From NCBI RefSeq assembly GCF_020715565.1, contig NZ_CP085839.1, positions 1,426,001 through 1,490,000 on the forward strand: a stretch of 64,000 nt of DNA. The letters run 5' to 3'. The stretch is from Nocardioides sp. Kera G14 (GTDB taxonomy: Bacteria; Actinomycetota; Actinomycetes; Propionibacteriales; Nocardioidaceae). Positions within the stretch are counted from its first letter, which is position 1, and each line of letters opens with the position of its first letter. The notes beneath the pieces are model-generated. The model was not told the origin of the DNA and ran no database searches. It was given only the letters and a program-made list of their open reading frames with translations. Positions 1 through 64,000 of the stretch are shown here, one piece after another. Both the position numbers and the translations under genes were made by a program.

Positions 1-436
1 TGGCGGTCGGGCGGTCGGCGTACCCCCATGTCGGGATCGTGGCCGGGGGCTCGAAGCCCTCACCGGTGAGCAGGACCGTGTCGGAAAGGAAGGCGTGGAG
101 CTGGGTCAGGTTGGCGGGGCCGCCCTCGGCGAGGTAGCGATGCGCCTCGGCCGCCACGCCCATCGGCACGGTCGACAGCTCCATCAGCTCCGCGCTCGGC
201 TGCTGCTCGCCGCCGAGGATCACCAGTGGTGTCCCGTCCTCACGCACCGCTGAAAGACCGGACCAGAGGTCGTGCGGCGACCCGAGGAGACGTACGACGA
301 CCAGGTCGGCGTTCGCGGTGGCGGCGGCCAGGTCCGCGTCGCTGGCCCGGCTCGGGTTGGCCCAGACAAAGTCGGCCTCGCTCGCGCGTGCGGACAGCAG
401 GTCGGTGTCGGACGTGGACAACAGGGCGATGCGCAC
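1..436 (-). CDS. cobN: Cobaltochelatase subunit CobN, N-terminal part (cut by window edge)
   Basis: CobN is the large ATP-dependent subunit that inserts cobalt into hydrogenobyrinate a,c-diamide in aerobic cobalamin synthesis. Only about the first 145 of roughly 1200 residues lie here. The protein opens with IALLSTSDTDLLSARAS and continues through WANPSR, DLVVVRLLG, VILGGEQ, LSTVP, GGPANL and FLSDTVLLTGEGFEPP, all characteristic of actinobacterial CobN. The GTG start at 436 is preceded by GGAGGAG. A cobalamin riboswitch lies directly upstream on the same strand, which fits B12 feedback control. The nearby cobA gene points the other way. The identification is firm; the rest of the gene is outside the window. 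Confidence 0.9.
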   Translation of the reverse strand, partial: MRIALLSTSDTDLLSARASEADFVWANPSRASDADLAAATANADLVVVRLLGSPHDLWSGLSAVREDGTPLVILGGEQQPSAELMELSTVPMGVAAEAHRYLAEGGPANLTQLHAFLSDTVLLTGEGFEPPATIPTWGYADRPTA

Positions 437-469
437 GGCGCGCTCCTCCTCCGGGGTTCTCGCCCCGTC

Positions 470-585
470 GATCGGTCGGATAGACCCACGCGGAGTGTCT
501 GGCTTCGTCTCCCTCGGACTGAGGGGAGACATCACAGTGGCGGAACCGCCCCGGAGTCGAACCGGGTTCCTGCCTCGCGGGAATG
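470..585 (-). promoter_or_regulatory. Cobalamin (AdoCbl) riboswitch in the cobN leader
   Basis: Read on the minus strand, the cobN leader holds the conserved core of a cobalamin riboswitch: an AGGAACCCGGT element, then a GACTCCGG pairing segment, the CCGCCACTGTGA box, and further 3' an AGCCAGACACTCCGCG stretch matching the B12-box region. A candidate -10 (TACGCT, 591-596) sits just before it and the cobN Shine-Dalgarno just after. In this class ligand binding shuts off expression, so cobN should fall when cobalamin is plentiful. Boundaries are approximate. Confidence 0.82.
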
Positions 586-612
586 GGGCCAGCGTACGGG
601 AGAATGCGCGCC

Positions 613-1191
613 ATGACGCACCCGGTCTACCTCGTCCGCCACGGGCAGTCGGAGTGGAACGTCCTGCGCCTGACGCAGGGACAGACGCCCCACCCGAGGC
701 TCACCGAACTCGGCAGGGAGCAGGCCGAGTCGGCGGCCCGGCTGATCGCCGACGATCTTGTAGCCGAAGGCGGGTCGGTGAAGCTCATCGTGACTAGCGA
801 CCTGGTCCGTGCCGTGGAGACGGCCGAGATCGTCGCTGCACAGCTCGGAGGCGTTATCGCCCACGACGTACGCCTCCGCGAGCAGGGACTCGGCGATCTG
901 GAGGGACGCGGGTACGACGAGACCTGGTCTGCGGCCGAGGCGTTCGACTGGAGCGACCCGACGCTGCCGATCGCGGGCGGGGAATCGCTGATGGATGTCT
1001 ACGACCGGATGGCCGCTGCTCTCGCTGACCTCGGCTCCCACGGCGTCACGGTTGTGGTCTCGCATGGGGACGCGATCCGCGCTGCGATCGCTCACCTGAA
1101 CGGAGTCAAGCCACACGAGGCCGACTGGGTCGAGGTGCCCAACGGTGCGGTGGCCCGAATCGACGGAGGGGTCGCCTGGCTTGGACAATGA
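613..1191 (+). CDS. Histidine phosphatase family protein (phosphoglycerate mutase-like, possibly CobC-like)
   Basis: A 192-residue histidine phosphatase. LVRHGQSEWN near the N terminus carries the phosphorylated His of the RHG signature, and VVVSHGDAIRA near the C terminus carries the second active-site His; LREQGLGDLEGR holds the expected acidic patch. Such enzymes hydrolyse phosphomonoesters. Lying between cobN and cobA, it could be an alpha-ribazole-phosphate phosphatase for the nucleotide loop of B12, but the sequence alone does not separate this from a generic phosphatase. The ATG at 613 is preferred over 604 because GGGAGA lies 9 nt before it and the conserved sequence begins there. It ends 4 nt before cobA, so the two are probably co-transcribed. 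Confidence 0.85.
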   Translation: MTHPVYLVRHGQSEWNVLRLTQGQTPHPRLTELGREQAESAARLIADDLVAEGGSVKLIVTSDLVRAVETAEIVAAQLGGVIAHDVRLREQGLGDLEGRGYDETWSAAEAFDWSDPTLPIAGGESLMDVYDRMAAALADLGSHGVTVVVSHGDAIRAAIAHLNGVKPHEADWVEVPNGAVARIDGGVAWLGQ

Positions 1192-1195
1192 AGCC

Positions 1196-1954
1196 ATGCC
1201 CGGCGCCACCTTCACTCTCGAACCTGCCGACTTCGTCGGCGTGACGCTCGTCGGCGGCGGCCCCGGAGACGCCGACCTCATCACGGTTGCGGGTCTCAAA
1301 GCGCTCCTCGCCGCGGACGTCGTCATCACCGACCGGCTCGCGCCGCGAGAGCTGCTGGCGGACCTGCCGCCGACCGTCGAGCTGATCGACGTTGCGAAGG
1401 TGCCCCGTAGCCGGTTCACCGCCCAGGAGGACATCAACGGTCTCCTGATCGACCGTGCGCATCAGGGCAAACGTGTGGTGCGGCTCAAGGGCGGCGACAA
1501 CTACGTCTTCGGCCGCGGCTTCGAAGAAGTCCTCGCACTCCAGGAGGCCGGCGTTCCCGTCCGCGTGATCCCCGGCCTGTCCTCGTCGATCGCCGTGCCA
1601 GCGCTCGCCGGCATCCCCGTCACCCATCGTGGTGTCGTCCACGAGTTCACCGTCATCTCCGGCCACATCCCACCCGGCCATCCAGACAGCCTCGTCGACT
1701 GGTCCGCCGTCGCGCGGATGCGCGGCACCGTCGTCCTCCTGATGGCGGTGGAGAATGCCGTCGCGATCGCCGAGGCCCTCGTCGCCGGCGGCCGCTCGAC
1801 CGATCTGCCCGCCGCGGTCGTCGCGGACGGATCGCTTCCGACCGAGCGCGTCGTCCGCACAACCCTCGGTCACCTCGGCAAGGCGATCGAGGCGGAGGGG
1901 ATCCGCCCGCCGGCGATCATCGTGATCGGCGTGGTCGCCAGCCTCGGCCACTGA
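1196..1954 (+). CDS. cobA: Uroporphyrinogen-III C-methyltransferase
   Basis: Uses SAM to methylate uroporphyrinogen III at C2 and C7, giving precorrin-2, the branch point to siroheme and cobalamin. The 252-residue length fits a stand-alone SUMT without a CysG oxidase/chelatase part. Visible motifs are VGGGPGDADLITVAGLKAL (SAM-binding loop), VRLKGGDNYVFGRG, GLSSSIAVPALAGIPVTHRG and the C-terminal PPAIIVIGVVASL. The ATG at 1196 gives a normal N terminus. The product would feed CobN's pathway and, through the chelatase at 42143-42886, the siroheme of the sulfite reductase at 43626-45329. The downstream side of the gene is where the putative mobile element begins. Confidence 0.93.
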   Translation: MPGATFTLEPADFVGVTLVGGGPGDADLITVAGLKALLAADVVITDRLAPRELLADLPPTVELIDVAKVPRSRFTAQEDINGLLIDRAHQGKRVVRLKGGDNYVFGRGFEEVLALQEAGVPVRVIPGLSSSIAVPALAGIPVTHRGVVHEFTVISGHIPPGHPDSLVDWSAVARMRGTVVLLMAVENAVAIAEALVAGGRSTDLPAAVVADGSLPTERVVRTTLGHLGKAIEAEGIRPPAIIVIGVVASLGH

Positions 1955-2085
1955 CGACCCACCTCGACCGCCCGCTTCCCGACTGTTCAACGGCAACCAA
2001 CCACTGCCGTCGACATCCCTGTTTCCGCAGGTCAGACATCCTGCGACACGCAGCTCACACCCTTGTTCAGAGCTCGGCACGCATG

Positions 2086-2101
2086 CTACGAAGGTTCGTA
2101 G
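2086..2101. repeat. Perfect inverted repeat upstream of the relaxase gene (candidate operator)
   Basis: CTACGAA at 2086-2092 and TTCGTAG at 2095-2101 form a perfect 7-bp inverted repeat with a 2-bp centre, about 115 bp before the relaxase start. The geometry suits a dimeric repressor such as a TetR-like protein, or a relaxase/integrase accessory site. No regulator gene is adjacent, so the role is inference. The rest of 1955-2216 shows no convincing gene; the stretch around 2140-2165 is locally AT-rich and may hold the relaxase promoter. Confidence 0.4.
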
Positions 2102-2216
2102 ATGGGTCGCCCGACGGGGCGGCCCACGAGTCATTTTCGGGACAGTCGTTGATTGTTGTTGGCTCTCGTAGTCAGCTTCTGCGACGGCGCCAAGGGGACC
2201 GCTCGGGGTGGTCGGG

Positions 2217-5200
2217 ATGCATGGCGGGGTCAAGTTCTATCGGGGCTCAGCGAAGGCAGCGCGCGCCTACGTCGAGTCCGACCATTCCCGTGCTGATGAC
2301 TACTACCTGGCCGAGGGCAGCGGGCTGGCGATCCGCTACGTCGCCGAGCCCGGCTCAGCGCCCCGGAACGCCGGCGACCTCGACGCCGGTGGCTATGAGC
2401 GGTGGGTCGCCGGGATCGACGTCGAGTCCGGGCTGCCGAAGGGGCGGGTGCGGGAGGACGCGAACGCGTTGCGGTTCGTCGAGGTCACCGTCAACGGCCC
2501 GAAGACGTGGTCGCTGGCCGCGGCGTTGCATCCGGAGATCTCGGCGGCGCTGGATGCGGCGCAGGGCCGGGCGGCGGAGCAGATCATCGCGTGGACGGCC
2601 GAGCATGCGACGACCCGCGTTGGCCCCCGGGGCGGGCAGGTGCAGGTCCCGGTGACGCAGGTCGAGGCGGCGGTGATCCGGCACTACACCTCGCGTGCGG
2701 GTGATCCGCACCGGCACCTCCATCTTCAGATCAATGCGCGGGTGTTCGCCGAGGGGAAGTGGCGCGGCCTGCACTCGGTCGGGTTCCGCGACATGGTCGC
2801 GGCGATCAACGGCATCGGGCACGCCGCGGTCGCCACCGATCCCGAGTTCCGGGCCGCACTCGCGGCGCACGGCTTCACGATGGACTCGGCTGATGGCGAG
2901 TTGACCGAGTTGACGCCGTACGTTGGCAGATTCTCCGCGCGTGCGGCGCAGATCGGCCGCAACATCGCCCGCTACGAGGCCGAGTGGCGGGCCGCTCATC
3001 CGGGCGAGGAGCCCGGCCCGAGGCTGCGTCAGACCTGGGACCGTCACGCCTGGGCGGACGCCCGCCCCGACAAGCCACGGACCTCCGAACAGGACCTTCC
3101 GGTCGATGGTGCGGCCATGGTGTCGGCCTGGAACCACGTGCTCCACGACCTGGGATACCGCGACCCCGCTCAGATCGGTCTCCCGCTGGCACCCGCCGGT
3201 CCGTCGGTTGCGGCGCTGGACCGCGATGGTGCGGCGGAGCTGGTGATCTCCCGGCTCGGTGCGGCACGGTCGGCATGGAATCCGGCCGACATCCGCGGGG
3301 GTGTCGAGGAATGGATCGCCGCCACCGGGCTAGTCGTTGACGGGGCGGTGCGGATCGAGCTGGCTGAGGACGTCACCGCCCGCGCGGTCTCCTTGTGCGT
3401 CCCGCTGCTGAGGACGTCGGGTGTGCCCGAGCACATCCGGACACTCACCTCGCCGCACGTGCTGGCGGTCGAGGCCGAGATCGTGGCCGCATTGGTCGAC
3501 CGCGCCGCCGGCCCGTCGGAGCCGGCCCTGCTCACGACCTTGCGCGCGAGTCTGGACGAGACGCAGCGGGAGGCGGTCGCCATGCTCGCCGGCAACGCTC
3601 GGCTCGTCGTGATCGAAGGCGCCGCTGGTGCGGGCAAGACCACGGCACTCGCGGCAGTCGGTGGAGAGCTGGCACGGCAAGGACAGCGGATGGTGGTCGT
3701 GACGCCGACGTTGAAGGCGGCCCAGGTCGCCGAGCGCGAGACCGGCGCACGGGCGGGTTCGGCGGCGGCGTTCGTACGTGAACATGGCTGGACGTGGGAC
3801 GAGGACGGGCACTGGTCCCACGCTCCGGCGGCGCGGGCCACATCTGGACTGGGGCATGGGGATCTGTTGTTGGTCGACGAGGCCGGGATGCTCGACCAGG
3901 ACACAGCCCGCGCCCTCCTCGCCGTCGCAGACCAGGCCGGTGCACGTGTGGCTCTCATCGGGGACCGGCACCAGCTCCCCGCGGTCGGCCGCGGGGGTGT
4001 CCTCGATCTCGCTGCACGCTGGGCAGCACCGAAGGCCGTGGTCGATCTGGATGTGATCCACCGGTTCGCCGATCCGGAGTACGCCGCGATCTCGCTCGCG
4101 ATGCGCACCGGTGAGCGACTTGGTGAGCAGTCTGGTGAGGCCGGTGGTGAGGTATTCGACGCTTTGTGGCGGCGTGGGCAGATCCGGCTCCACGCCACCG
4201 AGGTCGAGCGCGTGCAGGCGATCGCGGCCGAGACAGCCGACCTGATCGCTGGCGGCAACGGGGCGTTGCGTGAGAGCGGGGTGGTGATGGCCGACAGCCT
4301 CGCCCAAGTCGCGGCCCTCAACGGCGCGATCCGCGACCGGCTCGTCGCGCTCGGACACATCGACAACAGCCGCACCGTCGTCACCGACAGCGGAGAGCGG
4401 ATCGGCGTCGGTGACCGGGTCGCGACCCGCCGCAACGACACCGACCTCGGTGTCGCTAACCGCGACACCTGGACCGTCACCGACATCGGCAAGGACGGCT
4501 CCCTGACCCTGGCTCCCGCCTCGGACCGCCGTGCCACCGGCAGGGGCTCGGGGCAGACGCGAGTAGTGCCGGGGGCCTATGTCCGCGCTCAGGTTGAGCT
4601 GGCCTACGCGACCACCGTCTATGGCGCGCAGGGAGAGACGACCAGCACGGGGCACATGCTCGTCGGCGACACCACCAGCGGGTCGGCGGCGTACGTCGGC
4701 ATGACCCGTGGACGCGACCAGAACATCGCGCACCTCGTGGCCGAGGACCTTGACGACGCACGGGCGATCTGGAACAGCGTGATGGATCGCGATCGTGCCG
4801 ACCTGGGACCCGCGCACGCCGCCCGGGCCGCGGCTGAGGAACTGGACCGTTACGCACCCCAACGGCCACTGCGGGTCATGCTCAACCGACTGTCGGCGGC
4901 GTGGACGAAGGAGGCCGACCTGACCGAGAAGCACGCTCGGCTCGACCGCATGCGGGAGCAGATCGAGGCCGTCACCGCGATCCACGACAGGTATCGGCCG
5001 CAACTCGACGAGTCCCGCCACGTCGAGCGCCGCGCCCACGAGCGATGGGAGGCCGCGCATATGCGTGCCCGCGACCTGGAGAGCACGATCGACGTCGAGC
5101 AGCGCGACGTCACCACCAGCCTTTCCCGAAGCTGGCGTAACGAACTTTCGGCGGCCTACCGTGCCGCGGCGGTCGTCAGCGAGGGCAGCGGTCCATGGGG

Positions 5201-5861
5201 GCCGCTGGGGAAGCGAAGCGGCCGAGTCCGTCAAGCACGCGACGAACTGGCGACATGGGCGAGCCGCTGGCAGCCACTCCTTCCCGACCTCGACCTACAT
5301 AGCCTCGACGCCGGCCAAGGCGCCCACGTCCTGCGTCATCTCGACGAGAGCCGCGTCCGCGATGCGATCATCAGGTACGCAGCCGATGCCGTCGCAGCCG
5401 CGCATCCTGAACATGACGCCGTGGCTCGCGAGGTCCACGAAGCAGAAGCGAGCATCAAGGCCGCCGAGCAGCATCGCGCAGATCTCGCGGGCCGCTATGC
5501 GGCCGCCCTCGAGCCCCACCGGCGCCTCGCGCACGTCCGCGATCCAGCCGGCCTGCTCGCGGAGACCCAGCGCGACCTCGACACCACCACCCGCCAACTC
5601 GGCGGGGCCACCGAGCAGGTCCAGCGACTCACCCGCGCCCCGGAGATCCGAAGCCTCCCGATCGGCCACCTCGATGCCGTACACGAGCAATGGCAGGCCG
5701 ACCGCACCACGGCCCAGCAGGAGCAGGCAGCAGAGGCCGCCGCACGGCGCCGGGCAGCTGCCCAGGCGCGCACGGTCGAGGAGGCGGCGCGGCGCCGACT
5801 CGTGGGCCCCGATCCCGCACGCGCGTCCGAGCGCAAGCCCGGCCCCGGTCTCGGGTTCTAA
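2217..5861 (+). CDS. MobF-family relaxase with C-terminal RecD-like helicase (TraA/TrwC type)
   Basis: A 1214-residue protein of the MobF class, which nicks one strand at oriT and unwinds it for conjugative transfer. The N terminus MHGGVKFYRGSA and the DDYYLAEG tyrosine pair fit the relaxase domain; HRHLHLQ (about residues 165-171) is the three-His metal site. The helicase part has Walker A GAAGAGKTT (about 468-476), Walker B LLLVDEAGML, GDRHQLPAVGRGG, and late motifs TTVYGAQGETT and YVGMTRGRDQN. The last 350 residues are Arg/Glu/Ala-rich and probably coiled-coil. The ATG at 2217 matches the usual family start; a GTG at 2208 behind AAGGGGA is the alternative. No coupling protein or secretion genes are nearby. 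Confidence 0.92.
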   Translation: MHGGVKFYRGSAKAARAYVESDHSRADDYYLAEGSGLAIRYVAEPGSAPRNAGDLDAGGYERWVAGIDVESGLPKGRVREDANALRFVEVTVNGPKTWSLAAALHPEISAALDAAQGRAAEQIIAWTAEHATTRVGPRGGQVQVPVTQVEAAVIRHYTSRAGDPHRHLHLQINARVFAEGKWRGLHSVGFRDMVAAINGIGHAAVATDPEFRAALAAHGFTMDSADGELTELTPYVGRFSARAAQIGRNIARYEAEWRAAHPGEEPGPRLRQTWDRHAWADARPDKPRTSEQDLPVDGAAMVSAWNHVLHDLGYRDPAQIGLPLAPAGPSVAALDRDGAAELVISRLGAARSAWNPADIRGGVEEWIAATGLVVDGAVRIELAEDVTARAVSLCVPLLRTSGVPEHIRTLTSPHVLAVEAEIVAALVDRAAGPSEPALLTTLRASLDETQREAVAMLAGNARLVVIEGAAGAGKTTALAAVGGELARQGQRMVVVTPTLKAAQVAERETGARAGSAAAFVREHGWTWDEDGHWSHAPAARATSGLGHGDLLLVDEAGMLDQDTARALLAVADQAGARVALIGDRHQLPAVGRGGVLDLAARWAAPKAVVDLDVIHRFADPEYAAISLAMRTGERLGEQSGEAGGEVFDALWRRGQIRLHATEVERVQAIAAETADLIAGGNGALRESGVVMADSLAQVAALNGAIRDRLVALGHIDNSRTVVTDSGERIGVGDRVATRRNDTDLGVANRDTWTVTDIGKDGSLTLAPASDRRATGRGSGQTRVVPGAYVRAQVELAYATTVYGAQGETTSTGHMLVGDTTSGSAAYVGMTRGRDQNIAHLVAEDLDDARAIWNSVMDRDRADLGPAHAARAAAEELDRYAPQRPLRVMLNRLSAAWTKEADLTEKHARLDRMREQIEAVTAIHDRYRPQLDESRHVERRAHERWEAAHMRARDLESTIDVEQRDVTTSLSRSWRNELSAAYRAAAVVSEGSGPWGPLGKRSGRVRQARDELATWASRWQPLLPDLDLHSLDAGQGAHVLRHLDESRVRDAIIRYAADAVAAAHPEHDAVAREVHEAEASIKAAEQHRADLAGRYAAALEPHRRLAHVRDPAGLLAETQRDLDTTTRQLGGATEQVQRLTRAPEIRSLPIGHLDAVHEQWQADRTTAQQEQAAEAAARRRAAAQARTVEEAARRRLVGPDPARASERKPGPGLGF

Positions 5862-6411
5862 GAACCTGACCGCATCGAGGTCCGATCCGCAGGCCGGCAC
5901 GTTGCAACTCCCAGCTTGAGCACCGACACGCCTCACAGACCTTACGGGGCGTTGGCAGGCGCGGTCTGCGGAGAAATCTTCGAACTTTCGGGGGAACGCC
6001 CGCTGACCTGCGCAAACATCCCGCCCGTCGCGGCGTACCCCCAACGTTCCCCCTGCCGTACGGGCGCTGGGGGTACGAATCCGGTAACGCTGCCGCCACA
6101 TGCTGGGATGCCCGGCGCACCTCGTTGGTGTCCGAGGGCCGCAGAGAGGGCGAATCCGATGTCGTCGACCATCAAATTCTTCACCTTGAGGACGGGCGGG
6201 GCCGTCACGCGGCTGACCTGCACTGACGCCTTGCACCTGTCCCAGAGCACATCGGGACGGGCGCAGGGCGGCGCGCCCGGGACGGGCAATTTTTGGTGCT
6301 CTCTCTGAGGACAGTGAGAAACCACCACGACCAGCAAGGTCCACTCGCCGCCGTCCAGGCGGTTGCAGGCAGAAGTAGCCACCCATCTCAACACACCACC
6401 AGGAGAACGCT
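5862..6411. other. 550-bp non-coding stretch inside the mobile element
   Basis: No convincing gene is seen between the relaxase stop and the Xis-like gene. An open frame at 5916-6308 (+) has no family resemblance, no ribosome-binding site and unremarkable composition, and was not called. The stretch holds a hairpin-forming repeat (6034-6077) and a short T-run (ATTTTT near 6290). An origin of transfer or element-borne regulatory sites could lie here, but no nic site was recognised. Confidence 0.5.
6034..6077. repeat. 10-bp perfect inverted repeat, possible oriT or structural element
   Basis: CGTACCCCCA (6034-6043) is matched exactly by TGGGGGTACG (6068-6077), with a 24-nt loop. It lies between the relaxase and excisionase genes, where an oriT-associated hairpin or integrase/excisionase arm sites could occur. 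It is not followed by a T-run, so it does not look like an intrinsic terminator. Confidence 0.4.
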
Positions 6412-6780
6412 ATGAGCAATCACGCCGACCAAGCCGACCGCGCCGACCGCAACGACCGCAACGACCGCGACACCGAAAGCCTCGACCCGGCGGAGTGCGT
6501 CCGCCGCCTCACAGTCGGGGACCAGATCCTCTACCTCGACGAAGCCGCTGCCTTCGTCCGCAAGCCCGAAGGCACCATGCGCTACTACCGCCACCTCGGG
6601 ATCGGTCCCCGCAGCTTCCGCCACGGCCGCCGTGTCGCGTACTGGAAGACCGACCTCATCCTCTGGCTCACCTCGGAGTCGACGAGTCCGCGGGGACGCG
6701 ACAACGGTGCCCACGCGCACGCCCGTCCACAGGCCGGCCGGTCGCAGGCCCAGAATCGTCGGACCCGCGAGGGAGGATGA
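6412..6780 (+). CDS. Small HTH (excisionase-like) DNA-binding protein of the mobile element
   Basis: A 122-residue protein. Residues about 40-85 (ILYLDEAAAFVRKPEGTMRY ... GPRSFRHGRRVAYWKTDLI) match the winged-helix fold of MerR/excisionase-like helix_turn_helix_17 proteins that serve as recombination directionality factors. The first 30 residues are highly charged with a short Asp-Arg-Asn repeat; the C terminus is basic and probably disordered. AGGAGA lies 6 nt before the ATG. It ends 4 nt before the integrase gene, the usual xis-int order, so it probably steers the integrase toward excision and may repress its own promoter. The DNA target is unknown. Confidence 0.8.
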   Translation: MSNHADQADRADRNDRNDRDTESLDPAECVRRLTVGDQILYLDEAAAFVRKPEGTMRYYRHLGIGPRSFRHGRRVAYWKTDLILWLTSESTSPRGRDNGAHAHARPQAGRSQAQNRRTREGG

Positions 6781-6784
6781 GGCT

Positions 6785-7873
6785 ATGGCCGGAAACATCG
6801 CGAAGCGACCGAATGGGAAGTGGCGGGCGCGCTACCGCGACGACGCGGGCAACGAGCATGCGCGCCACTTTGAGCGGAAGGTCGATGCCCAGCAGTGGAT
6901 CGACGAGCAGACCTCCCGGCTCCTCACGGGCACCCACGTCGCCCCTCGTCACGCGCGACTGACAGTGGGGGAGTGGTGCGACACGTGGCTGGAGGGCTAC
7001 CGCGGCAACCGTGACTCCACCGTCCGGCAGGCTGAGACACACATCAAGCGGATCAAGGACGGCTTCGGCGTGATGTTGCTCGGCTCGGTCCGACCGTCGC
7101 ATGTCCGGACCTGGTGTGCCCAGTTGGCGGCCGAGGGATTGGAGAGTTCCTACGTCTACGCCCTCCACTCGCGTCTCGCGCAGGTCTTCGCCGACGCCGT
7201 CCACGACGGCCTGGTGGCGAAGTCCCCGTGCTCGCGGCGTACGTCGCCTGCGGCGGGCAAGCAGCGACCCTACGTCTGCACCACCGAGCAGATGTGGGCG
7301 TTGCACGATGCGCTGCCGGAGCGGCTGCGGGCAGCGGTGCTCCTTGGCGCGTTCGCCGGCCTGCGTGACGCCGAGGTCTGCGGCCTGCGCGTCGACGACA
7401 TCGACTTCATGCGCGGGATCATCAACCCTGCCGTGCAACACCCGGCGGCGCCCTTGAAGACCGAGGCGGCGCGAACGGCGTTGCCGATCCCGCAGAGCCT
7501 CGCGCTCGCCCTTTCAGCACACGTCGCGGAGTGGTCTGCCGGAGGCTTCATCCTCGTGAACGAGTGGGGCGACCAACTTGCACCCTGGACCTTGCAGCGA
7601 GCCATGCGGACCGCCCGAGCCAAGGTGCCCGGGCTCCCGCCCGGGTTCCGCTTCCACGATCTCCGGCACTACCTCGCCAGCATGCTCATCGCCAGCGGCG
7701 CCGACGTGAAGGTCGTCCAAGCCCGCCTGCGGCACGCATCGGCGAAGACCACACTCGATACCTACGCCCACCTGTGGCCCGACTCCGACGAGTCGACCCG
7801 CACCGCCATCGCCGCAGTGATGCAGGCGCGCGCTCAGAGCCGCTCAGGGAACAACGAGAACGCCTCGACGTGA
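6785..7873 (+). CDS. int: Tyrosine recombinase / phage-type integrase
   Basis: A 362-residue site-specific recombinase. The N terminus (NIAKRPNGKWRARYRDDAGN) is the arm-binding AP2-like domain, followed by a core-binding domain starting near VGEWCDTWLEGY. Catalytic residues are visible: Arg194 (GLRDAEVCGL), His291-x-x-Arg294 in FHDLRHY, His317 in LRHASAKTTL and the nucleophile Tyr327 in DTYAHL, so the enzyme looks intact. The ATG at 6785 follows GAGGATGAGG and gives the standard start. It should integrate and excise the element together with the upstream Xis-like protein. Its last 40 bases overlap the 3' end of the opposing vapC-like gene. Confidence 0.93.
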   Translation: MAGNIAKRPNGKWRARYRDDAGNEHARHFERKVDAQQWIDEQTSRLLTGTHVAPRHARLTVGEWCDTWLEGYRGNRDSTVRQAETHIKRIKDGFGVMLLGSVRPSHVRTWCAQLAAEGLESSYVYALHSRLAQVFADAVHDGLVAKSPCSRRTSPAAGKQRPYVCTTEQMWALHDALPERLRAAVLLGAFAGLRDAEVCGLRVDDIDFMRGIINPAVQHPAAPLKTEAARTALPIPQSLALALSAHVAEWSAGGFILVNEWGDQLAPWTLQRAMRTARAKVPGLPPGFRFHDLRHYLASMLIASGADVKVVQARLRHASAKTTLDTYAHLWPDSDESTRTAIAAVMQARAQSRSGNNENAST

Positions 7874-8262
7874 CGAGGACGTACGGCCGTGAAGTGTCGT
7901 CGGTCGAGCGTGGCGATCTCGGTGATGCCGAGTCGCTCGGCGAGCGCGATCACGGAGGCGTCTGTGGTGCCGAGTGGGAGGTCGTCGTACTGCCCGACCA
8001 ACTCCGCCATTCGAGAGTAGTCGGTTGGCGTCAGGTCCACGGCCGTGAAGTCCCGCTGTCCAAGCGCGCGTAGGAATGCCGTCTCTGCTCGGGTGCCGCC
8101 GAGCTTCTCCAGCATGAAGCCGACTTCGGCGGCGACTGTTGCTGGCACGAGGAGCCTGCGGCGTGCGAGCCGGAGACCGGTGAACATCTCGACGCACGGA
8201 TGATTCGCTGGTTGCTTCCGGATGGCTGCAGCGATCAACGGTCCGCTGTCGACAAGGATCAC
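7834..8262 (-). CDS. vapC: PIN-domain ribonuclease toxin (VapC-like)
   Basis: A 142-residue PIN-domain protein. MILVDSGPLIAA carries the first acidic residue, VPATVAAEVGFML the second, TTDASVIALAERL the third, and TLDRRHF the fourth, giving the quartet that binds Mg/Mn in VapC RNases. Such toxins cleave tRNA or rRNA and stop growth when the antitoxin is lost. Its start overlaps the upstream antitoxin-like gene by 4 nt, the usual type II arrangement. It points at the integrase gene and shares 40 bp with its 3' end. A role in stabilising the element is inferred from position. Confidence 0.85.
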   Translation of the reverse strand: MILVDSGPLIAAAIRKQPANHPCVEMFTGLRLARRRLLVPATVAAEVGFMLEKLGGTRAETAFLRALGQRDFTAVDLTPTDYSRMAELVGQYDDLPLGTTDASVIALAERLGITEIATLDRRHFTAVRPRHVEAFSLFPERL

Positions 8263-8486
8263 AGGGAATCGCGGCCGAAGCCGTACGCCGCCAGGTAGAG
8301 GTCGACGTTTTGAGCGGCGTCAGTCGGCGTGTCGGAACCGTCGATGATGTTGAAGAACTCCGGCGGCCACTGGCTCGCCGGGTCGACAACCGCGAGCCGG
8401 CCGCGCAACTCAGCGACCACCTGCTCGACCTCGTCCTCGGGGAGGGAGTCGATCAGGTGGTGCAGCTCGTCGCGGCTCTCGGACAT
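8259..8486 (-). CDS. vapB: Small acidic protein, probable antitoxin of the VapC-like toxin
   Basis: A 75-residue acidic protein encoded just before and overlapping vapC by 4 nt. The N terminus (RDELHHLIDSLPEDEVEQVV) resembles the LHxLIDxLPE segments of small actinobacterial proteins paired with PIN toxins; the C terminus (LYLAAYGFGRDSL) could wrap the toxin. No clear AbrB, RHH or Phd DNA-binding fold is seen, so autoregulation is uncertain. TAGACT ends 6 nt before the ATG (8493-8498 on the minus strand), indicating a leaderless transcript. The antitoxin role is inferred from gene order. Confidence 0.68.
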   Translation of the reverse strand: MSESRDELHHLIDSLPEDEVEQVVAELRGRLAVVDPASQWPPEFFNIIDGSDTPTDAAQNVDLYLAAYGFGRDSL

Positions 8487-8492
8487 GGCGCC

Positions 8493-8498
8493 AGTCTA
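8493..8498 (-). promoter_or_regulatory. -10 element of the leaderless vapBC-like operon
   Basis: TAGACT on the minus strand, 6 nt before the antitoxin ATG. The spacing means transcription should begin at or next to the start codon. Confidence 0.55.
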
Positions 8499-8593
8499 GG
8501 CGATTGCACCGATCGTCGAACGGAGCCGGTTGTCGCGTGCCGTCATTGGTCGGCAACGAACGTCGTGCGGACTCGTTGCGGACTGAGGCGAAC

Positions 8594-8638
8594 AAACCGA
8601 CCCCTGATTCTGCGTTTCCGCAGGCCAGGGGCCGGTTT
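8594..8638 (-). terminator. glnA transcription terminator hairpin
   Basis: Just after the glnA stop, arms 8594-8606 (AAACCGACCCCTG) and 8626-8638 (CAGGGGCCGGTTT) pair at 12 of 13 positions, and an inner CTGCG/CGCAG stem closes on a TTTC loop. Read on the minus strand the structure ends in GGTTTGTT. It could stop transcription from both sides. Confidence 0.75.
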
Positions 8639-8653
8639 GCTAGGCGGTATGGC

Positions 8654-10075
8654 CTAGATGTCGTAGTAGAGCTCGAACTCGTGCGGGTGCGGGCGCAGCT
8701 GCACGGGGAGGATCTCGTTGTTGCGCTTGTAGTCGATCCACATCTCGATCAGGTCCTCGGTGAACACGTCACCGACGGTGAGGAAGTCGTGGTCGGCCTC
8801 GAGCGCGTCGAGCACGGCGTTGAGCGAGGTCGGGACCTGGGCGATCTCGGCCTTCTCGTCCGGCGGGAGCTCGTAGATGTCCTTGTCGATCGGCGCGGGC
8901 GGCTCGATCTTGTTCTTGATGCCGTCGATGCCGGCGAGCAGCAGGGCGGAGAACGCGAGGTACGGGTTGGACGACGGGTCCGGGAAGCGGGTCTCGATGC
9001 GCTTCGCCTTCGGGTTCGTGCCCGTGATCGGGATACGAACGGCCGCGGAGCGGTTGCGCGAGGAGTAGACCAGCGAGATCGGGGCCTCGAAGCCCGGCAC
9101 CAGGCGGTGGTAGGAGTTCACCGTCGGGTTGGTGAACGCGAGCACCGAGGCGGCGTGCTTCAGGATGCCGCCGATGTACCAGCGCGCCATGTCCGAGAGA
9201 CCGCCGTAGCCGGCCTCGTCGTAGAAGAGCGGCTCGCCCTCGTTCCAGATGGACTGGTGGACGTGCATGCCCGAGCCGTTGTCGCCGAAGAGCGGCTTCG
9301 GCATGAAGGTGACCGACTTCCCGGCCTCCCACGCGACGTTGCGGACGATGTACTTGAACTTCATGATGTCGTCCGCCGCCTTGAGCAGCGTGTCGAACTT
9401 GTAGTTGATCTCTGCTTGGGCAGCGGTGCCGACCTCGTGGTGGGCGCGCTCGACGAGCAGACCCGACTCCTCGAGGGCCTTGACCATGTCGTCACGCAGG
9501 TCCTGCGTGCCGTCGGTCGGCGTCACCGGGAAGTAACCGCCCTTGGTGCGGACCTGGTAGCCGCGGTTGGCGGTGCCGTCCGGGTTGGTGTCGGCGCCGG
9601 TGTTCCAGACGCCCTCGGCCGAGTCGATCTCGTAGAACGAGTGGTTCATGCCGGTGGAGAACTTCACCTTGTCGAAGATGAAGAACTCGGCCTCGGGGGC
9701 GAAGAACGCGGTGTCGCCGATGCCGGTGCTCTCGAGGTAGGCCAGCGCCTTGCGCGCGATGTTGCGCGGGTCGCGGGAGTAGGCCTCGCCCGTGATCGGG
9801 TCGTGGACGAAGTAGAGGAGCGCGAGGGTCTTCGACTTGCGGAACGGGTCGACGTACGCCGTCGAGACGTCCGGGTAGAGCGCCATGTCGGACTCGTGGA
9901 TCGACTGGAAGCCACGGATCGAGGAGCCGTCGAAGGCCATCGGGTCGAGGTTGAACGACGACACCGGCACCGTCAGGTGCTGCTGGATGCCGGGAAGGTC
10001 GACGAAGCGCACGTCGACGAACTCGACGCCCTCGTCCTTGATGAACTTGAGAAGCTCATCGCCAGTGCTGAACAT
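8654..10075 (-). CDS. glnA: Glutamine synthetase type I (GlnA1)
   Basis: Condenses ammonium and glutamate to glutamine with ATP. The 473-residue length fits GSI-beta. Visible motifs: the N-terminal [37 protein letters not shown], the loop around [19 protein letters not shown], and [11 protein letters not shown] with Tyr401, the expected adenylylation site. This supports control by a GlnE-type adenylyltransferase. GGAGGA precedes the ATG. The promoter carries a GlnR box (10125-10140), indicating induction under nitrogen limitation. A hairpin terminator follows the gene. Confidence 0.97.
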
Positions 10076-10108
10076 GCGTCCTCCATGCTGGGTCGGAAAT
10101 CGTTCCGC

Positions 10109-10140
10109 ACGCTACTCGGGGCGTGTTTCAGGGAGGTAAC
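10109..10140 (-). promoter_or_regulatory. glnA promoter with GlnR box
   Basis: On the minus strand, GTTAC-N6-GAAAC (10125-10140) is a full match to the actinobacterial GlnR consensus GTnAC-N6-GAAAC. Exactly 10 nt separate it from the -10 TAGCGT (10109-10114). The box occupies the -35 position, as expected for an activator. The leader to the ATG would be about 27 nt. The same layout recurs at 61862-61893. Confidence 0.82.
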
Positions 10141-10147
10141 AGGGTCT

Positions 10148-10579
10148 CTACGAACGACTACGTGATGCCTGAGAAGTTCCCGCGAGCTGCCGCCACGTCT
10201 CCAGCGTCACGGTCGCCGAGCCGACGGCCAGGTCGTGCAGGCCGCGCCCGTCCGGCTTGAAGATCAGCGGCGGTACGACGACGGCGACCAGGATCTGCCG
10301 CGCGAGTGCGCCCACGAGGTTGATCGGACGCGGATCACCACTGACCCGGACGGTCCGCAACCGGGTCGCGATCTTCCCGAAGCTGCCCCCGGCGAGCGCG
10401 GAGAAGAGCGCCGTCTCCAGCACGAAGACGATCAGCACGTAGAACTGCTCGGGGCCGCCCTGGTCGGCGTACGCACTCCATCCGACGAAGAGGACGACCA
10501 CCAGGGTCGAAGCGATCCAGTCGACGAAGAGCGCGAGGATCCGCCGCGCCCAACCGGCCGTCGCGAAGGCGGGGTTCAC
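10148..10579 (-). CDS. RDD family membrane protein
   Basis: A 143-residue RDD protein. RRILALFVDWIASTLVVVLF starts the first membrane helix with the Arg/Asp pattern that names the family; a second helix follows near FYVLIVFVLETALFSALAG, then FGKIATRLRTVRVSGDPR and a third near ILVAVVVPPLI. The family's role is poorly defined (some members are linked to ion transport). The GTG start overlaps the DUF4191 stop by 4 nt, so the two are translationally coupled. No glutamine-related function can be inferred from its position beside glnA. Confidence 0.8.
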   Translation of the reverse strand: MNPAFATAGWARRILALFVDWIASTLVVVLFVGWSAYADQGGPEQFYVLIVFVLETALFSALAGGSFGKIATRLRTVRVSGDPRPINLVGALARQILVAVVVPPLIFKPDGRGLHDLAVGSATVTLETWRQLAGTSQASRSRS

Positions 10580-11283
10580 CGGCCGCGGAGGTTGGAGCGC
10601 TGACCCTTCATCGACGTCGGGACCGGGCCCTTGGGAAGCGGCACCTTGCCCTGCACCGCGTCGAGGGCCTTGACCCGGTTGAGGATGTCGGTGATGTCGG
10701 CACCACGGACGTTGCGGCCGAGCTTCATCACGGTCTTGGTGAGCTTGGGCAGCGGGACCTGGCCCTCGCCGTTGCCGACGATCAGCTCGTGCACCGGTAC
10801 GTCGACCACGACCCGCTCGTGCTTGCGGCGCTGGTCCGCGAGGAGCTGCTTGATCCGTGCCGGGCTGGTGCCCTCACCGATCAGGACGATGCCCGGAGGG
10901 CCCACGACGCGGTGGACGAGGTCCTGGTTCTTGTTGAACGCGACGGCGGGCTCGGTCTTCCAACCGCGGCGCAGCATGTTGAGTGCACCTGCGGCGGCAC
11001 CGGGCTGGCCCTCGATCCGCGAGTAGGCGGCGGCCTGCGCACGACGGCCGAAGACGATGAGCGCGAGCAGGATGCCGCCGAGCAGTGCGCCGACGACCGT
11101 GAAGACGGTGCCGATGATGCCCCGGCCGGGCAGGAGCCAGAAGAGGCCACCGCCGATGACGGCACCCACGACGAAGGAGAGCAGCAGCCAGAGCGCGATC
11201 TTCGGGTCGGCGGACTTCGTGATCCGGTAGGACTCGACGATCTGCTGGCGCCGCGACATCTGGGTCGGGTCAAGCTGGGACAT
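10576..11283 (-). CDS. DUF4191 family integral membrane protein
   Basis: A conserved actinobacterial protein, about 235 residues, usually found near lipA and glnA. Two adjacent membrane helices (WLLLSFVVGAVIGGGLFWLL and TVFTVVGALLGGILLALIVFG) are followed by a soluble domain with AYSRIEGQPGAA, MLRRGWKTEPAVAFNKNQD and VHRVVGPPGIVLIGEG. Function is unknown. The ATG at 11283 is preferred over a GTG at 11289 because AGAAGAG lies 7 nt before it. It overlaps the RDD gene by 4 nt and follows lipA after a short gap, so lipB, lipA, this gene and the RDD gene may form one transcription unit. Confidence 0.82.
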   Translation of the reverse strand: MSQLDPTQMSRRQQIVESYRITKSADPKIALWLLLSFVVGAVIGGGLFWLLPGRGIIGTVFTVVGALLGGILLALIVFGRRAQAAAYSRIEGQPGAAAGALNMLRRGWKTEPAVAFNKNQDLVHRVVGPPGIVLIGEGTSPARIKQLLADQRRKHERVVVDVPVHELIVGNGEGQVPLPKLTKTVMKLGRNVRGADITDILNRVKALDAVQGKVPLPKGPVPTSMKGQRSNLRGR

Positions 11284-11312
11284 GCTCACACTCTTCTAAC
11301 AGTCAGGATTGA

Positions 11313-12239
11313 TCAGGAGACGCGGGCGTCGAGCGCCTGACGATACAGGCGGCCGGCGCGGTAGGACGAACGGACCAACGGCCCCGACAGCACGCCGGCG
11401 AAGCCGATCTCCTCGGCCTCGGCCTGGAGCTCGACGAACTCCTCGGGCTTCACCCAGCGCTCGATCGGGTGGTGGCGGACGCTCGGGCGGAGGTACTGCG
11501 TGATCGTGACGATCTCGCAGCCGGCGTCGTACAGGTCCTGCAGCGCGGACGAGACCTCCTCGCGGGTCTCGCCCATGCCGAGGATGAGGTTGGACTTCGT
11601 GACCAGGCCGAAGGCACGGGCCTGCGTGATCACGTCGAGCGAGCGCTCGTAGCGGAACGCCGGGCGGATCCGCTTGAAGATCCGCGGGACGGTCTCGAGG
11701 TTGTGCGCGAGCACCTCGGGCCGGGCCTCGAAGACCTCGGCGAGCAGCGTCGGGTTGGCGTGGAAGTCGGGGATGAGGTTCTCGACGCCCGTGCCGGGGT
11801 TGAGCTCGTGGATGGCACGGACGGTCTCGGCGTACAGCCAGGCACCCTCGTCGGGGAGGTCGTCGCGGGCGACGCCGGTGATGGTGGCGTACTTCAGGCC
11901 CATGGTCTGGACGGACTCGGCCACGCGGCGCGGCTCATCGCGGTCCAGCGGCGACGGCTTGCCCGTGTCGATCTGGCAGAAGTCACAGCGCCGGGTGCAC
12001 TGGTCGCCACCGATGAGGAAGGTGGCCTCCTTGTCCTCCCAGCACTCGAAGATGTTGGGGCAGCCCGCCTCCTGGCAGACCGTGTGGAGCCCCTCGGACT
12101 TCACCAGCTTCTGCAGCGCGGTGTACTCCGGACCCATCTTCGCCCGGGTCTTGATCCACTCGGGCTTCTTCTCGATCGGGGTCTCGGCATTGCGGACCTC
12201 GAGTCGGAGCATCTTGCGGCCCTCAGGAGCAATCGTCAC
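11313..12239 (-). CDS. lipA: Lipoyl synthase (radical SAM)
   Basis: Inserts two sulfur atoms into octanoyl groups on lipoyl domains, completing lipoate. The 308-residue protein has both cluster motifs: [12 protein letters not shown] (auxiliary 4Fe-4S) and CTRRCDFC (radical SAM), plus the C-terminal RSSYRAG containing the conserved Arg-Ser-Ser. The GTG at 12239 gives the usual [14 protein letters not shown] start; an upstream in-frame extension is antisense noise. It starts 5 nt after the lipB stop. Its targets include the two lipoyl domains of the E2 enzyme at 13548-15278 and the glycine cleavage H protein. Confidence 0.96.
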
Positions 12240-12244
12240 AGGGA

Positions 12245-12970
12245 TCAGCCTACGTTCGCCGGAGTGAGGAGCTGGATTCGGGGAGCGTGCTTGGGCTCGG
12301 GCTTCGGGGCGTAGTCCGGCGTCGCCTCGTACGGCTCCCACGCCAGGTAGCGCTGGAACTCCTCGACGAGCACCGGCTGTACGTCGGCGACGGTGAGGTC
12401 GCGCCCGGCCTCGGCGCTCAGCGTGGTGACGCCGGCATCGGCGATGCCGCACGGCACGAAGCGGTCGTACCACGCCAGATCCACGTCGCAGTTGAGGGCG
12501 ATGCCGTGCATCGTCACGCCCTGGCTGACGCGCAGGCCGATCGCGGCGACCTTGCGCTCGGGGCCCTTCTCGTCCTCGCGGAGCCAGACGCCGGAGCGGC
12601 CGGGGACCCGCGCGGTGGTCACGCCGAAGCGGGCACAGGTGCGGATCATCGCCTCCTCGAGGCGACGCACGAAGTCGACGACCTTCACGTGCTCGGGCAG
12701 GTGCACGATCGGGTAGGCCACGAGCTGTCCCGGGCCGTGGAAGGTGATCTTGCCGCCGCGGTCGACGTCGATGACCGGCGCGCCGCCGGAGTCGAGCGGT
12801 CGCTCGTGCGGGTCGGTGCGCTTTCCTGCGGTGTAGACCGGCGGGTGCTCGAGCAGCAGCACGGTGTCGTCCTGCTCGAGGGCGACGACGCGCTCATGCA
12901 CCTGCTTCTGCAGTTCCCACGCCTCGAGATAGTCGATCGTCCCGATCTCGTCGAACCGCAGCTTCGTCAC
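12245..12970 (-). CDS. lipB: Octanoyltransferase LipB
   Basis: Moves octanoyl from acyl carrier protein to lipoyl domains, the step before LipA. The 241-residue protein has the motif around [18 protein letters not shown], the catalytic Lys region [17 protein letters not shown] and the catalytic Cys in [11 protein letters not shown]. Residues about 215-241 form an extra Pro-rich tail. The GTG start at 12970 has TAGATT ending 6 nt before it on the minus strand (12977-12982), so the mRNA is probably leaderless. lipA follows at once. Confidence 0.96.
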
Positions 12971-12976
12971 GTGCTC

Positions 12977-12982
12977 AATCTA
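12977..12982 (-). promoter_or_regulatory. -10 element of leaderless lipB
   Basis: TAGATT on the minus strand with a 6-nt gap to the lipB GTG. The opposing gene at 13035 has a weaker TAGAAC at 13023-13028, also 6 nt before its ATG. Confidence 0.55.
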
Positions 12983-13034
12983 CGCCTGTGGATAACGCAG
13001 GCGGCGATCAGCTTCCGCAGCGTAGAACTGGCGC

Positions 13035-13538
13035 ATGACTCGGGTTCGGATGTGGCCGATGCTGGCGCTGGGAGCGGTGATCGGACTGGGCGTGGTGCTG
13101 CTCTGGCCGTCGCCGTCCTCACGCCCGGCCGAGGTCGGGCAGCCGCCGGCCGTCGTACGACCGGAGAGGGCGGCGGCGCAGATCCTGCGGCTGTGGGACC
13201 GCGAGCGTTCCGAGGCCTGGGCGATGGGCGACGCCGCCGCCCTCCGGAACCTGTACGCCGACGGCGTCTCGGCCGGCCGGGCCGATGTCACGATGCTCGC
13301 TCGATGGGCCGCGCGCGGGCTCAGGGTCGAGGGTCTCTCGATGCAGGTGCTCTCGCTCGCGGTGCTCGATCACGGAGCGGGTTGGTGGCGACTGAAGGTC
13401 ACCGACCGGGTCTCGGGGGCCGACGTCGTCGGTCCGGGGGACGAGACCGAAATGCCGCCAGGTGCCGTCCGGACTCGCGTGTTGGAGCTGCGCGAGCAGG
13501 ACGGCACCTGGCGGATGCAGTCGGTCAGGCCGGCCTAG
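13035..13538 (+). CDS. Membrane-anchored or secreted hypothetical protein, possible NTF2-like fold
   Basis: A 167-residue protein not assigned to a named family. Residues about 5-25 (MWPMLALGAVIGLGVVLLWP) form a single N-terminal membrane segment without an obvious cleavage site or lipobox. The exported part reads AAAQILRLWDRERSEAWAMGDAAALRNLYADG and later WWRLKVTDRVSGADV and REQDGTWRMQSVRPA, a helix-then-sheet pattern seen in SnoaL/NTF2-like domains. It lies alone between lipB and the convergent E2 gene. No function is assigned. Confidence 0.7.
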   Translation: MTRVRMWPMLALGAVIGLGVVLLWPSPSSRPAEVGQPPAVVRPERAAAQILRLWDRERSEAWAMGDAAALRNLYADGVSAGRADVTMLARWAARGLRVEGLSMQVLSLAVLDHGAGWWRLKVTDRVSGADVVGPGDETEMPPGAVRTRVLELREQDGTWRMQSVRPA

Positions 13539-13547
13539 GCCATCGAC

Positions 13548-15278
13548 TCAGACGTCGAAGACTCCGGCCTCGAGGCGCTTCTTCACGTCCTGGAGGAAGC
13601 GACCGGCGTCGGCGCCGTCCACCAGCCGGTGGTCGTAGGTGAGCGCGATGTTGACCATGTAGCGGATCGCGATCGTCTCGCCGAGCTCGGCGTCGTCGAT
13701 GACGACCGGGCGCTTCACGACGGCACCCGGACCGAGGATGGCGACCTGCGGCTGGTTGATGATCGGCGTGTCGAAGAGCGCGCCGAACGAGCCGAGGTTG
13801 GTGATCGTGAAGGTGCCGCCGGAGAGCTCGTCGGGCTTGATCTTGTTGGTGCGGGTGCGCTCGGCGACGTCGGCGATCTTCTTGGCGAGACCGGCGATCG
13901 AGAGGTCACCGGCGTCCTTGACGACCGGCGTGAGCAGGCCGCGCTCGGTGTCCACGGCGAAGGCGATGTTCTCGCGGTCGAAGTAGGTGACCGTGCCCGC
14001 CTCGGTGTCGATGTTGGCGTTGAGCTTCGGGTGGGCCTTGAGGGTGTCGATCGCGGCCTTGGCGAAGAACGGCAGGTAGGTGAGCTTGACGCCCTCGGCG
14101 GCCTGGAAGGCACCCTTCTTCGCGTCGCGGAGACGGGCGATGTTGGTGACGTCCACCTCCATCACCTGCGTGAGCTGGGCCGACGTCTGCAGAGAGCCGA
14201 CCATGCGCTCGGCGATGACCTTGCGCAGGCGGGAGAGCGGCTCCGTCGTGCCACGCAGCGGCGACGGCGTGACAGCCGGCGCGGCCTTGTCGGACGGCGA
14301 GGACGGAGCAGCGGCCACGGGCGCGGCGGCAGGAGCCTCGGGAGCCGGGGCGGGCTTGGCGGCCTCGAGGACGTCCTCCTTGCGGATCCGGCCACCGACG
14401 CCGGTGCCCTTCACCGACGCGAGGTCGACGCCGTGCTCGGCGGCGAGCTTGCGGACGAGCGGGGTGACGTAGCCCGGGGCGTCGCCGCCCGAGGAGGCGG
14501 GAGCCGCTGGAGCCGGCGTGGGAGCGGCCGTCGGAGCAGCAGGAGCCTCGGGCGCAGCCGGCTCGGGAGTGGCGGGCGCGGCAGTCGGTTCAGGGGCAGC
14601 GGGAGCGGCCGGAGCCTCAGGGGCAGCGGGGGCCGCAGGAGCGGCAGGAGCCGCGGCGGCGGACGAGTCACCGACGACGGCGAGGACGGCGCCGACCTCG
14701 ACGGTCTCGTCCTCGGCGACCTTGATCTCGAGCAGCGTGCCGGCGACCGGCGAGGGGATCTCGGTGTCGACCTTGTCGGTCGAGACCTCGAGGAGCGCCT
14801 CGTCGACGGCGACGGAGTCACCGACCTGCTTGAGCCAGCGGGTGACGGTGCCCTCGGTGACGGACTCGCCGAGCGCGGGGAGCGTGACGTCGGTGCCCGA
14901 CGTACCTCCGGAGGTGGCGGGAGCCGCCGGAGCGGACGGCTCCTCGGGAGCGGACGGCGTCGGCTCGGCCTCGGCGGCCGGGGCAGCCTCCTCCTGAGCG
15001 GGGGCGGCGGGCGCCTCGGCCGGAGCAGCGGAAGCCTCGTCGTCGGCGCCGATGACGGCGAGGACGGCACCGACCTCGACGGTGTCGTCCTCGGCGGCGC
15101 GGATCTCCAGGATCACACCGGCCACGGGCGAGGGGATCTCGGTGTCGACCTTGTCGGTCGAGACCTCGAGCAGAGCCTCATCGACTGCAACGGTGTCGCC
15201 CACCTGCTTGAGCCATCGGGTGACGGTGCCTTCGGTGACAGATTCGCCGAGTGCCGGGAGGGTGACTTCGGTGGCCAT
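13548..15278 (-). CDS. sucB: Dihydrolipoamide acyltransferase, E2 of a 2-oxo-acid dehydrogenase (SucB-like), two lipoyl domains
   Basis: A 576-residue E2 subunit. Two nearly identical lipoyl domains (residues about 5-77 and 131-203, lipoyl lysines Lys43 and Lys169 in [12 protein letters not shown]) are joined by long Ala/Pro-rich linkers. A peripheral subunit-binding domain ([20 protein letters not shown]) follows, then the acyltransferase domain ending with [12 protein letters not shown], which holds the catalytic His and Asp. Actinobacterial proteins with this build serve the pyruvate and/or 2-oxoglutarate complexes, so the name SucB is by convention. GAAGGA precedes the ATG. Location beside lipA/lipB fits its lipoate need. 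E1 and E3 genes are not in the window. Confidence 0.93.
14670..15266 (-). repeat. Intragenic duplication: two lipoyl domains of the E2 gene
   Basis: The segments 15048-15266 and 14670-14888 encode lipoyl domains that match almost residue for residue over their first 50 positions, with high DNA identity. Tandem lipoyl domains are normal in E2 proteins, but this similarity makes loss or gain by recombination possible. The Ala/Pro-rich linker between them is itself repetitive. Confidence 0.8.
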
Positions 15279-15364
15279 GGAGTTCCTTCAGTTCGCGGGG
15301 TGGTGCGTCCGGGTCAATCTTTGCACCACTGCTCTATCAGTAGCGATGCGGGTTCTGGGTGTTG

Positions 15365-16852
15365 TCAGGCGTTCCGGAGAGCGGAATTTCGGGCGAACTC
15401 GACGAGTGTCGCCAGCGCTGCTCCGGTGCCTCCGGGAAGGAGGTGCCCCGACGGAGCGCCGCCATGCCAGGAAGGTCCGGCGATGTCCAGATGGGCCCAC
15501 GGCATGCCGGCCGTGAACTCCTGCAGGAAGGCGGCGGCGTAGAGCCCGCCGCCCCAGCGGATCCAGTCGTGCTGCGCGAGATCGGCGACCTTGCTGGAGT
15601 GCACGCGCTCGACGATCGCCTCTGGGATCGGCATCGGCCACATGTCCTCGCCGGCCCCCTCGGCGGCCGAAAGCACCTCGGCGACGACCTCCTCGACGCC
15701 CATCACGCCGGTGATCCGATCGCCGAGCGCGACGACCATCGCGCCGGTCAGCGTGGCCACGTCGAGGATGACGTCGGGCTGCACCTCCGTGGCCCGGACG
15801 AGTGCGTCGGCGAGGATGAGCCGGCCCTCGGCGTCGGTGTTGGAGACCTCGACGGTGGTGCCGCCGTAGATCCGCAGGATGTCACCGGGGCGCATCGCCT
15901 GACCGGAGACCATGTTCTCGGCCATCGGCGCGAAGACGCTGACCTTGACCGGGAGTTCGAGCTGGGCGATGACGAGCAGGGCCTGCACGACGGTGGCGGC
16001 ACCGGCCATGTCGGACTTCATCGTGCTCATGCCACTGCCGGGCTTGATCGTGTAACCGCCGGTGTCGAAGGTGATGCCCTTCCCGACGAGCGCGAGGTGG
16101 GCCACCGGCTTGGCGGGGGAGTAGACGAGCTCGACCAGGCGCGGTGGCGCGTCCGAGCCGTTGCCGACGCCGAGGATGCCGCCGCAGCCGATCTCGGCCA
16201 AGGCGTTCTCGTCGTGGACGGTGACCTTCACTCGTCTGATTCCACGCGCGGCCGCGACGACCTTCTCGGCGAAGACCGGCGGTGTGAGGTCGGCAGGAGG
16301 CGTGTTGACCCAGTCGCGCACGGTGGCGACGGCGGCCGCGATGACCTGGGCGTCGTCGAACGCCTGCTGCACCTCGGGCCTGCGTGCGGCGCTGGACAGA
16401 AGGGTCACGGTGGCGGGGCCGCCCTCGCTCTCGTTGCCCTTCTTGTACGTCGTGAAGGAGTAGCCGCCCAGAAGGTGACCCTCGACGATCGCGCTCACGA
16501 GCTGGGCCGAGTCGGCCGGCAGTGCGAGGGCGACGGAGGTGGCGTTGGGGACTGCGCGGGCCGCGGCACCGGCAGCACGACGTACGGAGGCGGCGTCGGC
16601 CTCCTTGCCGAGACCGACCACGACCAGCAGGGACGTCGAGAGCTCATCGCCGACCGGGATGCGGGTGACCTCGCCGGCCTTGCCGCTGACGCCGAGGGTG
16701 GCCAGGAGCGGGCGCAGTTTGCGGCCGAAGGCCGCGGTGACGTCCTCGGCGCCGGGCGCGAGTTCGGGACCCTTCTTGCCCTGGAGCACTCCGACGACCA
16801 CGGCCTCGGCGCGGGTCTTGGCGGGACTGGCATTGCGCAATGCGTAGGTCAC
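15365..16852 (-). CDS. pepA: Leucyl aminopeptidase (M17)
   Basis: A cytosolic metallo-exopeptidase that removes N-terminal residues, often in glutathione and peptide turnover. The 495-residue protein has an N-terminal macro-like domain and a catalytic C-terminal domain with VGKGITFDTGGYTIKPG, MKSDMAGAA, and the signature NTDAEGRL; DVATLTGA follows. The metal ligands and catalytic Lys/Arg are present. GTG at 16852 is chosen because TAGCCT (16860-16865, minus strand) lies 7 nt before it, indicating a leaderless mRNA. The open frame upstream is antisense to gcvT and is not part of the gene. Confidence 0.95.
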   Translation of the reverse strand: MTYALRNASPAKTRAEAVVVGVLQGKKGPELAPGAEDVTAAFGRKLRPLLATLGVSGKAGEVTRIPVGDELSTSLLVVVGLGKEADAASVRRAAGAAARAVPNATSVALALPADSAQLVSAIVEGHLLGGYSFTTYKKGNESEGGPATVTLLSSAARRPEVQQAFDDAQVIAAAVATVRDWVNTPPADLTPPVFAEKVVAAARGIRRVKVTVHDENALAEIGCGGILGVGNGSDAPPRLVELVYSPAKPVAHLALVGKGITFDTGGYTIKPGSGMSTMKSDMAGAATVVQALLVIAQLELPVKVSVFAPMAENMVSGQAMRPGDILRIYGGTTVEVSNTDAEGRLILADALVRATEVQPDVILDVATLTGAMVVALGDRITGVMGVEEVVAEVLSAAEGAGEDMWPMPIPEAIVERVHSSKVADLAQHDWIRWGGGLYAAAFLQEFTAGMPWAHLDIAGPSWHGGAPSGHLLPGGTGAALATLVEFARNSALRNA

Positions 16853-16859
16853 CCGGGCA

Positions 16860-16888
16860 AGGCTACTGGCCGCGGATTCGGATAGGTT
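16860..16888. promoter_or_regulatory. Divergent leaderless promoters of pepA and gcvT
   Basis: Only 42 bp separate the two start codons. TAGCCT on the minus strand (16860-16865) is 7 nt before the pepA GTG, and TAGGTT on the plus strand (16883-16888) is 6 nt before the gcvT ATG. Each -35 region must lie beyond the other gene's -10 or inside its coding sequence. Confidence 0.65.
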
Positions 16889-16894
16889 CGCGCC

Positions 16895-18007
16895 ATGCTG
16901 CTGCAGTCGCCGCTCCACGATCGCCATGTCGCCCTGGGGGCGAAGTTCGCCGAGTTCGGTGGCTGGGAGATGCCCATCGAGTACGCCGGCGCCGGCGTGA
17001 TCAAGGAGCACACGGCCGTCCGCGAGGCGGTCGGGATCTTCGACGTCAGCCACCTCGGCAAGGCGATGGTGACCGGCCCCGGCGCCGCTGACTTCGTCAA
17101 CAGCACGCTCTCCAACGACCTGCGTCGGATCAGTCCCGGCCAGGCGCAGTACACGCTCTGCCTGGACGACGCGACCGGCGGCATCGTGGACGACCTGATC
17201 GTCTACTTCCACGACGAGGAGCACATCCTCCTCGTCCCCAACGCCGCCAACACGACCGAGGTCGTACGCCGCCTCGCCGAGGCTGCGCATGAGGGCATCA
17301 CGGTCAGGAACCTCCACCAGGACTACGCCGTCATCGCGGTCCAGGGACCGAAGTCCGACGAGACGCTCGCGGCGATCGGCTTTCCGGTCGGTCACGACTA
17401 CATGTCGTTCGTGGAGGCGCCCTTCGAGGGAGCCGCCGGCGAGCTCGAGGTCGTCGTATGCCGGACCGGCTACACCGGCGAGCGCGGCTACGAGCTCATC
17501 GCGAAGAACGAGATCGCCGCTGAACTGTGGGACAGGATCGTGGCTGCGGGCGCGGAGTTCGGCCTGCTGGCCTGCGGGCTCGGCTCGCGCGACACGCTGC
17601 GCACCGAGATGGGCTACCCGCTGCACGGCCAGGACATCTCGCTGGACACCACGCCCAACGAGGGCGGCATCGGCTGGGCGGTCGGCTGGAAGAAGCCGGC
17701 CTTCTGGGGCCGCTCGGTCGTCGTCACGGAGAAGGAGGCCGGCCCTAAGCGCGTCCTGCGAGGCATCGTCGCGGTCGGCCGCGGCATCCCGCGGTCCCAC
17801 CAGCAGGCCTTCCTCTCCGAGCACGTCGCCGTCGGCGAGGTCACCTCCGGCACCTTCTCGCCCACACTCAAGAAGGGGATCGGCATGGCGCTCGTCTCGA
17901 CCGTGGTGAACCCCGAGGCCCAGATCACCGTGGACGTCCGCGGTCGACGCGAGATCTTCCAGGTGACGAAGCCGCCCTTCGTCGAGTCCCACGTGCGGGA
18001 GGCATGA
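16895..18007 (+). CDS. gcvT: Aminomethyltransferase, glycine cleavage T protein
   Basis: Transfers the aminomethyl carbon of glycine from lipoylated H protein to tetrahydrofolate, releasing ammonia. The 370-residue protein has the standard start LHDRHVALGAKFAEFGGWEMP, FDVSHLGK, QYTLCLDDATGGIVDDLIVY, VQGPKSDETL, RTGYTGERGYEL and GLGSRDTLRTEMGYPLHG. It is read from a leaderless promoter. The next small gene overlaps its stop. GcvP and GcvH are not in the window; glyA (45422-46855) encodes the linked one-carbon enzyme. Confidence 0.96.
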   Translation: MLLQSPLHDRHVALGAKFAEFGGWEMPIEYAGAGVIKEHTAVREAVGIFDVSHLGKAMVTGPGAADFVNSTLSNDLRRISPGQAQYTLCLDDATGGIVDDLIVYFHDEEHILLVPNAANTTEVVRRLAEAAHEGITVRNLHQDYAVIAVQGPKSDETLAAIGFPVGHDYMSFVEAPFEGAAGELEVVVCRTGYTGERGYELIAKNEIAAELWDRIVAAGAEFGLLACGLGSRDTLRTEMGYPLHGQDISLDTTPNEGGIGWAVGWKKPAFWGRSVVVTEKEAGPKRVLRGIVAVGRGIPRSHQQAFLSEHVAVGEVTSGTFSPTLKKGIGMALVSTVVNPEAQITVDVRGRREIFQVTKPPFVESHVREA

Positions 18008-18231
18008 TGAGCGAGACCAACGGCGCCTGGACATGGCGCCTCGAAGACACCTCCGGAACGGTCGTCCCCGTTTCCGAGGAGTACGCCGACCAGCACTTCG
18101 CCTCGCAGGGCGATGCCGAGTCCTGGGTCGGGGAGTTCTGGCGCGAGCTCGCCGAGCAGGGCGTCGTCGCCGTCACGCTCTTCGAGCTCGACCGGCAGGT
18201 CTACGGCCCCATGCGGCTGGATACCAACTGA
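18004..18231 (+). CDS. Small conserved hypothetical protein, co-translated with gcvT
   Basis: A 75-residue acidic protein with no recognised catalytic motif. It has many aromatics (WTWRLEDTSG, SWVGEFWRELAEQG, VTLFELDRQVYGPM), suggesting a small alpha/beta fold. It starts at ATG 18004 or 18007, overlapping or touching the gcvT stop, with GGGAGG just upstream, and ends 2 nt before the permease gene. Similar small proteins next to gcvT are, to my memory, common in Nocardioides-like genomes. A role in the glycine cleavage system is only a guess from position. Confidence 0.7.
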   Translation: MMSETNGAWTWRLEDTSGTVVPVSEEYADQHFASQGDAESWVGEFWRELAEQGVVAVTLFELDRQVYGPMRLDTN

Positions 18232-18233
18232 GC

Positions 18234-19586
18234 ATGGATCGTTTCTTCCGCGTTACAGACCGAGGCAGCACCATCGGGACGGAGGTCATCGCGGGCGTCG
18301 TCACGTTCGCCACGATGGCCTACATCCTCGTGGTCAACCCGAGCATCCTCGGCGCCCTGCCCGACTCGGCCGGCACCACGCTCGACCACACCCAGCTCGT
18401 CACGGTCACCGCGCTCGTCGCCGGTGTGCTGACGATCGCGATGGGCCTGATCGCGAACGTCCCGATGGCACTGGCCGCGGGGCTCGGTGTCAACGCCTTC
18501 GTGGCCTACACGCTCGTCGGCGGCCGGGGCCTGACCTGGCCCGAGGCGATGGGCGTCATCGTCATCGAGGGCGTCGTGATGCTCGTGCTGGTCCTCGTCG
18601 GACTGCGCGAGGCGATCATGGACGCGATCCCGGATGCGCTCAAGCGGGCCATCGCCGGCGGCATCGGCCTCTTCATCGCGCTGATCGGTCTCGTCGACGG
18701 CGGCATCGTCGAGCACCCCAAGGACGGCGGCACGATCGTCGCTCTCTCCTCTGGCTTCTCGTCCTGGAACACCGTCGTCTTCATCGTCGCCCTCGCGGTG
18801 ATGGCGGTCCTGATGGCGTGGCGGGTTCCGGGTGCGCTGCTCATCGGCATCGTGGCCGCGACAGTCGTCGGACTGGTCGTGAACGCGGCCGCTGACGGCA
18901 CTCCGGTCGCGGGCGCCGTACTGCCGGACGCTCCGGCCGCGGCGCCGGACTTCTCCCTCGTGGGCGACATCAACTTCAACGTCTTCGACGTCGTCGGCGT
19001 GGGCGCTGCGCTGGCCCTGATCGTCACGGTGCTGATGGCCAACTTCTTCGACGCGATGGGCACAGCGCTGGCCATCGGCCGTGAGGCTCGGCTGACCGAC
19101 GAGGCCGGCCAGCTGCCGCAGATGCGCCGCGTCCTGCTGGTCGAGTCGGCCGGTGCGATCGCCGGTGGTGGCGCCTCGGCGTCCTCGAACACGATCTTCG
19201 TCGAGAGCACGGCAGGCGCGGCCCAGGGCGGTCGCACCGGCCTGGCGAACATCGTCACCGGTGTGCTCTTCCTGCTGGCGATGTTCTTCGCCCCGCTGGC
19301 CACGATGATCCCGTCGGCCGCGACCGGCCCGGCGCTCGTTGTCGTCGGCTCACTGATGATCGCCCAAGTGGCCGCCATCGACTGGCAGGACGTCGGTGTC
19401 GGCGTCCCGGCCTTCGCCACGCTCGCCCTGATGCCGTTCACCTACTCGATCGCGAACGGCGTCGGAGCGGGCATGATCCTCTACGTTCTCATTGCCCTCG
19501 CCCGCGGTCGCTGGCGCACGATCCACCCGCTGCTCGCCCTCGTCGCTGCGGTCTTCGTCTGGTACTTCGTCCGCGGGCCGATCTGA
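18234..19586 (+). CDS. NCS2 purine permease (AzgA-like, adenine/guanine/hypoxanthine)
   Basis: A 450-residue membrane protein of the AzgA branch of nucleobase:cation symporters. RFFRVTDRGSTIGTEVIAGV and TFATMAYILVVNP are the family's N-terminal signature; NVPMALAAGLGVNAF forms helix 3 and NFFDAMGTALAIG helix 8 of the substrate site; ASASSNTIFVESTAGAAQGG is the conserved loop. About 12-14 helices are expected. It would import adenine, guanine or hypoxanthine with protons. The start at ATG 18234 comes 2 nt after the previous stop, so it is part of the gcvT transcript. Substrate is inferred from the family. Confidence 0.9.
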   Translation: MDRFFRVTDRGSTIGTEVIAGVVTFATMAYILVVNPSILGALPDSAGTTLDHTQLVTVTALVAGVLTIAMGLIANVPMALAAGLGVNAFVAYTLVGGRGLTWPEAMGVIVIEGVVMLVLVLVGLREAIMDAIPDALKRAIAGGIGLFIALIGLVDGGIVEHPKDGGTIVALSSGFSSWNTVVFIVALAVMAVLMAWRVPGALLIGIVAATVVGLVVNAAADGTPVAGAVLPDAPAAAPDFSLVGDINFNVFDVVGVGAALALIVTVLMANFFDAMGTALAIGREARLTDEAGQLPQMRRVLLVESAGAIAGGGASASSNTIFVESTAGAAQGGRTGLANIVTGVLFLLAMFFAPLATMIPSAATGPALVVVGSLMIAQVAAIDWQDVGVGVPAFATLALMPFTYSIANGVGAGMILYVLIALARGRWRTIHPLLALVAAVFVWYFVRGPI

Positions 19587-19594
19587 GCCGGCTC

Positions 19595-20428
19595 ATGGAC
19601 CTCCCCTTCCGCCAGGTCGACGTCTTCTCCTCGACTCCGTTGTGCGGCAACCCGGTCGCGGTGGTCCATGACGCGGACGAGCTGACGACTGAGCAGATGC
19701 AGACGTTCGCCGCCTGGACGAACCTCTCGGAGACGACGTTCCTGCTGCAGCCGAGCGACCCTCGTGCCGACTACCGGGTCCGGATCTTCACGGGCTCGGA
19801 GGAGCTGCCGTTCGCGGGCCACCCGACGCTCGGCAGCGCGCATGCGTGGCTCGAGAGCGGCGGCCGCCCGGCCGGCGACCTGCTCATCCAGGAGTGCGGC
19901 GTGGGGCTGGTGGAGCTGCACCACCGTGACGGGCTCGCGTTCGCCGCGCCGCCCCTGATCCGCTCCGGGCCGCTGAGCAGCTTCGAGCGGGCCAAGGCGG
20001 CGCTCGCACTGCGCGTGCCCGCCGAGCGCATCGTCGACAGCAACTGGGTCTCCAACGGGCCGAGTTTCATCGCCGTCCTGCTGGACTCCGCCGAGTCCGT
20101 CCTCGCCGTCGACCCGGACCCGATCGCCTTCGGCGACCTCTACGGCATCGGCATCGTCGGGCCGTGGCCGGAGGGATCGGACACCGCCGTCGAGGTCCGC
20201 GTCTTCTTCCACAACAAGGGCCTGACCGAGGATCCGGTCACCGGATCCTTCAACGCCGGCGTCGCGACCTGGCTCACCGGCACGGGGCGGTTGCCGTCGT
20301 CGTACGTCGCCTCGCAGGGCACGCTCCTCAACCGACTCGGCCGGGTTCGGATCGACACCGACGACGAGGGTGTCATCTGGGTCGGCGGCGACACGTTCAC
20401 CACGATCGTCGGGACCGTGACGCTGTAG
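19595..20428 (+). CDS. PhzF family isomerase/epimerase-like protein
   Basis: A 277-residue PhzF-fold protein. PFRQVDVFSSTPLCGNPVAVV is the family N terminus, NLSETTFLL carries the catalytic Glu, and LPFAGHPTLGSAH and DPVTGSFNAGVATWL complete the two-lobed active site. PhzF isomerises a phenazine precursor, but most relatives are not tied to phenazines and no other phz gene is present, so the substrate is unknown. It starts 8 nt after the permease stop, suggesting co-transcription. Confidence 0.88.
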   Translation: MDLPFRQVDVFSSTPLCGNPVAVVHDADELTTEQMQTFAAWTNLSETTFLLQPSDPRADYRVRIFTGSEELPFAGHPTLGSAHAWLESGGRPAGDLLIQECGVGLVELHHRDGLAFAAPPLIRSGPLSSFERAKAALALRVPAERIVDSNWVSNGPSFIAVLLDSAESVLAVDPDPIAFGDLYGIGIVGPWPEGSDTAVEVRVFFHNKGLTEDPVTGSFNAGVATWLTGTGRLPSSYVASQGTLLNRLGRVRIDTDDEGVIWVGGDTFTTIVGTVTL

Positions 20429-20431
20429 CCG

Positions 20432-20437
20432 TACGCT
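20432..20437 (+). promoter_or_regulatory. -10 element of leaderless thyA
   Basis: TACGCT, 6 nt before the thyA GTG and 3 nt after the phzF-like stop. It gives thyA-dfrA its own transcription start. Confidence 0.55.
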
Positions 20438-20443
20438 GGGCCG

Positions 20444-21238
20444 GTGCGGCAATACCTCGACCTCGTCCAGCGGATTCTCGATGAAGGCGTCGAGAAGTCC
20501 GACCGCACCGGGACCGGGACCCTGTCGGTCTTCGGGCACCAGATGCGCTTCGACCTCAACGAGGGCTTTCCGCTCGTGACGACGAAGAAGGTGCACACCC
20601 GCTCGGTCTTCGGTGAACTGCTGTGGTTCCTCCGCGGCGAGACAAACGTGAAGTGGCTGCAGGAGCGCGGCATCTCGATCTGGGACGAGTGGGCCGATGA
20701 GAACGGCGACCTCGGTCCCGTCTACGGCGCGCAGTGGCGTACGTGGCCGGCGCCCTCGGGCGAGCAGATCGACCAGCTCGCCGCGGTCATCGAGCAGATC
20801 CGCACGAACCCCGACTCGCGGCGCCACATCGTCACGGCATGGAACCCTGCCGAGGTCGACAACATGGCGCTGCCGCCGTGTCACTCGCTCTTCCAGTTCT
20901 ACGTCGCCAATGGCCGGCTCTCGTGCCAGCTCTACCAGCGCTCGGCGGACGTCTTCCTCGGTGTGCCGTTCAACATCGCGTCGTACGCCCTGCTCACGCA
21001 CATGATCGCCCAGGTCTGTGGGCTCGGTGTCGGTGACTTCGTGCATACGCTCGGCGACGCGCACCTCTACCTCAACCACCTCGACCAGGCGCACGAGCAG
21101 CTCCAGCGTGAGCCGCGGCAGCTGCCCACCCTCGTGCTCAACCCCGCCATCACCGAGATCGACGCCTTCGAGCTCGAGGACATCGCCGTCGAGGCCTACG
21201 ACCCGTGGCCGGCGATCAAGGCGCCGATCAGTGTCTGA
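20444..21238 (+). CDS. thyA: Thymidylate synthase
   Basis: Converts dUMP to dTMP using methylene-tetrahydrofolate. The 264-residue protein has [31 protein letters not shown], the catalytic Cys146 in [11 protein letters not shown], and [20 protein letters not shown]; length and numbering match E. coli ThyA. GTG start at 20444 is read leaderless from TACGCT. The 3' end overlaps dfrA by 8 nt, coupling it with the enzyme that regenerates tetrahydrofolate. Confidence 0.97.
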
Positions 21239-21719
21239 GGCTCCGGACTACGGGCGTGTCGTCTTCGTCTGCGCCATCGCGCAGAACGGCGTGATCGGCA
21301 ACGGCCCCGACATCCCGTGGAAGATCCCCGGTGAGCAGGCTCAGTTCAAGGAGCTGACGATGGGTCACACCCTCGTCATGGGCCGCACGACCTTCGAGTC
21401 GATCGGCCGCCCCCTGCCGGGCCGGACCACCGTGGTCGTGACGCGGGACCCGTCGTGGTCGTTCGACGGTGTCGAGGTCGCGCACTCGATCGAGTCTGCG
21501 CTCTCGACCTCTGCGGGACTGCCCGGCGACACCATGGTCATCGGGGGCGCGCAGGTCTTCGCCTCCGCGTTTCCTTACGCCACCGAGCAGGTGCTGACGA
21601 TGGTCGACGTCGCCCCCGAGGGCGACGTCCTCTACCCGCCGTACGACGAGAGCGAGTGGCTCGAGACGCTCCGCGAGCCCGCCGAACGCTGGACCCGCAT
21701 CTGGCTCACCCGAGCTTGA
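21231..21719 (+). CDS. dfrA: Dihydrofolate reductase
   Basis: Reduces dihydrofolate, made by ThyA, to tetrahydrofolate with NADPH. The 162-residue protein has [40 protein letters not shown] and [13 protein letters not shown], with the active-site Asp in the DIPW segment. The GTG start at 21231 lies within the last codons of thyA. The stop lies inside the end of the convergent DUF222/HNH gene, with a 14-bp tail overlap. Confidence 0.95.
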
Positions 21720-22968
21720 TGGTGCCGCTGGGCGTGCGGAGGTGGTGCTTGCCGGCTGGGCTTCGCCAGAGGTAGTAGCCGGGTTCGAGTTTGGTGTAGG
21801 TCCAGTGGGTGAAGGTCTTCATCCGGTGGTGGTACCTGCACAGGCAGGCGAGGTTGTCGCTGCTGGTGGGTCCGCCGCGGTCGGGATGGTCTTTGTCGTA
21901 GGGCTCGATGTGGTCGAGGTCGGCGGTTCGGGCGTTGCGTTCGCAGTTGGGGGCTACGCAGGTCTTGTCGGTCAGGATGGCTTGTTCCCGCATCTCGACT
22001 GAGGGGACGTAGCCGGTGCGGTGGAGCCGCTGGTTGAGGTCGATGACCGGGCGGAGGATGAACTTGGTGTTCGAGGTCTGGGACCACTCGCGGAGCTGGG
22101 TGAGGGTGGTGAGGCCGGTGCCGCCTTCGGTGGTGAACTGCCCCTCGCTGTCGGCGTGGACGTAGAGGTTCACCACGCGCGTGACGGCACCGGCCGTCGT
22201 GCCTGCGAGGTAGTGGCGGGCGATCACACCGAGTGCCTTCGAGCGGCGGACGTCTAACGACTCGTCGGAGCCTTGCTCCTTGAGGTCGGCGGCGGCCTTC
22301 TGGATTGCTGCTTCGAGGTCGAGGCCGTCGGCGTGGTCGGTCTTGCCGTAGAGGTCGTCGGTGCCGTCGTCCTGGGGGCAGAGGTCGATCTTGCGTGCGT
22401 CGGCTGCTGCTTCGGCTCGGCGTGCTGCTTCGTCGGGGTCGAACCTGTCGATGGCGTGGGCGATGAACCGCTTGAGTGCGGTGGGGCCGATCTTCTCGAA
22501 GCGCATGTGCAGTTCTTTGTCGAGCCACGCGGCACCCTCAACCGTGAGGACGCGGGAGGCCTGCGCGACGAGGCGTGCCTTCCAGACGGGGAGTTGTTCG
22601 TCGTAGAGCCGGAAGAAGAGCTTCGGCAACCGGTGGTGGAGTTCGAGGGCGTCACCGACCCAGGAGCGTGCCTGGTGTTCGCTCATCCCGGTCTCGGCGG
22701 CGAGTTCCATGAGGGCGGATTCGTCGATCCAAGGTGTGCCCTCGCCGGCCAGGGGGATGTCGTGGACACGGTCACCGGAGGCTGCGTGTGCCTGGTCGTT
22801 GGTGGTGTGCTGCTGGGCCCAGTCGATGGTGTGCAACAGCGAGGCGATCTCAGCCATGTTCGCGGAGTGTTTGGTGAGGGCGATCATGGCGAGGGGGTTG
22901 TCGATGGGCATGCCGACGCTGGGGCCGAGGATGTTCTCGGTGGATCCGGCGTCTACAGCTAGCGACAT
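21706..22968 (-). CDS. DUF222 domain protein with C-terminal HNH endonuclease motif (13E12-repeat type)
   Basis: A 420-residue protein of the multi-copy actinobacterial DUF222/HNH family, known in mycobacteria as the 13E12 repeat family. Residues about 30-330 form the alpha-helical DUF222 region; the C terminus has CVAPNCERNARTADLDHIEP, GGPTSSDNLACLCRYHHRMK, an HNH metal site with paired Cys. Nuclease activity is likely but biological function is unknown; these genes often sit near mobile DNA, and an IS481-like element begins 57 bp upstream. TAAGAT ends 6 nt before the ATG, indicating a leaderless transcript, with an inverted repeat just upstream. Confidence 0.88.
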   Translation of the reverse strand: MSLAVDAGSTENILGPSVGMPIDNPLAMIALTKHSANMAEIASLLHTIDWAQQHTTNDQAHAASGDRVHDIPLAGEGTPWIDESALMELAAETGMSEHQARSWVGDALELHHRLPKLFFRLYDEQLPVWKARLVAQASRVLTVEGAAWLDKELHMRFEKIGPTALKRFIAHAIDRFDPDEAARRAEAAADARKIDLCPQDDGTDDLYGKTDHADGLDLEAAIQKAAADLKEQGSDESLDVRRSKALGVIARHYLAGTTAGAVTRVVNLYVHADSEGQFTTEGGTGLTTLTQLREWSQTSNTKFILRPVIDLNQRLHRTGYVPSVEMREQAILTDKTCVAPNCERNARTADLDHIEPYDKDHPDRGGPTSSDNLACLCRYHHRMKTFTHWTYTKLEPGYYLWRSPAGKHHLRTPSGTIKLG

Positions 22969-22974
22969 GCGCCG

Positions 22975-22999
22975 ATCTTATCTGTTCGAGCAATCGAAC
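22975..22999 (-). promoter_or_regulatory. Leaderless promoter of the DUF222/HNH gene with inverted repeat
   Basis: TAAGAT (minus strand, 22975-22980) lies 6 nt before the ATG. Directly upstream, GTTCGA-N4-TCGAAC (22984-22999) is a perfect inverted repeat. It is the inside-out form of the LexA consensus TCGAAC-N4-GTTCGA, so it is not called an SOS box, but it could bind another dimeric repressor. Confidence 0.5.
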
Positions 23000-23024
23000 G
23001 CAAGGGTTTGGTGCGGGAATGTCT

Positions 23025-23069
23025 TGTCTCAGGACTTCGGTGACGGAACTGCATCAGGACATCGGTGAC
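23025..23069. repeat. Left end of the IS with two 16-bp repeat units
   Basis: The unit TCAGGACATCGGTGAC occurs at 23054-23069, and with one change at 23029-23044, spaced 25 bp apart. These are probably transposase-binding sites. Confidence 0.8.
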
Positions 23070-23116
23070 ACTTCGGGCGGTCTTGGTGGTGACAGTTCTG
23101 CGGTGAGGCTGCGGCG

Positions 23117-24394
23117 GTGGCAGTCAATGAACCCATCGATCCCCGTGTCCGTCTCGCGATCGCGCAGTGGCCCGATGATGCGCCACGTGGCGCGGTCTCG
23201 ACGTTCTGTGCCGAGCACGGCCTCTCACGCAAGTCGTTCTACGAGCTCCGAGAGCGAGCCGTCGTCGATGGGCCGGCCGCTGTCCTTGAACCCCGGTCGC
23301 GGCGGCCGGCCTCGAGCCCATCGAAGCTGACCGAAGAGGTCAAGGCCCAGGCAGTCGCTGTGCGGGCAGCGTTGGAAGCCTCCGGGCTGGACCATGGTCC
23401 GATCAGCGTGCACGACAAGATGAAGGCGAGGGGCCTGGACGTCGTGCCGTCGACGGCGTCGCTGGCGCGGATCTTCCGCGAGGCAGGCGTGGCCCGGCTG
23501 GAGCCACGGAAGAAGCCCCGCTCGGCGTGGCGACGGTTCGTCTATCCGGCACCGAACGCCTGCGGGCAGCTCGACGCCACCGAGTACGTCCTGACCGGCG
23601 GCCGAACGTGTGTGATCTTCCAGCTCATCGACGACCACTCCCGCTACGCGGTCGCATCCCATGTCGCAGGCAGCGAGACAGCCCAAGCCGCCGTGGCTGT
23701 CTTCGACAAGGCCGTGGCCGCCCACGGCGTTCCCCAACGGCTGCTGTCGGACAACGGGCTCGCGCTCAACCCGTCACGTCGAGGAATTCTCGGCCAACTC
23801 GTGGCACGCGCCTCACGGTTGGGCGTCGAGCCGATCACGGGCAAGCCCTACAAGCCGACCACCCAGGGCAAGAACGAGCGCTTCCACCAGACCCTGTTCC
23901 GCTACCTCGACAAGCAGCCACTCGCCGCCACGCTGGCCGAACTCCAAGTCCTGGTCGACGCGTTCGACAACATCTACAACACCCAGCGGCCCGACCAAGG
24001 CCTGCCCGGCCGCGTCACCCCGCAGACGGCGTGGGACGCGACGCCCAAGGCCGAAGCACCCCGTCCGACAGCCCCAAGGCCCGTGCTGCAGCGACCCACA
24101 CCAGTGCCGCGCACGCCACGCGTGCCGGTCCCGGTGCCGACCGATCTTCCCGCCGACACAAAGGTCAAGAAGCTCACGACCGCAGGCACGTTCGCCATCA
24201 ACCAGGTCAACTACAAAGTCGACCTCCGGCGCGCGGGCCAGCGTGTCCTCATCATCGTCGAGGGCGACCAGCCCGGCGACAAGATCATCGTGTCCGACCT
24301 CGAGGGCGAGATCCTCATCGAGCACACCCGACCCGCTCCCGGTGTCCGCTACGTCGGCAACGGCCATCCCCGCGGCCCACGCCGGGACCGCTGA
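23117..24394 (+). CDS. IS481-family DDE transposase
   Basis: A 425-residue transposase. An N-terminal helix-turn-helix (VSTFCAEHGLSRKSFYELRE) and a second HTH (KMKARGLDVVPSTASLARIF) precede an rve integrase core with the DDE triad: Asp in GQLDATEYV, Asp in RLLSDNGLALN and Glu in TQGKNERFHQTLF. After a Pro-rich linker a C-terminal beta-rich domain follows (GTFAINQVNYKVDLRRAGQR). The gene appears intact with no frameshift, so the element may be active. GTG/ATG choice at the 5' end is uncertain; ATG 23117 is nearest the conserved region. Confidence 0.92.
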   Translation: MAVNEPIDPRVRLAIAQWPDDAPRGAVSTFCAEHGLSRKSFYELRERAVVDGPAAVLEPRSRRPASSPSKLTEEVKAQAVAVRAALEASGLDHGPISVHDKMKARGLDVVPSTASLARIFREAGVARLEPRKKPRSAWRRFVYPAPNACGQLDATEYVLTGGRTCVIFQLIDDHSRYAVASHVAGSETAQAAVAVFDKAVAAHGVPQRLLSDNGLALNPSRRGILGQLVARASRLGVEPITGKPYKPTTQGKNERFHQTLFRYLDKQPLAATLAELQVLVDAFDNIYNTQRPDQGLPGRVTPQTAWDATPKAEAPRPTAPRPVLQRPTPVPRTPRVPVPVPTDLPADTKVKKLTTAGTFAINQVNYKVDLRRAGQRVLIIVEGDQPGDKIIVSDLEGEILIEHTRPAPGVRYVGNGHPRGPRRDR

Positions 24395-24396
24395 AA

Positions 24397-24467
24397 GTCA
24401 CCGATGTCCTGACACATCAACCGTTACTGATGTCCTGATGCGGAACTGTCACCGATGTCCTGAGACA
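24397..24467. repeat. Right end of the IS with three 16-bp repeat units
   Basis: Inverted copies of the left-end unit lie at 24397-24412 and 24448-24463 (GTCACCGATGTCCTGA) and, with two changes, at 24423-24438. Spacings are 26 and 25 bp. The right end has one more copy than the left. Confidence 0.8.
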
Positions 24468-24498
24468 TCACAGCTCGGCGGAGCAAAACGGGTGAATC

Positions 24499-24951
24499 TC
24501 AAGCGAGACGAGCGGCGATGGCCGCGCCGGTCCAGGCCTCGTCACCGGTCACCTCGCGGATGACGTCAAGAGACGGTGGAACCTTGGTCGGCAGCGCATC
24601 TCCGCCATCGACCTCGGCCAGCAACGTGCCGTCGGCCAACTCGTCGACAGCGAGGCCGTCAGGGAAGTGGTGCCGCGTCTTGCGCAGCTCCACCCCGGGC
24701 AACGACGCCAGAGTCGCCCACTCATCCTCGTCGAGGTAGATCGTCGTGTGCGCGATACGGCTCGCGTCGCCGTCGGGGCGGATCTTCTGTCCCAGCTTCC
24801 GGACGACTGTGCCGTCGCTCGACGTCATCTCGCGCAGACGCAGACGGGTGCCGGCGACATAGCGATCGACGATCCTCGACGTGTGCGTCGCGCCCGGCGG
24901 AACGGCACGGACGAGGAACTTCCGCTCACACTCGAGCTTCGCGTACGTCAC
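24499..24951 (-). CDS. CYTH domain protein (triphosphate tunnel metalloenzyme)
   Basis: A 150-residue CYTH-domain protein. LECERKFLV gives the ExExK signature; RLRLREMT, VVRKLGQK and LAVDELADGTLLAEVD supply the further charged strands that form the tunnel. Family members hydrolyse inorganic triphosphate or other triphosphates; the bacterial substrate is often unknown. The GTG start overlaps the previous stop by 4 nt, so it is co-translated with the 24948-25394 gene. It lies just outside the right IS end and seems undamaged. Confidence 0.87.
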   Translation of the reverse strand: MTYAKLECERKFLVRAVPPGATHTSRIVDRYVAGTRLRLREMTSSDGTVVRKLGQKIRPDGDASRIAHTTIYLDEDEWATLASLPGVELRKTRHHFPDGLAVDELADGTLLAEVDGGDALPTKVPPSLDVIREVTGDEAWTGAAIAARLA

Positions 24952-25394
24952 TGAAGCGGAACCGCCAGGTCGGCCAGCAGGATGTCGCGGTCGGCATCGT
25001 CAGCGACGGGGACGGCGTACGCGAGCTCGTGCTCAGCGGCCGCGTCCTTCGCACGCCCGAGCCCCATCAGGCAGCGGGCCCGGAGGTCGTGGACATAGGC
25101 GAGGTCGAAGTCTGCCCGCCCGATCTCGGCAAGCAGGTCGAAGGAGCGATTGCCGTAGTAGAGCCCCACGTCCGCGCGGCCGCCGGTGAGGTGGGCGCGG
25201 CCGAGCAGGAGCAGTGCACGCGCCTCATTCACCGGAGAGGCCCCGGCGGCACGCGACCAGTGGAAGGCGGCGGCGTACGCGGCCCGCAGCATCGGCTCCT
25301 CATCCTCGCCGGGAGTGAATGACTCGATCAGCGACCACGCGAGGTTGTTCGCCTCGACGGCATGCCAGCGGTGGTCCTCGGGAGCGCCTGTCAT
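24948..25394 (-). CDS. Hypothetical protein with TPR-like helical repeats
   Basis: A 148-residue mostly helical protein of unknown function. Segments such as AAYAAAFHWSRAAGASPVNE, ARALLLLGRAHLTGGRADVG and HDLRARCLMGLGRAKDAAAE have the Ala/Leu/Gly spacing of tetratricopeptide repeats. It is encoded with the CYTH protein through a 4-nt overlap, so the two may work together. TAGGTT (25401-25406, minus strand) ends 6 nt before the ATG, a leaderless promoter divergent from the sigma-factor gene. Confidence 0.7.
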   Translation of the reverse strand: MTGAPEDHRWHAVEANNLAWSLIESFTPGEDEEPMLRAAYAAAFHWSRAAGASPVNEARALLLLGRAHLTGGRADVGLYYGNRSFDLLAEIGRADFDLAYVHDLRARCLMGLGRAKDAAAEHELAYAVPVADDADRDILLADLAVPLQ

Positions 25395-25472
25395 GTCGAC
25401 AACCTAGGGGAGGGGCGGCCGTCGGTGAGACGATCCCAGCGGACCCGACATAGAGGGGTGAGAGGAGGCGCG

Positions 25473-26036
25473 ATGACCACGCCCGCCGACGATCGCGACC
25501 TGCTGTCACGTGCCGCGGGCGGCGACCAGGCAGCCCTCGGTGCGCTCTATGACCGCCACGTCCGCGCCGTCTACTGGCAGGCGCTCGCCGTGACGCGGGA
25601 CGCCATGCTGGCCGAGGACGTGACCCAGGAGGTGTTCCTCACCTTCTGGCAGAAGGTGCGCTCCGTCCACGTCGTCGACAGCTCGGTGCTGCCGTGGCTG
25701 ATGGTGACGGCCCGCTTCCACGCCCTCAACGCGGGTCGACGGATGCAGCGCGAGCGGCGTCGCTCGACCACGCTCGACGGAGTGGAGCAGGGCGGCTGGG
25801 CACGTGAGGGAGCTGACGACGCTCTGGTCCAGCGCGAGATCCAGGAGGGGATCGATGCAGCGGTCGCCGGGCTCTCCACCACGGATCGCCGGATCTACGA
25901 GCTGTGTCTCGAAGGCGACCACTCCTATGAGTCGGCGGCCCAGATGCTCGGCCTCAGCCACGCCTCGGTCCGCAACCGCCTCTCCCGGGTCCGGATCCGT
26001 CTGCGGTCCGACCTGCACGCACTGAGGGAGTCCTGA
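25473..26036 (+). CDS. ECF-type RNA polymerase sigma factor
   Basis: A 187-residue group IV sigma factor. Region 2 covers QAALGALYDRHVRAVYWQAL and AEDVTQEVFLTFWQKV; region 4 covers LSTTDRRIYELCLEGDHSYE and AAQMLGLSHASVRNRLSRVR with a clear helix-turn-helix. It should direct RNA polymerase to a small regulon, probably including itself. The ATG at 25473 follows GAGGAGG. The next gene starts within the stop (TGATG), a layout typical of sigma/anti-sigma pairs. Confidence 0.9.
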   Translation: MTTPADDRDLLSRAAGGDQAALGALYDRHVRAVYWQALAVTRDAMLAEDVTQEVFLTFWQKVRSVHVVDSSVLPWLMVTARFHALNAGRRMQRERRRSTTLDGVEQGGWAREGADDALVQREIQEGIDAAVAGLSTTDRRIYELCLEGDHSYESAAQMLGLSHASVRNRLSRVRIRLRSDLHALRES

Positions 26037-27037
26037 TGACGCAACTGCTCGACGACGAGCGCATCGCCCGGATGCGCTCTGCGGTGATGACCACCGTCGC
26101 TGAGGACAGGCGGCGCCGCGCTCGCACGACACGGAGCCGACTCGTCCTCGCCGGGGGCGTTGCCGCCCTCGTGATGGTGGGCGGGATCGGCGCCGCACTG
26201 AACGGTGGCTTCCCCGGTGGGCAGACCACGAGCTCGGACAGCTCGGCCGCCCAGTCCAGCGCCGACTCGTCCTCTGCAGACTCCGCCGGCGGTGCGGTCG
26301 CTCTGGCTCCCGCTCAGGTCCCCGCCCAAGCCTCCGCTCAAGCATCGCGCTCCGCCTCCGGCGCGGACGCCGACCGCGACGTGGTGGTGACCGGCTCGGC
26401 CTCCGTGACGGTGTCCGACGTCCGCGCGACCTCCGACTCGTTGGCCGCCTGGGTCGAGGCCAAGGGCGGCCGGGTCGACTCGAGGCAGTACGACGCCGGC
26501 AACACCCATGCCCACGCCTCCCTCACCCTGCGGGTCCCTGCGAGTCAGGTGACTGCGACGCTCGACCAGTTGGAGACCTACGGTGCGGTGTCCGAGACCG
26601 AGATCGACAAGGAGGACGTCACCGGCTCGGCGCGCGACCTCGACGCGCGGATCAAGGCACTGCGGATCTCGATCAGCCGCCTCGAGGGGATCCTCGACCG
26701 GGCCGCGGTCATGAGCGACGTGATCAGGACGGAGAGCGCCCTGACCGACCGCCAGGCTCAGCTCGAGCAGCTCGTGACGCAGCGGGCCCGGATCTCCGAG
26801 CAGGTCGCACTGGCCACCATCGACGTCACCATCTCGCCCCGCGAGCGTGCCGAGAGCGTCCAGCCGGGCGGATTCCACGGGGGCCTGCGCGACGGCTGGA
26901 ACGCACTCGTCACGGTCGTCAACCACACGGTCGCGCTGGCCGGCGTACTCCTGCCGTGGCTCGCCCTGCTCGCGCTCCTCTACGCTGTGCTCCGCGGAGC
27001 GCGGTCCCTCGGCCGGCGATGGGGAGCCGCCCGATAG
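26036..27037 (+). CDS. DUF4349 membrane protein, probable anti-sigma factor or signal partner
   Basis: A 333-residue protein. About 35 cytosolic residues precede one membrane helix (LVLAGGVAALVMVGGIGAAL), then a Ser/Ala/Gln-rich extracytoplasmic linker, a DUF4349 domain (VVVTGSASVTVSDVRATSDS through AHASLTLRVPASQVTATLDQ), a coiled coil around residues 205-255, and a C-terminal membrane helix (TVALAGVLLPWLALLALLYA). No zinc-binding HxxxCxxC anti-sigma motif is seen, but translational coupling to the sigma gene suggests the cytosolic tail restrains it. This is inference; DUF4349 proteins are otherwise uncharacterised. Confidence 0.78.
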   Translation: MTQLLDDERIARMRSAVMTTVAEDRRRRARTTRSRLVLAGGVAALVMVGGIGAALNGGFPGGQTTSSDSSAAQSSADSSSADSAGGAVALAPAQVPAQASAQASRSASGADADRDVVVTGSASVTVSDVRATSDSLAAWVEAKGGRVDSRQYDAGNTHAHASLTLRVPASQVTATLDQLETYGAVSETEIDKEDVTGSARDLDARIKALRISISRLEGILDRAAVMSDVIRTESALTDRQAQLEQLVTQRARISEQVALATIDVTISPRERAESVQPGGFHGGLRDGWNALVTVVNHTVALAGVLLPWLALLALLYAVLRGARSLGRRWGAAR

Positions 27038-27040
27038 CCT
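27035..27040 (+). promoter_or_regulatory. -10 element of the LLM oxidoreductase gene, overlapping the upstream stop codon
   Basis: TAGCCT lies 7 nt before the ATG at 27048. Its TAG is also the stop codon of the DUF4349 gene. Confidence 0.55.
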
Positions 27041-27047
27041 GCTGATC

Positions 27048-27971
27048 ATGGAGCTGCGCATCTTCACCGAACCCCAGCAGGGCGCGACGTACGACGACCT
27101 CCTCGCGGTCGCCCTCGAGGCGGAGAAGCTGGGCTTCGGCGCCTTCTTCCGCTCCGACCACTACCTCAAGATGGGGGATGTCACGGGCGACCCCGGGCCG
27201 AGCGATGCGTGGACGGCGCTGGCCGGACTGGCCCGCGACACGAGCACGATCCGGCTGGGCACTCTCGTCACCAGCGCGACCTTCCGCCACCCGGCCGTCC
27301 TCGCGCTCCAGGTGGCGGGTGTCGACCAGATGAGCAACGGGCGGGTCGAGTTCGGCCTGGGGGCCGGCTGGTTCGACGCCGAGCACGAGGCCTTCGGCAT
27401 CCCGTTCCCCAGCGTGAAGGAGCGCTTCGACCGGCTCGAGGAGCAGCTCGCGATCATCACCGGACTGTGGAACACCAAGAGCGGAGAGGGCTTCAGCCAC
27501 GACGGCGAGCACTACCAGCTCGCGGACAACCCCGGCCTGACCAAGCCGGCCCAGTCCGAACTGCCGATCATCATCGGCGGCTCCGGAAAGAAGCGGACGC
27601 CTGCGCTCGCGGTGAAGTATGCCGCCGAGTTCAACGCCGCCTTCGACTCCGTCGAGCAGTCCAAGGCGCTCTTCGAGCGCGTCACGGCAGCGGCCACGGA
27701 GGCCGGCCGCGAGAAGCCGCTCACCCTCAGTGCAGCCCAGGTCCTCTGCGTCGGCAGCGACGAGGCCGAGCTCGAGCGCCGCGCCGCCGCGATCGGTCGG
27801 GACAAGGACGAGCTCCGCGAGAACGGCGTCGCCGGCACGGTCGACGAGGCGATCGCGAAGATCAAGCAGTTCGCGGAGATCGGCGCAGAGCGGCTCTATC
27901 TCCAGGTCCTCGACCTGCATGATCTCGACCACCTCCGACTCGTCGCGGCGGAGGTCATGCCGCAGGTCTGA
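27048..27971 (+). CDS. LLM-class flavin/F420-dependent oxidoreductase
   Basis: A 307-residue TIM-barrel protein of the luciferase-like family, in the branch that often uses F420 in actinobacteria. FFRSDHYLKMG, RLGTLVTSATFRHPAVLALQ, VEFGLGAGWFDAEHEAFGIP and ELPIIIGGSGKKRT are conserved family segments for cofactor binding. The substrate cannot be told. The ATG at 27048 is supported by a -10 giving a leaderless mRNA, so it is separately transcribed from the sigma pair. Confidence 0.87.
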   Translation: MELRIFTEPQQGATYDDLLAVALEAEKLGFGAFFRSDHYLKMGDVTGDPGPSDAWTALAGLARDTSTIRLGTLVTSATFRHPAVLALQVAGVDQMSNGRVEFGLGAGWFDAEHEAFGIPFPSVKERFDRLEEQLAIITGLWNTKSGEGFSHDGEHYQLADNPGLTKPAQSELPIIIGGSGKKRTPALAVKYAAEFNAAFDSVEQSKALFERVTAAATEAGREKPLTLSAAQVLCVGSDEAELERRAAAIGRDKDELRENGVAGTVDEAIAKIKQFAEIGAERLYLQVLDLHDLDHLRLVAAEVMPQV

Positions 27972-27976
27972 GCCGA

Positions 27977-27982
27977 TAGGCT
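27977..27982 (+). promoter_or_regulatory. -10 element of leaderless dapA
   Basis: TAGGCT, 7 nt before the dapA ATG. Confidence 0.55.
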
Positions 27983-27989
27983 GCCCGTC

Positions 27990-28883
27990 ATGACGAGCAC
28001 CACTGGTCCCTTCGGCACCGTCCTGACGGCGATGGCGACCGCGTTCCATGACGACGGCTCGCTCGACCTCGAGGCGACCAAGCGGATCGCCCGCCACCTG
28101 ATCGACCACGGCCACGACGGCCTGGTCGTCTCCGGCACGACGGGGGAGAGCCCGACCACCACGATCGAGGAGGACGGCCAGATCTTCCAGGCCGTCCGTG
28201 AGGCGGTCGGTCCGGACGTCAAGCTCATCGCCGGTATCGGCACCAACGACACCAAGACCACCCTCGAGCTCGCCGCCCAGGCCGAGGCGAACGGCGCCGA
28301 CGGGCTCCTGCTCGTGACGCCGTACTACTCCAAGCCCGGTCAGGCCGGCCTGCTGCACCACTTCAAGCAGGTCGCCGACGCCACGACGGCGCCGATCATG
28401 CTCTACGACATCCCCGGCCGCACCGGGACCAAGGTCGGCCCCGACGTCTATCGCGAGATGGCGACCTGGGGCCGGATCGTGGCCGTCAAGGACGCCGCCG
28501 GCGACCCGACGCAGGCGGTGTTCCTGACCGAGCTCGGTTACACCGTCTACTCCGGTGACGACCCGCTCACGCTCGGCTTCCTCGCCTACGGCGCCGTCGG
28601 CGTCGTGAGCGTCGTGGGCCACGCGGCCGGCAATGAGATCCGCGCGATGATCCAGGCCTTCCGCAGCGGCGACGTCGCGACCGCGCAGAAGATCAACGCC
28701 CAGCTGCAGCCTGCCTTCGCGGCCATCATGGGCGCGCCGAACTACGGCGCCACCACCGCCAAGGCGGCACTCCAGCTCCTCGGCGTCCTGGAGAACCGCA
28801 ACGTCCGAAGCCCGCTCGTGCCACTCGACGACGACGAGTACGCCGCCCTCCGCACCGGCCTGACGGCGGCGGGGCTGCTCTGA
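27990..28883 (+). CDS. dapA: 4-hydroxy-tetrahydrodipicolinate synthase
   Basis: Condenses pyruvate and aspartate semialdehyde in the diaminopimelate/lysine pathway. The 297-residue protein has VVSGTTGESPTT, LLLVTPYYSKPGQAGL with the conserved tyrosines, and the Schiff-base Lys167 in GRIVAVKDAAGD. Leaderless start at 27990. Its stop codon shares one base with the RNase J start (TGATG), so the two are co-translated, the usual actinobacterial dapA-rnj arrangement. Confidence 0.96.
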   Translation: MTSTTGPFGTVLTAMATAFHDDGSLDLEATKRIARHLIDHGHDGLVVSGTTGESPTTTIEEDGQIFQAVREAVGPDVKLIAGIGTNDTKTTLELAAQAEANGADGLLLVTPYYSKPGQAGLLHHFKQVADATTAPIMLYDIPGRTGTKVGPDVYREMATWGRIVAVKDAAGDPTQAVFLTELGYTVYSGDDPLTLGFLAYGAVGVVSVVGHAAGNEIRAMIQAFRSGDVATAQKINAQLQPAFAAIMGAPNYGATTAKAALQLLGVLENRNVRSPLVPLDDDEYAALRTGLTAAGLL

Positions 28884-30562
28884 TGTTCCACCCCGAGCTC
28901 AGCGACCCGCCCGCGCTCCCGAAGGGTGGCCTGCGCGTCATCCCGCTCGGCGGTCTCGGCGAGGTCGGTCGCAACATGACCGTCTTCGAGTACGACGGCC
29001 GGCTGCTGGCCGTGGACTGCGGCGTCCTCTTCCCCGAGGACCACCAGCCCGGCGTCGACCTGATCCTCCCGGACTGGACGCACTTCCGCGGCCGCCTGGA
29101 CGACATCGAGGCCCTCGTGCTGACCCACGGTCACGAGGACCACATCGGCGCGACGCCGTACCTCCTCCGCGAGCGCCAGGACATCCCGATCGTCGGCTCC
29201 AAGCTGACCCTCGCCCTCACCGCGAGCAAGCTGCGCGAGCACCGCCTCCGCGAGACCGTCCAGCACGAGGTCAAGGAGGGCGACACGATCACGTTCGGCC
29301 CCTTCGAGCTCGAGTTCATCGCGGTCAACCACTCCATCCCCGATGCGCTCGCCGTCGCCATCCGCACGCCGGCGGGCCTCGCCCTGCACACGGGCGACTT
29401 CAAGATGGACCAGCTCCCGCTCGACGGCCGGATCACCGACCTCCGCCACTTCGCGCGGCTGGCCGACGAGGGGGTCGACCTCTTCCTCACCGACTCGACC
29501 AACGCCGAGGTCCCCGGCTTCACGGTCAGCGAGCGGAGGATCACGCCCGCGATCGAGACCGTCTTCCGTGAGTCCAAGCAGCGCATCATCGTCGCCTGCT
29601 TCGCCTCCCACATCCACCGCGTCCAGCAGATCCTCGACGCCGCCGCCGAGCACGGCCGCAAGGTCGGGTACGTCGGCCGCTCGATGGTCCGCAACATGCA
29701 GATCGCCAGCGAGCTGGGCTACCTCCACGTTCCCGAGGGCGTCCTCGTCGAAGCCAAGACCCTGCCCGACTACCCGCCCGAGAAGCAGGTCCTCATCTCG
29801 ACCGGCTCGCAGGGCGAGCCGATGAGCGCCCTGTCCCGGATCGCGCAGAAGACGCACAACTTCGTCTTCATCGAGCCCGGCGACACGGTCCTGCTCGCCA
29901 GCAGCCTGATCCCCGGCAACGAGAACGCCGTCTACCGCGTGATCAACGGCTTGGCCCGCCTCGGCGCCAAGGTCGTGCACAAGGGCAACGCCCTCGTTCA
30001 CGTCTCCGGCCACGCCAGCGCTGGCGAGCTGCTCTACTGCTACAACATCGTCCAACCGAAGAACGTCATGCCCGTCCACGGCGAGGTCCGCCACCTGCTC
30101 GCCAACGGCGAACTCGCCCGGCAGGTCGGCATCGAGCACGTCGTCATCGCCGACGACGGCGTCGTGGTCGACATGGTCGACGGCGTGGCGAAGGTCGTCG
30201 GCAAGGTCGAGGTCGGCTACGTGTACGTCGACGGCCAGTCCGTCGGCGACGTGACCGAGACCGAGCTCAAGGACCGGCGCATCCTCGGCGAGGAGGGCTT
30301 CGTCTCCGTGATCGTGGTCGTCGACTCGGTCAGTTCCAAGGTCTCCGCAGGGCCGGAGATCCAGGCCCGGGGCAACGCCTGGGAGCCGGACGCGTTCGAC
30401 GAGATCGGCCCGAAGATCCTCGCGGCGGTCAACGAGGCACTCGCTGACGGCACCACCGACACCTACGCGCTGCAGCAGATCATCCGGCGCACGATCGGTC
30501 GCTGGGTCTCCGACACTCACCGCCGTCGTCCGATGATCGTCCCGGTGGTCCTGGAGGCGTAG
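28883..30562 (+). CDS. rnj: Ribonuclease J
   Basis: A 559-residue metallo-beta-lactamase/beta-CASP ribonuclease with endonuclease and 5'-3' exonuclease activity in mRNA decay and rRNA processing. LVLTHGHEDHIGATPYLL carries the zinc-binding HxHxDH motif (around residues 83-88); LHTGDFKMDQLP, LTDSTNAEVPGFTVSE, ACFASHIHRVQQIL, ISTGSQGEPMSALSRIA and VMPVHGEVRHLLANG are later metal-site and beta-CASP motifs, and a C-terminal domain follows. The ATG overlaps the dapA stop. Confidence 0.96.
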   Translation: MFHPELSDPPALPKGGLRVIPLGGLGEVGRNMTVFEYDGRLLAVDCGVLFPEDHQPGVDLILPDWTHFRGRLDDIEALVLTHGHEDHIGATPYLLRERQDIPIVGSKLTLALTASKLREHRLRETVQHEVKEGDTITFGPFELEFIAVNHSIPDALAVAIRTPAGLALHTGDFKMDQLPLDGRITDLRHFARLADEGVDLFLTDSTNAEVPGFTVSERRITPAIETVFRESKQRIIVACFASHIHRVQQILDAAAEHGRKVGYVGRSMVRNMQIASELGYLHVPEGVLVEAKTLPDYPPEKQVLISTGSQGEPMSALSRIAQKTHNFVFIEPGDTVLLASSLIPGNENAVYRVINGLARLGAKVVHKGNALVHVSGHASAGELLYCYNIVQPKNVMPVHGEVRHLLANGELARQVGIEHVVIADDGVVVDMVDGVAKVVGKVEVGYVYVDGQSVGDVTETELKDRRILGEEGFVSVIVVVDSVSSKVSAGPEIQARGNAWEPDAFDEIGPKILAAVNEALADGTTDTYALQQIIRRTIGRWVSDTHRRRPMIVPVVLEA

Positions 30563-30585
30563 CGGGGTCGGGTGCGACACGCGCC

Positions 30586-30623
30586 TGTGACTCATGTGAA
30601 AGTTGTGACTGGTGAAATAGGGT
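30586..30623 (+). promoter_or_regulatory. ftsK promoter region with direct repeat
   Basis: TGTGACT occurs at 30586-30592 and again at 30604-30610, 18 bp apart, each followed by a GTGAAA run (30595-30600 and 30612-30617). TAGGGT at 30618-30623 ends 6 nt before the ftsK ATG, a leaderless -10. The repeat covers the expected -35 region and could be an activator or repressor site. Confidence 0.5.
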
Positions 30624-30629
30624 GGCCGT

Positions 30630-33257
30630 ATGGCGACCCGTACGTCTTCCCCGGCGGGCTCGCGAAGCACGGCTGTCAAGAAGAAGCCCGCGTCCTCGCG
30701 TTCCCGCAGTACTCCGACACCAGCCCGTAAGCCGGCAGCCAAGAAGGCCCCGGCTCGACGTCCGGCCTCCGCCCAGCGGCCGGCGCCGCGTGCAGTCCGC
30801 ACCGGACGCGGCCCCGTCGCCTCCCTCTTCGTCGCCGTCGCGCGCGGCCTCGCAGCCGTCTGGCTGGCGGTCGCCCACGGGATCGGCACGGTCGCACGCT
30901 CGATCGGCCACACCGCTCGCGACCTCGAGCCCGAGCACCGTCGCGACGGCCTGGGTCTGACGGTGCTCGCTGCCGCACTCGTCGTCGCGGCGAGCGTCTG
31001 GTTCGGCATCGAGGGCGGCATCCTCGGCTTCGTCCGCACCCTCGTGACCGGCTCGGTCGGCAAGGTCGGCTGGCTCGTCCCGCTCGCCCTCGTCTACGTC
31101 GGCGCCCGCACCATGCGTGACCCCATCGGCGCCGGTCCTGCCGGGCGCCAGGTCGTCGGCTGGTCCGCGCTCGGCCTCGGCGTGCTCGGCATCGTGCACA
31201 TCGCCAACGGCAACCCGCAGCCGCAGAACGGCAACGCCGCCGCACTCCAGGACGCAGGCGGCGCCATCGGCTACGTCGTCTCGGCCCTCCTGCTGGACCT
31301 CCTCCGGTCGACGTACGTCGTCATCCCGGTGCTCCTCCTCGCCGCGTTCTTCGGGATCCTCGTGATCACCGCGACGCCCGTCTACGAGGTGCCGGCGAAG
31401 CTGGCCCACCTGCGCGACCGGATCCTCGGCCCGCGCGAGGACCACAGCGACGACGGATCTTCGGACGACGCGCGTGGCGACATGGGCGACTCCTTCATCG
31501 ACCCGGACATGGGGCCCGAGGCCTACGAGACTCCGGTCCTCGAGGACCGCGAGGTGAAGAAGCGTCGCAAGCGCGAGCCGAAGCTCACCATCGACGATCT
31601 CTTCGCCGACGACCCCTTCGTGGAAGAGCCGGCGCCGGAGGGCTTCGGCGACGACGAGCCGACCGAGGTCGAGCCGGCGGCGTTCGTCGACCCCGACCCG
31701 ACGGTCGAGCGCCGCAGGGCGGACCTCGTCACCCCGCCGCCGCCCCCGATGGGTGCACCGGTCCGGTCCGAGCAGCTGCCCCTGTCGGGCGACGTCGTCT
31801 ACACGCTGCCCGCCGACACGATGCTCAAGGAGGGCAGCCCGCACAAGGCTCGCTCCGCAGCCTCTGACGCGGTCGTGGGCCGCCTCCAGACCGTCCTCGA
31901 CGACTTCAACATCGACGCACGGGTCACCGGCTACACCCGCGGCCCGACGGTCACGCGCTACGAGGTCGAGCTCGGTCAGGGCGTGAAGGTCGAGAAGATC
32001 CTCGGCGTCCAGAAGAACATCGCCTACGCGGTGGCCTCCGAGGACGTCCGCATCCTCAGCCCGATCCCGGGCAAGAGCGCGGTCGGTGTCGAGATCCCCA
32101 ACACCGACAAGGAGATCGTGACCCTCGGTGACGTGCTCCGGTCCACCACGGCCCGCAACGACCACCACCCGATGGTCGCGGGCCTCGGCAAGGACGTCGA
32201 GGGCGGTTTCGTCGTCGCCAACATGGCGAAGATGCCGCACCTCCTCGTCGCCGGTGCCACCGGCGCCGGTAAGTCGTCCTTCGTCAACAGCCTGATCACG
32301 TCGATCCTGATGCGCTCGACGCCTGACGAGGTCCGGATGGTCATGGTCGACCCGAAGCGGGTCGAGCTGACGGCGTACGAGGGCATTCCGCACCTGATCA
32401 CGCCCATCATCACGAACCCGAAGAAGGCCGCGGAGGCGCTGCAGTGGGTCTGCCGCGAGATGGACCTGCGGTACGACGACCTCGCGAACTTCGGCTTCAA
32501 GCACATCGACGACTTCAACAAGGCCGTCCGCGCCGGCAAGGTCGAGGTGCCGCTGGGCAGTGAGCGCAAGCTCGAGCCCTACCCCTACCTGCTGGTCATC
32601 GTCGACGAGCTCGCCGACCTGATGATGGTCGCCCCGCGCGACGTCGAGGACTCGGTCGTCCGCATCACCCAGCTCGCCCGCGCCGCCGGCATCCATCTCG
32701 TCCTGGCCACGCAGCGCCCGTCCGTGGACGTCGTCACAGGCCTGATCAAGGCCAACGTGCCGTCCCGTCTCGCGTTCGCCACGTCGAGCCTCGCGGACAG
32801 CCGGGTCATTCTCGACCAGCCCGGCGCGGAGAAGCTCGTCGGCCAGGGTGACGCGCTCTTCCTGCCGATGGGCCAGTCCAAGCCGATCCGTGTGCAGGGC
32901 TCGTGGGTCTCCGAGGCCGAGATCAAGGCCGTCGTGAAGGCCTGCAAGACCCAGGCCGAGCCGGAGTACCGCGAGGACGTCACCGCCCCGCAGGGCGGCA
33001 AGAAGGAGCTCGACGACGACATCGGCGACGACCTCGACCTGGTCGTCCAGGCGATCGAGCTGGTCGTCTCCACGCAGTTCGGCTCGACCTCGATGCTGCA
33101 GCGCAAGCTCCGCGTCGGCTTCGCCAAGGCCGGTCGCCTGATGGACATCATGGAGTCGCGCGGGGTCGTCGGACCCTCCGAGGGCTCCAAGGCACGAGAC
33201 GTGCTCGTCAAGCCCGACGAGCTCGACGCCGTTCTCTTCACGATCCAGGGGGAGTGA
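30630..33257 (+). CDS. ftsK: DNA translocase FtsK/SpoIIIE
   Basis: An 875-residue hexameric ATPase that pumps chromosomal DNA through the closing septum. A basic Ser/Ala/Lys-rich N terminus (about 1-90) precedes four or so membrane helices (about 105-250), an acidic linker (about 270-400), then the motor: [16 protein letters not shown] (Walker A, near residue 540) and [14 protein letters not shown] (Walker B), followed by [19 protein letters not shown]. The C-terminal winged-helix gamma domain (about 805-875, [19 protein letters not shown]) reads KOPS sequences. The start is leaderless. It overlaps the next gene by one base. Confidence 0.95.
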
Positions 33258-34795
33258 TGATCGAGATCACCCGCAACGGGCGCCTCAGCGCCGCCGTCGG
33301 TACCGTCGCCGGGCTCCTCGCCCTGGCCTTCCTCGTCCGCGCCCAGGGTGCCATCGACCTCACCCTGGGCGCGGTGCTCCTCCTGATCGCGGCTGCCCAG
33401 CTGTGGTCGGCGTGGGACGCCCGCCTGCCGCTTCTCATCGCCGACGCCCAGGGCGTCCGGATGCGCCTGGGTCGCGTCTGGGCAGGACTGCCGTGGGCCG
33501 AGCTCGACGAGATCGAGCACCTCCCGCGCGCGAGCTGGCTCCGTGACGGCAAGCTCGTGCTGCTCCCGCGCGACGAGGACTCCATCCTCGCCGGCCTCTC
33601 ACCGGCCGGTCGCCGTCAGGCCGCCCTCGGTGAGCGTCTGTACGGCGCCCCCTTCGTGCTGCCGCTCGGGCTGACCACGCGGGTGAGCGACGGGGGAGCG
33701 GCGCTCTCCTCGCGGCTCGCCGACCTCTCGAGCGGGGTCACCAGCATCGTCGAGATCGACCCGTCGGCCGACGTACCGGCGACGGATTCGGACGCGGACG
33801 ACACCGAGATGGAGTCCACCGCCGAGCGCCCCGCCCTCTTCGCCTCGCGGGCGACCTCGCCGCTGCGCAGCGCTCCCGTGGCGGCTGTCACTGCCGACGG
33901 CAGTCGCGACCTGACGCGTGAGTTCACGACGATGGGTGCCAACGCGCTCGCCGCCGACACCGACGCCAACGACGACGCGAACCACCACCTCCCCGAGGCC
34001 GAGGAGCTGCAGCACAGCTTCCCGCCGTTCGGGTTGGAGGAGGACGGCTTCCACGAGCCCGAGGTCGAGATCGACCCGGTCATCGGTCCGGTGCTCGTCA
34101 CCGCACGTGAGCGCCTCGGCCTCTCGCTGGAGCAGGTCTCCGAGCGCAGCCGCATCCGGGTCCGCATCCTCGAGCGCATCGAGCGTGACGACTTCGCCGC
34201 CTGCGGTGGCGACTTCTACGCCCGGGGCCACCTCCGCACGCTCGCCCGCGTCCTCGGCACCGACGTCACCCCGCTGCTCGAGAAGTACGACGAGCTGTAC
34301 GCCGACGCCCCGGTGGACCCGCGCCGTGTCTTCGAGACCGACACCCTCGCCGGCACCACCGGCGGCGCGCTGCGCCAGACCCGCAAGGGCCCGAACTGGT
34401 CGGTGCTCGTCGCTGCGGTCATGTCGGTCGTCCTGCTGTGGTCGATCGCCCGACTCGTCTTCGACGGCGCCTCCCCGGAGCCGACGGGGACCATCGGCCT
34501 GTCGTCCGGATCCGCCGGCACCAGCAACCCCTACGGCAAGCTCGCCCCCGCGGTCCCGGTCGTCCTGAACGCGGCCAGCGGAGGTGCGTCGGTGGTCGTG
34601 CGCGACGCCGGTGGCAACGTCGTCTTCAGCGGCGACCTCGCCTTCGGGGAGTCCAAGACCCTCCGCGTCTCGCCGCCGGTGCGGATCCAGTCCTCCGACG
34701 GCTCGCTCACCGTGGCGGTCGACGGGGCGAAGGCCAAGGCCGTCGGGGAAACGGGAGTTGCAGGCCAGCGCATCTACGCTGGCACGCATGACTGA
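33257..34795 (+). CDS. RodZ-like membrane HTH protein with an extra N-terminal membrane domain
   Basis: A 512-residue protein. Residues about 1-55 hold two membrane helices ([32 protein letters not shown]), followed by a region ([20 protein letters not shown]) resembling bacterial PH-like domains, then a disordered acidic stretch. Residues about 275-345 are the HTH_25 domain of RodZ ([20 protein letters not shown]). A membrane helix (about 378-398) and a C-terminal DUF4115-like beta domain follow. RodZ links MreB to the cell wall; ordinary RodZ lacks the first 270 residues. GGGGGAG precedes the ATG. Role in cell shape is inferred; it may not be a canonical RodZ. Confidence 0.8.
34775..34780 (+). 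promoter_or_regulatory. -10 element for rimO inside the rodZ-like gene
   Basis: TACGCT, 7 nt before the rimO ATG and inside the last codons of the upstream gene, indicating an internal leaderless promoter. Confidence 0.5.
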
Positions 34796-36218
34796 GGCTC
34801 CTGCTGTCGAACTGAGCGTGGCGATGGTGACCCTCGGGTGCACCAGGAACGAGGTCGACTCCGAGGAGCTCGCCGGGCGTCTCTCCGCCGGCGGCTTCCG
34901 CCTCGTGGCTGACCCGGCCGAGGCCGACACCGTCGTGGTCAACACCTGCGGCTTCGTCGAGCAGGCCAAGAAGGACTCCGTCGACACGCTGCTCGAGGCC
35001 GCCGACCTCAAGGAGACGGGGAGGGCGCAGGCCGTCGTCGCCGTCGGGTGCATGGCCGAGCGCTACGGCAAGGAGCTCGCCGACTCCCTGCCCGAGGCCG
35101 ACGCCGTGCTCGGCTTCGACGACTACCCGGACATCGCCTCGAAGCTGCGCGCGATCGTCAACGGTGAGGCGCACCATCCGCACACTCCCCAGGACCGCCG
35201 GCTCCTGCTCCCGATCTCCCCGGTGGAGCGCGACGCCAGCACCGTCTCGACGCCGGGCTTCGACGTCGACGAGGTGCGCGCACGGCTGAGCAGCGAGCCG
35301 TGGGCTCCCCTCAAGCTCGCGAGCGGCTGTGACCGCCGCTGCACCTTCTGCGCGATCCCGACCTTCCGTGGCTCCTTCGTCTCGCGCCGCCCCAGCGACG
35401 TGCTGCACGAAGCGCAGTGGCTCGCCGGCCAGGGCGTGAAGGAGCTCTTCCTCGTGAGCGAGAACTCGACGTCGTACGGCAAGGACCTCGGCGACCTCCG
35501 TCTCCTGGAGACGCTGCTGCCCGAGCTGGCAGCCGTCGAGGGCATCGAGCGCGTCCGGGTCTCCTACCTCCAGCCTGCGGAGACGCGTCCCGGCCTGATC
35601 AGGGCGATCGCCCAGACGCCCGGCGTCGTGCCCTACTTCGACCTCTCCTTCCAGCACGCCTCGAACGCGGTGCTCCGCCGGATGAAGCGCTTCGGCGACC
35701 CGGAGTCGTTCCTCAAGCTGCTCGCCGACGTCCGCGCGCTGGCCCCCGATGCGGGCGTCCGCTCCAACTTCATTGTCGGCTTTCCCGGCGAGACGGAGGA
35801 GGACGTGCAGATCCTGTGCGACTTCCTCACCGAGGCCCGCCTCGACTTCACCGGTGTCTTCGGCTACTCCGACGAGGACGGCACCGAGGCCGCCGACTTC
35901 GCCGAGGAGCTCAAGCTCGACGAGGACGTCATCCGCGAGCGCTACGAGCGCGTACAGGGCCTCGTCGAGGAGCTCAACGCCCAGCGGGCGGAGGAACGGA
36001 TCGGGGAGTACGTCGACGTGCTGGTCGAAAGCGCAGAGTCGCTCGAGGACGGCGTGGTCGAAGTGACCGGTCGCGCGGCCCACCAGGGCCCCGAGGTCGA
36101 CGGCATCACGACCCTGCACGACACCGACGCCTCCGTCGGCGACACGGTCCGCGCCCTGGTCGTCGCGACCGAGGGAGTCGACCTGGTCGCTCGGGCCGTC
36201 GCTAGGGTGCACGCGTGA
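34788..36218 (+). CDS. rimO: Ribosomal protein S12 methylthiotransferase
   Basis: Radical SAM enzyme that methylthiolates an aspartate of ribosomal protein S12. The 476-residue protein has the N-terminal cluster cysteines in [28 protein letters not shown] and [11 protein letters not shown], the radical SAM motif [11 protein letters not shown], and a C-terminal TRAM domain (about 405-476). RimO rather than MiaB is indicated by the CTRNxVDSE form and by DLSFQHAS. It overlaps the rodZ-like gene by 8 nt and pgsA by 4 nt. Confidence 0.94.
36203..36208 (+). promoter_or_regulatory. -10 element for pgsA inside rimO
   Basis: TAGGGT, 6 nt before the pgsA GTG, suggesting an additional leaderless transcript. 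Confidence 0.5.
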
Positions 36219-36799
36219 AGCACCTGCCCAACCTGCTGACGGCACTCCGGATCGTCCTCGTCCCGTTCTACGGCTGGGCACTGCTCGCCGAGGGCGGCGA
36301 CAACGGGTGGCTGCGGTTCCTCGCCTGGGGCATCTTCTTCGTGGCCATGGTGACCGACAAGGTCGACGGCGACCTGGCCCGCAAGTACAACGTGATCAGC
36401 AGCTTCGGCAAGATCGCCGACCCGATCGCCGACAAGCTCCTCACCGGCATGGCCTTCATCGGCCTGTCGATCCTCGGCGACATCTGGTGGTGGGTGACCA
36501 TCGTGGTCCTCGTGCGCGAATGGCTCATCACCTTCGTCCGCATGGCCGTCGTGTCCAAGATCGTGCTTGCCGCCGACCAGCTCGGCAAGTGGAAGACCAC
36601 CGCGCAGGGCTTCGCCCTCGGTGGCCTCACGCTGCCGCTGCGTGATCCCGACGCCACCTCCTTCTGGCACGGCGTGGGCGAGCTCTTCTTCTACTTCTTC
36701 GAGGCCTTCCTCGTCGTGGCCGTCGTCCTCACCTTCATCTCCGGCTTCCAGTTCTTCGCCGATCTCTGGCGCAAACGGGCCGACCTCCGCGCCGCCTGA
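36215..36799 (+). CDS. pgsA: CDP-diacylglycerol--glycerol-3-phosphate 3-phosphatidyltransferase
   Basis: A 194-residue membrane enzyme that makes phosphatidylglycerophosphate. The CDP-alcohol phosphotransferase motif D-G-x2-A-R-x8-G-x3-D-x3-D is seen in [10 protein letters not shown] and [27 protein letters not shown] is the typical first helix; four or five helices are expected. In mycobacteria the gene between ftsK and clgR is called pgsA3, and the synteny is kept here. The GTG start overlaps the rimO stop. Confidence 0.93.
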
Positions 36800-36810
36800 G
36801 GAGCCGTTCG

Positions 36811-36816
36811 TAGGAT
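36811..36816 (+). promoter_or_regulatory. -10 element of leaderless cinA
   Basis: TAGGAT, 7 nt before the cinA ATG. Confidence 0.55.
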
Positions 36817-36823
36817 CGGCGAC

Positions 36824-37297
36824 ATGACCTCCGCAGACCATGTCCACCAGGTGTTGAAGGACGCGGAGGCCACCGTGGCCACCGCGGAGTCCCTCACCGG
36901 CGGCCAGCTCGCCTCGCAGCTGACCAACGTCCCCGGCTCCTCGCAGACGTACGGCGGCGGGGCGGTGACCTACTGGACCTCGCTCAAGATCGCGCTGCTC
37001 GGCGTGCCCGAGGCGCTGGTGCAGGAGTACGGCGTCGTCTCCGCCGAGTGTGCCGAGTCGATGGCCACGGGGGTCCGGGACGTGGCCGGGACGACGTACG
37101 GACTGGCGACGACGGGCGTGGCCGGGCCCGACGAGCAGGAGGGCAAGCCGGTCGGCACCGTGTTCGTCGGCGTCGCGGGGCCCTCAGGTGCCCGGTCGAT
37201 CCAGCTCAACCTGGACGGGGAGCGTGCCGATATCCAGGCACAGACGTGTGCAGCCGCGCTCGAGCTGCTCGCCGACGAGGTGTCGGTGAGGGAATAA
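36824..37297 (+). CDS. cinA: CinA C-terminal domain protein (nicotinamide-nucleotide amidase, PncC-type)
   Basis: A 157-residue stand-alone CinA C-terminal domain, which deamidates nicotinamide mononucleotide to nicotinate mononucleotide. TAESLTGGQLASQLT, GAVTYWTSLKIALLGVP and ATTGVAGPDEQEGKPVGTVF are the conserved blocks; the catalytic Ser lies in the first. The N-terminal MoCF-like domain of full CinA is absent, as in PncC. It lies between pgsA and clgR in the competence/DNA-repair cluster. Confidence 0.92.
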   Translation: MTSADHVHQVLKDAEATVATAESLTGGQLASQLTNVPGSSQTYGGGAVTYWTSLKIALLGVPEALVQEYGVVSAECAESMATGVRDVAGTTYGLATTGVAGPDEQEGKPVGTVFVGVAGPSGARSIQLNLDGERADIQAQTCAAALELLADEVSVRE

Positions 37298-37334
37298 CCG
37301 GGTGGGGTGCCCGACGTTGTGTGGGTGTCTCGGG

Positions 37335-37360
37335 TAGGTTTGCGCACAAGGGTCGCGAAC
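37335..37360 (+). promoter_or_regulatory. clgR promoter with imperfect inverted repeat (candidate autoregulatory site)
   Basis: GTTTGCG (37338-37344) and CGCGAAC (37354-37360) form an inverted repeat at 6 of 7 positions around 9 bp. It overlaps a possible -10 TAGGTT (37335-37340). The half-site GCGAAC resembles known ClgR half-sites (GTTCGC/GCGAAC), but the spacing is longer than the published box, so autoregulation is tentative. Confidence 0.4.
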
Positions 37361-37384
37361 GATGGAAGTTGGGGAGGTGCCCGC

Positions 37385-37657
37385 ATGGTGCTGTTCCGCC
37401 GCATGCTGGGTGACGTCCTCCGGGCCCAGAGGATGCAGCGAGGCATGACGCTCCGCGAGCTGTCCGGAGAGGCGAGGGTCTCCCTCGGTTACATCTCCGA
37501 GATCGAGCGCGGCCAGAAGGAGGCCTCCTCCGAGCTGCTCGCCTCACTCTGCACGGCCCTCGACCTGCCGCTCTCCGCGGTGCTGCGTGAGGTCTCCGAG
37601 GCCGTCGCCGTCGAAGAGATCGCCACCACGTCCGACGTGGTCGCCTCCGCCGCCTGA
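37385..37657 (+). CDS. clgR: HTH transcriptional regulator ClgR
   Basis: A 90-residue XRE-type regulator. [40 protein letters not shown] and [20 protein letters not shown] match ClgR/PopR proteins, which activate clp protease genes and stress functions in actinobacteria. Position between cinA/pgsA and recA is the same as in mycobacteria and supports the name. ATG at 37385 is preceded by GGGGAGG. Unlike most neighbours it has a leader of about 40 nt. Confidence 0.9.
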
Positions 37658-37660
37658 CCC

Positions 37661-37855
37661 GTGCGTCATACGGAGTTCTGGGCACGGCTCGAGTCCGCTG
37701 TCGGTGCGGGCTACTACGAGGTCTGGGCCGACCAGTACGTGATGTCCGAGCTCGGCGGCCTCACCGCCCGGCAGGCGCTCGAGGCGGGGTACACGCCGAA
37801 GGAGGTGTGGGCCGCCGTCTGGCGTGCCCTCGACCTGCCCGCGACACTCCGATGA
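37661..37855 (+). CDS. DUF3046 family small protein
   Basis: A 64-residue protein with the DUF3046 pattern: [52 protein letters not shown] and a C-terminal RALDLP. It is found upstream of recA across actinobacteria; function is unknown. GTG start at 37661, 3 nt after the clgR stop, so it is co-transcribed with clgR. Confidence 0.88.
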
Positions 37856-37861
37856 GGATGC

Positions 37862-37890
37862 TTGGCTCGAACATCTGTTCGGACTAATCT
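37862..37890 (+). promoter_or_regulatory. recA promoter with LexA (SOS) box
   Basis: TCGAACATCTGTTCGG (37867-37882) matches the actinobacterial LexA consensus TCGAAC-N4-GTTCGA at 11 of 12 positions. It fits between TTGGCT (-35, 37862-37867) and TAATCT (-10, 37885-37890), which are 17 bp apart, so bound LexA would block RNA polymerase. Confidence 0.9.
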
Positions 37891-37979
37891 GCTTTTGTCC
37901 GTGGCCGCAGCTAGCGTCCAACCCGATGACGACGAAGAAGCAGATGGCCAAGACACCCAAGACCAACGGAGGCACCAAC

Positions 37980-39038
37980 ATGGCTGGTGGAGACCGCGAG
38001 AAGGCGCTGGACGCCGCGCTCGCCAACATTGAGAAGCAGTTCGGCAAGGGCTCGATCATGCGGCTGGGTGACGACACCCGCGCGCCGCTCGAGGTCATCC
38101 CCACCGGCTCGATCGCGCTGGACGTGGCGCTCGGCATCGGTGGACTCCCGCGCGGTCGCGTTGTCGAGATCTACGGCCCCGAGTCCAGCGGTAAGACCAC
38201 GGTCGCGCTGCACTCCGTCGCCAGCGCGCAGAAGGCCGGCGGTCTCGTCGCCTTCATCGACGCCGAGCACGCGCTCGACCCGGAGTACGCGAAGGCGCTG
38301 GGTGTCGACACCGACGCCCTCCTCGTCAGCCAGCCCGACTCCGGTGAGCAGGCCCTCGAGATCGCCGACATGCTGATCCGCTCCGGCGCACTCTCCCTCA
38401 TCGTCATCGACTCCGTCGCCGCGCTCGTGCCCCGCGCCGAGATCGAGGGCGAGATGGGTGACTCCCACGTCGGCCTCCAGGCCCGTCTCATGAGCCAGGC
38501 GCTGCGCAAGATGACCGGTGCGCTCAACAACTCCGGCACCACCGCGATCTTCATCAACCAGCTCCGCGAGAAGATCGGCGTCATGTTCGGCTCGCCCGAG
38601 ACCACCACCGGTGGCCGCGCGCTGAAGTTCTACTCCTCGGTCCGTCTCGACGTCCGCCGCATCGAGACCCTCAAGGACGGCACCGACATGGTCGGCAACC
38701 GCACCCGGGTCAAGGTCGTCAAGAACAAGGTGGCCCCGCCGTTCAAGCAGGCCGAGTTCGACATCATGTACGGCAAGGGCATCTCCAAGGAGGGCTCGCT
38801 GATCGACGTCGGCGTCGAGGCCGGCCTGATCCGCAAGGCCGGTGCCTGGTTCACCTATGAGGGCGACCAGCTCGGCCAGGGCAAGGAGAACGCCCGCAAC
38901 TTCCTCAAGGACAACCCCGACCTCGCTGCCGAGATCGAGCGGAAGATCCTCGAGAAGCTCGGTGTCACCGGCGACGTCGACGTCCCCGACGACCTCTCCG
39001 AATTGAGCGATGAGCCGATCGGTGTCGACGACTTCTGA
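37980..39038 (+). CDS. recA: RecA recombinase
   Basis: A 352-residue recombinase that coats single-stranded DNA, pairs homologous strands and triggers LexA self-cleavage. [19 protein letters not shown], Walker [10 protein letters not shown] (residues 66-74), [15 protein letters not shown] (Walker B), and the L2 loop region around [12 protein letters not shown] are present; no intein is seen. The ATG at 37980 follows GGAGG by 7 nt; an in-frame ATG at 37926 lacks such a site. A LexA box controls the promoter. recX overlaps the 3' end. Confidence 0.97.
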
Positions 39039-39600
39039 GTCGCCCTGGTCGGGTGACGTCCGCCTCGGGCGGGAAGCGTGGGTGGGGTCCACACCTCCAG
39101 ACCCGCAGCTTCCCGCCGAGGCGGATCCCGAGTCCGTCGCTCGGACCATCCTGCTGGACCAGTTGACCGGGCGGGCTCGCAGCCGCAAGGAGCTGGCCGA
39201 CAAGCTCGCCTCCAAGAACGTGCCGGGGGAGATCGCGGTGCGGCTGCTCGACCGGTTCGAGGAGGTCGGGCTGGTCGACGATGCCTCCTTCGCCCGGATG
39301 TGGGCCGAGGGCCGGCAGTCGGGCAAGAAGCTGGCTCGGCGGGCGATCGCCCAAGAGCTGCGACGCAAGGGCGTGGACGACGAGGTCGCCAAGGAGGCGC
39401 TCGACGAGCTCGACCCCGACGCCGAGGAACAGGCCGCCCGCGACCTCGTGCAGCGGAAGCTGCGGTCGATGTCGCGGCTCGACGACGTGGTGAAGACCCG
39501 GCGTCTGCTGGGGATGCTCGCCCGCAAGGGATACCCCTCCGGGCTCGCCATGTCGGTGATCCGCGAGGCACTGGGCGGGTCACTAGACTCCGACGCGTGA
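39010..39600 (+). CDS. recX: Regulatory protein RecX
   Basis: A 196-residue RecX, which caps RecA filaments and restrains recombinase and coprotease activity. Three-helix repeats are visible: [60 protein letters not shown], and [20 protein letters not shown]. The start overlaps recA by 29 nt, which keeps RecX low relative to RecA; a GTG at 39025 is an alternative start. Confidence 0.92.
39584..39589 (+). promoter_or_regulatory. -10 element of the phosphoribosyltransferase gene, inside recX
   Basis: TAGACT, 7 nt before the GTG at 39597, within the last codons of recX. Confidence 0.5.
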
Positions 39601-40109
39601 GCGAGACACCCGAGCGCACCCCGGAGCGCGAAGTCCTGACCTACGAGCTCTTCGGCACCGCGGTGCGCGAGATCGCGCAGCAGGTCGTCGACTCCGGGTA
39701 CGAGGCCGAAATCGTCCTCGCCATCGCCCGGGGCGGGCTCGGTCTCGGGATGGGCCTGGGCTACGCGCTCGATGTGAAGAACCTCTCCGCGGTCAACGTC
39801 GAGTTCTACACCGGTGTGGGCGAGACGCTCGACGTCCCGATCATGCTCCCGCCGACGCCGCAGGCGGTCGACCTCACCGGCATGAAGGTGCTCATCACCG
39901 ACGACGTCGCCGACACCGGCAAGACGCTCGAGGTCGTGCACGCGTTCCTCGAGGACCACGTCGCGGAGGTGCGCACGGCGGTCGTCTATGAGAAGCCGTG
40001 GACGGTGATCCACCCGGACTACGTCTGGAAGCGGACCGAGGCGTGGATCGACTTCCCGTGGTCCTCGACGCCGCCGCTCGTCAACCGCCACGGTGGACTG
40101 GCGCACTGA
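39597..40109 (+). CDS. Phosphoribosyltransferase (type I PRTase)
   Basis: A 170-residue type I PRTase. VLITDDVADTGKTLEVV carries the PRPP-binding motif; VLAIARGGLGLGMGLGYAL is the N-terminal loop. The size and WKRTEAWIDFPWS near the C terminus resemble xanthine/guanine- or hypoxanthine-type enzymes of the Gpt group, but the base is not determined. GTG start overlaps the recX stop, and a leaderless -10 gives it its own transcript. It shares a base with the PPK2 start. Confidence 0.85.
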   Translation: MSETPERTPEREVLTYELFGTAVREIAQQVVDSGYEAEIVLAIARGGLGLGMGLGYALDVKNLSAVNVEFYTGVGETLDVPIMLPPTPQAVDLTGMKVLITDDVADTGKTLEVVHAFLEDHVAEVRTAVVYEKPWTVIHPDYVWKRTEAWIDFPWSSTPPLVNRHGGLAH

Positions 40110-40969
40110 TGGGCCTCGCCGACGCACTCCGGGTACCGCCAGGGCCCGTGGACCTCTCGGAGTGGGATCCCGCCGCGACACCGGCCGTCAAGGGCGGTCG
40201 CAAGGAGGCCGAGGGTGAGCTCTTCAGCATGGCCGACGAGCTGCTCGAGCTCCAGACGAAGCTGCTCGCCAGCAAGGAGGGTGACTCGCCGCGGGGCCTC
40301 CTCCTGGTCCTGCAGGGCATGGACACCTCGGGCAAGGGAGGCGTGCTCAAGCACAGCGTCGGGCTGATGGACCCCGTCGGCCTCAAGGTCACCTCGTTCA
40401 AGGCGCCCACCGAGGAGGAACGCAGCCACGACTTCCTCTGGCGCGTCGAGAGCGCAGTCCCGCCTGCGGGGTTCGTGGGCTTCTTCGACCGCTCCCACTA
40501 TGAGGACGTGCTGATCCAGAAGGTCCGCTCGTTCGCCCCGGCTGAGGAGATCGAGCGCCGCTACGGCGCGATCAACGACTTCGAGAAGCGCCTCGTCGAC
40601 CAAGGGATCGTCGTGCTCAAGTGCATGTTGCACATCTCGCCGGAGGCACAGAAGGAGCGGCTGCTCGAGCGGCTCGAGGACCCCACGAAGCACTGGAAGT
40701 ACAACCCCGGCGACGTCGACGAGCGCCAGCTCTGGGCCGAATACACCAAGGCGTACGAGATCGCCCTCGAGCGCTGCAACACCGAGCCTGCGCCGTGGTT
40801 CATCGTGCCGAGCGACAAGAAGTGGTACCGGAACCTCGCCATCGCCAAGCTGTTGCGTGATCACCTGGCGGCCCTCGACCTCGACTGGACCACGCCGTCG
40901 GGGCTGGACATCGCCGCGGAGAAGGCGCGTCTCGCCGCCGACACCATCACCTCAGAGTCGGTGCAGTGA
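40109..40969 (+). CDS. Polyphosphate kinase 2 family (polyphosphate:nucleotide phosphotransferase)
   Basis: A 286-residue PPK2 protein. VLQGMDTSGKGG is the Walker A motif, FDRSHYEDVLI the Walker B region, and HWKYNPGDVDERQLWAEYTK and SDKKWYRNLAIAKLL the lid and C-terminal motifs. Such enzymes phosphorylate AMP/ADP or other nucleotides with polyphosphate. Overall form fits the short polyphosphate:nucleotide group; whether it acts on mono- or diphosphates is not decided. It lies between a PRTase and a HipA-like kinase with overlaps on both sides, so the four genes 39597-42146 are probably one operon. Confidence 0.92.
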   Translation: MGLADALRVPPGPVDLSEWDPAATPAVKGGRKEAEGELFSMADELLELQTKLLASKEGDSPRGLLLVLQGMDTSGKGGVLKHSVGLMDPVGLKVTSFKAPTEEERSHDFLWRVESAVPPAGFVGFFDRSHYEDVLIQKVRSFAPAEEIERRYGAINDFEKRLVDQGIVVLKCMLHISPEAQKERLLERLEDPTKHWKYNPGDVDERQLWAEYTKAYEIALERCNTEPAPWFIVPSDKKWYRNLAIAKLLRDHLAALDLDWTTPSGLDIAAEKARLAADTITSESVQ

Positions 40970-41739
40970 CGCTGCCGGTCGTCCGCGTGACGCGCTACGT
41001 CACGCCGCTGCGCGAGGGCGGCAGCCTCCCCGGCATCGTCGAGGGTGACGACCTCGGCACGTGGGTCTGCAAGTTCCGCGGCGCCGGTCAGGGTCTGCGG
41101 GTGCTGGTCGCCGAGGTGATCGTGGCCGGACTGGCCCGAGCGCTCGACATCGCGACGCCTGACCAGTGCGTCCTCGACCTCGACCCCGCGATCGCGCGCT
41201 ACGAGGCCGACGAGGAGGTTCAGGATCTGCTCAACGTCAGCGCCGGCCACAACCTCGGCATCGACTTCCTACCGGGCTCCTTCGGTTTCGACGCCAGCAC
41301 CGAGGTCGAGGCCGAGCTCGCCGGCCGGATCCTGTGGCTCGACGCCCTCACGGCCAACGTCGACCGCAGTTGGCGCAACCCGAACATGCTCGTCTGGAAC
41401 GGTGCCGTCCACGTGATCGACCACGGTGCCAGCCTCTACTTCCACCACTCCTGGCCGGGCGGCGCCGGAGACCCACAGCGCTTCGCCCGTCAGGCCTACG
41501 ACACCTCCGAGCACATCCTGCAGGGCTCGGCCGATCTCGCGCAGGCGCAGGACGCGGAGCTCGCGGCGCGGCTCACCGACGACGTGCTGGCCGCGGTCGT
41601 CGGCGACGTACCGGATGAATGGGTGGACGACTACGAGTGGGCCACCGGCCCGGCTGAGGTGAAGGCCCGCTACGTCGCCTTCCTCCGGGCGCGGCTCGAC
41701 GGCGTCGACGGGTCCCGCCCCTGGGTGCCGACGCTGTGA
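40966..41739 (+). CDS. HipA-like kinase family protein
   Basis: A 257-residue protein of a compact HipA-related kinase family. DALTANVDRSWRNPNML (about residues 125-141) provides the catalytic Asp, Asn and DR/NP pattern, and AVHVIDHGASLYFHH (around 148-162) the metal-binding DHG in place of DFG. The N-terminal half holds a short glycine-poor ATP-loop region. HipA phosphorylates glutamyl-tRNA synthetase, but the target here is unknown and no HipB antitoxin is adjacent. Instead a DUF3037 gene overlaps its end by 4 nt. GTG start at 40966 overlaps the PPK2 stop. The pair recurs in many bacteria as far as I recall, without known function. Confidence 0.8.
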   Translation: MTLPVVRVTRYVTPLREGGSLPGIVEGDDLGTWVCKFRGAGQGLRVLVAEVIVAGLARALDIATPDQCVLDLDPAIARYEADEEVQDLLNVSAGHNLGIDFLPGSFGFDASTEVEAELAGRILWLDALTANVDRSWRNPNMLVWNGAVHVIDHGASLYFHHSWPGGAGDPQRFARQAYDTSEHILQGSADLAQAQDAELAARLTDDVLAAVVGDVPDEWVDDYEWATGPAEVKARYVAFLRARLDGVDGSRPWVPTL

Positions 41740-42146
41740 ACCCCTATCAGTACGTCGTCCTCCGCTGCGTTCCCCGCGTCGAGCGCGAGGAGTTCGTCAA
41801 CGTCGGGGTCGTCCTCTACTGCCCCGAGGAGGAGTTCCTCGCCTCCGCCTCGCGGCTGAACGCCGGTCGGATCCAGACGCTGGCCCCCGGCCTGGACCTC
41901 GACCGGGTCGAGGCGGCACTGGAGTCGATCGCGTTGATCTGCGCCGGGACGGCCCATGCGCAGTTCGGCGCCGGCATGCGGGCGACGGCGTACGGCGAGC
42001 GGGCACTCAACGACAACCAGAGCGCCCGCTTCGGCCTGCTCAAGGCGCCCCGCAGCACCGTCCTGCAGCCCGGCCCGGTCCACGGAGGCATGACCTCCTC
42101 CGCCGCCGCCGAACTGCAGCGGCTGCTGGACGCGCTGGTCGGTTAG
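41736..42146 (+). CDS. DUF3037 family protein
   Basis: A 136-residue protein with the DUF3037 pattern: YQYVVLRCVPRVEREEFVNV, GVVLYCPEEEFLASASRLN, and later ARFGLLKAPRSTVLQPGPVH. Function is unknown. The GTG start overlaps the HipA-like kinase gene, so it is probably a partner or substrate of that kinase. Its last 4 nt overlap the convergent chelatase gene. Confidence 0.85.
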   Translation: MNPYQYVVLRCVPRVEREEFVNVGVVLYCPEEEFLASASRLNAGRIQTLAPGLDLDRVEAALESIALICAGTAHAQFGAGMRATAYGERALNDNQSARFGLLKAPRSTVLQPGPVHGGMTSSAAAELQRLLDALVG

Positions 42147-42886
42147 ACGGGGACGAGCTCGAGCGAGCCCACGGCGTAGCGCGCAAGGATCGTGCGGGCG
42201 AGCTCCGGGTGGGCACCGAGCGGATCGGACACCGCCACGGCGCCGGCCTCGAGCGCGAGCTCCGCGGCCCGGTCCGGCAGCCAGCCGGGGGCGAGGAAGA
42301 GCGACGCCACGGCGATGTGGCGACGTCCCTCGGCGCGGAACGCCCGGACGGCCTCACCGGTGGCCGGGGGAGTCGAGGACGCGTAGGCCGCGACGACCGG
42401 GAGTCGGTGGTGCGTGCCCCAGAGACGGGCGAGGCGGGCGACCGCCTGGTTGGCGAGGAAGTCTGACGAGCCGGCCGCGGCAAGCACGAGCGCGTCGAGC
42501 TCCCGCACCCGCGCCGCGCGCAGCGCCTCGCGGAGCCGCTCGTCGAGGATCCCGAGCAGGGTGGACTCGAGGCCGAGGATCCCGGCCGCCCGGATGGCGA
42601 CGTCGTCATGACGCTCCGCGGCGGCGGCGACGACCGACGGTACGTCGACCTTCGCGTGATAGGCCTCGCTGAGCAGCAGCGGGACGACCACGATCTCGCG
42701 GTGCCCCTCGGCGACCAGCGCGTCGACGACCGAGTCGAAGGACGGCGACGACAGCTCCAGGAACGCCTCGGCGATCCGCAGGTCGGGCCGCATCCGACGC
42801 ACCTCGTCGGTCAGGGCGGTGATGGTGGCCGCGTGTCGCGGATCGCGCGAACCGTGGGCGAGGGTGATCAGTGCCGGCGCACTCAT
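42143..42886 (-). CDS. Sirohydrochlorin chelatase (CbiX/SirB-like)
   Basis: A 247-residue class II chelatase with two homologous halves. The first begins ALITLAHGSRDPRHAATI and contains FLELSSPSFDSVVDALV and VVVPLLLSEAYHAKVD with metal-ligand His residues; the second half has AYASSTPPATGEAV and VASLFLAPGWLPD. It inserts Fe (or Co) into sirohydrochlorin. In an operon with cysH and nirA it most likely supplies siroheme to the sulfite reductase. ATG at 42886 overlaps the cysH stop by 4 nt; an earlier in-frame ATG at 42901 is less likely. Confidence 0.9.
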   Translation of the reverse strand: MSAPALITLAHGSRDPRHAATITALTDEVRRMRPDLRIAEAFLELSSPSFDSVVDALVAEGHREIVVVPLLLSEAYHAKVDVPSVVAAAAERHDDVAIRAAGILGLESTLLGILDERLREALRAARVRELDALVLAAAGSSDFLANQAVARLARLWGTHHRLPVVAAYASSTPPATGEAVRAFRAEGRRHIAVASLFLAPGWLPDRAAELALEAGAVAVSDPLGAHPELARTILARYAVGSLELVPV

Positions 42887-43629
42887 GAGTGGATCCCGCA
42901 TTCTGTCTTGCCGGTGCCGGCCCAGCGGCCGCTGCGCGGGTCATCGCCCGGAGCGACGCGGCGGGTGCACGGGGCGCATCCGATGGAGGGGTAGCCGTCG
43001 TAGACGAGCGGGTTCACGAGCACACCGTTCTCCGCCATGTAACGCTCGACCTGCTCGTCGGACCACCGCGCGATGGGGGAGACCTTGACCTTGCCCCGCT
43101 TGGCGTCCCAGCCGATGACGGGCGCGATCACCCGGTTGCGGGTCTCCGCGCGACGCAGGCCGGTCGCCCAGGCGTCGTACCCGTCCAGCGAGTTCGCCAG
43201 CGGCTCCACCTTGCGCAGCTTGCAGCACAGGTCGGGGTCCGTGCGGAAGAGGTCCTTGCCGTACGTCGCGTCCTGCTCGGCCACGCTCTGGACCGGCGTG
43301 ATGGTGATCAGGTTGACGTCGGAGGTCGCCGCGACCGCGTCACGCGTCCCGATCGTCTCGACGAAGTGGTAGCCGGTGTCGAGGAAGACGACGTCGATCC
43401 CCGGCACGACCTTGGCCGCGAGGTGGGCCAGCAGCCCGTCGCCCATCGAGGACGTGAGGCAGAAGCGCTCACCGAACGTCGCCGCGGCCCACTCGATGAT
43501 CGTCTCGGCGGGCGCGAGCTCCAGCTCGGCACCCCAGTGCGAGACGATCTCGCGGAGCTCCTCGGAGCTGCGGCCCTCGGTGTGGGATCCCTTGAAGGCG
43601 CGGGCAGCCGCAGTGGCCACCGTGCTCAT
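42883..43629 (-). CDS. cysH: Adenylyl-sulfate (APS) reductase, CysH
   Basis: A 248-residue thioredoxin-dependent reductase that turns activated sulfate into sulfite. The paired Cys motifs DLCCKLRKVEP and GCAPCTR bind a 4Fe-4S cluster, indicating an APS-using rather than PAPS-using enzyme; the C-terminal ECGIH holds the catalytic Cys. LTSSMGDGLLAHLA and VFLDTGYHFVET are substrate-binding segments. It overlaps nirA and the chelatase gene by 4 nt each. Confidence 0.94.
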   Translation of the reverse strand: MSTVATAAARAFKGSHTEGRSSEELREIVSHWGAELELAPAETIIEWAAATFGERFCLTSSMGDGLLAHLAAKVVPGIDVVFLDTGYHFVETIGTRDAVAATSDVNLITITPVQSVAEQDATYGKDLFRTDPDLCCKLRKVEPLANSLDGYDAWATGLRRAETRNRVIAPVIGWDAKRGKVKVSPIARWSDEQVERYMAENGVLVNPLVYDGYPSIGCAPCTRRVAPGDDPRSGRWAGTGKTECGIHS

Positions 43630-45329
43630 CTGACCAACTCCTCATCTGCTCGGGCGACCCACGTCGTGAAGCTCTCGCCCTGCTCGCGGTCCTCGAGGTA
43701 GTTCGAGACAAGCGAGCTGATGTAGTCGTCCAGGCCGGCACTCGTCACCTTGTGCTGGCGCAGCTTGCGGCCGAAGTTGGCCTGAAGGCCGGTGGCGCCG
43801 CCGAGGTGCACCTGGAAGCCCTCGACCTGCTCGCCGTTCTCGTCGGTGACGAGCTGACCCTTGAGGCCGATGTCGGCGACCTGAGTGCGGGCGCAGGCAT
43901 TGGGGCAACCGTTGACGTTGACGGTGATCCCCTGATCGCCCAGGTCGAGGTCGGGGAAGCGCCGTTCCAATTCGTCGATCAGGTCGTGGCTGCGCTGCTT
44001 GGTGTCGACGATCGCGAGCTTGCAGAACTCGATGCCCGTGCAGGCCATCGTGTTGCGTCGCCAGGTCGAGGGCCGGGCCGAGAGGCCGATGACGTCGAGC
44101 TCGTCGACGAGGTCGGGCGCGCGGAGCGGGTCGACACCGAGGATCACGATCTTCTGGTACGGCGTCAGGCGGGCGCCCGACGCGCCGTACTTCTCGATCA
44201 GGTCGGCCAGCTGGACCAGCAGCGTGCCCGAGACCCGGCCGACGGTCGGCGCGACGCCGACGTACACGTTGCCGTCCTTCTGCGGGTGGACGCCGATGTG
44301 GTCGCGGTGACCGATCGGGCTGACGGGCGAGGGGTTGTCCTCGAGCAGGTAGCCGAGGTACTCGTTCTCCAAGACCTCGCGGAACTTCGGGCCGCCCCAG
44401 TCGGCGACGAGAAACTTCAGGCGCGCCTTGGAGCGCAGCCGGCGGTAGCCGTAGTCGCGGAAGATGCCCGCGACGCCCTCCCAGACGTCGGGGACGGCCT
44501 CGAGCGGGATCCAGACGCCGAGCTTCTCGGTGAGGTGCGGGTTGGTCGAGAGGCCGCCGCCGACCCAGACGTCGAAGCCGGGGCCGAACTCGGGGTGGAT
44601 CGTGCCGACGAAGGCGACGTCGTTGGTCTCCGGCGAGACGTCGTGCGACGGGTGGCCGGTGAGCGCCGTCTTGAACTTGCGGGGGAAGTTCGAGAACTTC
44701 GGGTCCCCGATGTAGCGCCGCTTGATCTCGTCGAGCGCCCAGGTGCCGTCGATGATCTCGTCGACGGCGACGCCGGCGACGGGGGAGCCGAGGAACGGGC
44801 GGGGGCTGTCGCCGCAGGCCTCGAGGGTCGAGAGGCCGGCGTCCTCGAGGCGCGACCAGATCTCCGGGACGTTCTCGATCTCGATCCAGTGGTACTGGAT
44901 GTTCTCGCGGTCGGTGACGTCGGCGGTGTCGCGGCCGAAGTCCTGGCCGATCGTGCCGAGGGCGCGGACGGCACGGTGGCTCAGGAGTTGGCCGTCGGTC
45001 CGGACGCGCATCATGAAGTAGCGGTCGTCCAGCTCCTCCTCCTCCAGCGTGGCCGTCTTGCCGCCGTCGATGCCGGGCTTGCGCTGGGTGTAGAGGCCCA
45101 TCCAGCGGAAGCGGCCGCGGAGGTCGGCAGGGTCGATGGAGTCGAAGCCGCGCTTGGAGTACGTGTAGAGGATCCGGTCCCGCACGTTGAGCGGGTCGTC
45201 GTCCTTCTTGGACTGCTCGTTCTTGTTGAGTGGCTCGGTGTATCCGAAGGCCCATTGCCCCTCGCCGCGCTTGGGGCGCGGGACATCCGTCTTCTGAGGG
45301 GCGGCGGGCTTGAAACGCAGGTCGGGCAC
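43626..45329 (-). CDS. nirA: Ferredoxin-type sulfite reductase
   Basis: A 567-residue siroheme/4Fe-4S enzyme reducing sulfite to sulfide with six electrons. It has the duplicated nitrite/sulfite reductase fold; [13 protein letters not shown] and [11 protein letters not shown] carry the four cluster Cys. Tyr, Arg and Lys residues in [16 protein letters not shown] and related positions bind substrate. Sulfite rather than nitrite is favoured by the operon with cysH and the chelatase. The GTG at 45329 is assumed; no strong ribosome site is seen. A long palindrome lies about 40-80 bp upstream. Confidence 0.92.
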
Positions 45330-45368
45330 ACCGCAGTCTCACCCGCGCTCACTGGACGCTTCAACTTC

Positions 45369-45407
45369 GCATCCCACATCGTGGACGTGCGTCCATAATG
45401 TGGATGC
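45369..45407. promoter_or_regulatory. Long composite palindrome between nirA and glyA (candidate sulfur-regulator operator)
   Basis: Nested arms pair around 45388-45389: TGGACG (45382-45387) with CGTCCA (45390-45395), and CCACAT (45374-45379) with ATGTGG (45398-45403), separated by 2-bp mismatched steps. The symmetry extends to GCAT at 45369-45372 and ATGC at 45404-45407 if one base is bulged. It is the strongest operator-like sequence in the window. Its position upstream of the sulfite reductase operon suggests a sulfur-responsive regulator; the regulator is unknown. Confidence 0.7.
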
Positions 45408-45409
45408 AC

Positions 45410-45415
45410 TACGGT
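45410..45415 (+). promoter_or_regulatory. -10 element of leaderless glyA
   Basis: TACGGT, 6 nt before the glyA GTG and next to the palindrome. Confidence 0.55.
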
Positions 45416-45421
45416 TGCGCC

Positions 45422-46855
45422 GTGACTTCTCTCGTTTCCTCCGCGTACCAGCAGGCTCTCGAGGTCATCGCCTCGGTCGAGCCCCGAGTGGCCGAAGCCA
45501 CCCGCCAGGAGCTCGCCGACCAGCGTGCCTCGCTCAAGCTGATCGCGTCGGAGAACTACGCCTCGCCGGCCGTCCTGCTCACCATGGGCACCTGGTTCTC
45601 CGACAAGTACGCCGAGGGCACGGTCGGACACCGCTTCTACGCCGGTTGCCAGAACGTCGACACGGTGGAGTCGCTCGCCGCCGAGCACGCGAAGGAGCTC
45701 TTCGGCGCCGAGTACGCCTACGTCCAGCCGCACTCGGGCATCGACGCCAACCTCACGGCCTACTGGGCGATCCTCGCCCACCGCGTCGAGGGTCCTTGGC
45801 TCGAGAACGCCGGCGTGAAGAACATGAACGAGCTCACCGAGGCCGACTGGGAGAAGCTCCGCCACGAGCTCGGCAACCAGCGCCTCCTCGGCATGAGCCT
45901 GGACGCCGGCGGTCACCTGACCCACGGCTTCCGGCCGAACATCTCCGGCAAGATGTTCCACCAGAACCAGTACGGCACCGACCCCGAGACCGGTCTCCTC
46001 GACTACGACGCACTCCGCGCGAAGGCGCGCGAGTTCAAGCCGCTCATCCTCGTCGCCGGCTACTCGGCCTACCCGCGACGGGTGAACTTCGCGACGATGC
46101 GCGAGATCGCCGACGAGGTCGGCGCCACCCTCATGGTCGACATGGCCCACTTCGCAGGGCTCGTGGCCGGCAAGGTGTTCCAGGGCGACGAGGACCCGGT
46201 CCCGCATGCGCACGTCGTCACCTCGACGAGCCACAAGAGCCTGCGGGGCCCGCGCGGCGGCTTCATCCTCGCCACCGAGGAGTACGCCCCGTCGGTCGAC
46301 CGCGGCTGCCCGATGGTCCTCGGCGGCCCGCTCTCGCACGTGATGGCGGCCAAGGCCGTCGCCTTCGCCGAGGCGAAGCAGGACTCCTTCAGGACCTACG
46401 CCCAGAACATCGCCGACAACGCCCAGGCGCTGGCCGAGGGCTTCAAGAAGCGTGGCATCAAGCTCGTCACCGACGGCACCGACAACCACATCGTGCTGCT
46501 CGACGTCTCCGGCCTCGGCATCACCGGCCGCCAGGCCGAGTCGGCGCTGCTCGACTCCGGGGTCGTCACCAACCGCAACTCGGTCCCGTCCGACCCGAAC
46601 GGCGCCTGGTACACCTCCGGCGTCCGCCTCGGCACGCCGGCGCTGACCACCCGCGGCCTCGGTGAGGACGACTTCGACTACGTGGCCGAGCTGATCACGA
46701 ACGTCCTCAAGAACACGACGCCGGGCACCACGGCGGCGGGGGCGGCCTCCAAGGCGTCGTACGCCCTCGCCGACGGCGTCGCGGAGAAGACCAAGGCCGC
46801 GGCCGCCGAGCTGATGGACAAGTTCCCGCTGTACCCGGGTTTGGACCTGTCCTGA
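45422..46855 (+). CDS. glyA: Serine hydroxymethyltransferase, variant with an internal insertion
   Basis: PLP enzyme interconverting serine and glycine while loading one-carbon units on tetrahydrofolate. At 477 residues it is longer than the usual about 420. [72 protein letters not shown] and [14 protein letters not shown] (PLP Lys) are the SHMT motifs. An insert of about 35 residues after [11 protein letters not shown] precedes [16 protein letters not shown] recall a similar insert form being shared between some actinobacteria and chlamydiae. GTG at 45422 is leaderless. Confidence 0.92.
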
Positions 46856-46861
46856 ACTGGA

Positions 46862-46867
46862 TATCCT
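46862..46867 (+). promoter_or_regulatory. -10 element of the leaderless RsbW-like gene
   Basis: TATCCT, 7 nt before the GTG at 46875 and 6 nt after the glyA stop. Confidence 0.55.
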
Positions 46868-46874
46868 CCAACCC

Positions 46875-47306
46875 GTGCATACGCTCTCCCGGCAGGTCGA
46901 CCTGCCGTTCCGCCCGGAGTCGGTGCGGGCAGCGCGCGCGATCGTGAGGACCTTCGGCGCTGAACTCGCCGACGACACGATGGCCGACGCTGAACTGCTC
47001 GTCTCTGAGGTCGTCACCAATGCCGTTCGGCATGGTGGCCCGGACATCAGCCTCACGGTCGAGGTGGAGGGCGGTTCGGTCACGATCGGCGTCACGGACG
47101 GAAGCAATGTGATGCCGATGACAGGCACGGCGGTGGCCGCGACGAAGGCGTCGGGCCGCGGACTCCTCCTGGTCGACCAGGTTGCCGCCGCATGGGGAGT
47201 CACGACACACTCAGGAAAAGACGGCAAGACTGTCTGGTTCAGGCTCGCTGACCGCTCCGGCGGCGAGAAGACAGAGCCACGAAAGGACGAGGCAGGATGG
47301 ATCTGA
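46875..47306 (+). CDS. RsbW-like anti-sigma factor kinase (HATPase_c_2)
   Basis: A 143-residue GHKL-type ATP-binding protein. DAELLVSEVVTNAVRHGGP is the N box, VTIGVTDGSNVMP the G1 box and SGRGLLLVDQVAAAWGV the G2 region. Proteins like this bind a sigma factor and phosphorylate a STAS antagonist. The STAS gene follows with a 10-nt overlap and a PP2C phosphatase gene after that. No sigma gene is next to it, so the target is unknown. Confidence 0.88.
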   Translation: MHTLSRQVDLPFRPESVRAARAIVRTFGAELADDTMADAELLVSEVVTNAVRHGGPDISLTVEVEGGSVTIGVTDGSNVMPMTGTAVAATKASGRGLLLVDQVAAAWGVTTHSGKDGKTVWFRLADRSGGEKTEPRKDEAGWI

Positions 47307-47590
47307 CGATCACGCAGGACACGGGGACGCTGGCGCTGGTCGGGTCGATCGACCTGGTGAGCCGGGAGGACTTCCTCAAGGCGGGTCTCGCGGTGCTCGA
47401 TCGTGACAACGCCCTGGCGTTGGACATGTCGGGTGTGGACTTCATGGATTCGATGGGCATCGGGGCCCTGGTCGAGATCGCACGCCACGCTGAGAAGCAG
47501 GATGCTTCGTTCACCATCTCGGCAGTGTCGCCGCGTGTGAGCCGAGTGCTCGAGGTGACGGGTCTCGGCGATGCGTGGCGAACGCCCTGA
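47297..47590 (+). CDS. STAS-domain anti-anti-sigma factor
   Basis: A 97-residue STAS protein. ALALDMSGVDFMDSMGIGAL carries the phosphorylatable Ser in the DSxGxxxL context. When unphosphorylated it would bind the RsbW-like kinase and free its sigma factor. It overlaps both neighbours (10 and 20 nt), indicating coupled translation and fixed ratios. Confidence 0.9.
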   Translation: MDLTITQDTGTLALVGSIDLVSREDFLKAGLAVLDRDNALALDMSGVDFMDSMGIGALVEIARHAEKQDASFTISAVSPRVSRVLEVTGLGDAWRTP

Positions 47591-48764
47591 ATCAGCCTCT
47601 GCGGCGCACCATGCCGCGTATCGGGAGCTGGTCTCGGCCCTTCGGGGTGTTCGGTCCGGGATGCGGTCCGACACGGCGTCGGTCCTGCTGGTCGACTCCA
47701 CACGCACGTTGCTGGAGCCGGCCGCGACGGTCGGTCTCGATCGCACCCTGTGGGGTGCGCGGGTCGTGCCCATCGGACAGGGCTTCGCGGGCCGGGTCGC
47801 ACAGACGCGCCAGCCGGTCGTGCTCGGTGAGGTCAACGACTCCACCGTCCTGAACCCGGTCCTCCTGCAGCATGGCGTGAGTTCGCTGTTGGGTGTGCCG
47901 ATCATCGACGGCAGCGCGCTGCTCGGCGTCCTGCACGTCGGTTTCCTCGACCACCACGACTTCACCGACGGCGAGAAGCTCCGGCTCACCGAGTACGCCG
48001 GCGAGATGGGTCGGCTGCTCAACGACCGGTTCCACGACGCCCAGCACACCGCGGCACTCACGCTGCAGCGCAGCCTGCTGCCCACGGCGCTCCGTGTGCC
48101 CGCCGGGCTGGCGATGGCGGCGCGGTACGTGCCGGCGGACGGTGATCTGGGGGGCGACTGGTACGACGTCTTCGAGCTGCCCGACGGCCGGGTCGGCCTC
48201 GTCATGGGCGACGTGGTCGGGCATGGCCTCGACAGCGCGATCGTGATGGGGCGCCTGCGCAGTGCGCTGCGTGCCTACGCCCTCGACCACGACGACCCCT
48301 CCGAGGTCCTCGCGCGGCTCGATCGCAAGATCTGCCACTTCGAGCCCGATGCGCTCGCAACCGTCCTCTACGGCGTCTCCGAGCCGCCCTACGAGTACTG
48401 GGACTTCAGTTCGGCGGGCCACTTCGCCCCGATCCTGGCCGTGCCGGGCGAGTGGGCCGGCACGGTGACGATGACGATCGACCGGCTGCTCGGCATGAGT
48501 CCTGACGCGGTGCGCACGACCACCCGGATCCCGCTGCCTCTCGGCGCGAAGTTCTGCCTCTTCACCGACGGGCTCGTCGAGCGCCGGCCTGCGCCCGAGG
48601 ACGGCGACGCTGACCTGATCGCCGACGGCATCGCCCGTGCCGCCAAGGCCTTGGCTGCGGCTGAGGACCCGGAGCTCGGTTGCATCCGCATCCTCGGCGA
48701 GGTGGTCGGCGAGCAGGTCGCCGAGGACGACGTGGCCGTCCTCGTGGCGCAACGCCTCAACTGA
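47571..48764 (+). CDS. GAF-PP2C (SpoIIE/RsbU-type) phosphatase
   Basis: A 397-residue protein. Residues about 35-155 form a GAF sensor domain (SVLLVDSTRTLLEPAATVGL, GVPIIDGSALLGVLHVGFLD); residues about 165-397 form a PP2C domain with ALTLQRSLLPTAL, GGDWYDVFELPDGRVGLVMG, GDVVGHGLDSAIVMGRLRSA and FCLFTDGLVERR, containing the metal-binding Asp residues. It should dephosphorylate the STAS protein in response to a GAF-sensed signal. The 3' end overlaps the convergent fusion gene by 8 bp. Confidence 0.9.
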   Translation: MRGERPESASAAHHAAYRELVSALRGVRSGMRSDTASVLLVDSTRTLLEPAATVGLDRTLWGARVVPIGQGFAGRVAQTRQPVVLGEVNDSTVLNPVLLQHGVSSLLGVPIIDGSALLGVLHVGFLDHHDFTDGEKLRLTEYAGEMGRLLNDRFHDAQHTAALTLQRSLLPTALRVPAGLAMAARYVPADGDLGGDWYDVFELPDGRVGLVMGDVVGHGLDSAIVMGRLRSALRAYALDHDDPSEVLARLDRKICHFEPDALATVLYGVSEPPYEYWDFSSAGHFAPILAVPGEWAGTVTMTIDRLLGMSPDAVRTTTRIPLPLGAKFCLFTDGLVERRPAPEDGDADLIADGIARAAKALAAAEDPELGCIRILGEVVGEQVAEDDVAVLVAQRLN

Positions 48765-51363
48765 GCCGGCCCAACACCCTGTCGAGGGCGCCGACGACGT
48801 AGTCGACCGACTCTCGCGTGATGACCAGGGGCGGCTTGATCTTGAGCACGTTCTTGTGATCACCGGTGGGCTGCACGATGCAGCCCTCCTCGAGGAGGGC
48901 GTCGCAGATCTGCGCGGTCAGCTCGGTCGCCGGCTCGAACGTCGCGCGGTCCAGCACGAGCTCCACCCCGAGATAGAGGCCCATCCCGTGGACGGCGCCG
49001 ATGACGTCGTACGTCGTCCCCAACTGCTCCAACGCGGCCTTGAGGTGATCGCCGACCACACGGGCGTTCTCCTGCAGCCGCTCCGCCTCCATCACGTCGA
49101 GCACCGCGAGGCCGAGGGCGGCCGACACCGGCGACCCGCCCGCGGAGGAGAAGAACGAGCCCTCGGCGGCGAAGGCCTCCGCGATCGGGCGCGTGGTGAG
49201 GACGGCGCCGAGCGGCTGGCCGTTGCCCATCGCCTTGGCCACCGTGATGATGTCCGGCACCGCGTCCTGCTGTTCGAAGCCCCAGAAGTGGTGGCCGAGG
49301 CGGCCGTAGCCCATCTGCACCTCATCGCTGATGCAGACGCCGCCGAGCCCGCGGACGCGGTCGAAGACGCCGGCGAGGTAGCCGTCGGGGAGCAGCACGC
49401 CGCCGCCGTTGCCGAAGATCGGTTCGAGGATCACACCAGCGATCCGATCGCGGTCGAGGCCGGCGAGCTGGGCGTCGAGGTCGCGCAGATAGCCGGCCGC
49501 GGCGCCGGGACCGCGGTGGGTGCCGCGGATCTGGTTGGGCGCGTCGATCAGCTCGACCCACGCCGGCCGCGTCTCGAGGGCACGCGGGTTGTCGCCGAGG
49601 GAGGAGGTCACGGCGTCCGAGCCGATCGTCCAGCCGTGGTAGGCCTCGCGGGCGGCCAGGATCCGATCACGGCCCGTGGCGGTCATCGCCAGGCGCAGCG
49701 CGAGGTCGACCGCCTCCGAGCCGCTGTTGACGAGGAAGACCTGGTCGAGTCCGTCGGGCGCCAGGGCCGCGAGGCGCTCGGAGAGCTCGACGGAGGCTGC
49801 GTAGTGGAAGCGGCTGTTGGTGTTGAGCAGGTTCCACTGACGGGTCGCGGCGCGGGTGAGCACCGGGTGGGCGTGGCCTGTGGTGGCGACGTTGTTGACC
49901 ACATCGACGTAGACGTTGGCCTGCGTGTCGATCAGGAACTCCCGCCAGCCGCGCTCGATCTGCGGTGGGTCGGCGTAGTAGTGCTCCTGGACGCCGGCGA
50001 AGTGGGCGTCGCGTCGCTCCAGCAGTCCGCGGGGATCCGCAGTCGGCGCCGCGATGTCCGTCGACAGGAACGGTGAGGGGTCGGGACAGATCCGCTGCCA
50101 GACGTCGACCGCGTGCGGCCTGACGAAGCGCGGGGGCATGCCGGGCAGGGTGCAGGCCTGGATGACCTGGCCGTCGATCTCGCCTGCGAGCGAGAGTGTG
50201 GGCTGGGAGTGCCGCCGGGAGAGCGGCTGGGCTCGGTCGAGCCGGTACTCGCCGTACCGGGTGGCGAGGACGGGAGGGAGTGCGGGGGAGCCGGTCAGCC
50301 AGGCGCCCCGGTCCCAGACCTCGGCCGTCACCGAGAGGTCGGCGGTGCGGAAGCGCATGCCGGGCACGGGCCCCACCAGCCGCGGCGCTCCGAGGGGCTG
50401 GCCGACGCCGCGGACGAGCCAGGTCATCTCCTCGAGGTCGAGCGCAAGGCTCGCCTCGAAGCCGTCGACCTCCGCAGAGGCTCGCGCCTCGGCGTAGCCG
50501 TTGTCGCCGTCGAGGACGGTCTGGTCGGCGGCGCTCGCCACCAGCACGGCGCCGCGCACGACGACGAGGGGCCAGACCGCACCGAGCTCGGTGTCGCTCA
50601 GCTGCGTGTGCGCGGCGAACCCCTCGACGACGGCCAGCACCGCTCGTACGTCGTCAGCTGTCTTGCCGAGCACACTTGCGGCGGCGACGGCGAGCTCGGC
50701 GCAGCGCCAGCTGACGGCGAGGTCTCCGAAGTCGATCACGCCCGCCGCGCCGCTGTCGGTGAGGACCACGTTGTCGTCGGTCAGGTCGCCGTGAATGACC
50801 TGGAGCGGCAGCTCGTCCGCGACATCCGCGATCCGGGCCGCGGCGTCGGAGACGCGCTCCGCCAGCGAGGGGTCGAGGGAATCGAGGACCTCGGCAGCCG
50901 CGCGCAGGTCCCACTGGCTGCGCCGCTCGGTGCCGGGATGCCTGAAGTCGGCGAGTGCTGCCACCACGCGGCCGGCCGTCTCGCCGAGGAGGCGGCACTC
51001 GTCGAGACCGAAGCGGGCACGGTCGAGGAGCGGCGTGCCGTCGACGTACGTGAGGACGTGGGCGAGGAGGTGCTGGCCGTCGACCTCGACCTGCTGCAGG
51101 TCATCGACCGGCAGCGGACCGCGAAGCGCGGCTGCCTCGATCGTCGAGAGCGCCGCCCGCTGCGCCTCGAGTTCGGCCCGCTCCCAGGCAGGGTTGGCGA
51201 TCTTGAGCACCACGCGCCCCGACGAGTCGTCGATGCGGAAGTTGCGGTCCTGGTTGGAGCCGAGCTCCCTGATTGCGCCGGTGAGGCCCCAGTGCGCCAC
51301 GGCGATCCGTGCGGCATCGTCCTCCGTCACCAACGGGCGCGGCAGCCCGCCGAGTCCGGCCAT
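48757..51363 (-). CDS. Fusion of an APH-type kinase and a class III aminotransferase (possible kinase/phospho-lyase)
   Basis: An 868-residue two-enzyme protein. Residues about 10-300 are an aminoglycoside/homoserine-kinase-like domain with Lys54 (VVLK), His191-Gly-Asp193 and Asn198 in VIHGDLTDDN and VIDFGDL. About 300-430 is a beta-rich segment of unknown fold. About 440-868 is a class III PLP aminotransferase with NVATTGHAHPVLTRA, FLVNSGSEAVDLAL and the PLP Lys in TVAKAMGNGQPLGAV. Animal phospho-lyases for ethanolamine phosphate and phosphohydroxylysine belong to this aminotransferase group, so phosphorylation followed by phosphate elimination from an amino alcohol is plausible. It shares a base with the upstream gene. 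Confidence 0.88.
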   Translation of the reverse strand: MAGLGGLPRPLVTEDDAARIAVAHWGLTGAIRELGSNQDRNFRIDDSSGRVVLKIANPAWERAELEAQRAALSTIEAAALRGPLPVDDLQQVEVDGQHLLAHVLTYVDGTPLLDRARFGLDECRLLGETAGRVVAALADFRHPGTERRSQWDLRAAAEVLDSLDPSLAERVSDAAARIADVADELPLQVIHGDLTDDNVVLTDSGAAGVIDFGDLAVSWRCAELAVAAASVLGKTADDVRAVLAVVEGFAAHTQLSDTELGAVWPLVVVRGAVLVASAADQTVLDGDNGYAEARASAEVDGFEASLALDLEEMTWLVRGVGQPLGAPRLVGPVPGMRFRTADLSVTAEVWDRGAWLTGSPALPPVLATRYGEYRLDRAQPLSRRHSQPTLSLAGEIDGQVIQACTLPGMPPRFVRPHAVDVWQRICPDPSPFLSTDIAAPTADPRGLLERRDAHFAGVQEHYYADPPQIERGWREFLIDTQANVYVDVVNNVATTGHAHPVLTRAATRQWNLLNTNSRFHYAASVELSERLAALAPDGLDQVFLVNSGSEAVDLALRLAMTATGRDRILAAREAYHGWTIGSDAVTSSLGDNPRALETRPAWVELIDAPNQIRGTHRGPGAAAGYLRDLDAQLAGLDRDRIAGVILEPIFGNGGGVLLPDGYLAGVFDRVRGLGGVCISDEVQMGYGRLGHHFWGFEQQDAVPDIITVAKAMGNGQPLGAVLTTRPIAEAFAAEGSFFSSAGGSPVSAALGLAVLDVMEAERLQENARVVGDHLKAALEQLGTTYDVIGAVHGMGLYLGVELVLDRATFEPATELTAQICDALLEEGCIVQPTGDHKNVLKIKPPLVITRESVDYVVGALDRVLGRLS

Positions 51364-52082
51364 CAGGACCGCATCGTCATGGACTCGAGCACGCCGGTCA
51401 CGTCGACGTCGTACGTCGTCCCGTCGAGGCTGCGGATCGTGCCGGCGTAGCGGCCGTAGAGCTGGAAGTAGTCGATCGAGGCCAGCACCAGCTGGTGCTT
51501 GACGTCCTTGCGGCCGTCCGGTGTGAAGGTGACGTCGAGCCGGCCGTCGAAGGACGAGACGGTCCAGTACTCACCGTTCTGCGCCGGGTGGTGCTCGAAG
51601 ACCACGTCGGAGAGCTCCTCGTAGACGCCGGGCAGCCAGAGGCAGGACTCCTCGGGCTCACCGTCGACCTCGGGACGGTCGACGAAGTTGGCGCCGACGG
51701 GTGTGCCGTCCGCGGCCCGCGTGCCGAAGGTGCCCCAGAGCCACGAGGTCCGGTAGCCCTTGGCGCGCATGGCCGGTCGCGACCCCCAGATCTCGCCGGC
51801 GATGCCGAGGGAGCTGCCGCGGGCGTTGGAGGCGTGCTCGTGCAGGACACCGGAAGCCTTGTCACGGACGTAGATCTCGGAGGAAGCGAGGTAGTGCGCG
51901 TCCTGCAGGATCATCGACGAGTAGACCTCCGGGTGGACGAGCGTCCAGCCCTGCCACTCCTTGAGCCGCAGCCACTTGAGCCGTCGCGTGAGCCCGTGGA
52001 ACTCGTCGAGCGGGTTGACGTCGAGCGGGCGAGCGTCGAGGCGGCCGTAGGTGCGGACGCCGTCGGAGACGAGGCGCTTCAC
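51363..52082 (-). CDS. Uncharacterised protein (possibly DUF2804-related)
   Basis: A 239-residue soluble protein without catalytic motifs I recognise. It is rich in aromatic beta-type segments: LRLKEWQGWTLVHPEVYSSM, GYRTSWLWGTFGTRA, FEHHPAQNGEYWTVSSFDGR and ASIDYFQLYGRYAGTIRSLD. The pattern suggests a beta-barrel such as the calycin/lipocalin-like fold reported for some DUFs, including DUF2804; the match is from memory and weak. It lies between the AidB-like and fusion genes with 4-nt and 1-nt overlaps, so it is translated with both. Confidence 0.75.
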   Translation of the reverse strand: MKRLVSDGVRTYGRLDARPLDVNPLDEFHGLTRRLKWLRLKEWQGWTLVHPEVYSSMILQDAHYLASSEIYVRDKASGVLHEHASNARGSSLGIAGEIWGSRPAMRAKGYRTSWLWGTFGTRAADGTPVGANFVDRPEVDGEPEESCLWLPGVYEELSDVVFEHHPAQNGEYWTVSSFDGRLDVTFTPDGRKDVKHQLVLASIDYFQLYGRYAGTIRSLDGTTYDVDVTGVLESMTMRS

Positions 52083-53749
52083 GCGATCACGGGGGTGGTC
52101 CGCTCGACCACGGCCGCGAGATCGCCGCCGGCGAGCATGCCGAAGGTCCCGTCATGTCCACCGCCGGCGGCCGAGAGGCGGGAGGCGCAGAAGATGTCGG
52201 CCACCTCGGCCGGCGCGAAGCGGACCAGGAGCGAGGCCTGGAGGACCGCGGCCATCCGGCCGGTGAGGCGCCGCGCGTTGACCTCCATCGTCTCCGGCGT
52301 GAGTGACCCGAGCAGCTGCAGTACGTCGGCGATGGCCGCATCGAGTCGCGCGTCTGCGCCACGGGCCCTGCCGACCTCGGTGAGGTAGGCGTCGAGCACC
52401 TCCGGCTCACGCGACAGGGCGCGCAGCACGTCGAGCGCGTTGACGTTGCCCGAGCCCTCCCACACCGAGTTGACCGGCGCCTCCCGGTAGAGCAGCGGCA
52501 TCGCGGAATCCTCGACATAGCCGTTGCCGCCGAGGCACTCCAGCGCCTCGCCCGTGACGGCGATGGTCCGCTTGCACACCCAGAACTTCGCCAGCGGCAG
52601 TGCGATCCGGCGGAACGCCTTCTCGTGCTCGTCATTGCGGTCGTCCACGGCCGCCGCGAGCCGCATGCCCAGCACGGTGGCCGCCTCGGACTCGACGGCG
52701 AGATCGGCGATGACGTTCTGCATCAGCGGCTTGTCGGCCAGGCGCGACCCGAACGCCGAGCGGTGCGCGACGTGCCAGCTCGCCTCGGCCACCGCCCGGC
52801 GCATGAGCGACGCCGAGCCGAGCACACAGTCGAGCCGCGTCGCGGCGACCATCTCGATGATCGTGCGGACGCCGCGGCCCTCGTCACCCAGCCGCCATGC
52901 GACCGTGTCGTTGAACTCCAGCTCCGAGGAGGCGTTGGAGCGGTTGCCGAGCTTCTCCTTGAGTCGAACGACGTCGAGGGTGTTGCGAGTGCCGTCAGGG
53001 AGGACGCGCGGCAGCACGAAGCAGGTCACGCCACCCTCGGTCTGTGCCAGCACGAGGAACATGTCGTTCATCGGCGCCGAGGTGAACCACTTGTGGCCGC
53101 GCAGCGTGTAGACGCCCGAGTCGGCGTCGCCCGAGAGCGGCGTCGCGACGGTGACATTGGTACGGACGTCGGAACCACCCTGACGCTCCGTCATCCCCAT
53201 CCCCGCAAGGGCTCCGAGCTTCTGCTCATGCGGCCGCAGGCCGAAGTCGTACGTCGTCGACGCGAGCAGCGGCGTCCACTCCTTCGCGAGGGCGTCGTCG
53301 GCGCGCAACGCCGGCACGGCGGCGTACGTCATGGTGATGGGGCAGCCGTGGCCCGGCTCGGTCTGGTACCAGGCGATGTAACCGGCCGCACGACGCAGGT
53401 GCGCGTGCGGGTCGTCACTCTCCCACGGCGTCGCGGCGAGGCCGTGCCCGATGCCGCGCTCCATCAGCCAGTGCCAGGACGGGTGGAACTCGACCTCGTC
53501 GATCCGGTTGCCGTAGCGGTCGACCGGCTTGAGGGTCGGCGTGTGCTTGTTGGCCAGCAGACCGTGCTCGCGTGCCTCCTCCGAGCCGGCCTCGAAACCG
53601 AGTCCGACCAGGGAGTCCAGCGTGGCCTGGTCGGCGTGCCGCAGGACGGCCTCGGTGAGTGCGTGATCGCTGGTCACGACGTTGTGCCCGGCGAGCAGCG
53701 GTGCCTGGTTGAGCACGAGCCGGTTCGATGCGGGGGAGGCGCCAGTCAT
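52079..53749 (-). CDS. aidB: Acyl-CoA dehydrogenase family protein, AidB-like
   Basis: A 556-residue flavoprotein closest to E. coli AidB. GMGMTERQGGSDVRTNVT, GHKWFTSAPMNDMFLVLA, RLGDEGRGVRTIIEMVAATR, LDCVLGSASLMRRAVAEA and ALECLGGNGYVEDSAMPLLY are AidB-type signatures; AidB binds DNA and FAD and belongs to the alkylation response, though its activity is unclear. The C-terminal 100 residues extend beyond ordinary acyl-CoA dehydrogenases, as in AidB. It heads a three-gene operon. The ATG lies 6 nt after the shared -10. Confidence 0.87.
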   Translation of the reverse strand: MTGASPASNRLVLNQAPLLAGHNVVTSDHALTEAVLRHADQATLDSLVGLGFEAGSEEAREHGLLANKHTPTLKPVDRYGNRIDEVEFHPSWHWLMERGIGHGLAATPWESDDPHAHLRRAAGYIAWYQTEPGHGCPITMTYAAVPALRADDALAKEWTPLLASTTYDFGLRPHEQKLGALAGMGMTERQGGSDVRTNVTVATPLSGDADSGVYTLRGHKWFTSAPMNDMFLVLAQTEGGVTCFVLPRVLPDGTRNTLDVVRLKEKLGNRSNASSELEFNDTVAWRLGDEGRGVRTIIEMVAATRLDCVLGSASLMRRAVAEASWHVAHRSAFGSRLADKPLMQNVIADLAVESEAATVLGMRLAAAVDDRNDEHEKAFRRIALPLAKFWVCKRTIAVTGEALECLGGNGYVEDSAMPLLYREAPVNSVWEGSGNVNALDVLRALSREPEVLDAYLTEVGRARGADARLDAAIADVLQLLGSLTPETMEVNARRLTGRMAAVLQASLLVRFAPAEVADIFCASRLSAAGGGHDGTFGMLAGGDLAAVVERTTPVIA

Positions 53750-53754
53750 GCCAC

Positions 53755-53761
53755 TACGGTA
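53755..53761. promoter_or_regulatory. Shared bidirectional -10 element for aidB and the K+ channel gene
   Basis: TACGGTA reads TACGGT on the plus strand (53755-53760) and TACCGT on the minus strand (53756-53761). It is 6 nt from the GTG of the channel gene on one side and 6 nt from the aidB ATG on the other. The two start codons are only 17 bp apart. Confidence 0.65.
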
Positions 53762-53766
53762 GTGCC

Positions 53767-54858
53767 GTGCCGGAGGATCAGCTCGCAGATGACATCAGGT
53801 TCCGTCGCGGGCGCCTGTCGCTGCCGGAGCATGTGCGGTCGCCCTGGTGGGAGCTCACGCGACGCCTGTTGATGGCGTTGGGGATCCTCGTCGGCACCGT
53901 CCTGATCGTCTACCTCGACCGCAAGGGCTATCGCGACAGCAACGGCGACGGCATCAGCCTCGTCGATGCCATCTACTACACGACCGTCACGCTCAGCACG
54001 ACCGGGTACGGCGACATCGCGCCGGCCAGTGACTTCGCGCGACTGGTCAACGCGCTGGTCGTGACGCCGGCCCGCATCGGGTTCCTTGTCCTCTTGATCG
54101 GCACGACCCTCGAGGTGCTCGCCACCCGCGGGCGCGAGCAGATCCGCACCGCCCGTTGGAGGAAGAACATGTCCCACCACGTCGTCATCATCGGCTACGG
54201 CACGAAGGGCCGCAGTGCGGTCGAGACGCTTCTCAACAACGGCAAGGACCGCGAGCACATCGTCGTCGTCGACCCGTCGGCCGCCGCGCTGCAGGACGCC
54301 CACTCCGACGGCCTCGCCGTCGTCACCGGTGACGCGACCCGGCGTGAGGTGCTCCGCCGTGCCGGCGTCGCGGAGGCCGACCACGTCATCATCACCACCA
54401 ACCGTGACGACACCAACGTCCTCACTGCCCTGACGGTCCGCCAGCTCAACCCCGACTCCTGGATCGTCGCCGCCGTGCGCGAGGAGGAGAACGTGGCGCT
54501 GATGAAGCAGTCCGGAGCGAACTCCGTGATCACGTCGGCGGACGCGGTCGGCCGCCTGCTGGGCCTCTCGTCGCTCTCGCCGACGCTGGGCACCGTGATG
54601 GAGGACCTGCTGACGTACGGCGAGGGGCTGGAGGTCGCCGAGCGCGAGCTGCTCGTCACCGAGGTCGGCAAGCAGCCCCAGCAGCTGCCCGACCAGGTGA
54701 TCGCCGTCGTGCGGGACGAGCGCGTCTTCCGCTACTTCGACCCGGTCGTGACGCAGCTTGCGCGGGGTGACCGGCTGGTCGTCGTACGACCGGCGAAGGA
54801 GCTGCCGTGGGCACCACGCCCCGGCACTCATGACGAGGACTTCGCCTCGGAGGACTGA
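53767..54858 (+). CDS. Potassium channel protein with RCK/TrkA-N domain
   Basis: A 363-residue two-helix K+ channel. Helix 1 is around LLMALGILVGTVLIVYL; the filter TTVTLSTTGYGDIAP has the K+-selective TTGYGD; helix 2 is around IGFLVLLIGTTLEVLA. A TrkA-N Rossmann domain follows (HHVVIIGYGTKGRSAVETLL, VVDPSAAALQDAHSDGLAVV, VITSADAVGRLLGLS) and a TrkA-C-like end. It would conduct K+ gated by a nucleotide or cation. A strong hairpin terminator follows. Confidence 0.92.
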   Translation: MPEDQLADDIRFRRGRLSLPEHVRSPWWELTRRLLMALGILVGTVLIVYLDRKGYRDSNGDGISLVDAIYYTTVTLSTTGYGDIAPASDFARLVNALVVTPARIGFLVLLIGTTLEVLATRGREQIRTARWRKNMSHHVVIIGYGTKGRSAVETLLNNGKDREHIVVVDPSAAALQDAHSDGLAVVTGDATRREVLRRAGVAEADHVIITTNRDDTNVLTALTVRQLNPDSWIVAAVREEENVALMKQSGANSVITSADAVGRLLGLSSLSPTLGTVMEDLLTYGEGLEVAERELLVTEVGKQPQQLPDQVIAVVRDERVFRYFDPVVTQLARGDRLVVVRPAKELPWAPRPGTHDEDFASED

Positions 54859-54887
54859 TCCTCGAGAAACCCCTGCGGAAATGGAGT

Positions 54888-54919
54888 GAGCCGCTGGGGT
54901 CTCGGGTCCCCAGCGGCTC
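54888..54919. terminator. Strong terminator hairpin between the channel and decarboxylase genes
   Basis: GAGCCGCTGGGG (54888-54899) and CCCCAGCGGCTC (54908-54919) pair perfectly over 12 bp around an 8-nt loop. It lies 30 bp after the channel stop and about 80 bp after the end of the convergent decarboxylase gene. No T-run follows, as is common in GC-rich actinobacteria; it may serve both strands. Confidence 0.8.
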
Positions 54920-55000
54920 GAAGAGAAAGCTACTCGTCAGCCGTTCGGGATCCAAGGCATTTCGACACAAATGACCCAGATGGGCCATGCCAAGGGGGCC

Positions 55001-56374
55001 TTAGTCCCGCATCGAGTCCAGCACCAGCTGGAGGTCCGCCACGGTCGTGCGCGGGTTGACGATGGCGAAGCGGGTGCAGACCCGTCCGCGGTGCTTGGTC
55101 GGCGTCACGAAGGCGATCTCGTCCTTGAGGAGTCGGTCGCTCCACGCGTTGTAGTCGGCATCGCTCCAGCCGACCCGCTCGAAGATCAGCACCGAGAGGT
55201 CGGGGTCGACCAGGAGGTTGACGTGGTCGGCTGCGTCGATGAGCTCCCGCGCGGCGCGTGTGACGGCGAGCGTGGTCTCGATGGCGTCGCGGTAGGCGTC
55301 GGTGCCGTTGACGGCGAGGGAGAACCACAGCGGAAGGCCGCGCGGGCGGCGCGTCAGGTGGATGGCGTAATCCGAGGGGTTCCACACCGAGCGGGTCGGG
55401 TCGTCGGTGAGGACGTCGAGGTACGACGCCTTCTGGGTGTGGGCGGCGCGGGCCAGGACGGGGTCGCGGTAGAGCAGCGCGCAGGCGTCGAACGGCGAGA
55501 AGAGCCACTTGTGCGGATCGACGATGAACGAGTCGGCCTGCTCGATGCCGTCGAAGAGGGCACGGACGCTGGGTGCCGCGAGGCCGGCACCGCCGTAGGC
55601 GCCGTCGACGTGGAACCACCAGCCCTGCTCGCGTGCGACCTCGCCGATGCCGGCCAAGTCGTCGATCACGCCGAGGTTGGTCGTGCCGGCGGTGGCGACG
55701 ACGGCGAAGACGCTGTGACGCTGCTCGTCGGTGGCGATCTCCAGCCAGGAGCGGATGGCGGAGCCGGTGAGGCGCCCGCGGTCATCGCCGGGGATCTCGA
55801 CGACGTCGACGTCCATGACCGACTCGAGGGCGTGCTTCACCGAGGAGTGTGTCTCGTGGGTGAGCATCACCGCCCACCGTGCCGGACGGGTGCCGCCGCG
55901 GGCATGGAGTGCGGCCGCCCGAGCGGCGACCAGCGCGGACAGGTTGCCGTTGGTGCCGCCCTGGACGAAGACGCCACCCGCTGACTCGGGCAGGCCGGCG
56001 AGGTCGGCGATCCAGCGCAGCGCCTGGTTCTCGGCGTAGACCGCACCGCTCGCCTCGAGCCACGAGCCGCCGTAGATGGAGGAGGCGCCGATGAGCATGT
56101 CGAACGCCGCCGCTGCCTTGGAGGGCGCGCCCGGGATGAACGCGAGATAGCGAGGGTGGTCGATCGAGAGGCAGGCCGGGGCGAGCACGTCCTCCCAGAG
56201 CTGCGCCGCCGCCTCGCCTCCGATGCCTCCGGGCGTCACGGTCTGCCCCGCGAGCTCCTCCAGTTCGGCGGGGCTGAGCGTCCGGTCGAGCGGTGCCTGC
56301 ATCTGGAGCCGGTCGATCGAGAGCTCGGCCATTCGCGCGGCGAGGGACGCGGCAGCGTCGTCGTACTCATGCAT
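55001..56374 (-). CDS. PLP-dependent group II decarboxylase (aromatic or diamino acid decarboxylase-like)
   Basis: A 457-residue decarboxylase. HPRYLAFIPGAPSKAAAAFD, GVFVQGGTNGNLSALVAARA, SVFAVVATAGTTNLGVIDDL, WWFHVDGAYGGAGLAAPSVR and the PLP lysine in SFIVDPHKWLFSPFDACALL are the family motifs. The group includes glutamate, diaminobutyrate, aromatic amino acid and aspartate decarboxylases; the substrate is not resolved. ATG at 56374 is leaderless (TACGCT, 7 nt). A MFS exporter is divergently transcribed from 75 bp away and could handle the amine product. Confidence 0.88.
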   Translation of the reverse strand: MHEYDDAAASLAARMAELSIDRLQMQAPLDRTLSPAELEELAGQTVTPGGIGGEAAAQLWEDVLAPACLSIDHPRYLAFIPGAPSKAAAAFDMLIGASSIYGGSWLEASGAVYAENQALRWIADLAGLPESAGGVFVQGGTNGNLSALVAARAAALHARGGTRPARWAVMLTHETHSSVKHALESVMDVDVVEIPGDDRGRLTGSAIRSWLEIATDEQRHSVFAVVATAGTTNLGVIDDLAGIGEVAREQGWWFHVDGAYGGAGLAAPSVRALFDGIEQADSFIVDPHKWLFSPFDACALLYRDPVLARAAHTQKASYLDVLTDDPTRSVWNPSDYAIHLTRRPRGLPLWFSLAVNGTDAYRDAIETTLAVTRAARELIDAADHVNLLVDPDLSVLIFERVGWSDADYNAWSDRLLKDEIAFVTPTKHRGRVCTRFAIVNPRTTVADLQLVLDSMRD

Positions 56375-56381
56375 GCGGATG

Positions 56382-56443
56382 AGCGTAGGGCGCATCTGTT
56401 TCCATGGCCCACCATGTTGTTGCATAGGGCAACAAACTAAAGT
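56382..56443. promoter_or_regulatory. Divergent promoters of the decarboxylase and MFS genes with a MarR-like operator
   Basis: TACGCT (minus, 56382-56387) is 7 nt before the decarboxylase ATG; TAAAGT (plus, 56438-56443) is 6 nt before the MFS GTG. Between them TTGTTGC (56417-56423) and GCAACAA (56429-56435) form a perfect inverted repeat with 5 bp between. It ends 2 bp before the plus-strand -10, where a bound repressor would block the MFS promoter. The TTGC-GCAA form is typical of MarR-type sites. Confidence 0.65.
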
Positions 56444-56449
56444 GCATTC

Positions 56450-58273
56450 GTGACCGAGACTGCAGCCCGCCAGCGCGTCGCCGTGGATCATCCCCACTAC
56501 AAGTGGGTGGCCTTGTCGAACACGACGCTCGGCATCCTGATCGCCACCGTCAACAGCTCGATCGTCATCATCTCGCTGCCCGCGATCTTCAAGGGCATCC
56601 ACGTCGACCCGCTCGGAGCGGGCAACGTGAGCTACCTGCTCTGGATGATCATGGGCTTCCTGGTGGTCTCTGCCGTCCTGGTCGTGGTCCTCGGACGGCT
56701 CGGCGACATGTTCGGGCGGGTGAAGATCTACAACCTCGGGTTCGTCGTCTTCGCGATCGCGTCGATCTTCCTCTCGCTCGACCCGCTGACCGGCGGGCAG
56801 GGCGCGCTCTGGCTGATCGCGGGACGCGTGATCCAGGGCGTCGGCGGCGCCATGCTCTTCGCCAACTCCACCGCGATCCTCACCGACGCCTTCCCGGCTC
56901 ACGAGCGCGGCATGGCTCTCGGCATCAACAACGTCGCCGCCGTGGCCGGCTCCTTCATCGGACTCGTCCTCGGTGGCGTGCTCAGCGAGTGGGACTGGCG
57001 TGCGGTCTTCTGGGTGTCGGTGCCGATCGGCATCGTCGGCACGATCTGGTCGTACATGTCGCTCCACGAGACCGGCGTGCGGCGCAAGGGCGGCCTCGAC
57101 CTTCCCGGCAACCTCACCTTCGCCGTCGGCCTGACCGCCCTGCTGGTGGCGATCACCTACGGCATCCAGCCGTACGGCGACTCGGCGATGGGCTGGGGCA
57201 ACCCCTGGGTGATCGCCGGCATCGTCGGAGGCGTCGTCCTCCTCGTCATCTTCTGCGTGATCGAGACCAGGGTCGCCTCACCGATGTTCGAGATGAGTCT
57301 CTTCCGGATCCGGCCGTTCTGGGCCGGGAACCTCGCCGGCCTGCTCTCCTCCGTCTCCCGGGGCGGCATGCAGTTCATGCTGATCATCTGGCTCCAGGGC
57401 ATCTGGCTCCCGCGCCACGGCTACTCGTACGAGTCGACCCCGCTGTGGGCCGGCATCTACCTGCTGCCCCTCACCGTCGGCTTCCTCGTCGCCGGGCCGC
57501 TCTCCGGGCGGCTCTCCGATCGGTACGGCGCGCGGCTCTTCGCGGCCGTCGGCATGGTGCTCGTCGCGCTGACCTTCATCGGCTTCCTGCTGATCCCGGT
57601 GGACTTCCCCTACTGGCTCTTCGCGCTGATCCTGCTGATCAACGGCCTCGCCTCGGGCCTCTTCGCCGCGCCCAACGTGTCGTCGATCATGAACGCGGTG
57701 CCCGCGAACCGTCGGGGAGCGGCGTCCGGGATGCGCGGCACGTTCTTCAACTCCGGCTCGTCACTCTCCATCGGCGTCTTCTTCTCGCTGATGATCGCCG
57801 GCCTGGCCAACACGCTCCCCGACGCCATGCGCACCGGTCTGACCGCCCACGGCGTCTCCACCCAGGCCGCCCAGGCCGCCGCGGAGATCCCGCCCGTGGG
57901 CTCGCTCTTCGCGTCGTTCCTCGGCTTCAACCCGATCGGCACGATCCTCGACCAGATCAAGGGCGCGGGCATCGACCTCGGCTCTCCCGACAAGGTGCTC
58001 ACGGGCAAGGAGTTCTTCCCGCAACTGATGAGCGACCCGTTCCACCACGGGCTCGTCGTCGTCTTCGGTGCCGCGGCCGTGATGAGCCTCCTCGCCGGTG
58101 TCGCCTCGCTCTTCGCCGGTGGCAAGTACGTCCACGAGGATGCGAGCGAGGGAGGCGGCGTGCCGAGCTTGCTCGAGCACGGCGGCCGAGCGAGCGACCA
58201 ACGGCCCGAAGGGCCGTCCGAGCCGGTGCTGGCCGAGACCGCCTCCGGGCTGGCGCTCCCCGAGGACGAGTGA
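56450..58273 (+). CDS. MFS transporter, DHA2 (14-helix) drug/H+ antiporter type
   Basis: A 607-residue major facilitator protein with about 14 helices. ALSNTTLGILIATVNSSIVI begins helix 1; LGRLGDMFGRVKIYNLG is the signature loop 2-3; GRVIQGVGGAMLFANS the motif-B/C region; LSGRLSDRYGARLFA the second-half loop. A long loop before the last helix (VGSLFASFLGFNPIGTILDQ) and a charged C-terminal tail of about 55 residues are notable. Such proteins export drugs or metabolites with H+. GTG start at 56450 is leaderless, with an inverted-repeat operator upstream. Confidence 0.9.
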   Translation: MTETAARQRVAVDHPHYKWVALSNTTLGILIATVNSSIVIISLPAIFKGIHVDPLGAGNVSYLLWMIMGFLVVSAVLVVVLGRLGDMFGRVKIYNLGFVVFAIASIFLSLDPLTGGQGALWLIAGRVIQGVGGAMLFANSTAILTDAFPAHERGMALGINNVAAVAGSFIGLVLGGVLSEWDWRAVFWVSVPIGIVGTIWSYMSLHETGVRRKGGLDLPGNLTFAVGLTALLVAITYGIQPYGDSAMGWGNPWVIAGIVGGVVLLVIFCVIETRVASPMFEMSLFRIRPFWAGNLAGLLSSVSRGGMQFMLIIWLQGIWLPRHGYSYESTPLWAGIYLLPLTVGFLVAGPLSGRLSDRYGARLFAAVGMVLVALTFIGFLLIPVDFPYWLFALILLINGLASGLFAAPNVSSIMNAVPANRRGAASGMRGTFFNSGSSLSIGVFFSLMIAGLANTLPDAMRTGLTAHGVSTQAAQAAAEIPPVGSLFASFLGFNPIGTILDQIKGAGIDLGSPDKVLTGKEFFPQLMSDPFHHGLVVVFGAAAVMSLLAGVASLFAGGKYVHEDASEGGGVPSLLEHGGRASDQRPEGPSEPVLAETASGLALPEDE

Positions 58274-58282
58274 GGCCAGCGC

Positions 58283-59107
58283 TCAGCGCCGGGTGGTCGT
58301 GAAGCCCCAGCGGGCAAGAACGGCATCCTCGACCAGGCTGGCGATCGTGTACAGCAGGATCGACGTCACCGTCACCACGACCACGATCGCCCAGATCTCC
58401 TGGTAGTCCGCATGCGCCTTGGCCAGCGTGATCGAGCCACCGAGGCCCTTGGACGTCAGCAGCCACTCGTAGAGCATCGCGCCGGTGATGGCACCCGGGA
58501 TCGCGATCCGCATCGAGGCGAAGAGCTGCGGCAGCGCGGTCGGCATCGCGACCTTGCGCAGGATCGTCCACCGGCTGCCGCCGTGGACCCGGACGAAGTC
58601 CACCGCCGTGGGGGAGACCGAGCGGAAGCCGACCGCGAGGTTGAGCAGGATCGGGAAGAAGACCACGATCGAGCTGATCAGCGCGGCAGCGACCAGGCCG
58701 TTGCCGAAGATCAGGTAGATCGCCGGAGCCATCGCGAGCAGCGGCACTGTGCGCAGCACCATCGCGACCGGCAGGAACATGAACTCCAGCGGCCGGACCA
58801 GAGCGAAGAGCAGCGCGAGCACGACCGAGCCGATCACGCCCGCCGCGAACCCGAGCGCGGTGTGGCCGAGCGTCACCCAGAGCAGCTGGAGCATGTCGTG
58901 GCGGTGCTCGCTCGGCGGGACCTTGTCCATGCCGGTGGCGAAGAAGTAGTCCCAGACATCCGCGGGCTTCTTGGCGATGTAGGAGTTGGTGTGGCCGCTG
59001 CTGATCAGCCAGGAGACGGCCACCTGCCAGGCCAGGGCCAGGACTCCCATGGAGAGCGCGACCAGGCCGATGGTGGAGCCGATCCGGACGGCAAGACGGC
59101 CCTTCAT
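58283..59107 (-). CDS. ABC importer permease (SsuC/ThiX-like), second permease
   Basis: A 274-residue permease with about six helices. The EAA loop region is around GGSRWTILRKVAMPTALPQL, and AIYLIFGNGLVAAALISSIV and FFPILLNLAVGF are core helices. An uncommon N-terminal periplasmic segment (SYIAKKPADVWDYFFATG) follows helix 1. It starts on the TGATG overlap with the previous permease. With the other permease, ATPase and binding protein it makes a complete importer of the nitrate/taurine/pyrimidine type. Confidence 0.9.
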   Translation of the reverse strand: MKGRLAVRIGSTIGLVALSMGVLALAWQVAVSWLISSGHTNSYIAKKPADVWDYFFATGMDKVPPSEHRHDMLQLLWVTLGHTALGFAAGVIGSVVLALLFALVRPLEFMFLPVAMVLRTVPLLAMAPAIYLIFGNGLVAAALISSIVVFFPILLNLAVGFRSVSPTAVDFVRVHGGSRWTILRKVAMPTALPQLFASMRIAIPGAITGAMLYEWLLTSKGLGGSITLAKAHADYQEIWAIVVVVTVTSILLYTIASLVEDAVLARWGFTTTRR

Positions 59108-59910
59108 CACAGTGCTCCCACTCGGTCGTCGCCCGCGGCCCAGGGCGTGAGAAGCCTGCCGAGCAGGGCGATCAGCCCGTAGGCCACGCCGGCGATCGCG
59201 GCACAGATCAGGGCGATCGCCCAGACCCGCACGGAGTTGCCCGTCGCCTGCGAGGAGACGAGCAGGACGCCGATGCCGGAGTCGACACCGGAGAGGAAGT
59301 ACTCGCCGAGGACGGCTCCGAGGACCGCCATGGGAGCGCCCACCTTGAGCGCCGCGATGATGTTCGGTACGGCGGCGATGAGCTGGACCTTCCGCAGTTG
59401 GGTGATCCTCCCGCCGCCGTACGCCGTGATGACGTCGAGCTGTGTCGAGCTGGCGCTGCGCAGCCCGAGCAGGCAGCCCACAACGGTGGGGAAGATGCAG
59501 AGCAGGGCAGCGAGGAAGACCGCCGCAGCGCGGCTGCCGGCCTGGCCCATGAGGGCCACGATCGGGCCCACCGCCGTGATGGGGATGCAGGAGGTGACCA
59601 CGGCCAGCTGCATCACGAAGCTGTCCAACCGCGGCACCACCAGGACGAGCAGGGCCATGGCGAAGGCGATCACGTCGCCCCACAGGTAGCCGCGCAGCGC
59701 CTCACCCGAGGAGTGGCCGACGGCGCGCCAGTAGACCGAGTCGCCGAAGGCACCGAGGAACTCCTTGGCGACGAGCCACGGCGACGGGATGGCCCCCGGG
59801 TTGCCCGAGGGCGTCACATAGGGGATCGAGGCCAACCACCAGGCCACGACGATGACGACGATGCCGGTGAGCCCGCCTACCCACGGGGTGCGGAGACTGA
59901 GGCTACGCAT
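59107..59910 (-). CDS. ABC importer permease (SsuC/ThiX-like), first permease
   Basis: A 267-residue permease. An N-terminal helix (GGLTGIVVIVVAWWLASI) is followed by the exported segment with PSPWLVAKEFLGAFGD and core helices; the EAA loop contains AYGGGRITQLRKVQLIAAVP. It differs from the second permease, so the membrane part is a heterodimer. Translation overlaps the ATPase gene by 8 nt and the next permease by 1 nt. Confidence 0.9.
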   Translation of the reverse strand: MRSLSLRTPWVGGLTGIVVIVVAWWLASIPYVTPSGNPGAIPSPWLVAKEFLGAFGDSVYWRAVGHSSGEALRGYLWGDVIAFAMALLVLVVPRLDSFVMQLAVVTSCIPITAVGPIVALMGQAGSRAAAVFLAALLCIFPTVVGCLLGLRSASSTQLDVITAYGGGRITQLRKVQLIAAVPNIIAALKVGAPMAVLGAVLGEYFLSGVDSGIGVLLVSSQATGNSVRVWAIALICAAIAGVAYGLIALLGRLLTPWAAGDDRVGAL

Positions 59911-60703
59911 GTCCGAAGAGGATCTCGGAGAGCTGGTCGGCGTAGGCGTGGAACTCCGGGGCCCGCAGGATGTCCGGAGTGCGTGGACGCGGGAGGTCGA
60001 TCTCGACGATCTCGAGGATGCGGCCGGGCCGCGGCGACATGACGGCGACGACGTCGGAGAGGTAGACCGCCTCCGCGATGCCGTGGGTCACCATCAGCGT
60101 GGTGGCGGGCTTCTCGGTCCAGATCCGCTGGAGCTCGTCGTTCATCCGCTGCCGGGTCATGTCATCGAGCGCGCCGAAGGGCTCGTCGAGCAGCATGACG
60201 GTCGGCTGGACCACGAGCGCGCGGGCGATCGAGACGCGCTGGCGCATGCCGCCCGAGAGGTGTGCCGGCTTGGCGTCCTCGAAACCCTTGAGCCCCACGA
60301 GCGCGATCAGGTCGGCGATCAGGCCCTTGTCGGGCTTGAGGCCGGCGACCTCGAGGGGGAGCCGGATGTTCTTCTCCACCGAGCGCCAGGGCAGCAGCGC
60401 CGAGTCCTGGAAGGCGATGCCGACCTCATGTGAGCGCTGCGTCTCCATCGCCGACTTGCCGTTGATCGCGATCTCACCTGTGGTCGGGCTCTCCAGCCCG
60501 GCGAGGATCCGCAGAATCGTCGACTTGCCGCACCCCGAGGGTCCGAGGAGCGAGAGGAAGGAGTTCTCGGTCGTGCCGAGGTCGACCTCGCTCAGGGCCT
60601 GGACCGTCTTGGAGCCGGTCCGGAAGGTCTTGGTGAGGCCATGGATGTTGATCCCCGTGGCGAGGGTGCCCTCGCCACGGGGCTCAAGGGTTGCGAACGA
60701 CAT
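59903..60703 (-). CDS. ABC importer ATP-binding protein
   Basis: A 266-residue ATPase of the nitrate/sulfonate/taurine group. Walker A is LLGPSGCGKSTILR, the Q loop GIAFQDSALLPWRSVEKNI, the signature LSGGMRQRVSIARAL, Walker B VMLLDEPFGALDDMTR, and the switch His is in LMVTHGIAEA. It energises uptake by the two permeases. It shares one base with the end of the binding-protein gene. Confidence 0.93.
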   Translation of the reverse strand: MSFATLEPRGEGTLATGINIHGLTKTFRTGSKTVQALSEVDLGTTENSFLSLLGPSGCGKSTILRILAGLESPTTGEIAINGKSAMETQRSHEVGIAFQDSALLPWRSVEKNIRLPLEVAGLKPDKGLIADLIALVGLKGFEDAKPAHLSGGMRQRVSIARALVVQPTVMLLDEPFGALDDMTRQRMNDELQRIWTEKPATTLMVTHGIAEAVYLSDVVAVMSPRPGRILEIVEIDLPRPRTPDILRAPEFHAYADQLSEILFGHA

Positions 60704-61830
60704 CAGGCAGACGGGATCGTGAACTGCGTCTTGAGGTCGGGGTTCTCCTCGTAGATCTCCTTGATGAGGGAGAGGTCGAAGAGGTCGTCGGCGGCGATGT
60801 CGGTGCCCATGGCCGCCATCGACTTGATGTTCTCCTGGACGAGCTCGTCGGTGATCATGAAGAGCCCGTTGGCGTTGACGTCGTCGGTGAGGATCAGACT
60901 GATCTGTGCGGTGGCCTCACCGGTCTGCTCGGTGACGTCGAGCTTCTGGTCCTTGCCGTAGGTGTTGACGGCGAGCTCGGCCGACTTCGCCGGGTCCTTG
61001 ACGGCGTCGGTCCAGCCCTTGATCTCGGCGATGAGGAAGGCCTTGAGCACGTCCCGCTTGCTCGAGAGCGTGTCGTTGGTGACCGTGAAGGTCTCCGCCA
61101 CGAACGGCAGGCCGTTGTCGGCCAGGGCGAAGACGACCGGGGTGAAGCCGTCGGCCTTGGCGAGGATCGGCTCGTTGGTCGTGTAGGAGAAGTGGGCGTC
61201 GTACTTGCCCTGCTCGAGCGGGGCGATGTCGTACTGCGTGGTGACGACCTCGACGTCGTCGGTCGTGAGGCTGTTCGCCTTGAGGAACCCCTCGAAGATC
61301 GCCTGGTTGCCGCCCGACTGGACGCCGATCTTCTTGCCCTTGAGGTCGTCGATCGTGGTGATCGGCGTCTTCTCCTGGAGTGACATCAGGCAGAAGGGGT
61401 TCTTCTGGTAGGTCGAGCCGATGATCTTCAGCGGCGCGCCCTTGGCGATGGTCGGCGCCGTGATCGCGGGGGACGAGAGGCCGATGAGTGCCTGACCCGA
61501 GATGAGCGCGTCCTCCGCGGTGGTCTGGTCGCCACCGGCGATCAGGTTGACGCTCGAGAAGCCGGCGTCCTTGTAGTAGCCGTTCTGGTCGGCGAAGTAC
61601 TCACCGGCGAACTCGATGTTCTTGATCCAGGAAAGCTTGATCGCGAGGGCCCCGAGGTCCTTGCTTCCCGTGCTGCCGCTGCTGGACGGGCTGTCGCCGG
61701 ACGTGCTGTCGCTGTCGCTGCCGCAGGCGGCGAGGACGCCCACAGCGCCGATGGCGACGACGCCGACACCGCCGGCTCGGATGATCTGTCGGCGGCTCAT
61801 GCCGCTCTGGAAGGCCTCGGGGTTGCCCAT
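60703..61830 (-). CDS. ABC importer substrate-binding lipoprotein (NMT1/THI5-SsuA type)
   Basis: A 375-residue exported binding protein. The N terminus has a Tat-like pair (SRRQIIRAGG), a hydrophobic core and the lipobox VLAACGS, so it is a lipoprotein. The mature part (LSWIKNIEFAGEYFADQNGY, GGDQTTAEDALISGQALIGL, VQSGGNQAIFEGFL) resembles NMT1/THI5-like proteins that bind pyrimidines, nitrate, taurine or related small nitrogen compounds. ATG at 61830 follows GAGGAG. The promoter has a GlnR-like box with the same spacing as glnA, which hints that the ligand is a nitrogen source. The ligand itself is not determined. Confidence 0.9.
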   Translation of the reverse strand: MGNPEAFQSGMSRRQIIRAGGVGVVAIGAVGVLAACGSDSDSTSGDSPSSSGSTGSKDLGALAIKLSWIKNIEFAGEYFADQNGYYKDAGFSSVNLIAGGDQTTAEDALISGQALIGLSSPAITAPTIAKGAPLKIIGSTYQKNPFCLMSLQEKTPITTIDDLKGKKIGVQSGGNQAIFEGFLKANSLTTDDVEVVTTQYDIAPLEQGKYDAHFSYTTNEPILAKADGFTPVVFALADNGLPFVAETFTVTNDTLSSKRDVLKAFLIAEIKGWTDAVKDPAKSAELAVNTYGKDQKLDVTEQTGEATAQISLILTDDVNANGLFMITDELVQENIKSMAAMGTDIAADDLFDLSLIKEIYEENPDLKTQFTIPSA

Positions 61831-61861
61831 GATGCTCCTCAAATCTCGGGATGTTGCGGCG

Positions 61862-61893
61862 ACGCTAATGAGGAGCGGTTACGCGCGTGTTAC
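61862..61893 (-). promoter_or_regulatory. Promoter of the ABC importer with a GlnR-like box
   Basis: On the minus strand GTAAC-N6-GTAAC (61878-61893) is followed after 10 nt by TAGCGT (61862-61867). The -10 hexamer and the 10-nt spacing are identical to those of glnA. The second half-site differs from the GlnR consensus GAAAC at one position. The leader would be about 25 nt. Confidence 0.65.
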
Positions 61894-61942
61894 AGCACGC
61901 GGCGCGTCATGAAACGATCGAACGCCGGTCGAAACTGAGGTT

Positions 61943-62707
61943 TCAACGAGCCGTGAGGACGAGCGGTCCGTCGGCGGTGATGGCGACGGTGTGCTCCATG
62001 TGGGCGCCGCGGGAGCCGTCCTGCGACTTGATCGTCCAGCCGTCCGGGTCGATGTAGATCTGGTCGGTCGTGTGCAGGAACCACGGCTCGATCGCGATGA
62101 CGAGGCCGGGCTCGAGCTTGTAGCCACGACCGGCCTTACCCGCGTTCGGGATGTGCGGGTCGCCGTGCATGGTGCGACCGACGCCGTGACCGCCGAACTG
62201 GGTGTTGACCTTGAGTCCGTTGCGTTTGGCGACGACCTCGATCGCGTGGCTGATGTCGCCGATCCGGTTGCCGGCCTGGGCTGCGGCGATCCCGGCGTCG
62301 AGGGCCTGGGTCGTGGCCTCGATGAGCTTGAGGTCCTTGGGGTCGGCGTTGCCGACCACGACGCTGAGGGCGCTGTCGGAGACCCAGCCGCCGAGGCTCG
62401 CCGCGAAGTCCACGCTGAGCAGGTCCCCGTCCTGGAGGACGTAGTCGTGGGGGAGGCCGTGCAGAACGGCGTCGTTGACGCTGGTGCAGAGCACGTAGCC
62501 GAAGGGCATCGCCCCGAAGCTGGGGTGGTAGTCGATGTAGCAGGACTCCGCACCGGCGTCCTTGATCATCCGGTGCGCGAGGGCGTCGAGCTCCAGCAGG
62601 TTCACTCCGACCGCTGCCTTCTCCTGCAGGGCGAGGAGTACGTCGGCGACGAATCGCCCGGCGGGCTTCATCTGCTCGATCTGGGTCGGGGTGCGGAGCT
62701 CGATCAC
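61943..62707 (-). CDS. map: Methionine aminopeptidase, type I
   Basis: Removes the initiator methionine from new proteins. The 254-residue protein has metal ligands in LLSVDFAASLGGWVSDSALS (two Asp), GGHGVGRTMHGDP (His), IAIEPWFLH (Glu) and AHMEHTVAI (Glu). No N-terminal zinc-finger extension is present. GTG at 62707 is leaderless, with TAGGCT (62715-62720, minus) 7 nt away. The longer upstream open frame is antisense to the GH6 gene. A short GAAAC/GTTTC stem overlaps the stop and may help end transcription. Confidence 0.95.
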   Translation of the reverse strand: MIELRTPTQIEQMKPAGRFVADVLLALQEKAAVGVNLLELDALAHRMIKDAGAESCYIDYHPSFGAMPFGYVLCTSVNDAVLHGLPHDYVLQDGDLLSVDFAASLGGWVSDSALSVVVGNADPKDLKLIEATTQALDAGIAAAQAGNRIGDISHAIEVVAKRNGLKVNTQFGGHGVGRTMHGDPHIPNAGKAGRGYKLEPGLVIAIEPWFLHTTDQIYIDPDGWTIKSQDGSRGAHMEHTVAITADGPLVLTAR

Positions 62708-62714
62708 GGAGTCG

Positions 62715-62730
62715 AGCCTACGTCTAGGCT
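62715..62730. promoter_or_regulatory. Divergent leaderless promoters of map and the GH6 gene
   Basis: TAGGCT appears on both strands: minus at 62715-62720 (7 nt from the map GTG) and plus at 62725-62730 (6 nt from the GH6 GTG). The two start codons are 29 bp apart, so the promoters overlap and may compete. Confidence 0.6.
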
Positions 62731-62736
62731 GCTCCG

Positions 62737-63666
62737 GTGCGGGGATCAGGGAGGGCCACCCTCGTGGCCGTGGCCGTCGTCTGTCTTGTCGTGACCCTGC
62801 TGGGCGGGACATCCGCGGTGGCGAAGCAGGGAAAGAGGCTCGACCCCCGGCTGACGCAGCCCGGCTACGCCGACACACACAGCTCTGCAGCGGTCCGCGG
62901 AGGCCCCTACGCCTCGCTCGGGTCGGTGCCACAGGCGCTCTGGCTGGGGGCGGCGCCGGTGCGGACGGTGCGGGGTCAGCTGCGCGCCTACGTCCGTAGA
63001 GCGGCGGCCAGGCACCGGACGCCACAGGTGGTCCTCTACGCGATCCCGGACCGGGACTGCTCGGGTGGAGGCTGGGCCAGCCCCAGGGCGTACCTCCGGT
63101 GGGTCCGGGCGATCGCCTCCGTCCTCCGGGGCCGTCATGCGATCGCCGTCGTCGAGCCGGATGCACTGGCCATGGAGGACCGGTGCGGAGGGGCCGCCCG
63201 GCTGGCGACGCTCCGCGCGGCGACGAGGATCCTCGCCGCGAGCCGCACCTGGGTCTACCTGGACGCCGGGCACAGCAACTGGCTCACGGCCGAGACGGCT
63301 GCTGCGAGGCTGCGGCAGGCCGGGATCAGCTACGTCCGCGGATTCAGCCTCAACGTCGCCAACTTCCGCCCCACCCCGGAGGCCCAGGCGTATGGCGATG
63401 CGGTGGCCGCCGCCCTCGGTGCTCAGGGGATACCCGGCAAGCACTTCGTCATCGACACCTCACGCAACGGCGCCGCGCCCCTGGACACCCAGTGGTGCAA
63501 CCCGCCGTGGGCACGGGTGGGCCAGCGCCCGGCCATGCTCCGCACCGGAAGCCTCGACGGGCTGCTGTGGTTGAAGCACCCCGGCGAGAGTGACGGCCCC
63601 TGCAACGGCGGTCCGGCCTCGGGCTGGAGCGACCTCCTCGCTGGCCGCCTCCTCGGCCGCGCCTGA
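62737..63666 (+). CDS. Secreted glycoside hydrolase family 6 protein (cellulase-like)
   Basis: A 309-residue GH6 protein. The N terminus has a signal peptide (TLVAVAVVCLVVTLLGGTSA, cut near AVAKQ). Conserved blocks are VLYAIPDRDCSGGG (catalytic acid Asp), IAVVEPDALA, TWVYLDAGHSNWL, HFVIDTSRNGAAPL and GLLWLKHPGESDGPC. GH6 enzymes cleave beta-1,4-glucans by inversion. No carbohydrate-binding module is present, so it may act on soluble or cell-wall-linked glucan. Two Cys pairs could form disulfides. GTG start is leaderless. Confidence 0.9.
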   Translation: MRGSGRATLVAVAVVCLVVTLLGGTSAVAKQGKRLDPRLTQPGYADTHSSAAVRGGPYASLGSVPQALWLGAAPVRTVRGQLRAYVRRAAARHRTPQVVLYAIPDRDCSGGGWASPRAYLRWVRAIASVLRGRHAIAVVEPDALAMEDRCGGAARLATLRAATRILAASRTWVYLDAGHSNWLTAETAAARLRQAGISYVRGFSLNVANFRPTPEAQAYGDAVAAALGAQGIPGKHFVIDTSRNGAAPLDTQWCNPPWARVGQRPAMLRTGSLDGLLWLKHPGESDGPCNGGPASGWSDLLAGRLLGRA

Positions 63667-63673
63667 GGGCGGG

Positions 63674-64000
63674 CTACCAACCCCGGTCGCGCCACTCCGC
63701 CAGATGCGGGCGCTCGGCGCCGAGCGTGGACGGGTCGCCGTGGCCGGGGAAGAACCCGGTCTCGTCCGGCAGTCGGTCGAACACCCGTGCCACGACGTCG
63801 TCATAGAGCTGGGTGAACGCCTCCGCGTCACCGAACGTGTTGCCGACGCCGCCGGGGAAGAGGCTGTCCCCGGTCCAGAGCTGCGGCGGACCGGACTGCG
63901 GAGTGTGGAGCAGGGCGATCGAGCCGGGGGTGTGGCCGCGCAGGGCGATCACCTCGAGCACGACCTCGCCGACCGTGACCGTGTCCCCGTGCTCGAGCGT
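63674..64000 (-). CDS. MBL-fold metallo-hydrolase, C-terminal part (cut by window edge)
   Basis: The last 109 residues of a glyoxalase II-like metallo-beta-lactamase-fold protein. LEVIALRGHTPGSIALLH supplies a metal-binding His, LWTGDSLFPGGVGNTFGD the bridging Asp region and GFFPGHGDPSTLG the last His. Members hydrolyse thioesters, lactones or act as dioxygenases; the specificity-bearing N-terminal half is outside the window. It faces the GH6 gene, ending 7 bp after that gene's stop. Confidence 0.87.
   Translation of the reverse strand, partial: TLEHGDTVTVGEVVLEVIALRGHTPGSIALLHTPQSGPPQLWTGDSLFPGGVGNTFGDAEAFTQLYDDVVARVFDRLPDETGFFPGHGDPSTLGAERPHLAEWRDRGW

Follow-up and report, generated by a model that had tools for sequence, protein, structure and literature searches.

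A putative GlnR-type promoter of conserved geometry upstream of a candidate purine ABC importer operon in Nocardioides sp. Kera G14

The window (the whole 64-kb stretch of DNA analysed here) carries on its minus strand a four-gene operon for an ABC importer, made up of a binding lipoprotein, an ATPase and two permeases. The promoter of this operon, read directly on the minus strand from 61893 to 61862, is GTAAC-N6-GTAAC-N10-TAGCGT. The glnA promoter, at the other end of the window, served as the comparison site. The features are as follows.

61878..61893, minus strand: GlnR-type box GTAACACGCGCGTAAC (half-sites GTAAC and GTAAC around ACGCGC), two half-sites in an 11-bp register, from the sequence and the register of the orthologs
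61868..61877, minus strand: 10-nt gap CGCTCCTCAT from the box to the -10-like hexamer, from the sequence and a gap scan with its maximum at 10
61862..61867, minus strand: TAGCGT, presumed -10 element (TAnnnT), from the sequence
60703..61830, minus strand: substrate-binding lipoprotein, PF09084 (NMT1), 375 aa, ATG at 61830, reading frame open from a TTG at 61842
59903..60703, minus strand: ABC ATPase
59107..59910, minus strand: ABC permease 1
58283..59122, minus strand: ABC permease 2, start codon approximate (reading frame listed as 58283-59683)
10125..10140, minus strand: glnA GlnR box GTTACCTCCCTGAAAC (half-sites GTTAC and GAAAC around CTCCCT), comparison site
10109..10114, minus strand: TAGCGT of glnA, presumed -10 element
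8654..10075, minus strand: glnA, 473 aa

The hexamer is separated by 31 nt from the ATG (61830) of the binding-protein gene. Beyond the operon, and not counted in it, are genes for an EmrB-like MFS transporter (on the opposite strand) and a PLP decarboxylase. As the first-pass annotation had claimed, the importer and glnA promoters share their layout: a box, a gap of 10 nt (10124-10115 on the minus strand at glnA) and TAGCGT can be read at both. Ahead of the importer gene, the box follows GTnAC-n6-GnAAC on the coding strand, with the one off-consensus base that the annotation had also pointed out, T instead of A in the second half-site.

We analysed how rare this layout is. The box alone is no proof, because boxes with one mismatch reach chance frequency in the window (30 matches, 31 expected); TAGCGT occurs there four times, with 8.4 occurrences expected. 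In contrast, the full pattern GTNACN6GNAACN10TANNNT has only four sites in the whole 3.47-Mb genome and one in the reversed-pattern control, in agreement with the earlier view that the combination is unlikely by chance. The four sites belong to glnA, the importer, a 2OG-Fe(II) oxygenase gene (841831) and a LacI-type gene (3434182), the last of which is doubtful, as there the hexamer overlaps with the start codon. When 78 genomes of the genus were scanned, the pattern gave 31 matches in 22 genomes and the reversed pattern five; six of these 31 matches belong to a single palindromic sequence, nearly identical in each case (GTTACCAC..GAGTAAC-like), and are probably unrelated. Taken by itself, the strict box has 57 strand-hits in the genome and its reversed pattern 25, and its sites include those of genes that we take to be glnA, both amtB genes, an NCS1 permease and a class III aminotransferase. 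One such site, a GTGAC-N6-GAAAC box at C1:911827, lies before what is presumably an NCS1-type permease gene, followed by a gene that we recognize as an agmatinase-like ureohydrolase. Strict-box counting is, however, a poor regulon finder, as eight of the listed places are palindromes GTTAC-N6-GTAAC (C1:1077604, 1091577, 1092161, 2915000, 2947216, 2991494, 3241949 and 3303797). The genes after most of them resemble mutase, thiolase, enoyl-CoA hydratase, acyl-CoA dehydrogenase and CoA transferase; the palindromes probably represent a separate fatty-acid/CoA regulon and false positives in a GlnR-box scan. We regard conservation upstream of orthologous importers as stronger evidence than any of these pattern counts.

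We compared the upstream regions of orthologous importers in three sets: a close set of five relatives with 62-67% identity (Subtercola, two Amnibacterium, a MAG and Nakamurella); a family set of 38 importers (E 1.4e-66 or better) among 198 genomes, where weaker matches of 34% identity or less were not taken as orthologs; and a class set of 28 importers with new loci out of the listed class matches (394 genomes). Counts of 5/5 in the close set refer to the Kera G14 copy and the four relatives other than Nakamurella, and, since all these sequences are related by descent, none of the counts represent independent events. A relaxed half-site, G..A[CT], followed by N10 and TAnnnT was found in 5/5 close, 36/38 family and 26/28 class regions; other gaps (4 to 16) reached at most 1/5, 4/38 and 8/28, respectively. 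With the strict half-site G.AA[CT] the counts were 5/5, 34/38 and 2/28. The relaxed pattern was chosen after inspecting the sequences and is thus post hoc; it was later checked with a profile trained on glnA (see below). Half-sites at -48, -37 and -15 together with a gap of 10 were found in 0/5 close, 26/38 family and 25/28 class regions, and at 12 other gaps in none of the regions of any set. The Kera G14 arrangement, in which two half-sites follow each other directly at -26 and -15 with N10, showed the opposite distribution (5/5, 0/38 and 0/28). The exact two-site box is thus confined to its own lineage, while the register and the gap are widely conserved. N10 was absent from 2/38 family regions, 2/28 class regions and 5/21 copies in 20 class regions (overlapping sets).

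An alignment of 34 family promoters shows strong conservation at -47 to -44 and -35/-34, columns that played no part in selection and that carry 0.8 to 2.0 bits each. Loss of the half-sites in close relatives, named earlier as an observation that would speak against GlnR, was checked in those with 62-67% identity, with a favourable outcome: four of four keep three half-sites in register (-37, -26 and -15), and Nakamurella, without a proximal half-site, has two distal ones in register, GCAAC (-48) and GTAAC (-37), counted from TACAGT. Many class relatives (L135-L161, for example L139 and L142) have variant half-sites GTTAC-TTCAC-GCGAT-GATAC in the same 11-bp register, followed by N10 and TAACGT or TAGCGT. 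The TTCAC unit resembles PhoP repeats, and joint phosphate/nitrogen control is possible.

We then asked whether glnA operators predict importer operators. An a-b-x-b array of half-sites is present in 26/29 glnA regions of relatives (L163-L191), while glnA and the importer of Kera G14 have two half-sites each; it is possible that operators were shortened in this lineage. N10 was found in 21/30 glnA regions, and a gap-8 match also in 14/30. A half-site profile was built from 15 non-redundant arrays out of the 26/29 regions, excluding that of Kera G14 and containing neither the -10 element nor the gap. Its best match was followed by TAnnnT at a gap of 10 in 25/38 family and 21/28 class importers and at other gaps in four importer regions (three at 9, one at 11); in the close set, where arrays are shorter, gap 10 was found in 1/5. 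The best match was antisense in 1/5 close, 5/38 family and 3/28 class regions. With a second profile, which included the -10 element and was based on 10 non-redundant glnA operators, the best match was in sense and ended on TAnnnT in 4/5, 33/38 and 24/28 regions, and exceeded the 95% shuffle mark in 4/5, 35/38 and 25/28. Under this second, four-site profile, the Kera G14 importer was barely over the 95% shuffle mark (-3.0 versus -3.6), and the best match at Kera G14 glnA was on the wrong strand.

The same geometry recurs at other genes. The 2OG-Fe(II) oxygenase promoter at C1:841831-841862 (L001/L088) reads GTAAC-N6-GCAAC-N10-TAGACT. A gene that we recognize as uraD has GACAC-N6-GAAAC-N10-TATGCT at C1:2515137-2515168 (L131), directly before its start, apparently a near-leaderless GTG. 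In 30 uraD regions (Kera G14 included; those with loci among 56 uraD matches), the N10 arrangement was found in 11, several of the arrays ending in TAGCGT, a box without N10 in nine and neither in 10; other gaps reached at most three. A special tie between glnA and the importer through gap and hexamer, as initially proposed, thus fails: N10 with TAGCGT is common to relatives' importer, glnA and uraD promoters, and N10 also precedes other TAnnnT hexamers, including those of uraD and the 2OG oxygenase in Kera G14. N10 with TAnnnT looks like the general layout of a promoter class.

We analysed the binding protein for indications of the substrate. It scores 141.1 bits against the Pfam model PF09084 (NMT1/Thi5-like; cut-off 20.5), and only 54.9 bits against the aliphatic sulfonate model SsuA, TIGR01728 (curated cut-off 163.5). 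The earlier description 'NMT1/SsuA-type' is therefore no pointer to sulfonates. Sulfonate is unsupported as a substrate, given the SsuA score, the fold and the ortholog context, and the likeness to SsuA (sulfonate), CmpA (bicarbonate) and NrtA (nitrate) binding proteins is that of a general fold. The closest folds are binders of thiamin and pyrimidines (formylaminopyrimidine). The ThiY/Thi5-type proteins (4nmy, 3ix1 and Thi5) are, however, only 13-21% identical to the binding protein, and differ from it in that its family orthologs have purine genes adjoining. Fold and gene context together indicate a heteroaromatic base, most likely a purine. Four further genes of the genome encode more distant homologs (27-32% identity to the binding protein), one of them about 20 kb from the purine operon.

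The gene context was analysed in 20-kb regions around 17 of the 38 family importers and in 20 class regions. As raw counts, an XDH homolog (at least 55% identity) was found in 15/17 family regions and a gene of the cytidine/guanine-deaminase fold in 16/17. A ureidoglycine-type aminotransferase was present in 13/17, allantoinase in 12/17, uricase in 7/17, adenosine deaminase in 8/17 and a 2OG oxygenase, 52-58% identical to the C1:841831 gene, in 8/17. One family region (L099) contained none of these genes. Uricase and allantoinase scored over the cut-offs in Pfam and NCBIfam; for XDH the best models were XdhA, with scores under their cut-offs. Among the class regions, XDH (at least 54% identity) was near the importer in 8/20 and matched more weakly in 3/20; one region (L227) had other purine genes and no XDH, and in 8/20 there was no XDH match, with the other purine genes absent or weak. 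Because so many relatives adjoin purine-breakdown genes, the importer most likely takes up purines as a nitrogen source. The 'nitrogen compound' of the first-pass annotation can thus be narrowed to purines, and its nitrogen-scavenging role and GlnR-type promoter gain support from the neighbouring purine catabolism, the conserved operator and a GlnR-like gene in the genome (see below).

The linkage to purine genes is seen in the orthologs; in Kera G14 the importer and the purine genes are not adjacent. The purine operon (uraD-uox-allB-aminotransferase-xdh, at 2.515-2.525 Mb) lies about 1 Mb away, and the 20 kb fetched around it contained no gene of the importer's family. It is possible, though rather unlikely, that the importer is controlled by GlnR and takes up another nitrogen heterocycle (a pyrimidine, a thiamin precursor or hydantoin), or that specificity drifted in the Kera G14 copy. 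Such a substrate would suit the nearest solved relatives, which bind thiamin and pyrimidines, as well as the class regions without any queried purine gene. It would also suit the separate lineage of this copy, whose relatives adjoin genes of uridine/purine-phosphorylase, nucleoside hydrolase and flavin-monooxygenase type and not a full purine operon; in four close relatives a PNP/uridine-phosphorylase-type gene and/or a nucleoside hydrolase gene is next to the importer. However, within the same close lineage deaminase-type genes lie near the importer in Subtercola and an XDH homolog (57%) in Nakamurella, the sister lineages in the family are mostly inside purine-catabolism clusters, and Kera G14 has kept a purine operon whose fetched 20 kb contain no importer gene of the family.

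As a candidate regulator, the genome encodes a GlnR-like gene (L115, C1:2817477) with a full-length match (E 2.5e-87) to 8hih_O, M. tuberculosis GlnR. Its receiver domain matches GlnR 4o1h (E 5.4e-26), and its matches to RegX3 (1.8e-27) and MtrA (2e-26) are far weaker than that to 8hih_O. An MtrA-like gene (L118) is, by recognition, also present.

In the published work considered here (PMC10704036, PMC13189361, PMC3662644 and PMC4617892, cited jointly), GlnR operators of actinomycete glnA and amtB genes are described as an a-b-a-b array, gTnAc-n6-GaAAc-n6-GtnAC-n6-GAAAc, and the S. venezuelae consensus is given as GTnAC-n6-GTnAC, which the importer site fits. The activation complex is reviewed there as four GlnR DNA-binding domains arranged head-to-tail on four sites. 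The importer site is like these operators in half-site sequence, 11-bp register and coding-strand position, and in the 10 nt to TAnnnT also seen in 21/30 glnA regions. It differs in having two half-sites only, both of the GTAAC type; of the four in-register half-sites of the activation complex we found two. This weakens membership among GlnR targets and does not exclude it, because single-box GlnR targets (gdhA) are published.

According to the same sources, MtrA sites are direct repeats, GtnAcC-n5-GTnAcn, with the same spacing as GlnR boxes, and MtrA competes with GlnR at Streptomyces nitrogen genes. That MtrA or another OmpR-type regulator mainly reads the site, with no role for GlnR at the Kera G14 copy, is a partial rival to the GlnR reading that we consider rather improbable. 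The equal spacing, the competition, the MtrA-like gene and the GTAAC sequence of both half-sites would be in keeping with such a regulator, and the site matches the MtrA repeat except for one base. That base, however, is A where the sixth base of the consensus is C, and the proximal half-sites in the family are mostly GAAAC or GAAAT, without the T found in all MtrA sites in the published material considered. While the Kera G14 copy alone is not decisive, these two differences are why GlnR is preferred; the prediction of importer operators from relatives' glnA operators, and the nitrogen catabolism genes next to the importer orthologs, also argue against MtrA. A chance likeness of box and hexamer, with the operon outside nitrogen regulation, is extremely unlikely: loose boxes do occur at chance frequency in the window, but the full layout is rare genome-wide, its position, register and sharp gap are kept in dozens of relatives, and the genome and genus pattern counts, the gap scan and the glnA-trained profile rule chance out as the main explanation.

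From the layout, its conservation, the gene context of the orthologs and the GlnR-like gene, all observed directly, we infer that GlnR probably binds and activates this promoter, which would drive the four genes of an ABC importer whose substrate is a purine base or a compound close to it in purine catabolism. Under nitrogen limitation, GlnR would occupy the half-sites, substitute for a -35 element and place RNA polymerase on TAGCGT, 10 nt downstream. The imported purine would then pass through the xanthine dehydrogenase, uricase and allantoinase pathway, encoded elsewhere behind a similar promoter, to yield ammonium. Several findings count against this reading: the site has two of four half-sites, in an arrangement absent from family and class promoters; class sites nearly all need relaxed half-sites, and XDH is near only 8/20; gap-8 matches occur in 14/30 glnA regions and N10 in only 11/30 uraD regions; and about 1 Mb separates the importer from the purine operon in a genome with four weaker homologs.

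The descent of the Kera G14 copy may bear on its distance from the purine operon. In a 72-row tree its binding protein clusters with those of the Microbacteriaceae, the MAG and Nakamurella (support 100/94), and 36/38 family copies with one class copy form a separate clade (support 100/96); the two other family copies, L050 and L114, are elsewhere on long branches. The lineage is not unique to one strain, as a Nocardioides MAG protein (P0002) is 79% identical to the binding protein. The simplest reading would be that an importer of different descent was acquired horizontally and that the usual copy was lost from the purine operon; an old paralog is the alternative. A broader picture, which we put forward tentatively and rate somewhat below even, is that actinobacterial NMT1/Thi5-type importers include a purine-devoted branch whose GlnR promoter is ancient and fixed in its geometry (half-sites at 11-bp intervals, the last one 10 nt before the -10 element). 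The Kera G14 copy would be a transferred replacement that came with, or retained, a GlnR promoter of its own, so that importer and pathway would be joined again only through the regulator.

GlnR control of purine scavenging is already known from published ChIP-seq and expression results in M. smegmatis. GlnR peaks there lie before MSMEG1292/1293 (a dehydrogenase and a xanthine/uracil permease), three further nucleobase-type permeases, two PucR-family regulators and a putative allantoicase; its purine genes include the deaminase MSMEG1298, and the 2OG oxygenase MSMEG4008 is bound as well. Uricase, OHCU decarboxylase and guanine deaminase are upregulated upon nitrogen limitation. The likeness lies in GlnR-type sites, here predicted, at genes for nucleobase uptake, purine breakdown and a 2OG oxygenase. 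The difference lies in uptake, which in M. smegmatis is annotated to xanthine/uracil and cytosine/purine-type permeases and here would depend on an ABC transporter whose binding protein is of the NMT1/Thi5 type. No such purine importer under GlnR appeared in the titles and abstract openings searched, which cover the literature incompletely. The kind of regulation is thus a known one, and the purine assignment looks new. It would assign purines, as a substrate class that can be tested, to a widespread family of transporters with names such as nitrate/sulfonate or thiamine-pyrimidine-type protein, and the geometric rule of in-register half-sites, 10 nt and TAnnnT may be used to search for GlnR-activated promoters in actinobacterial genomes.
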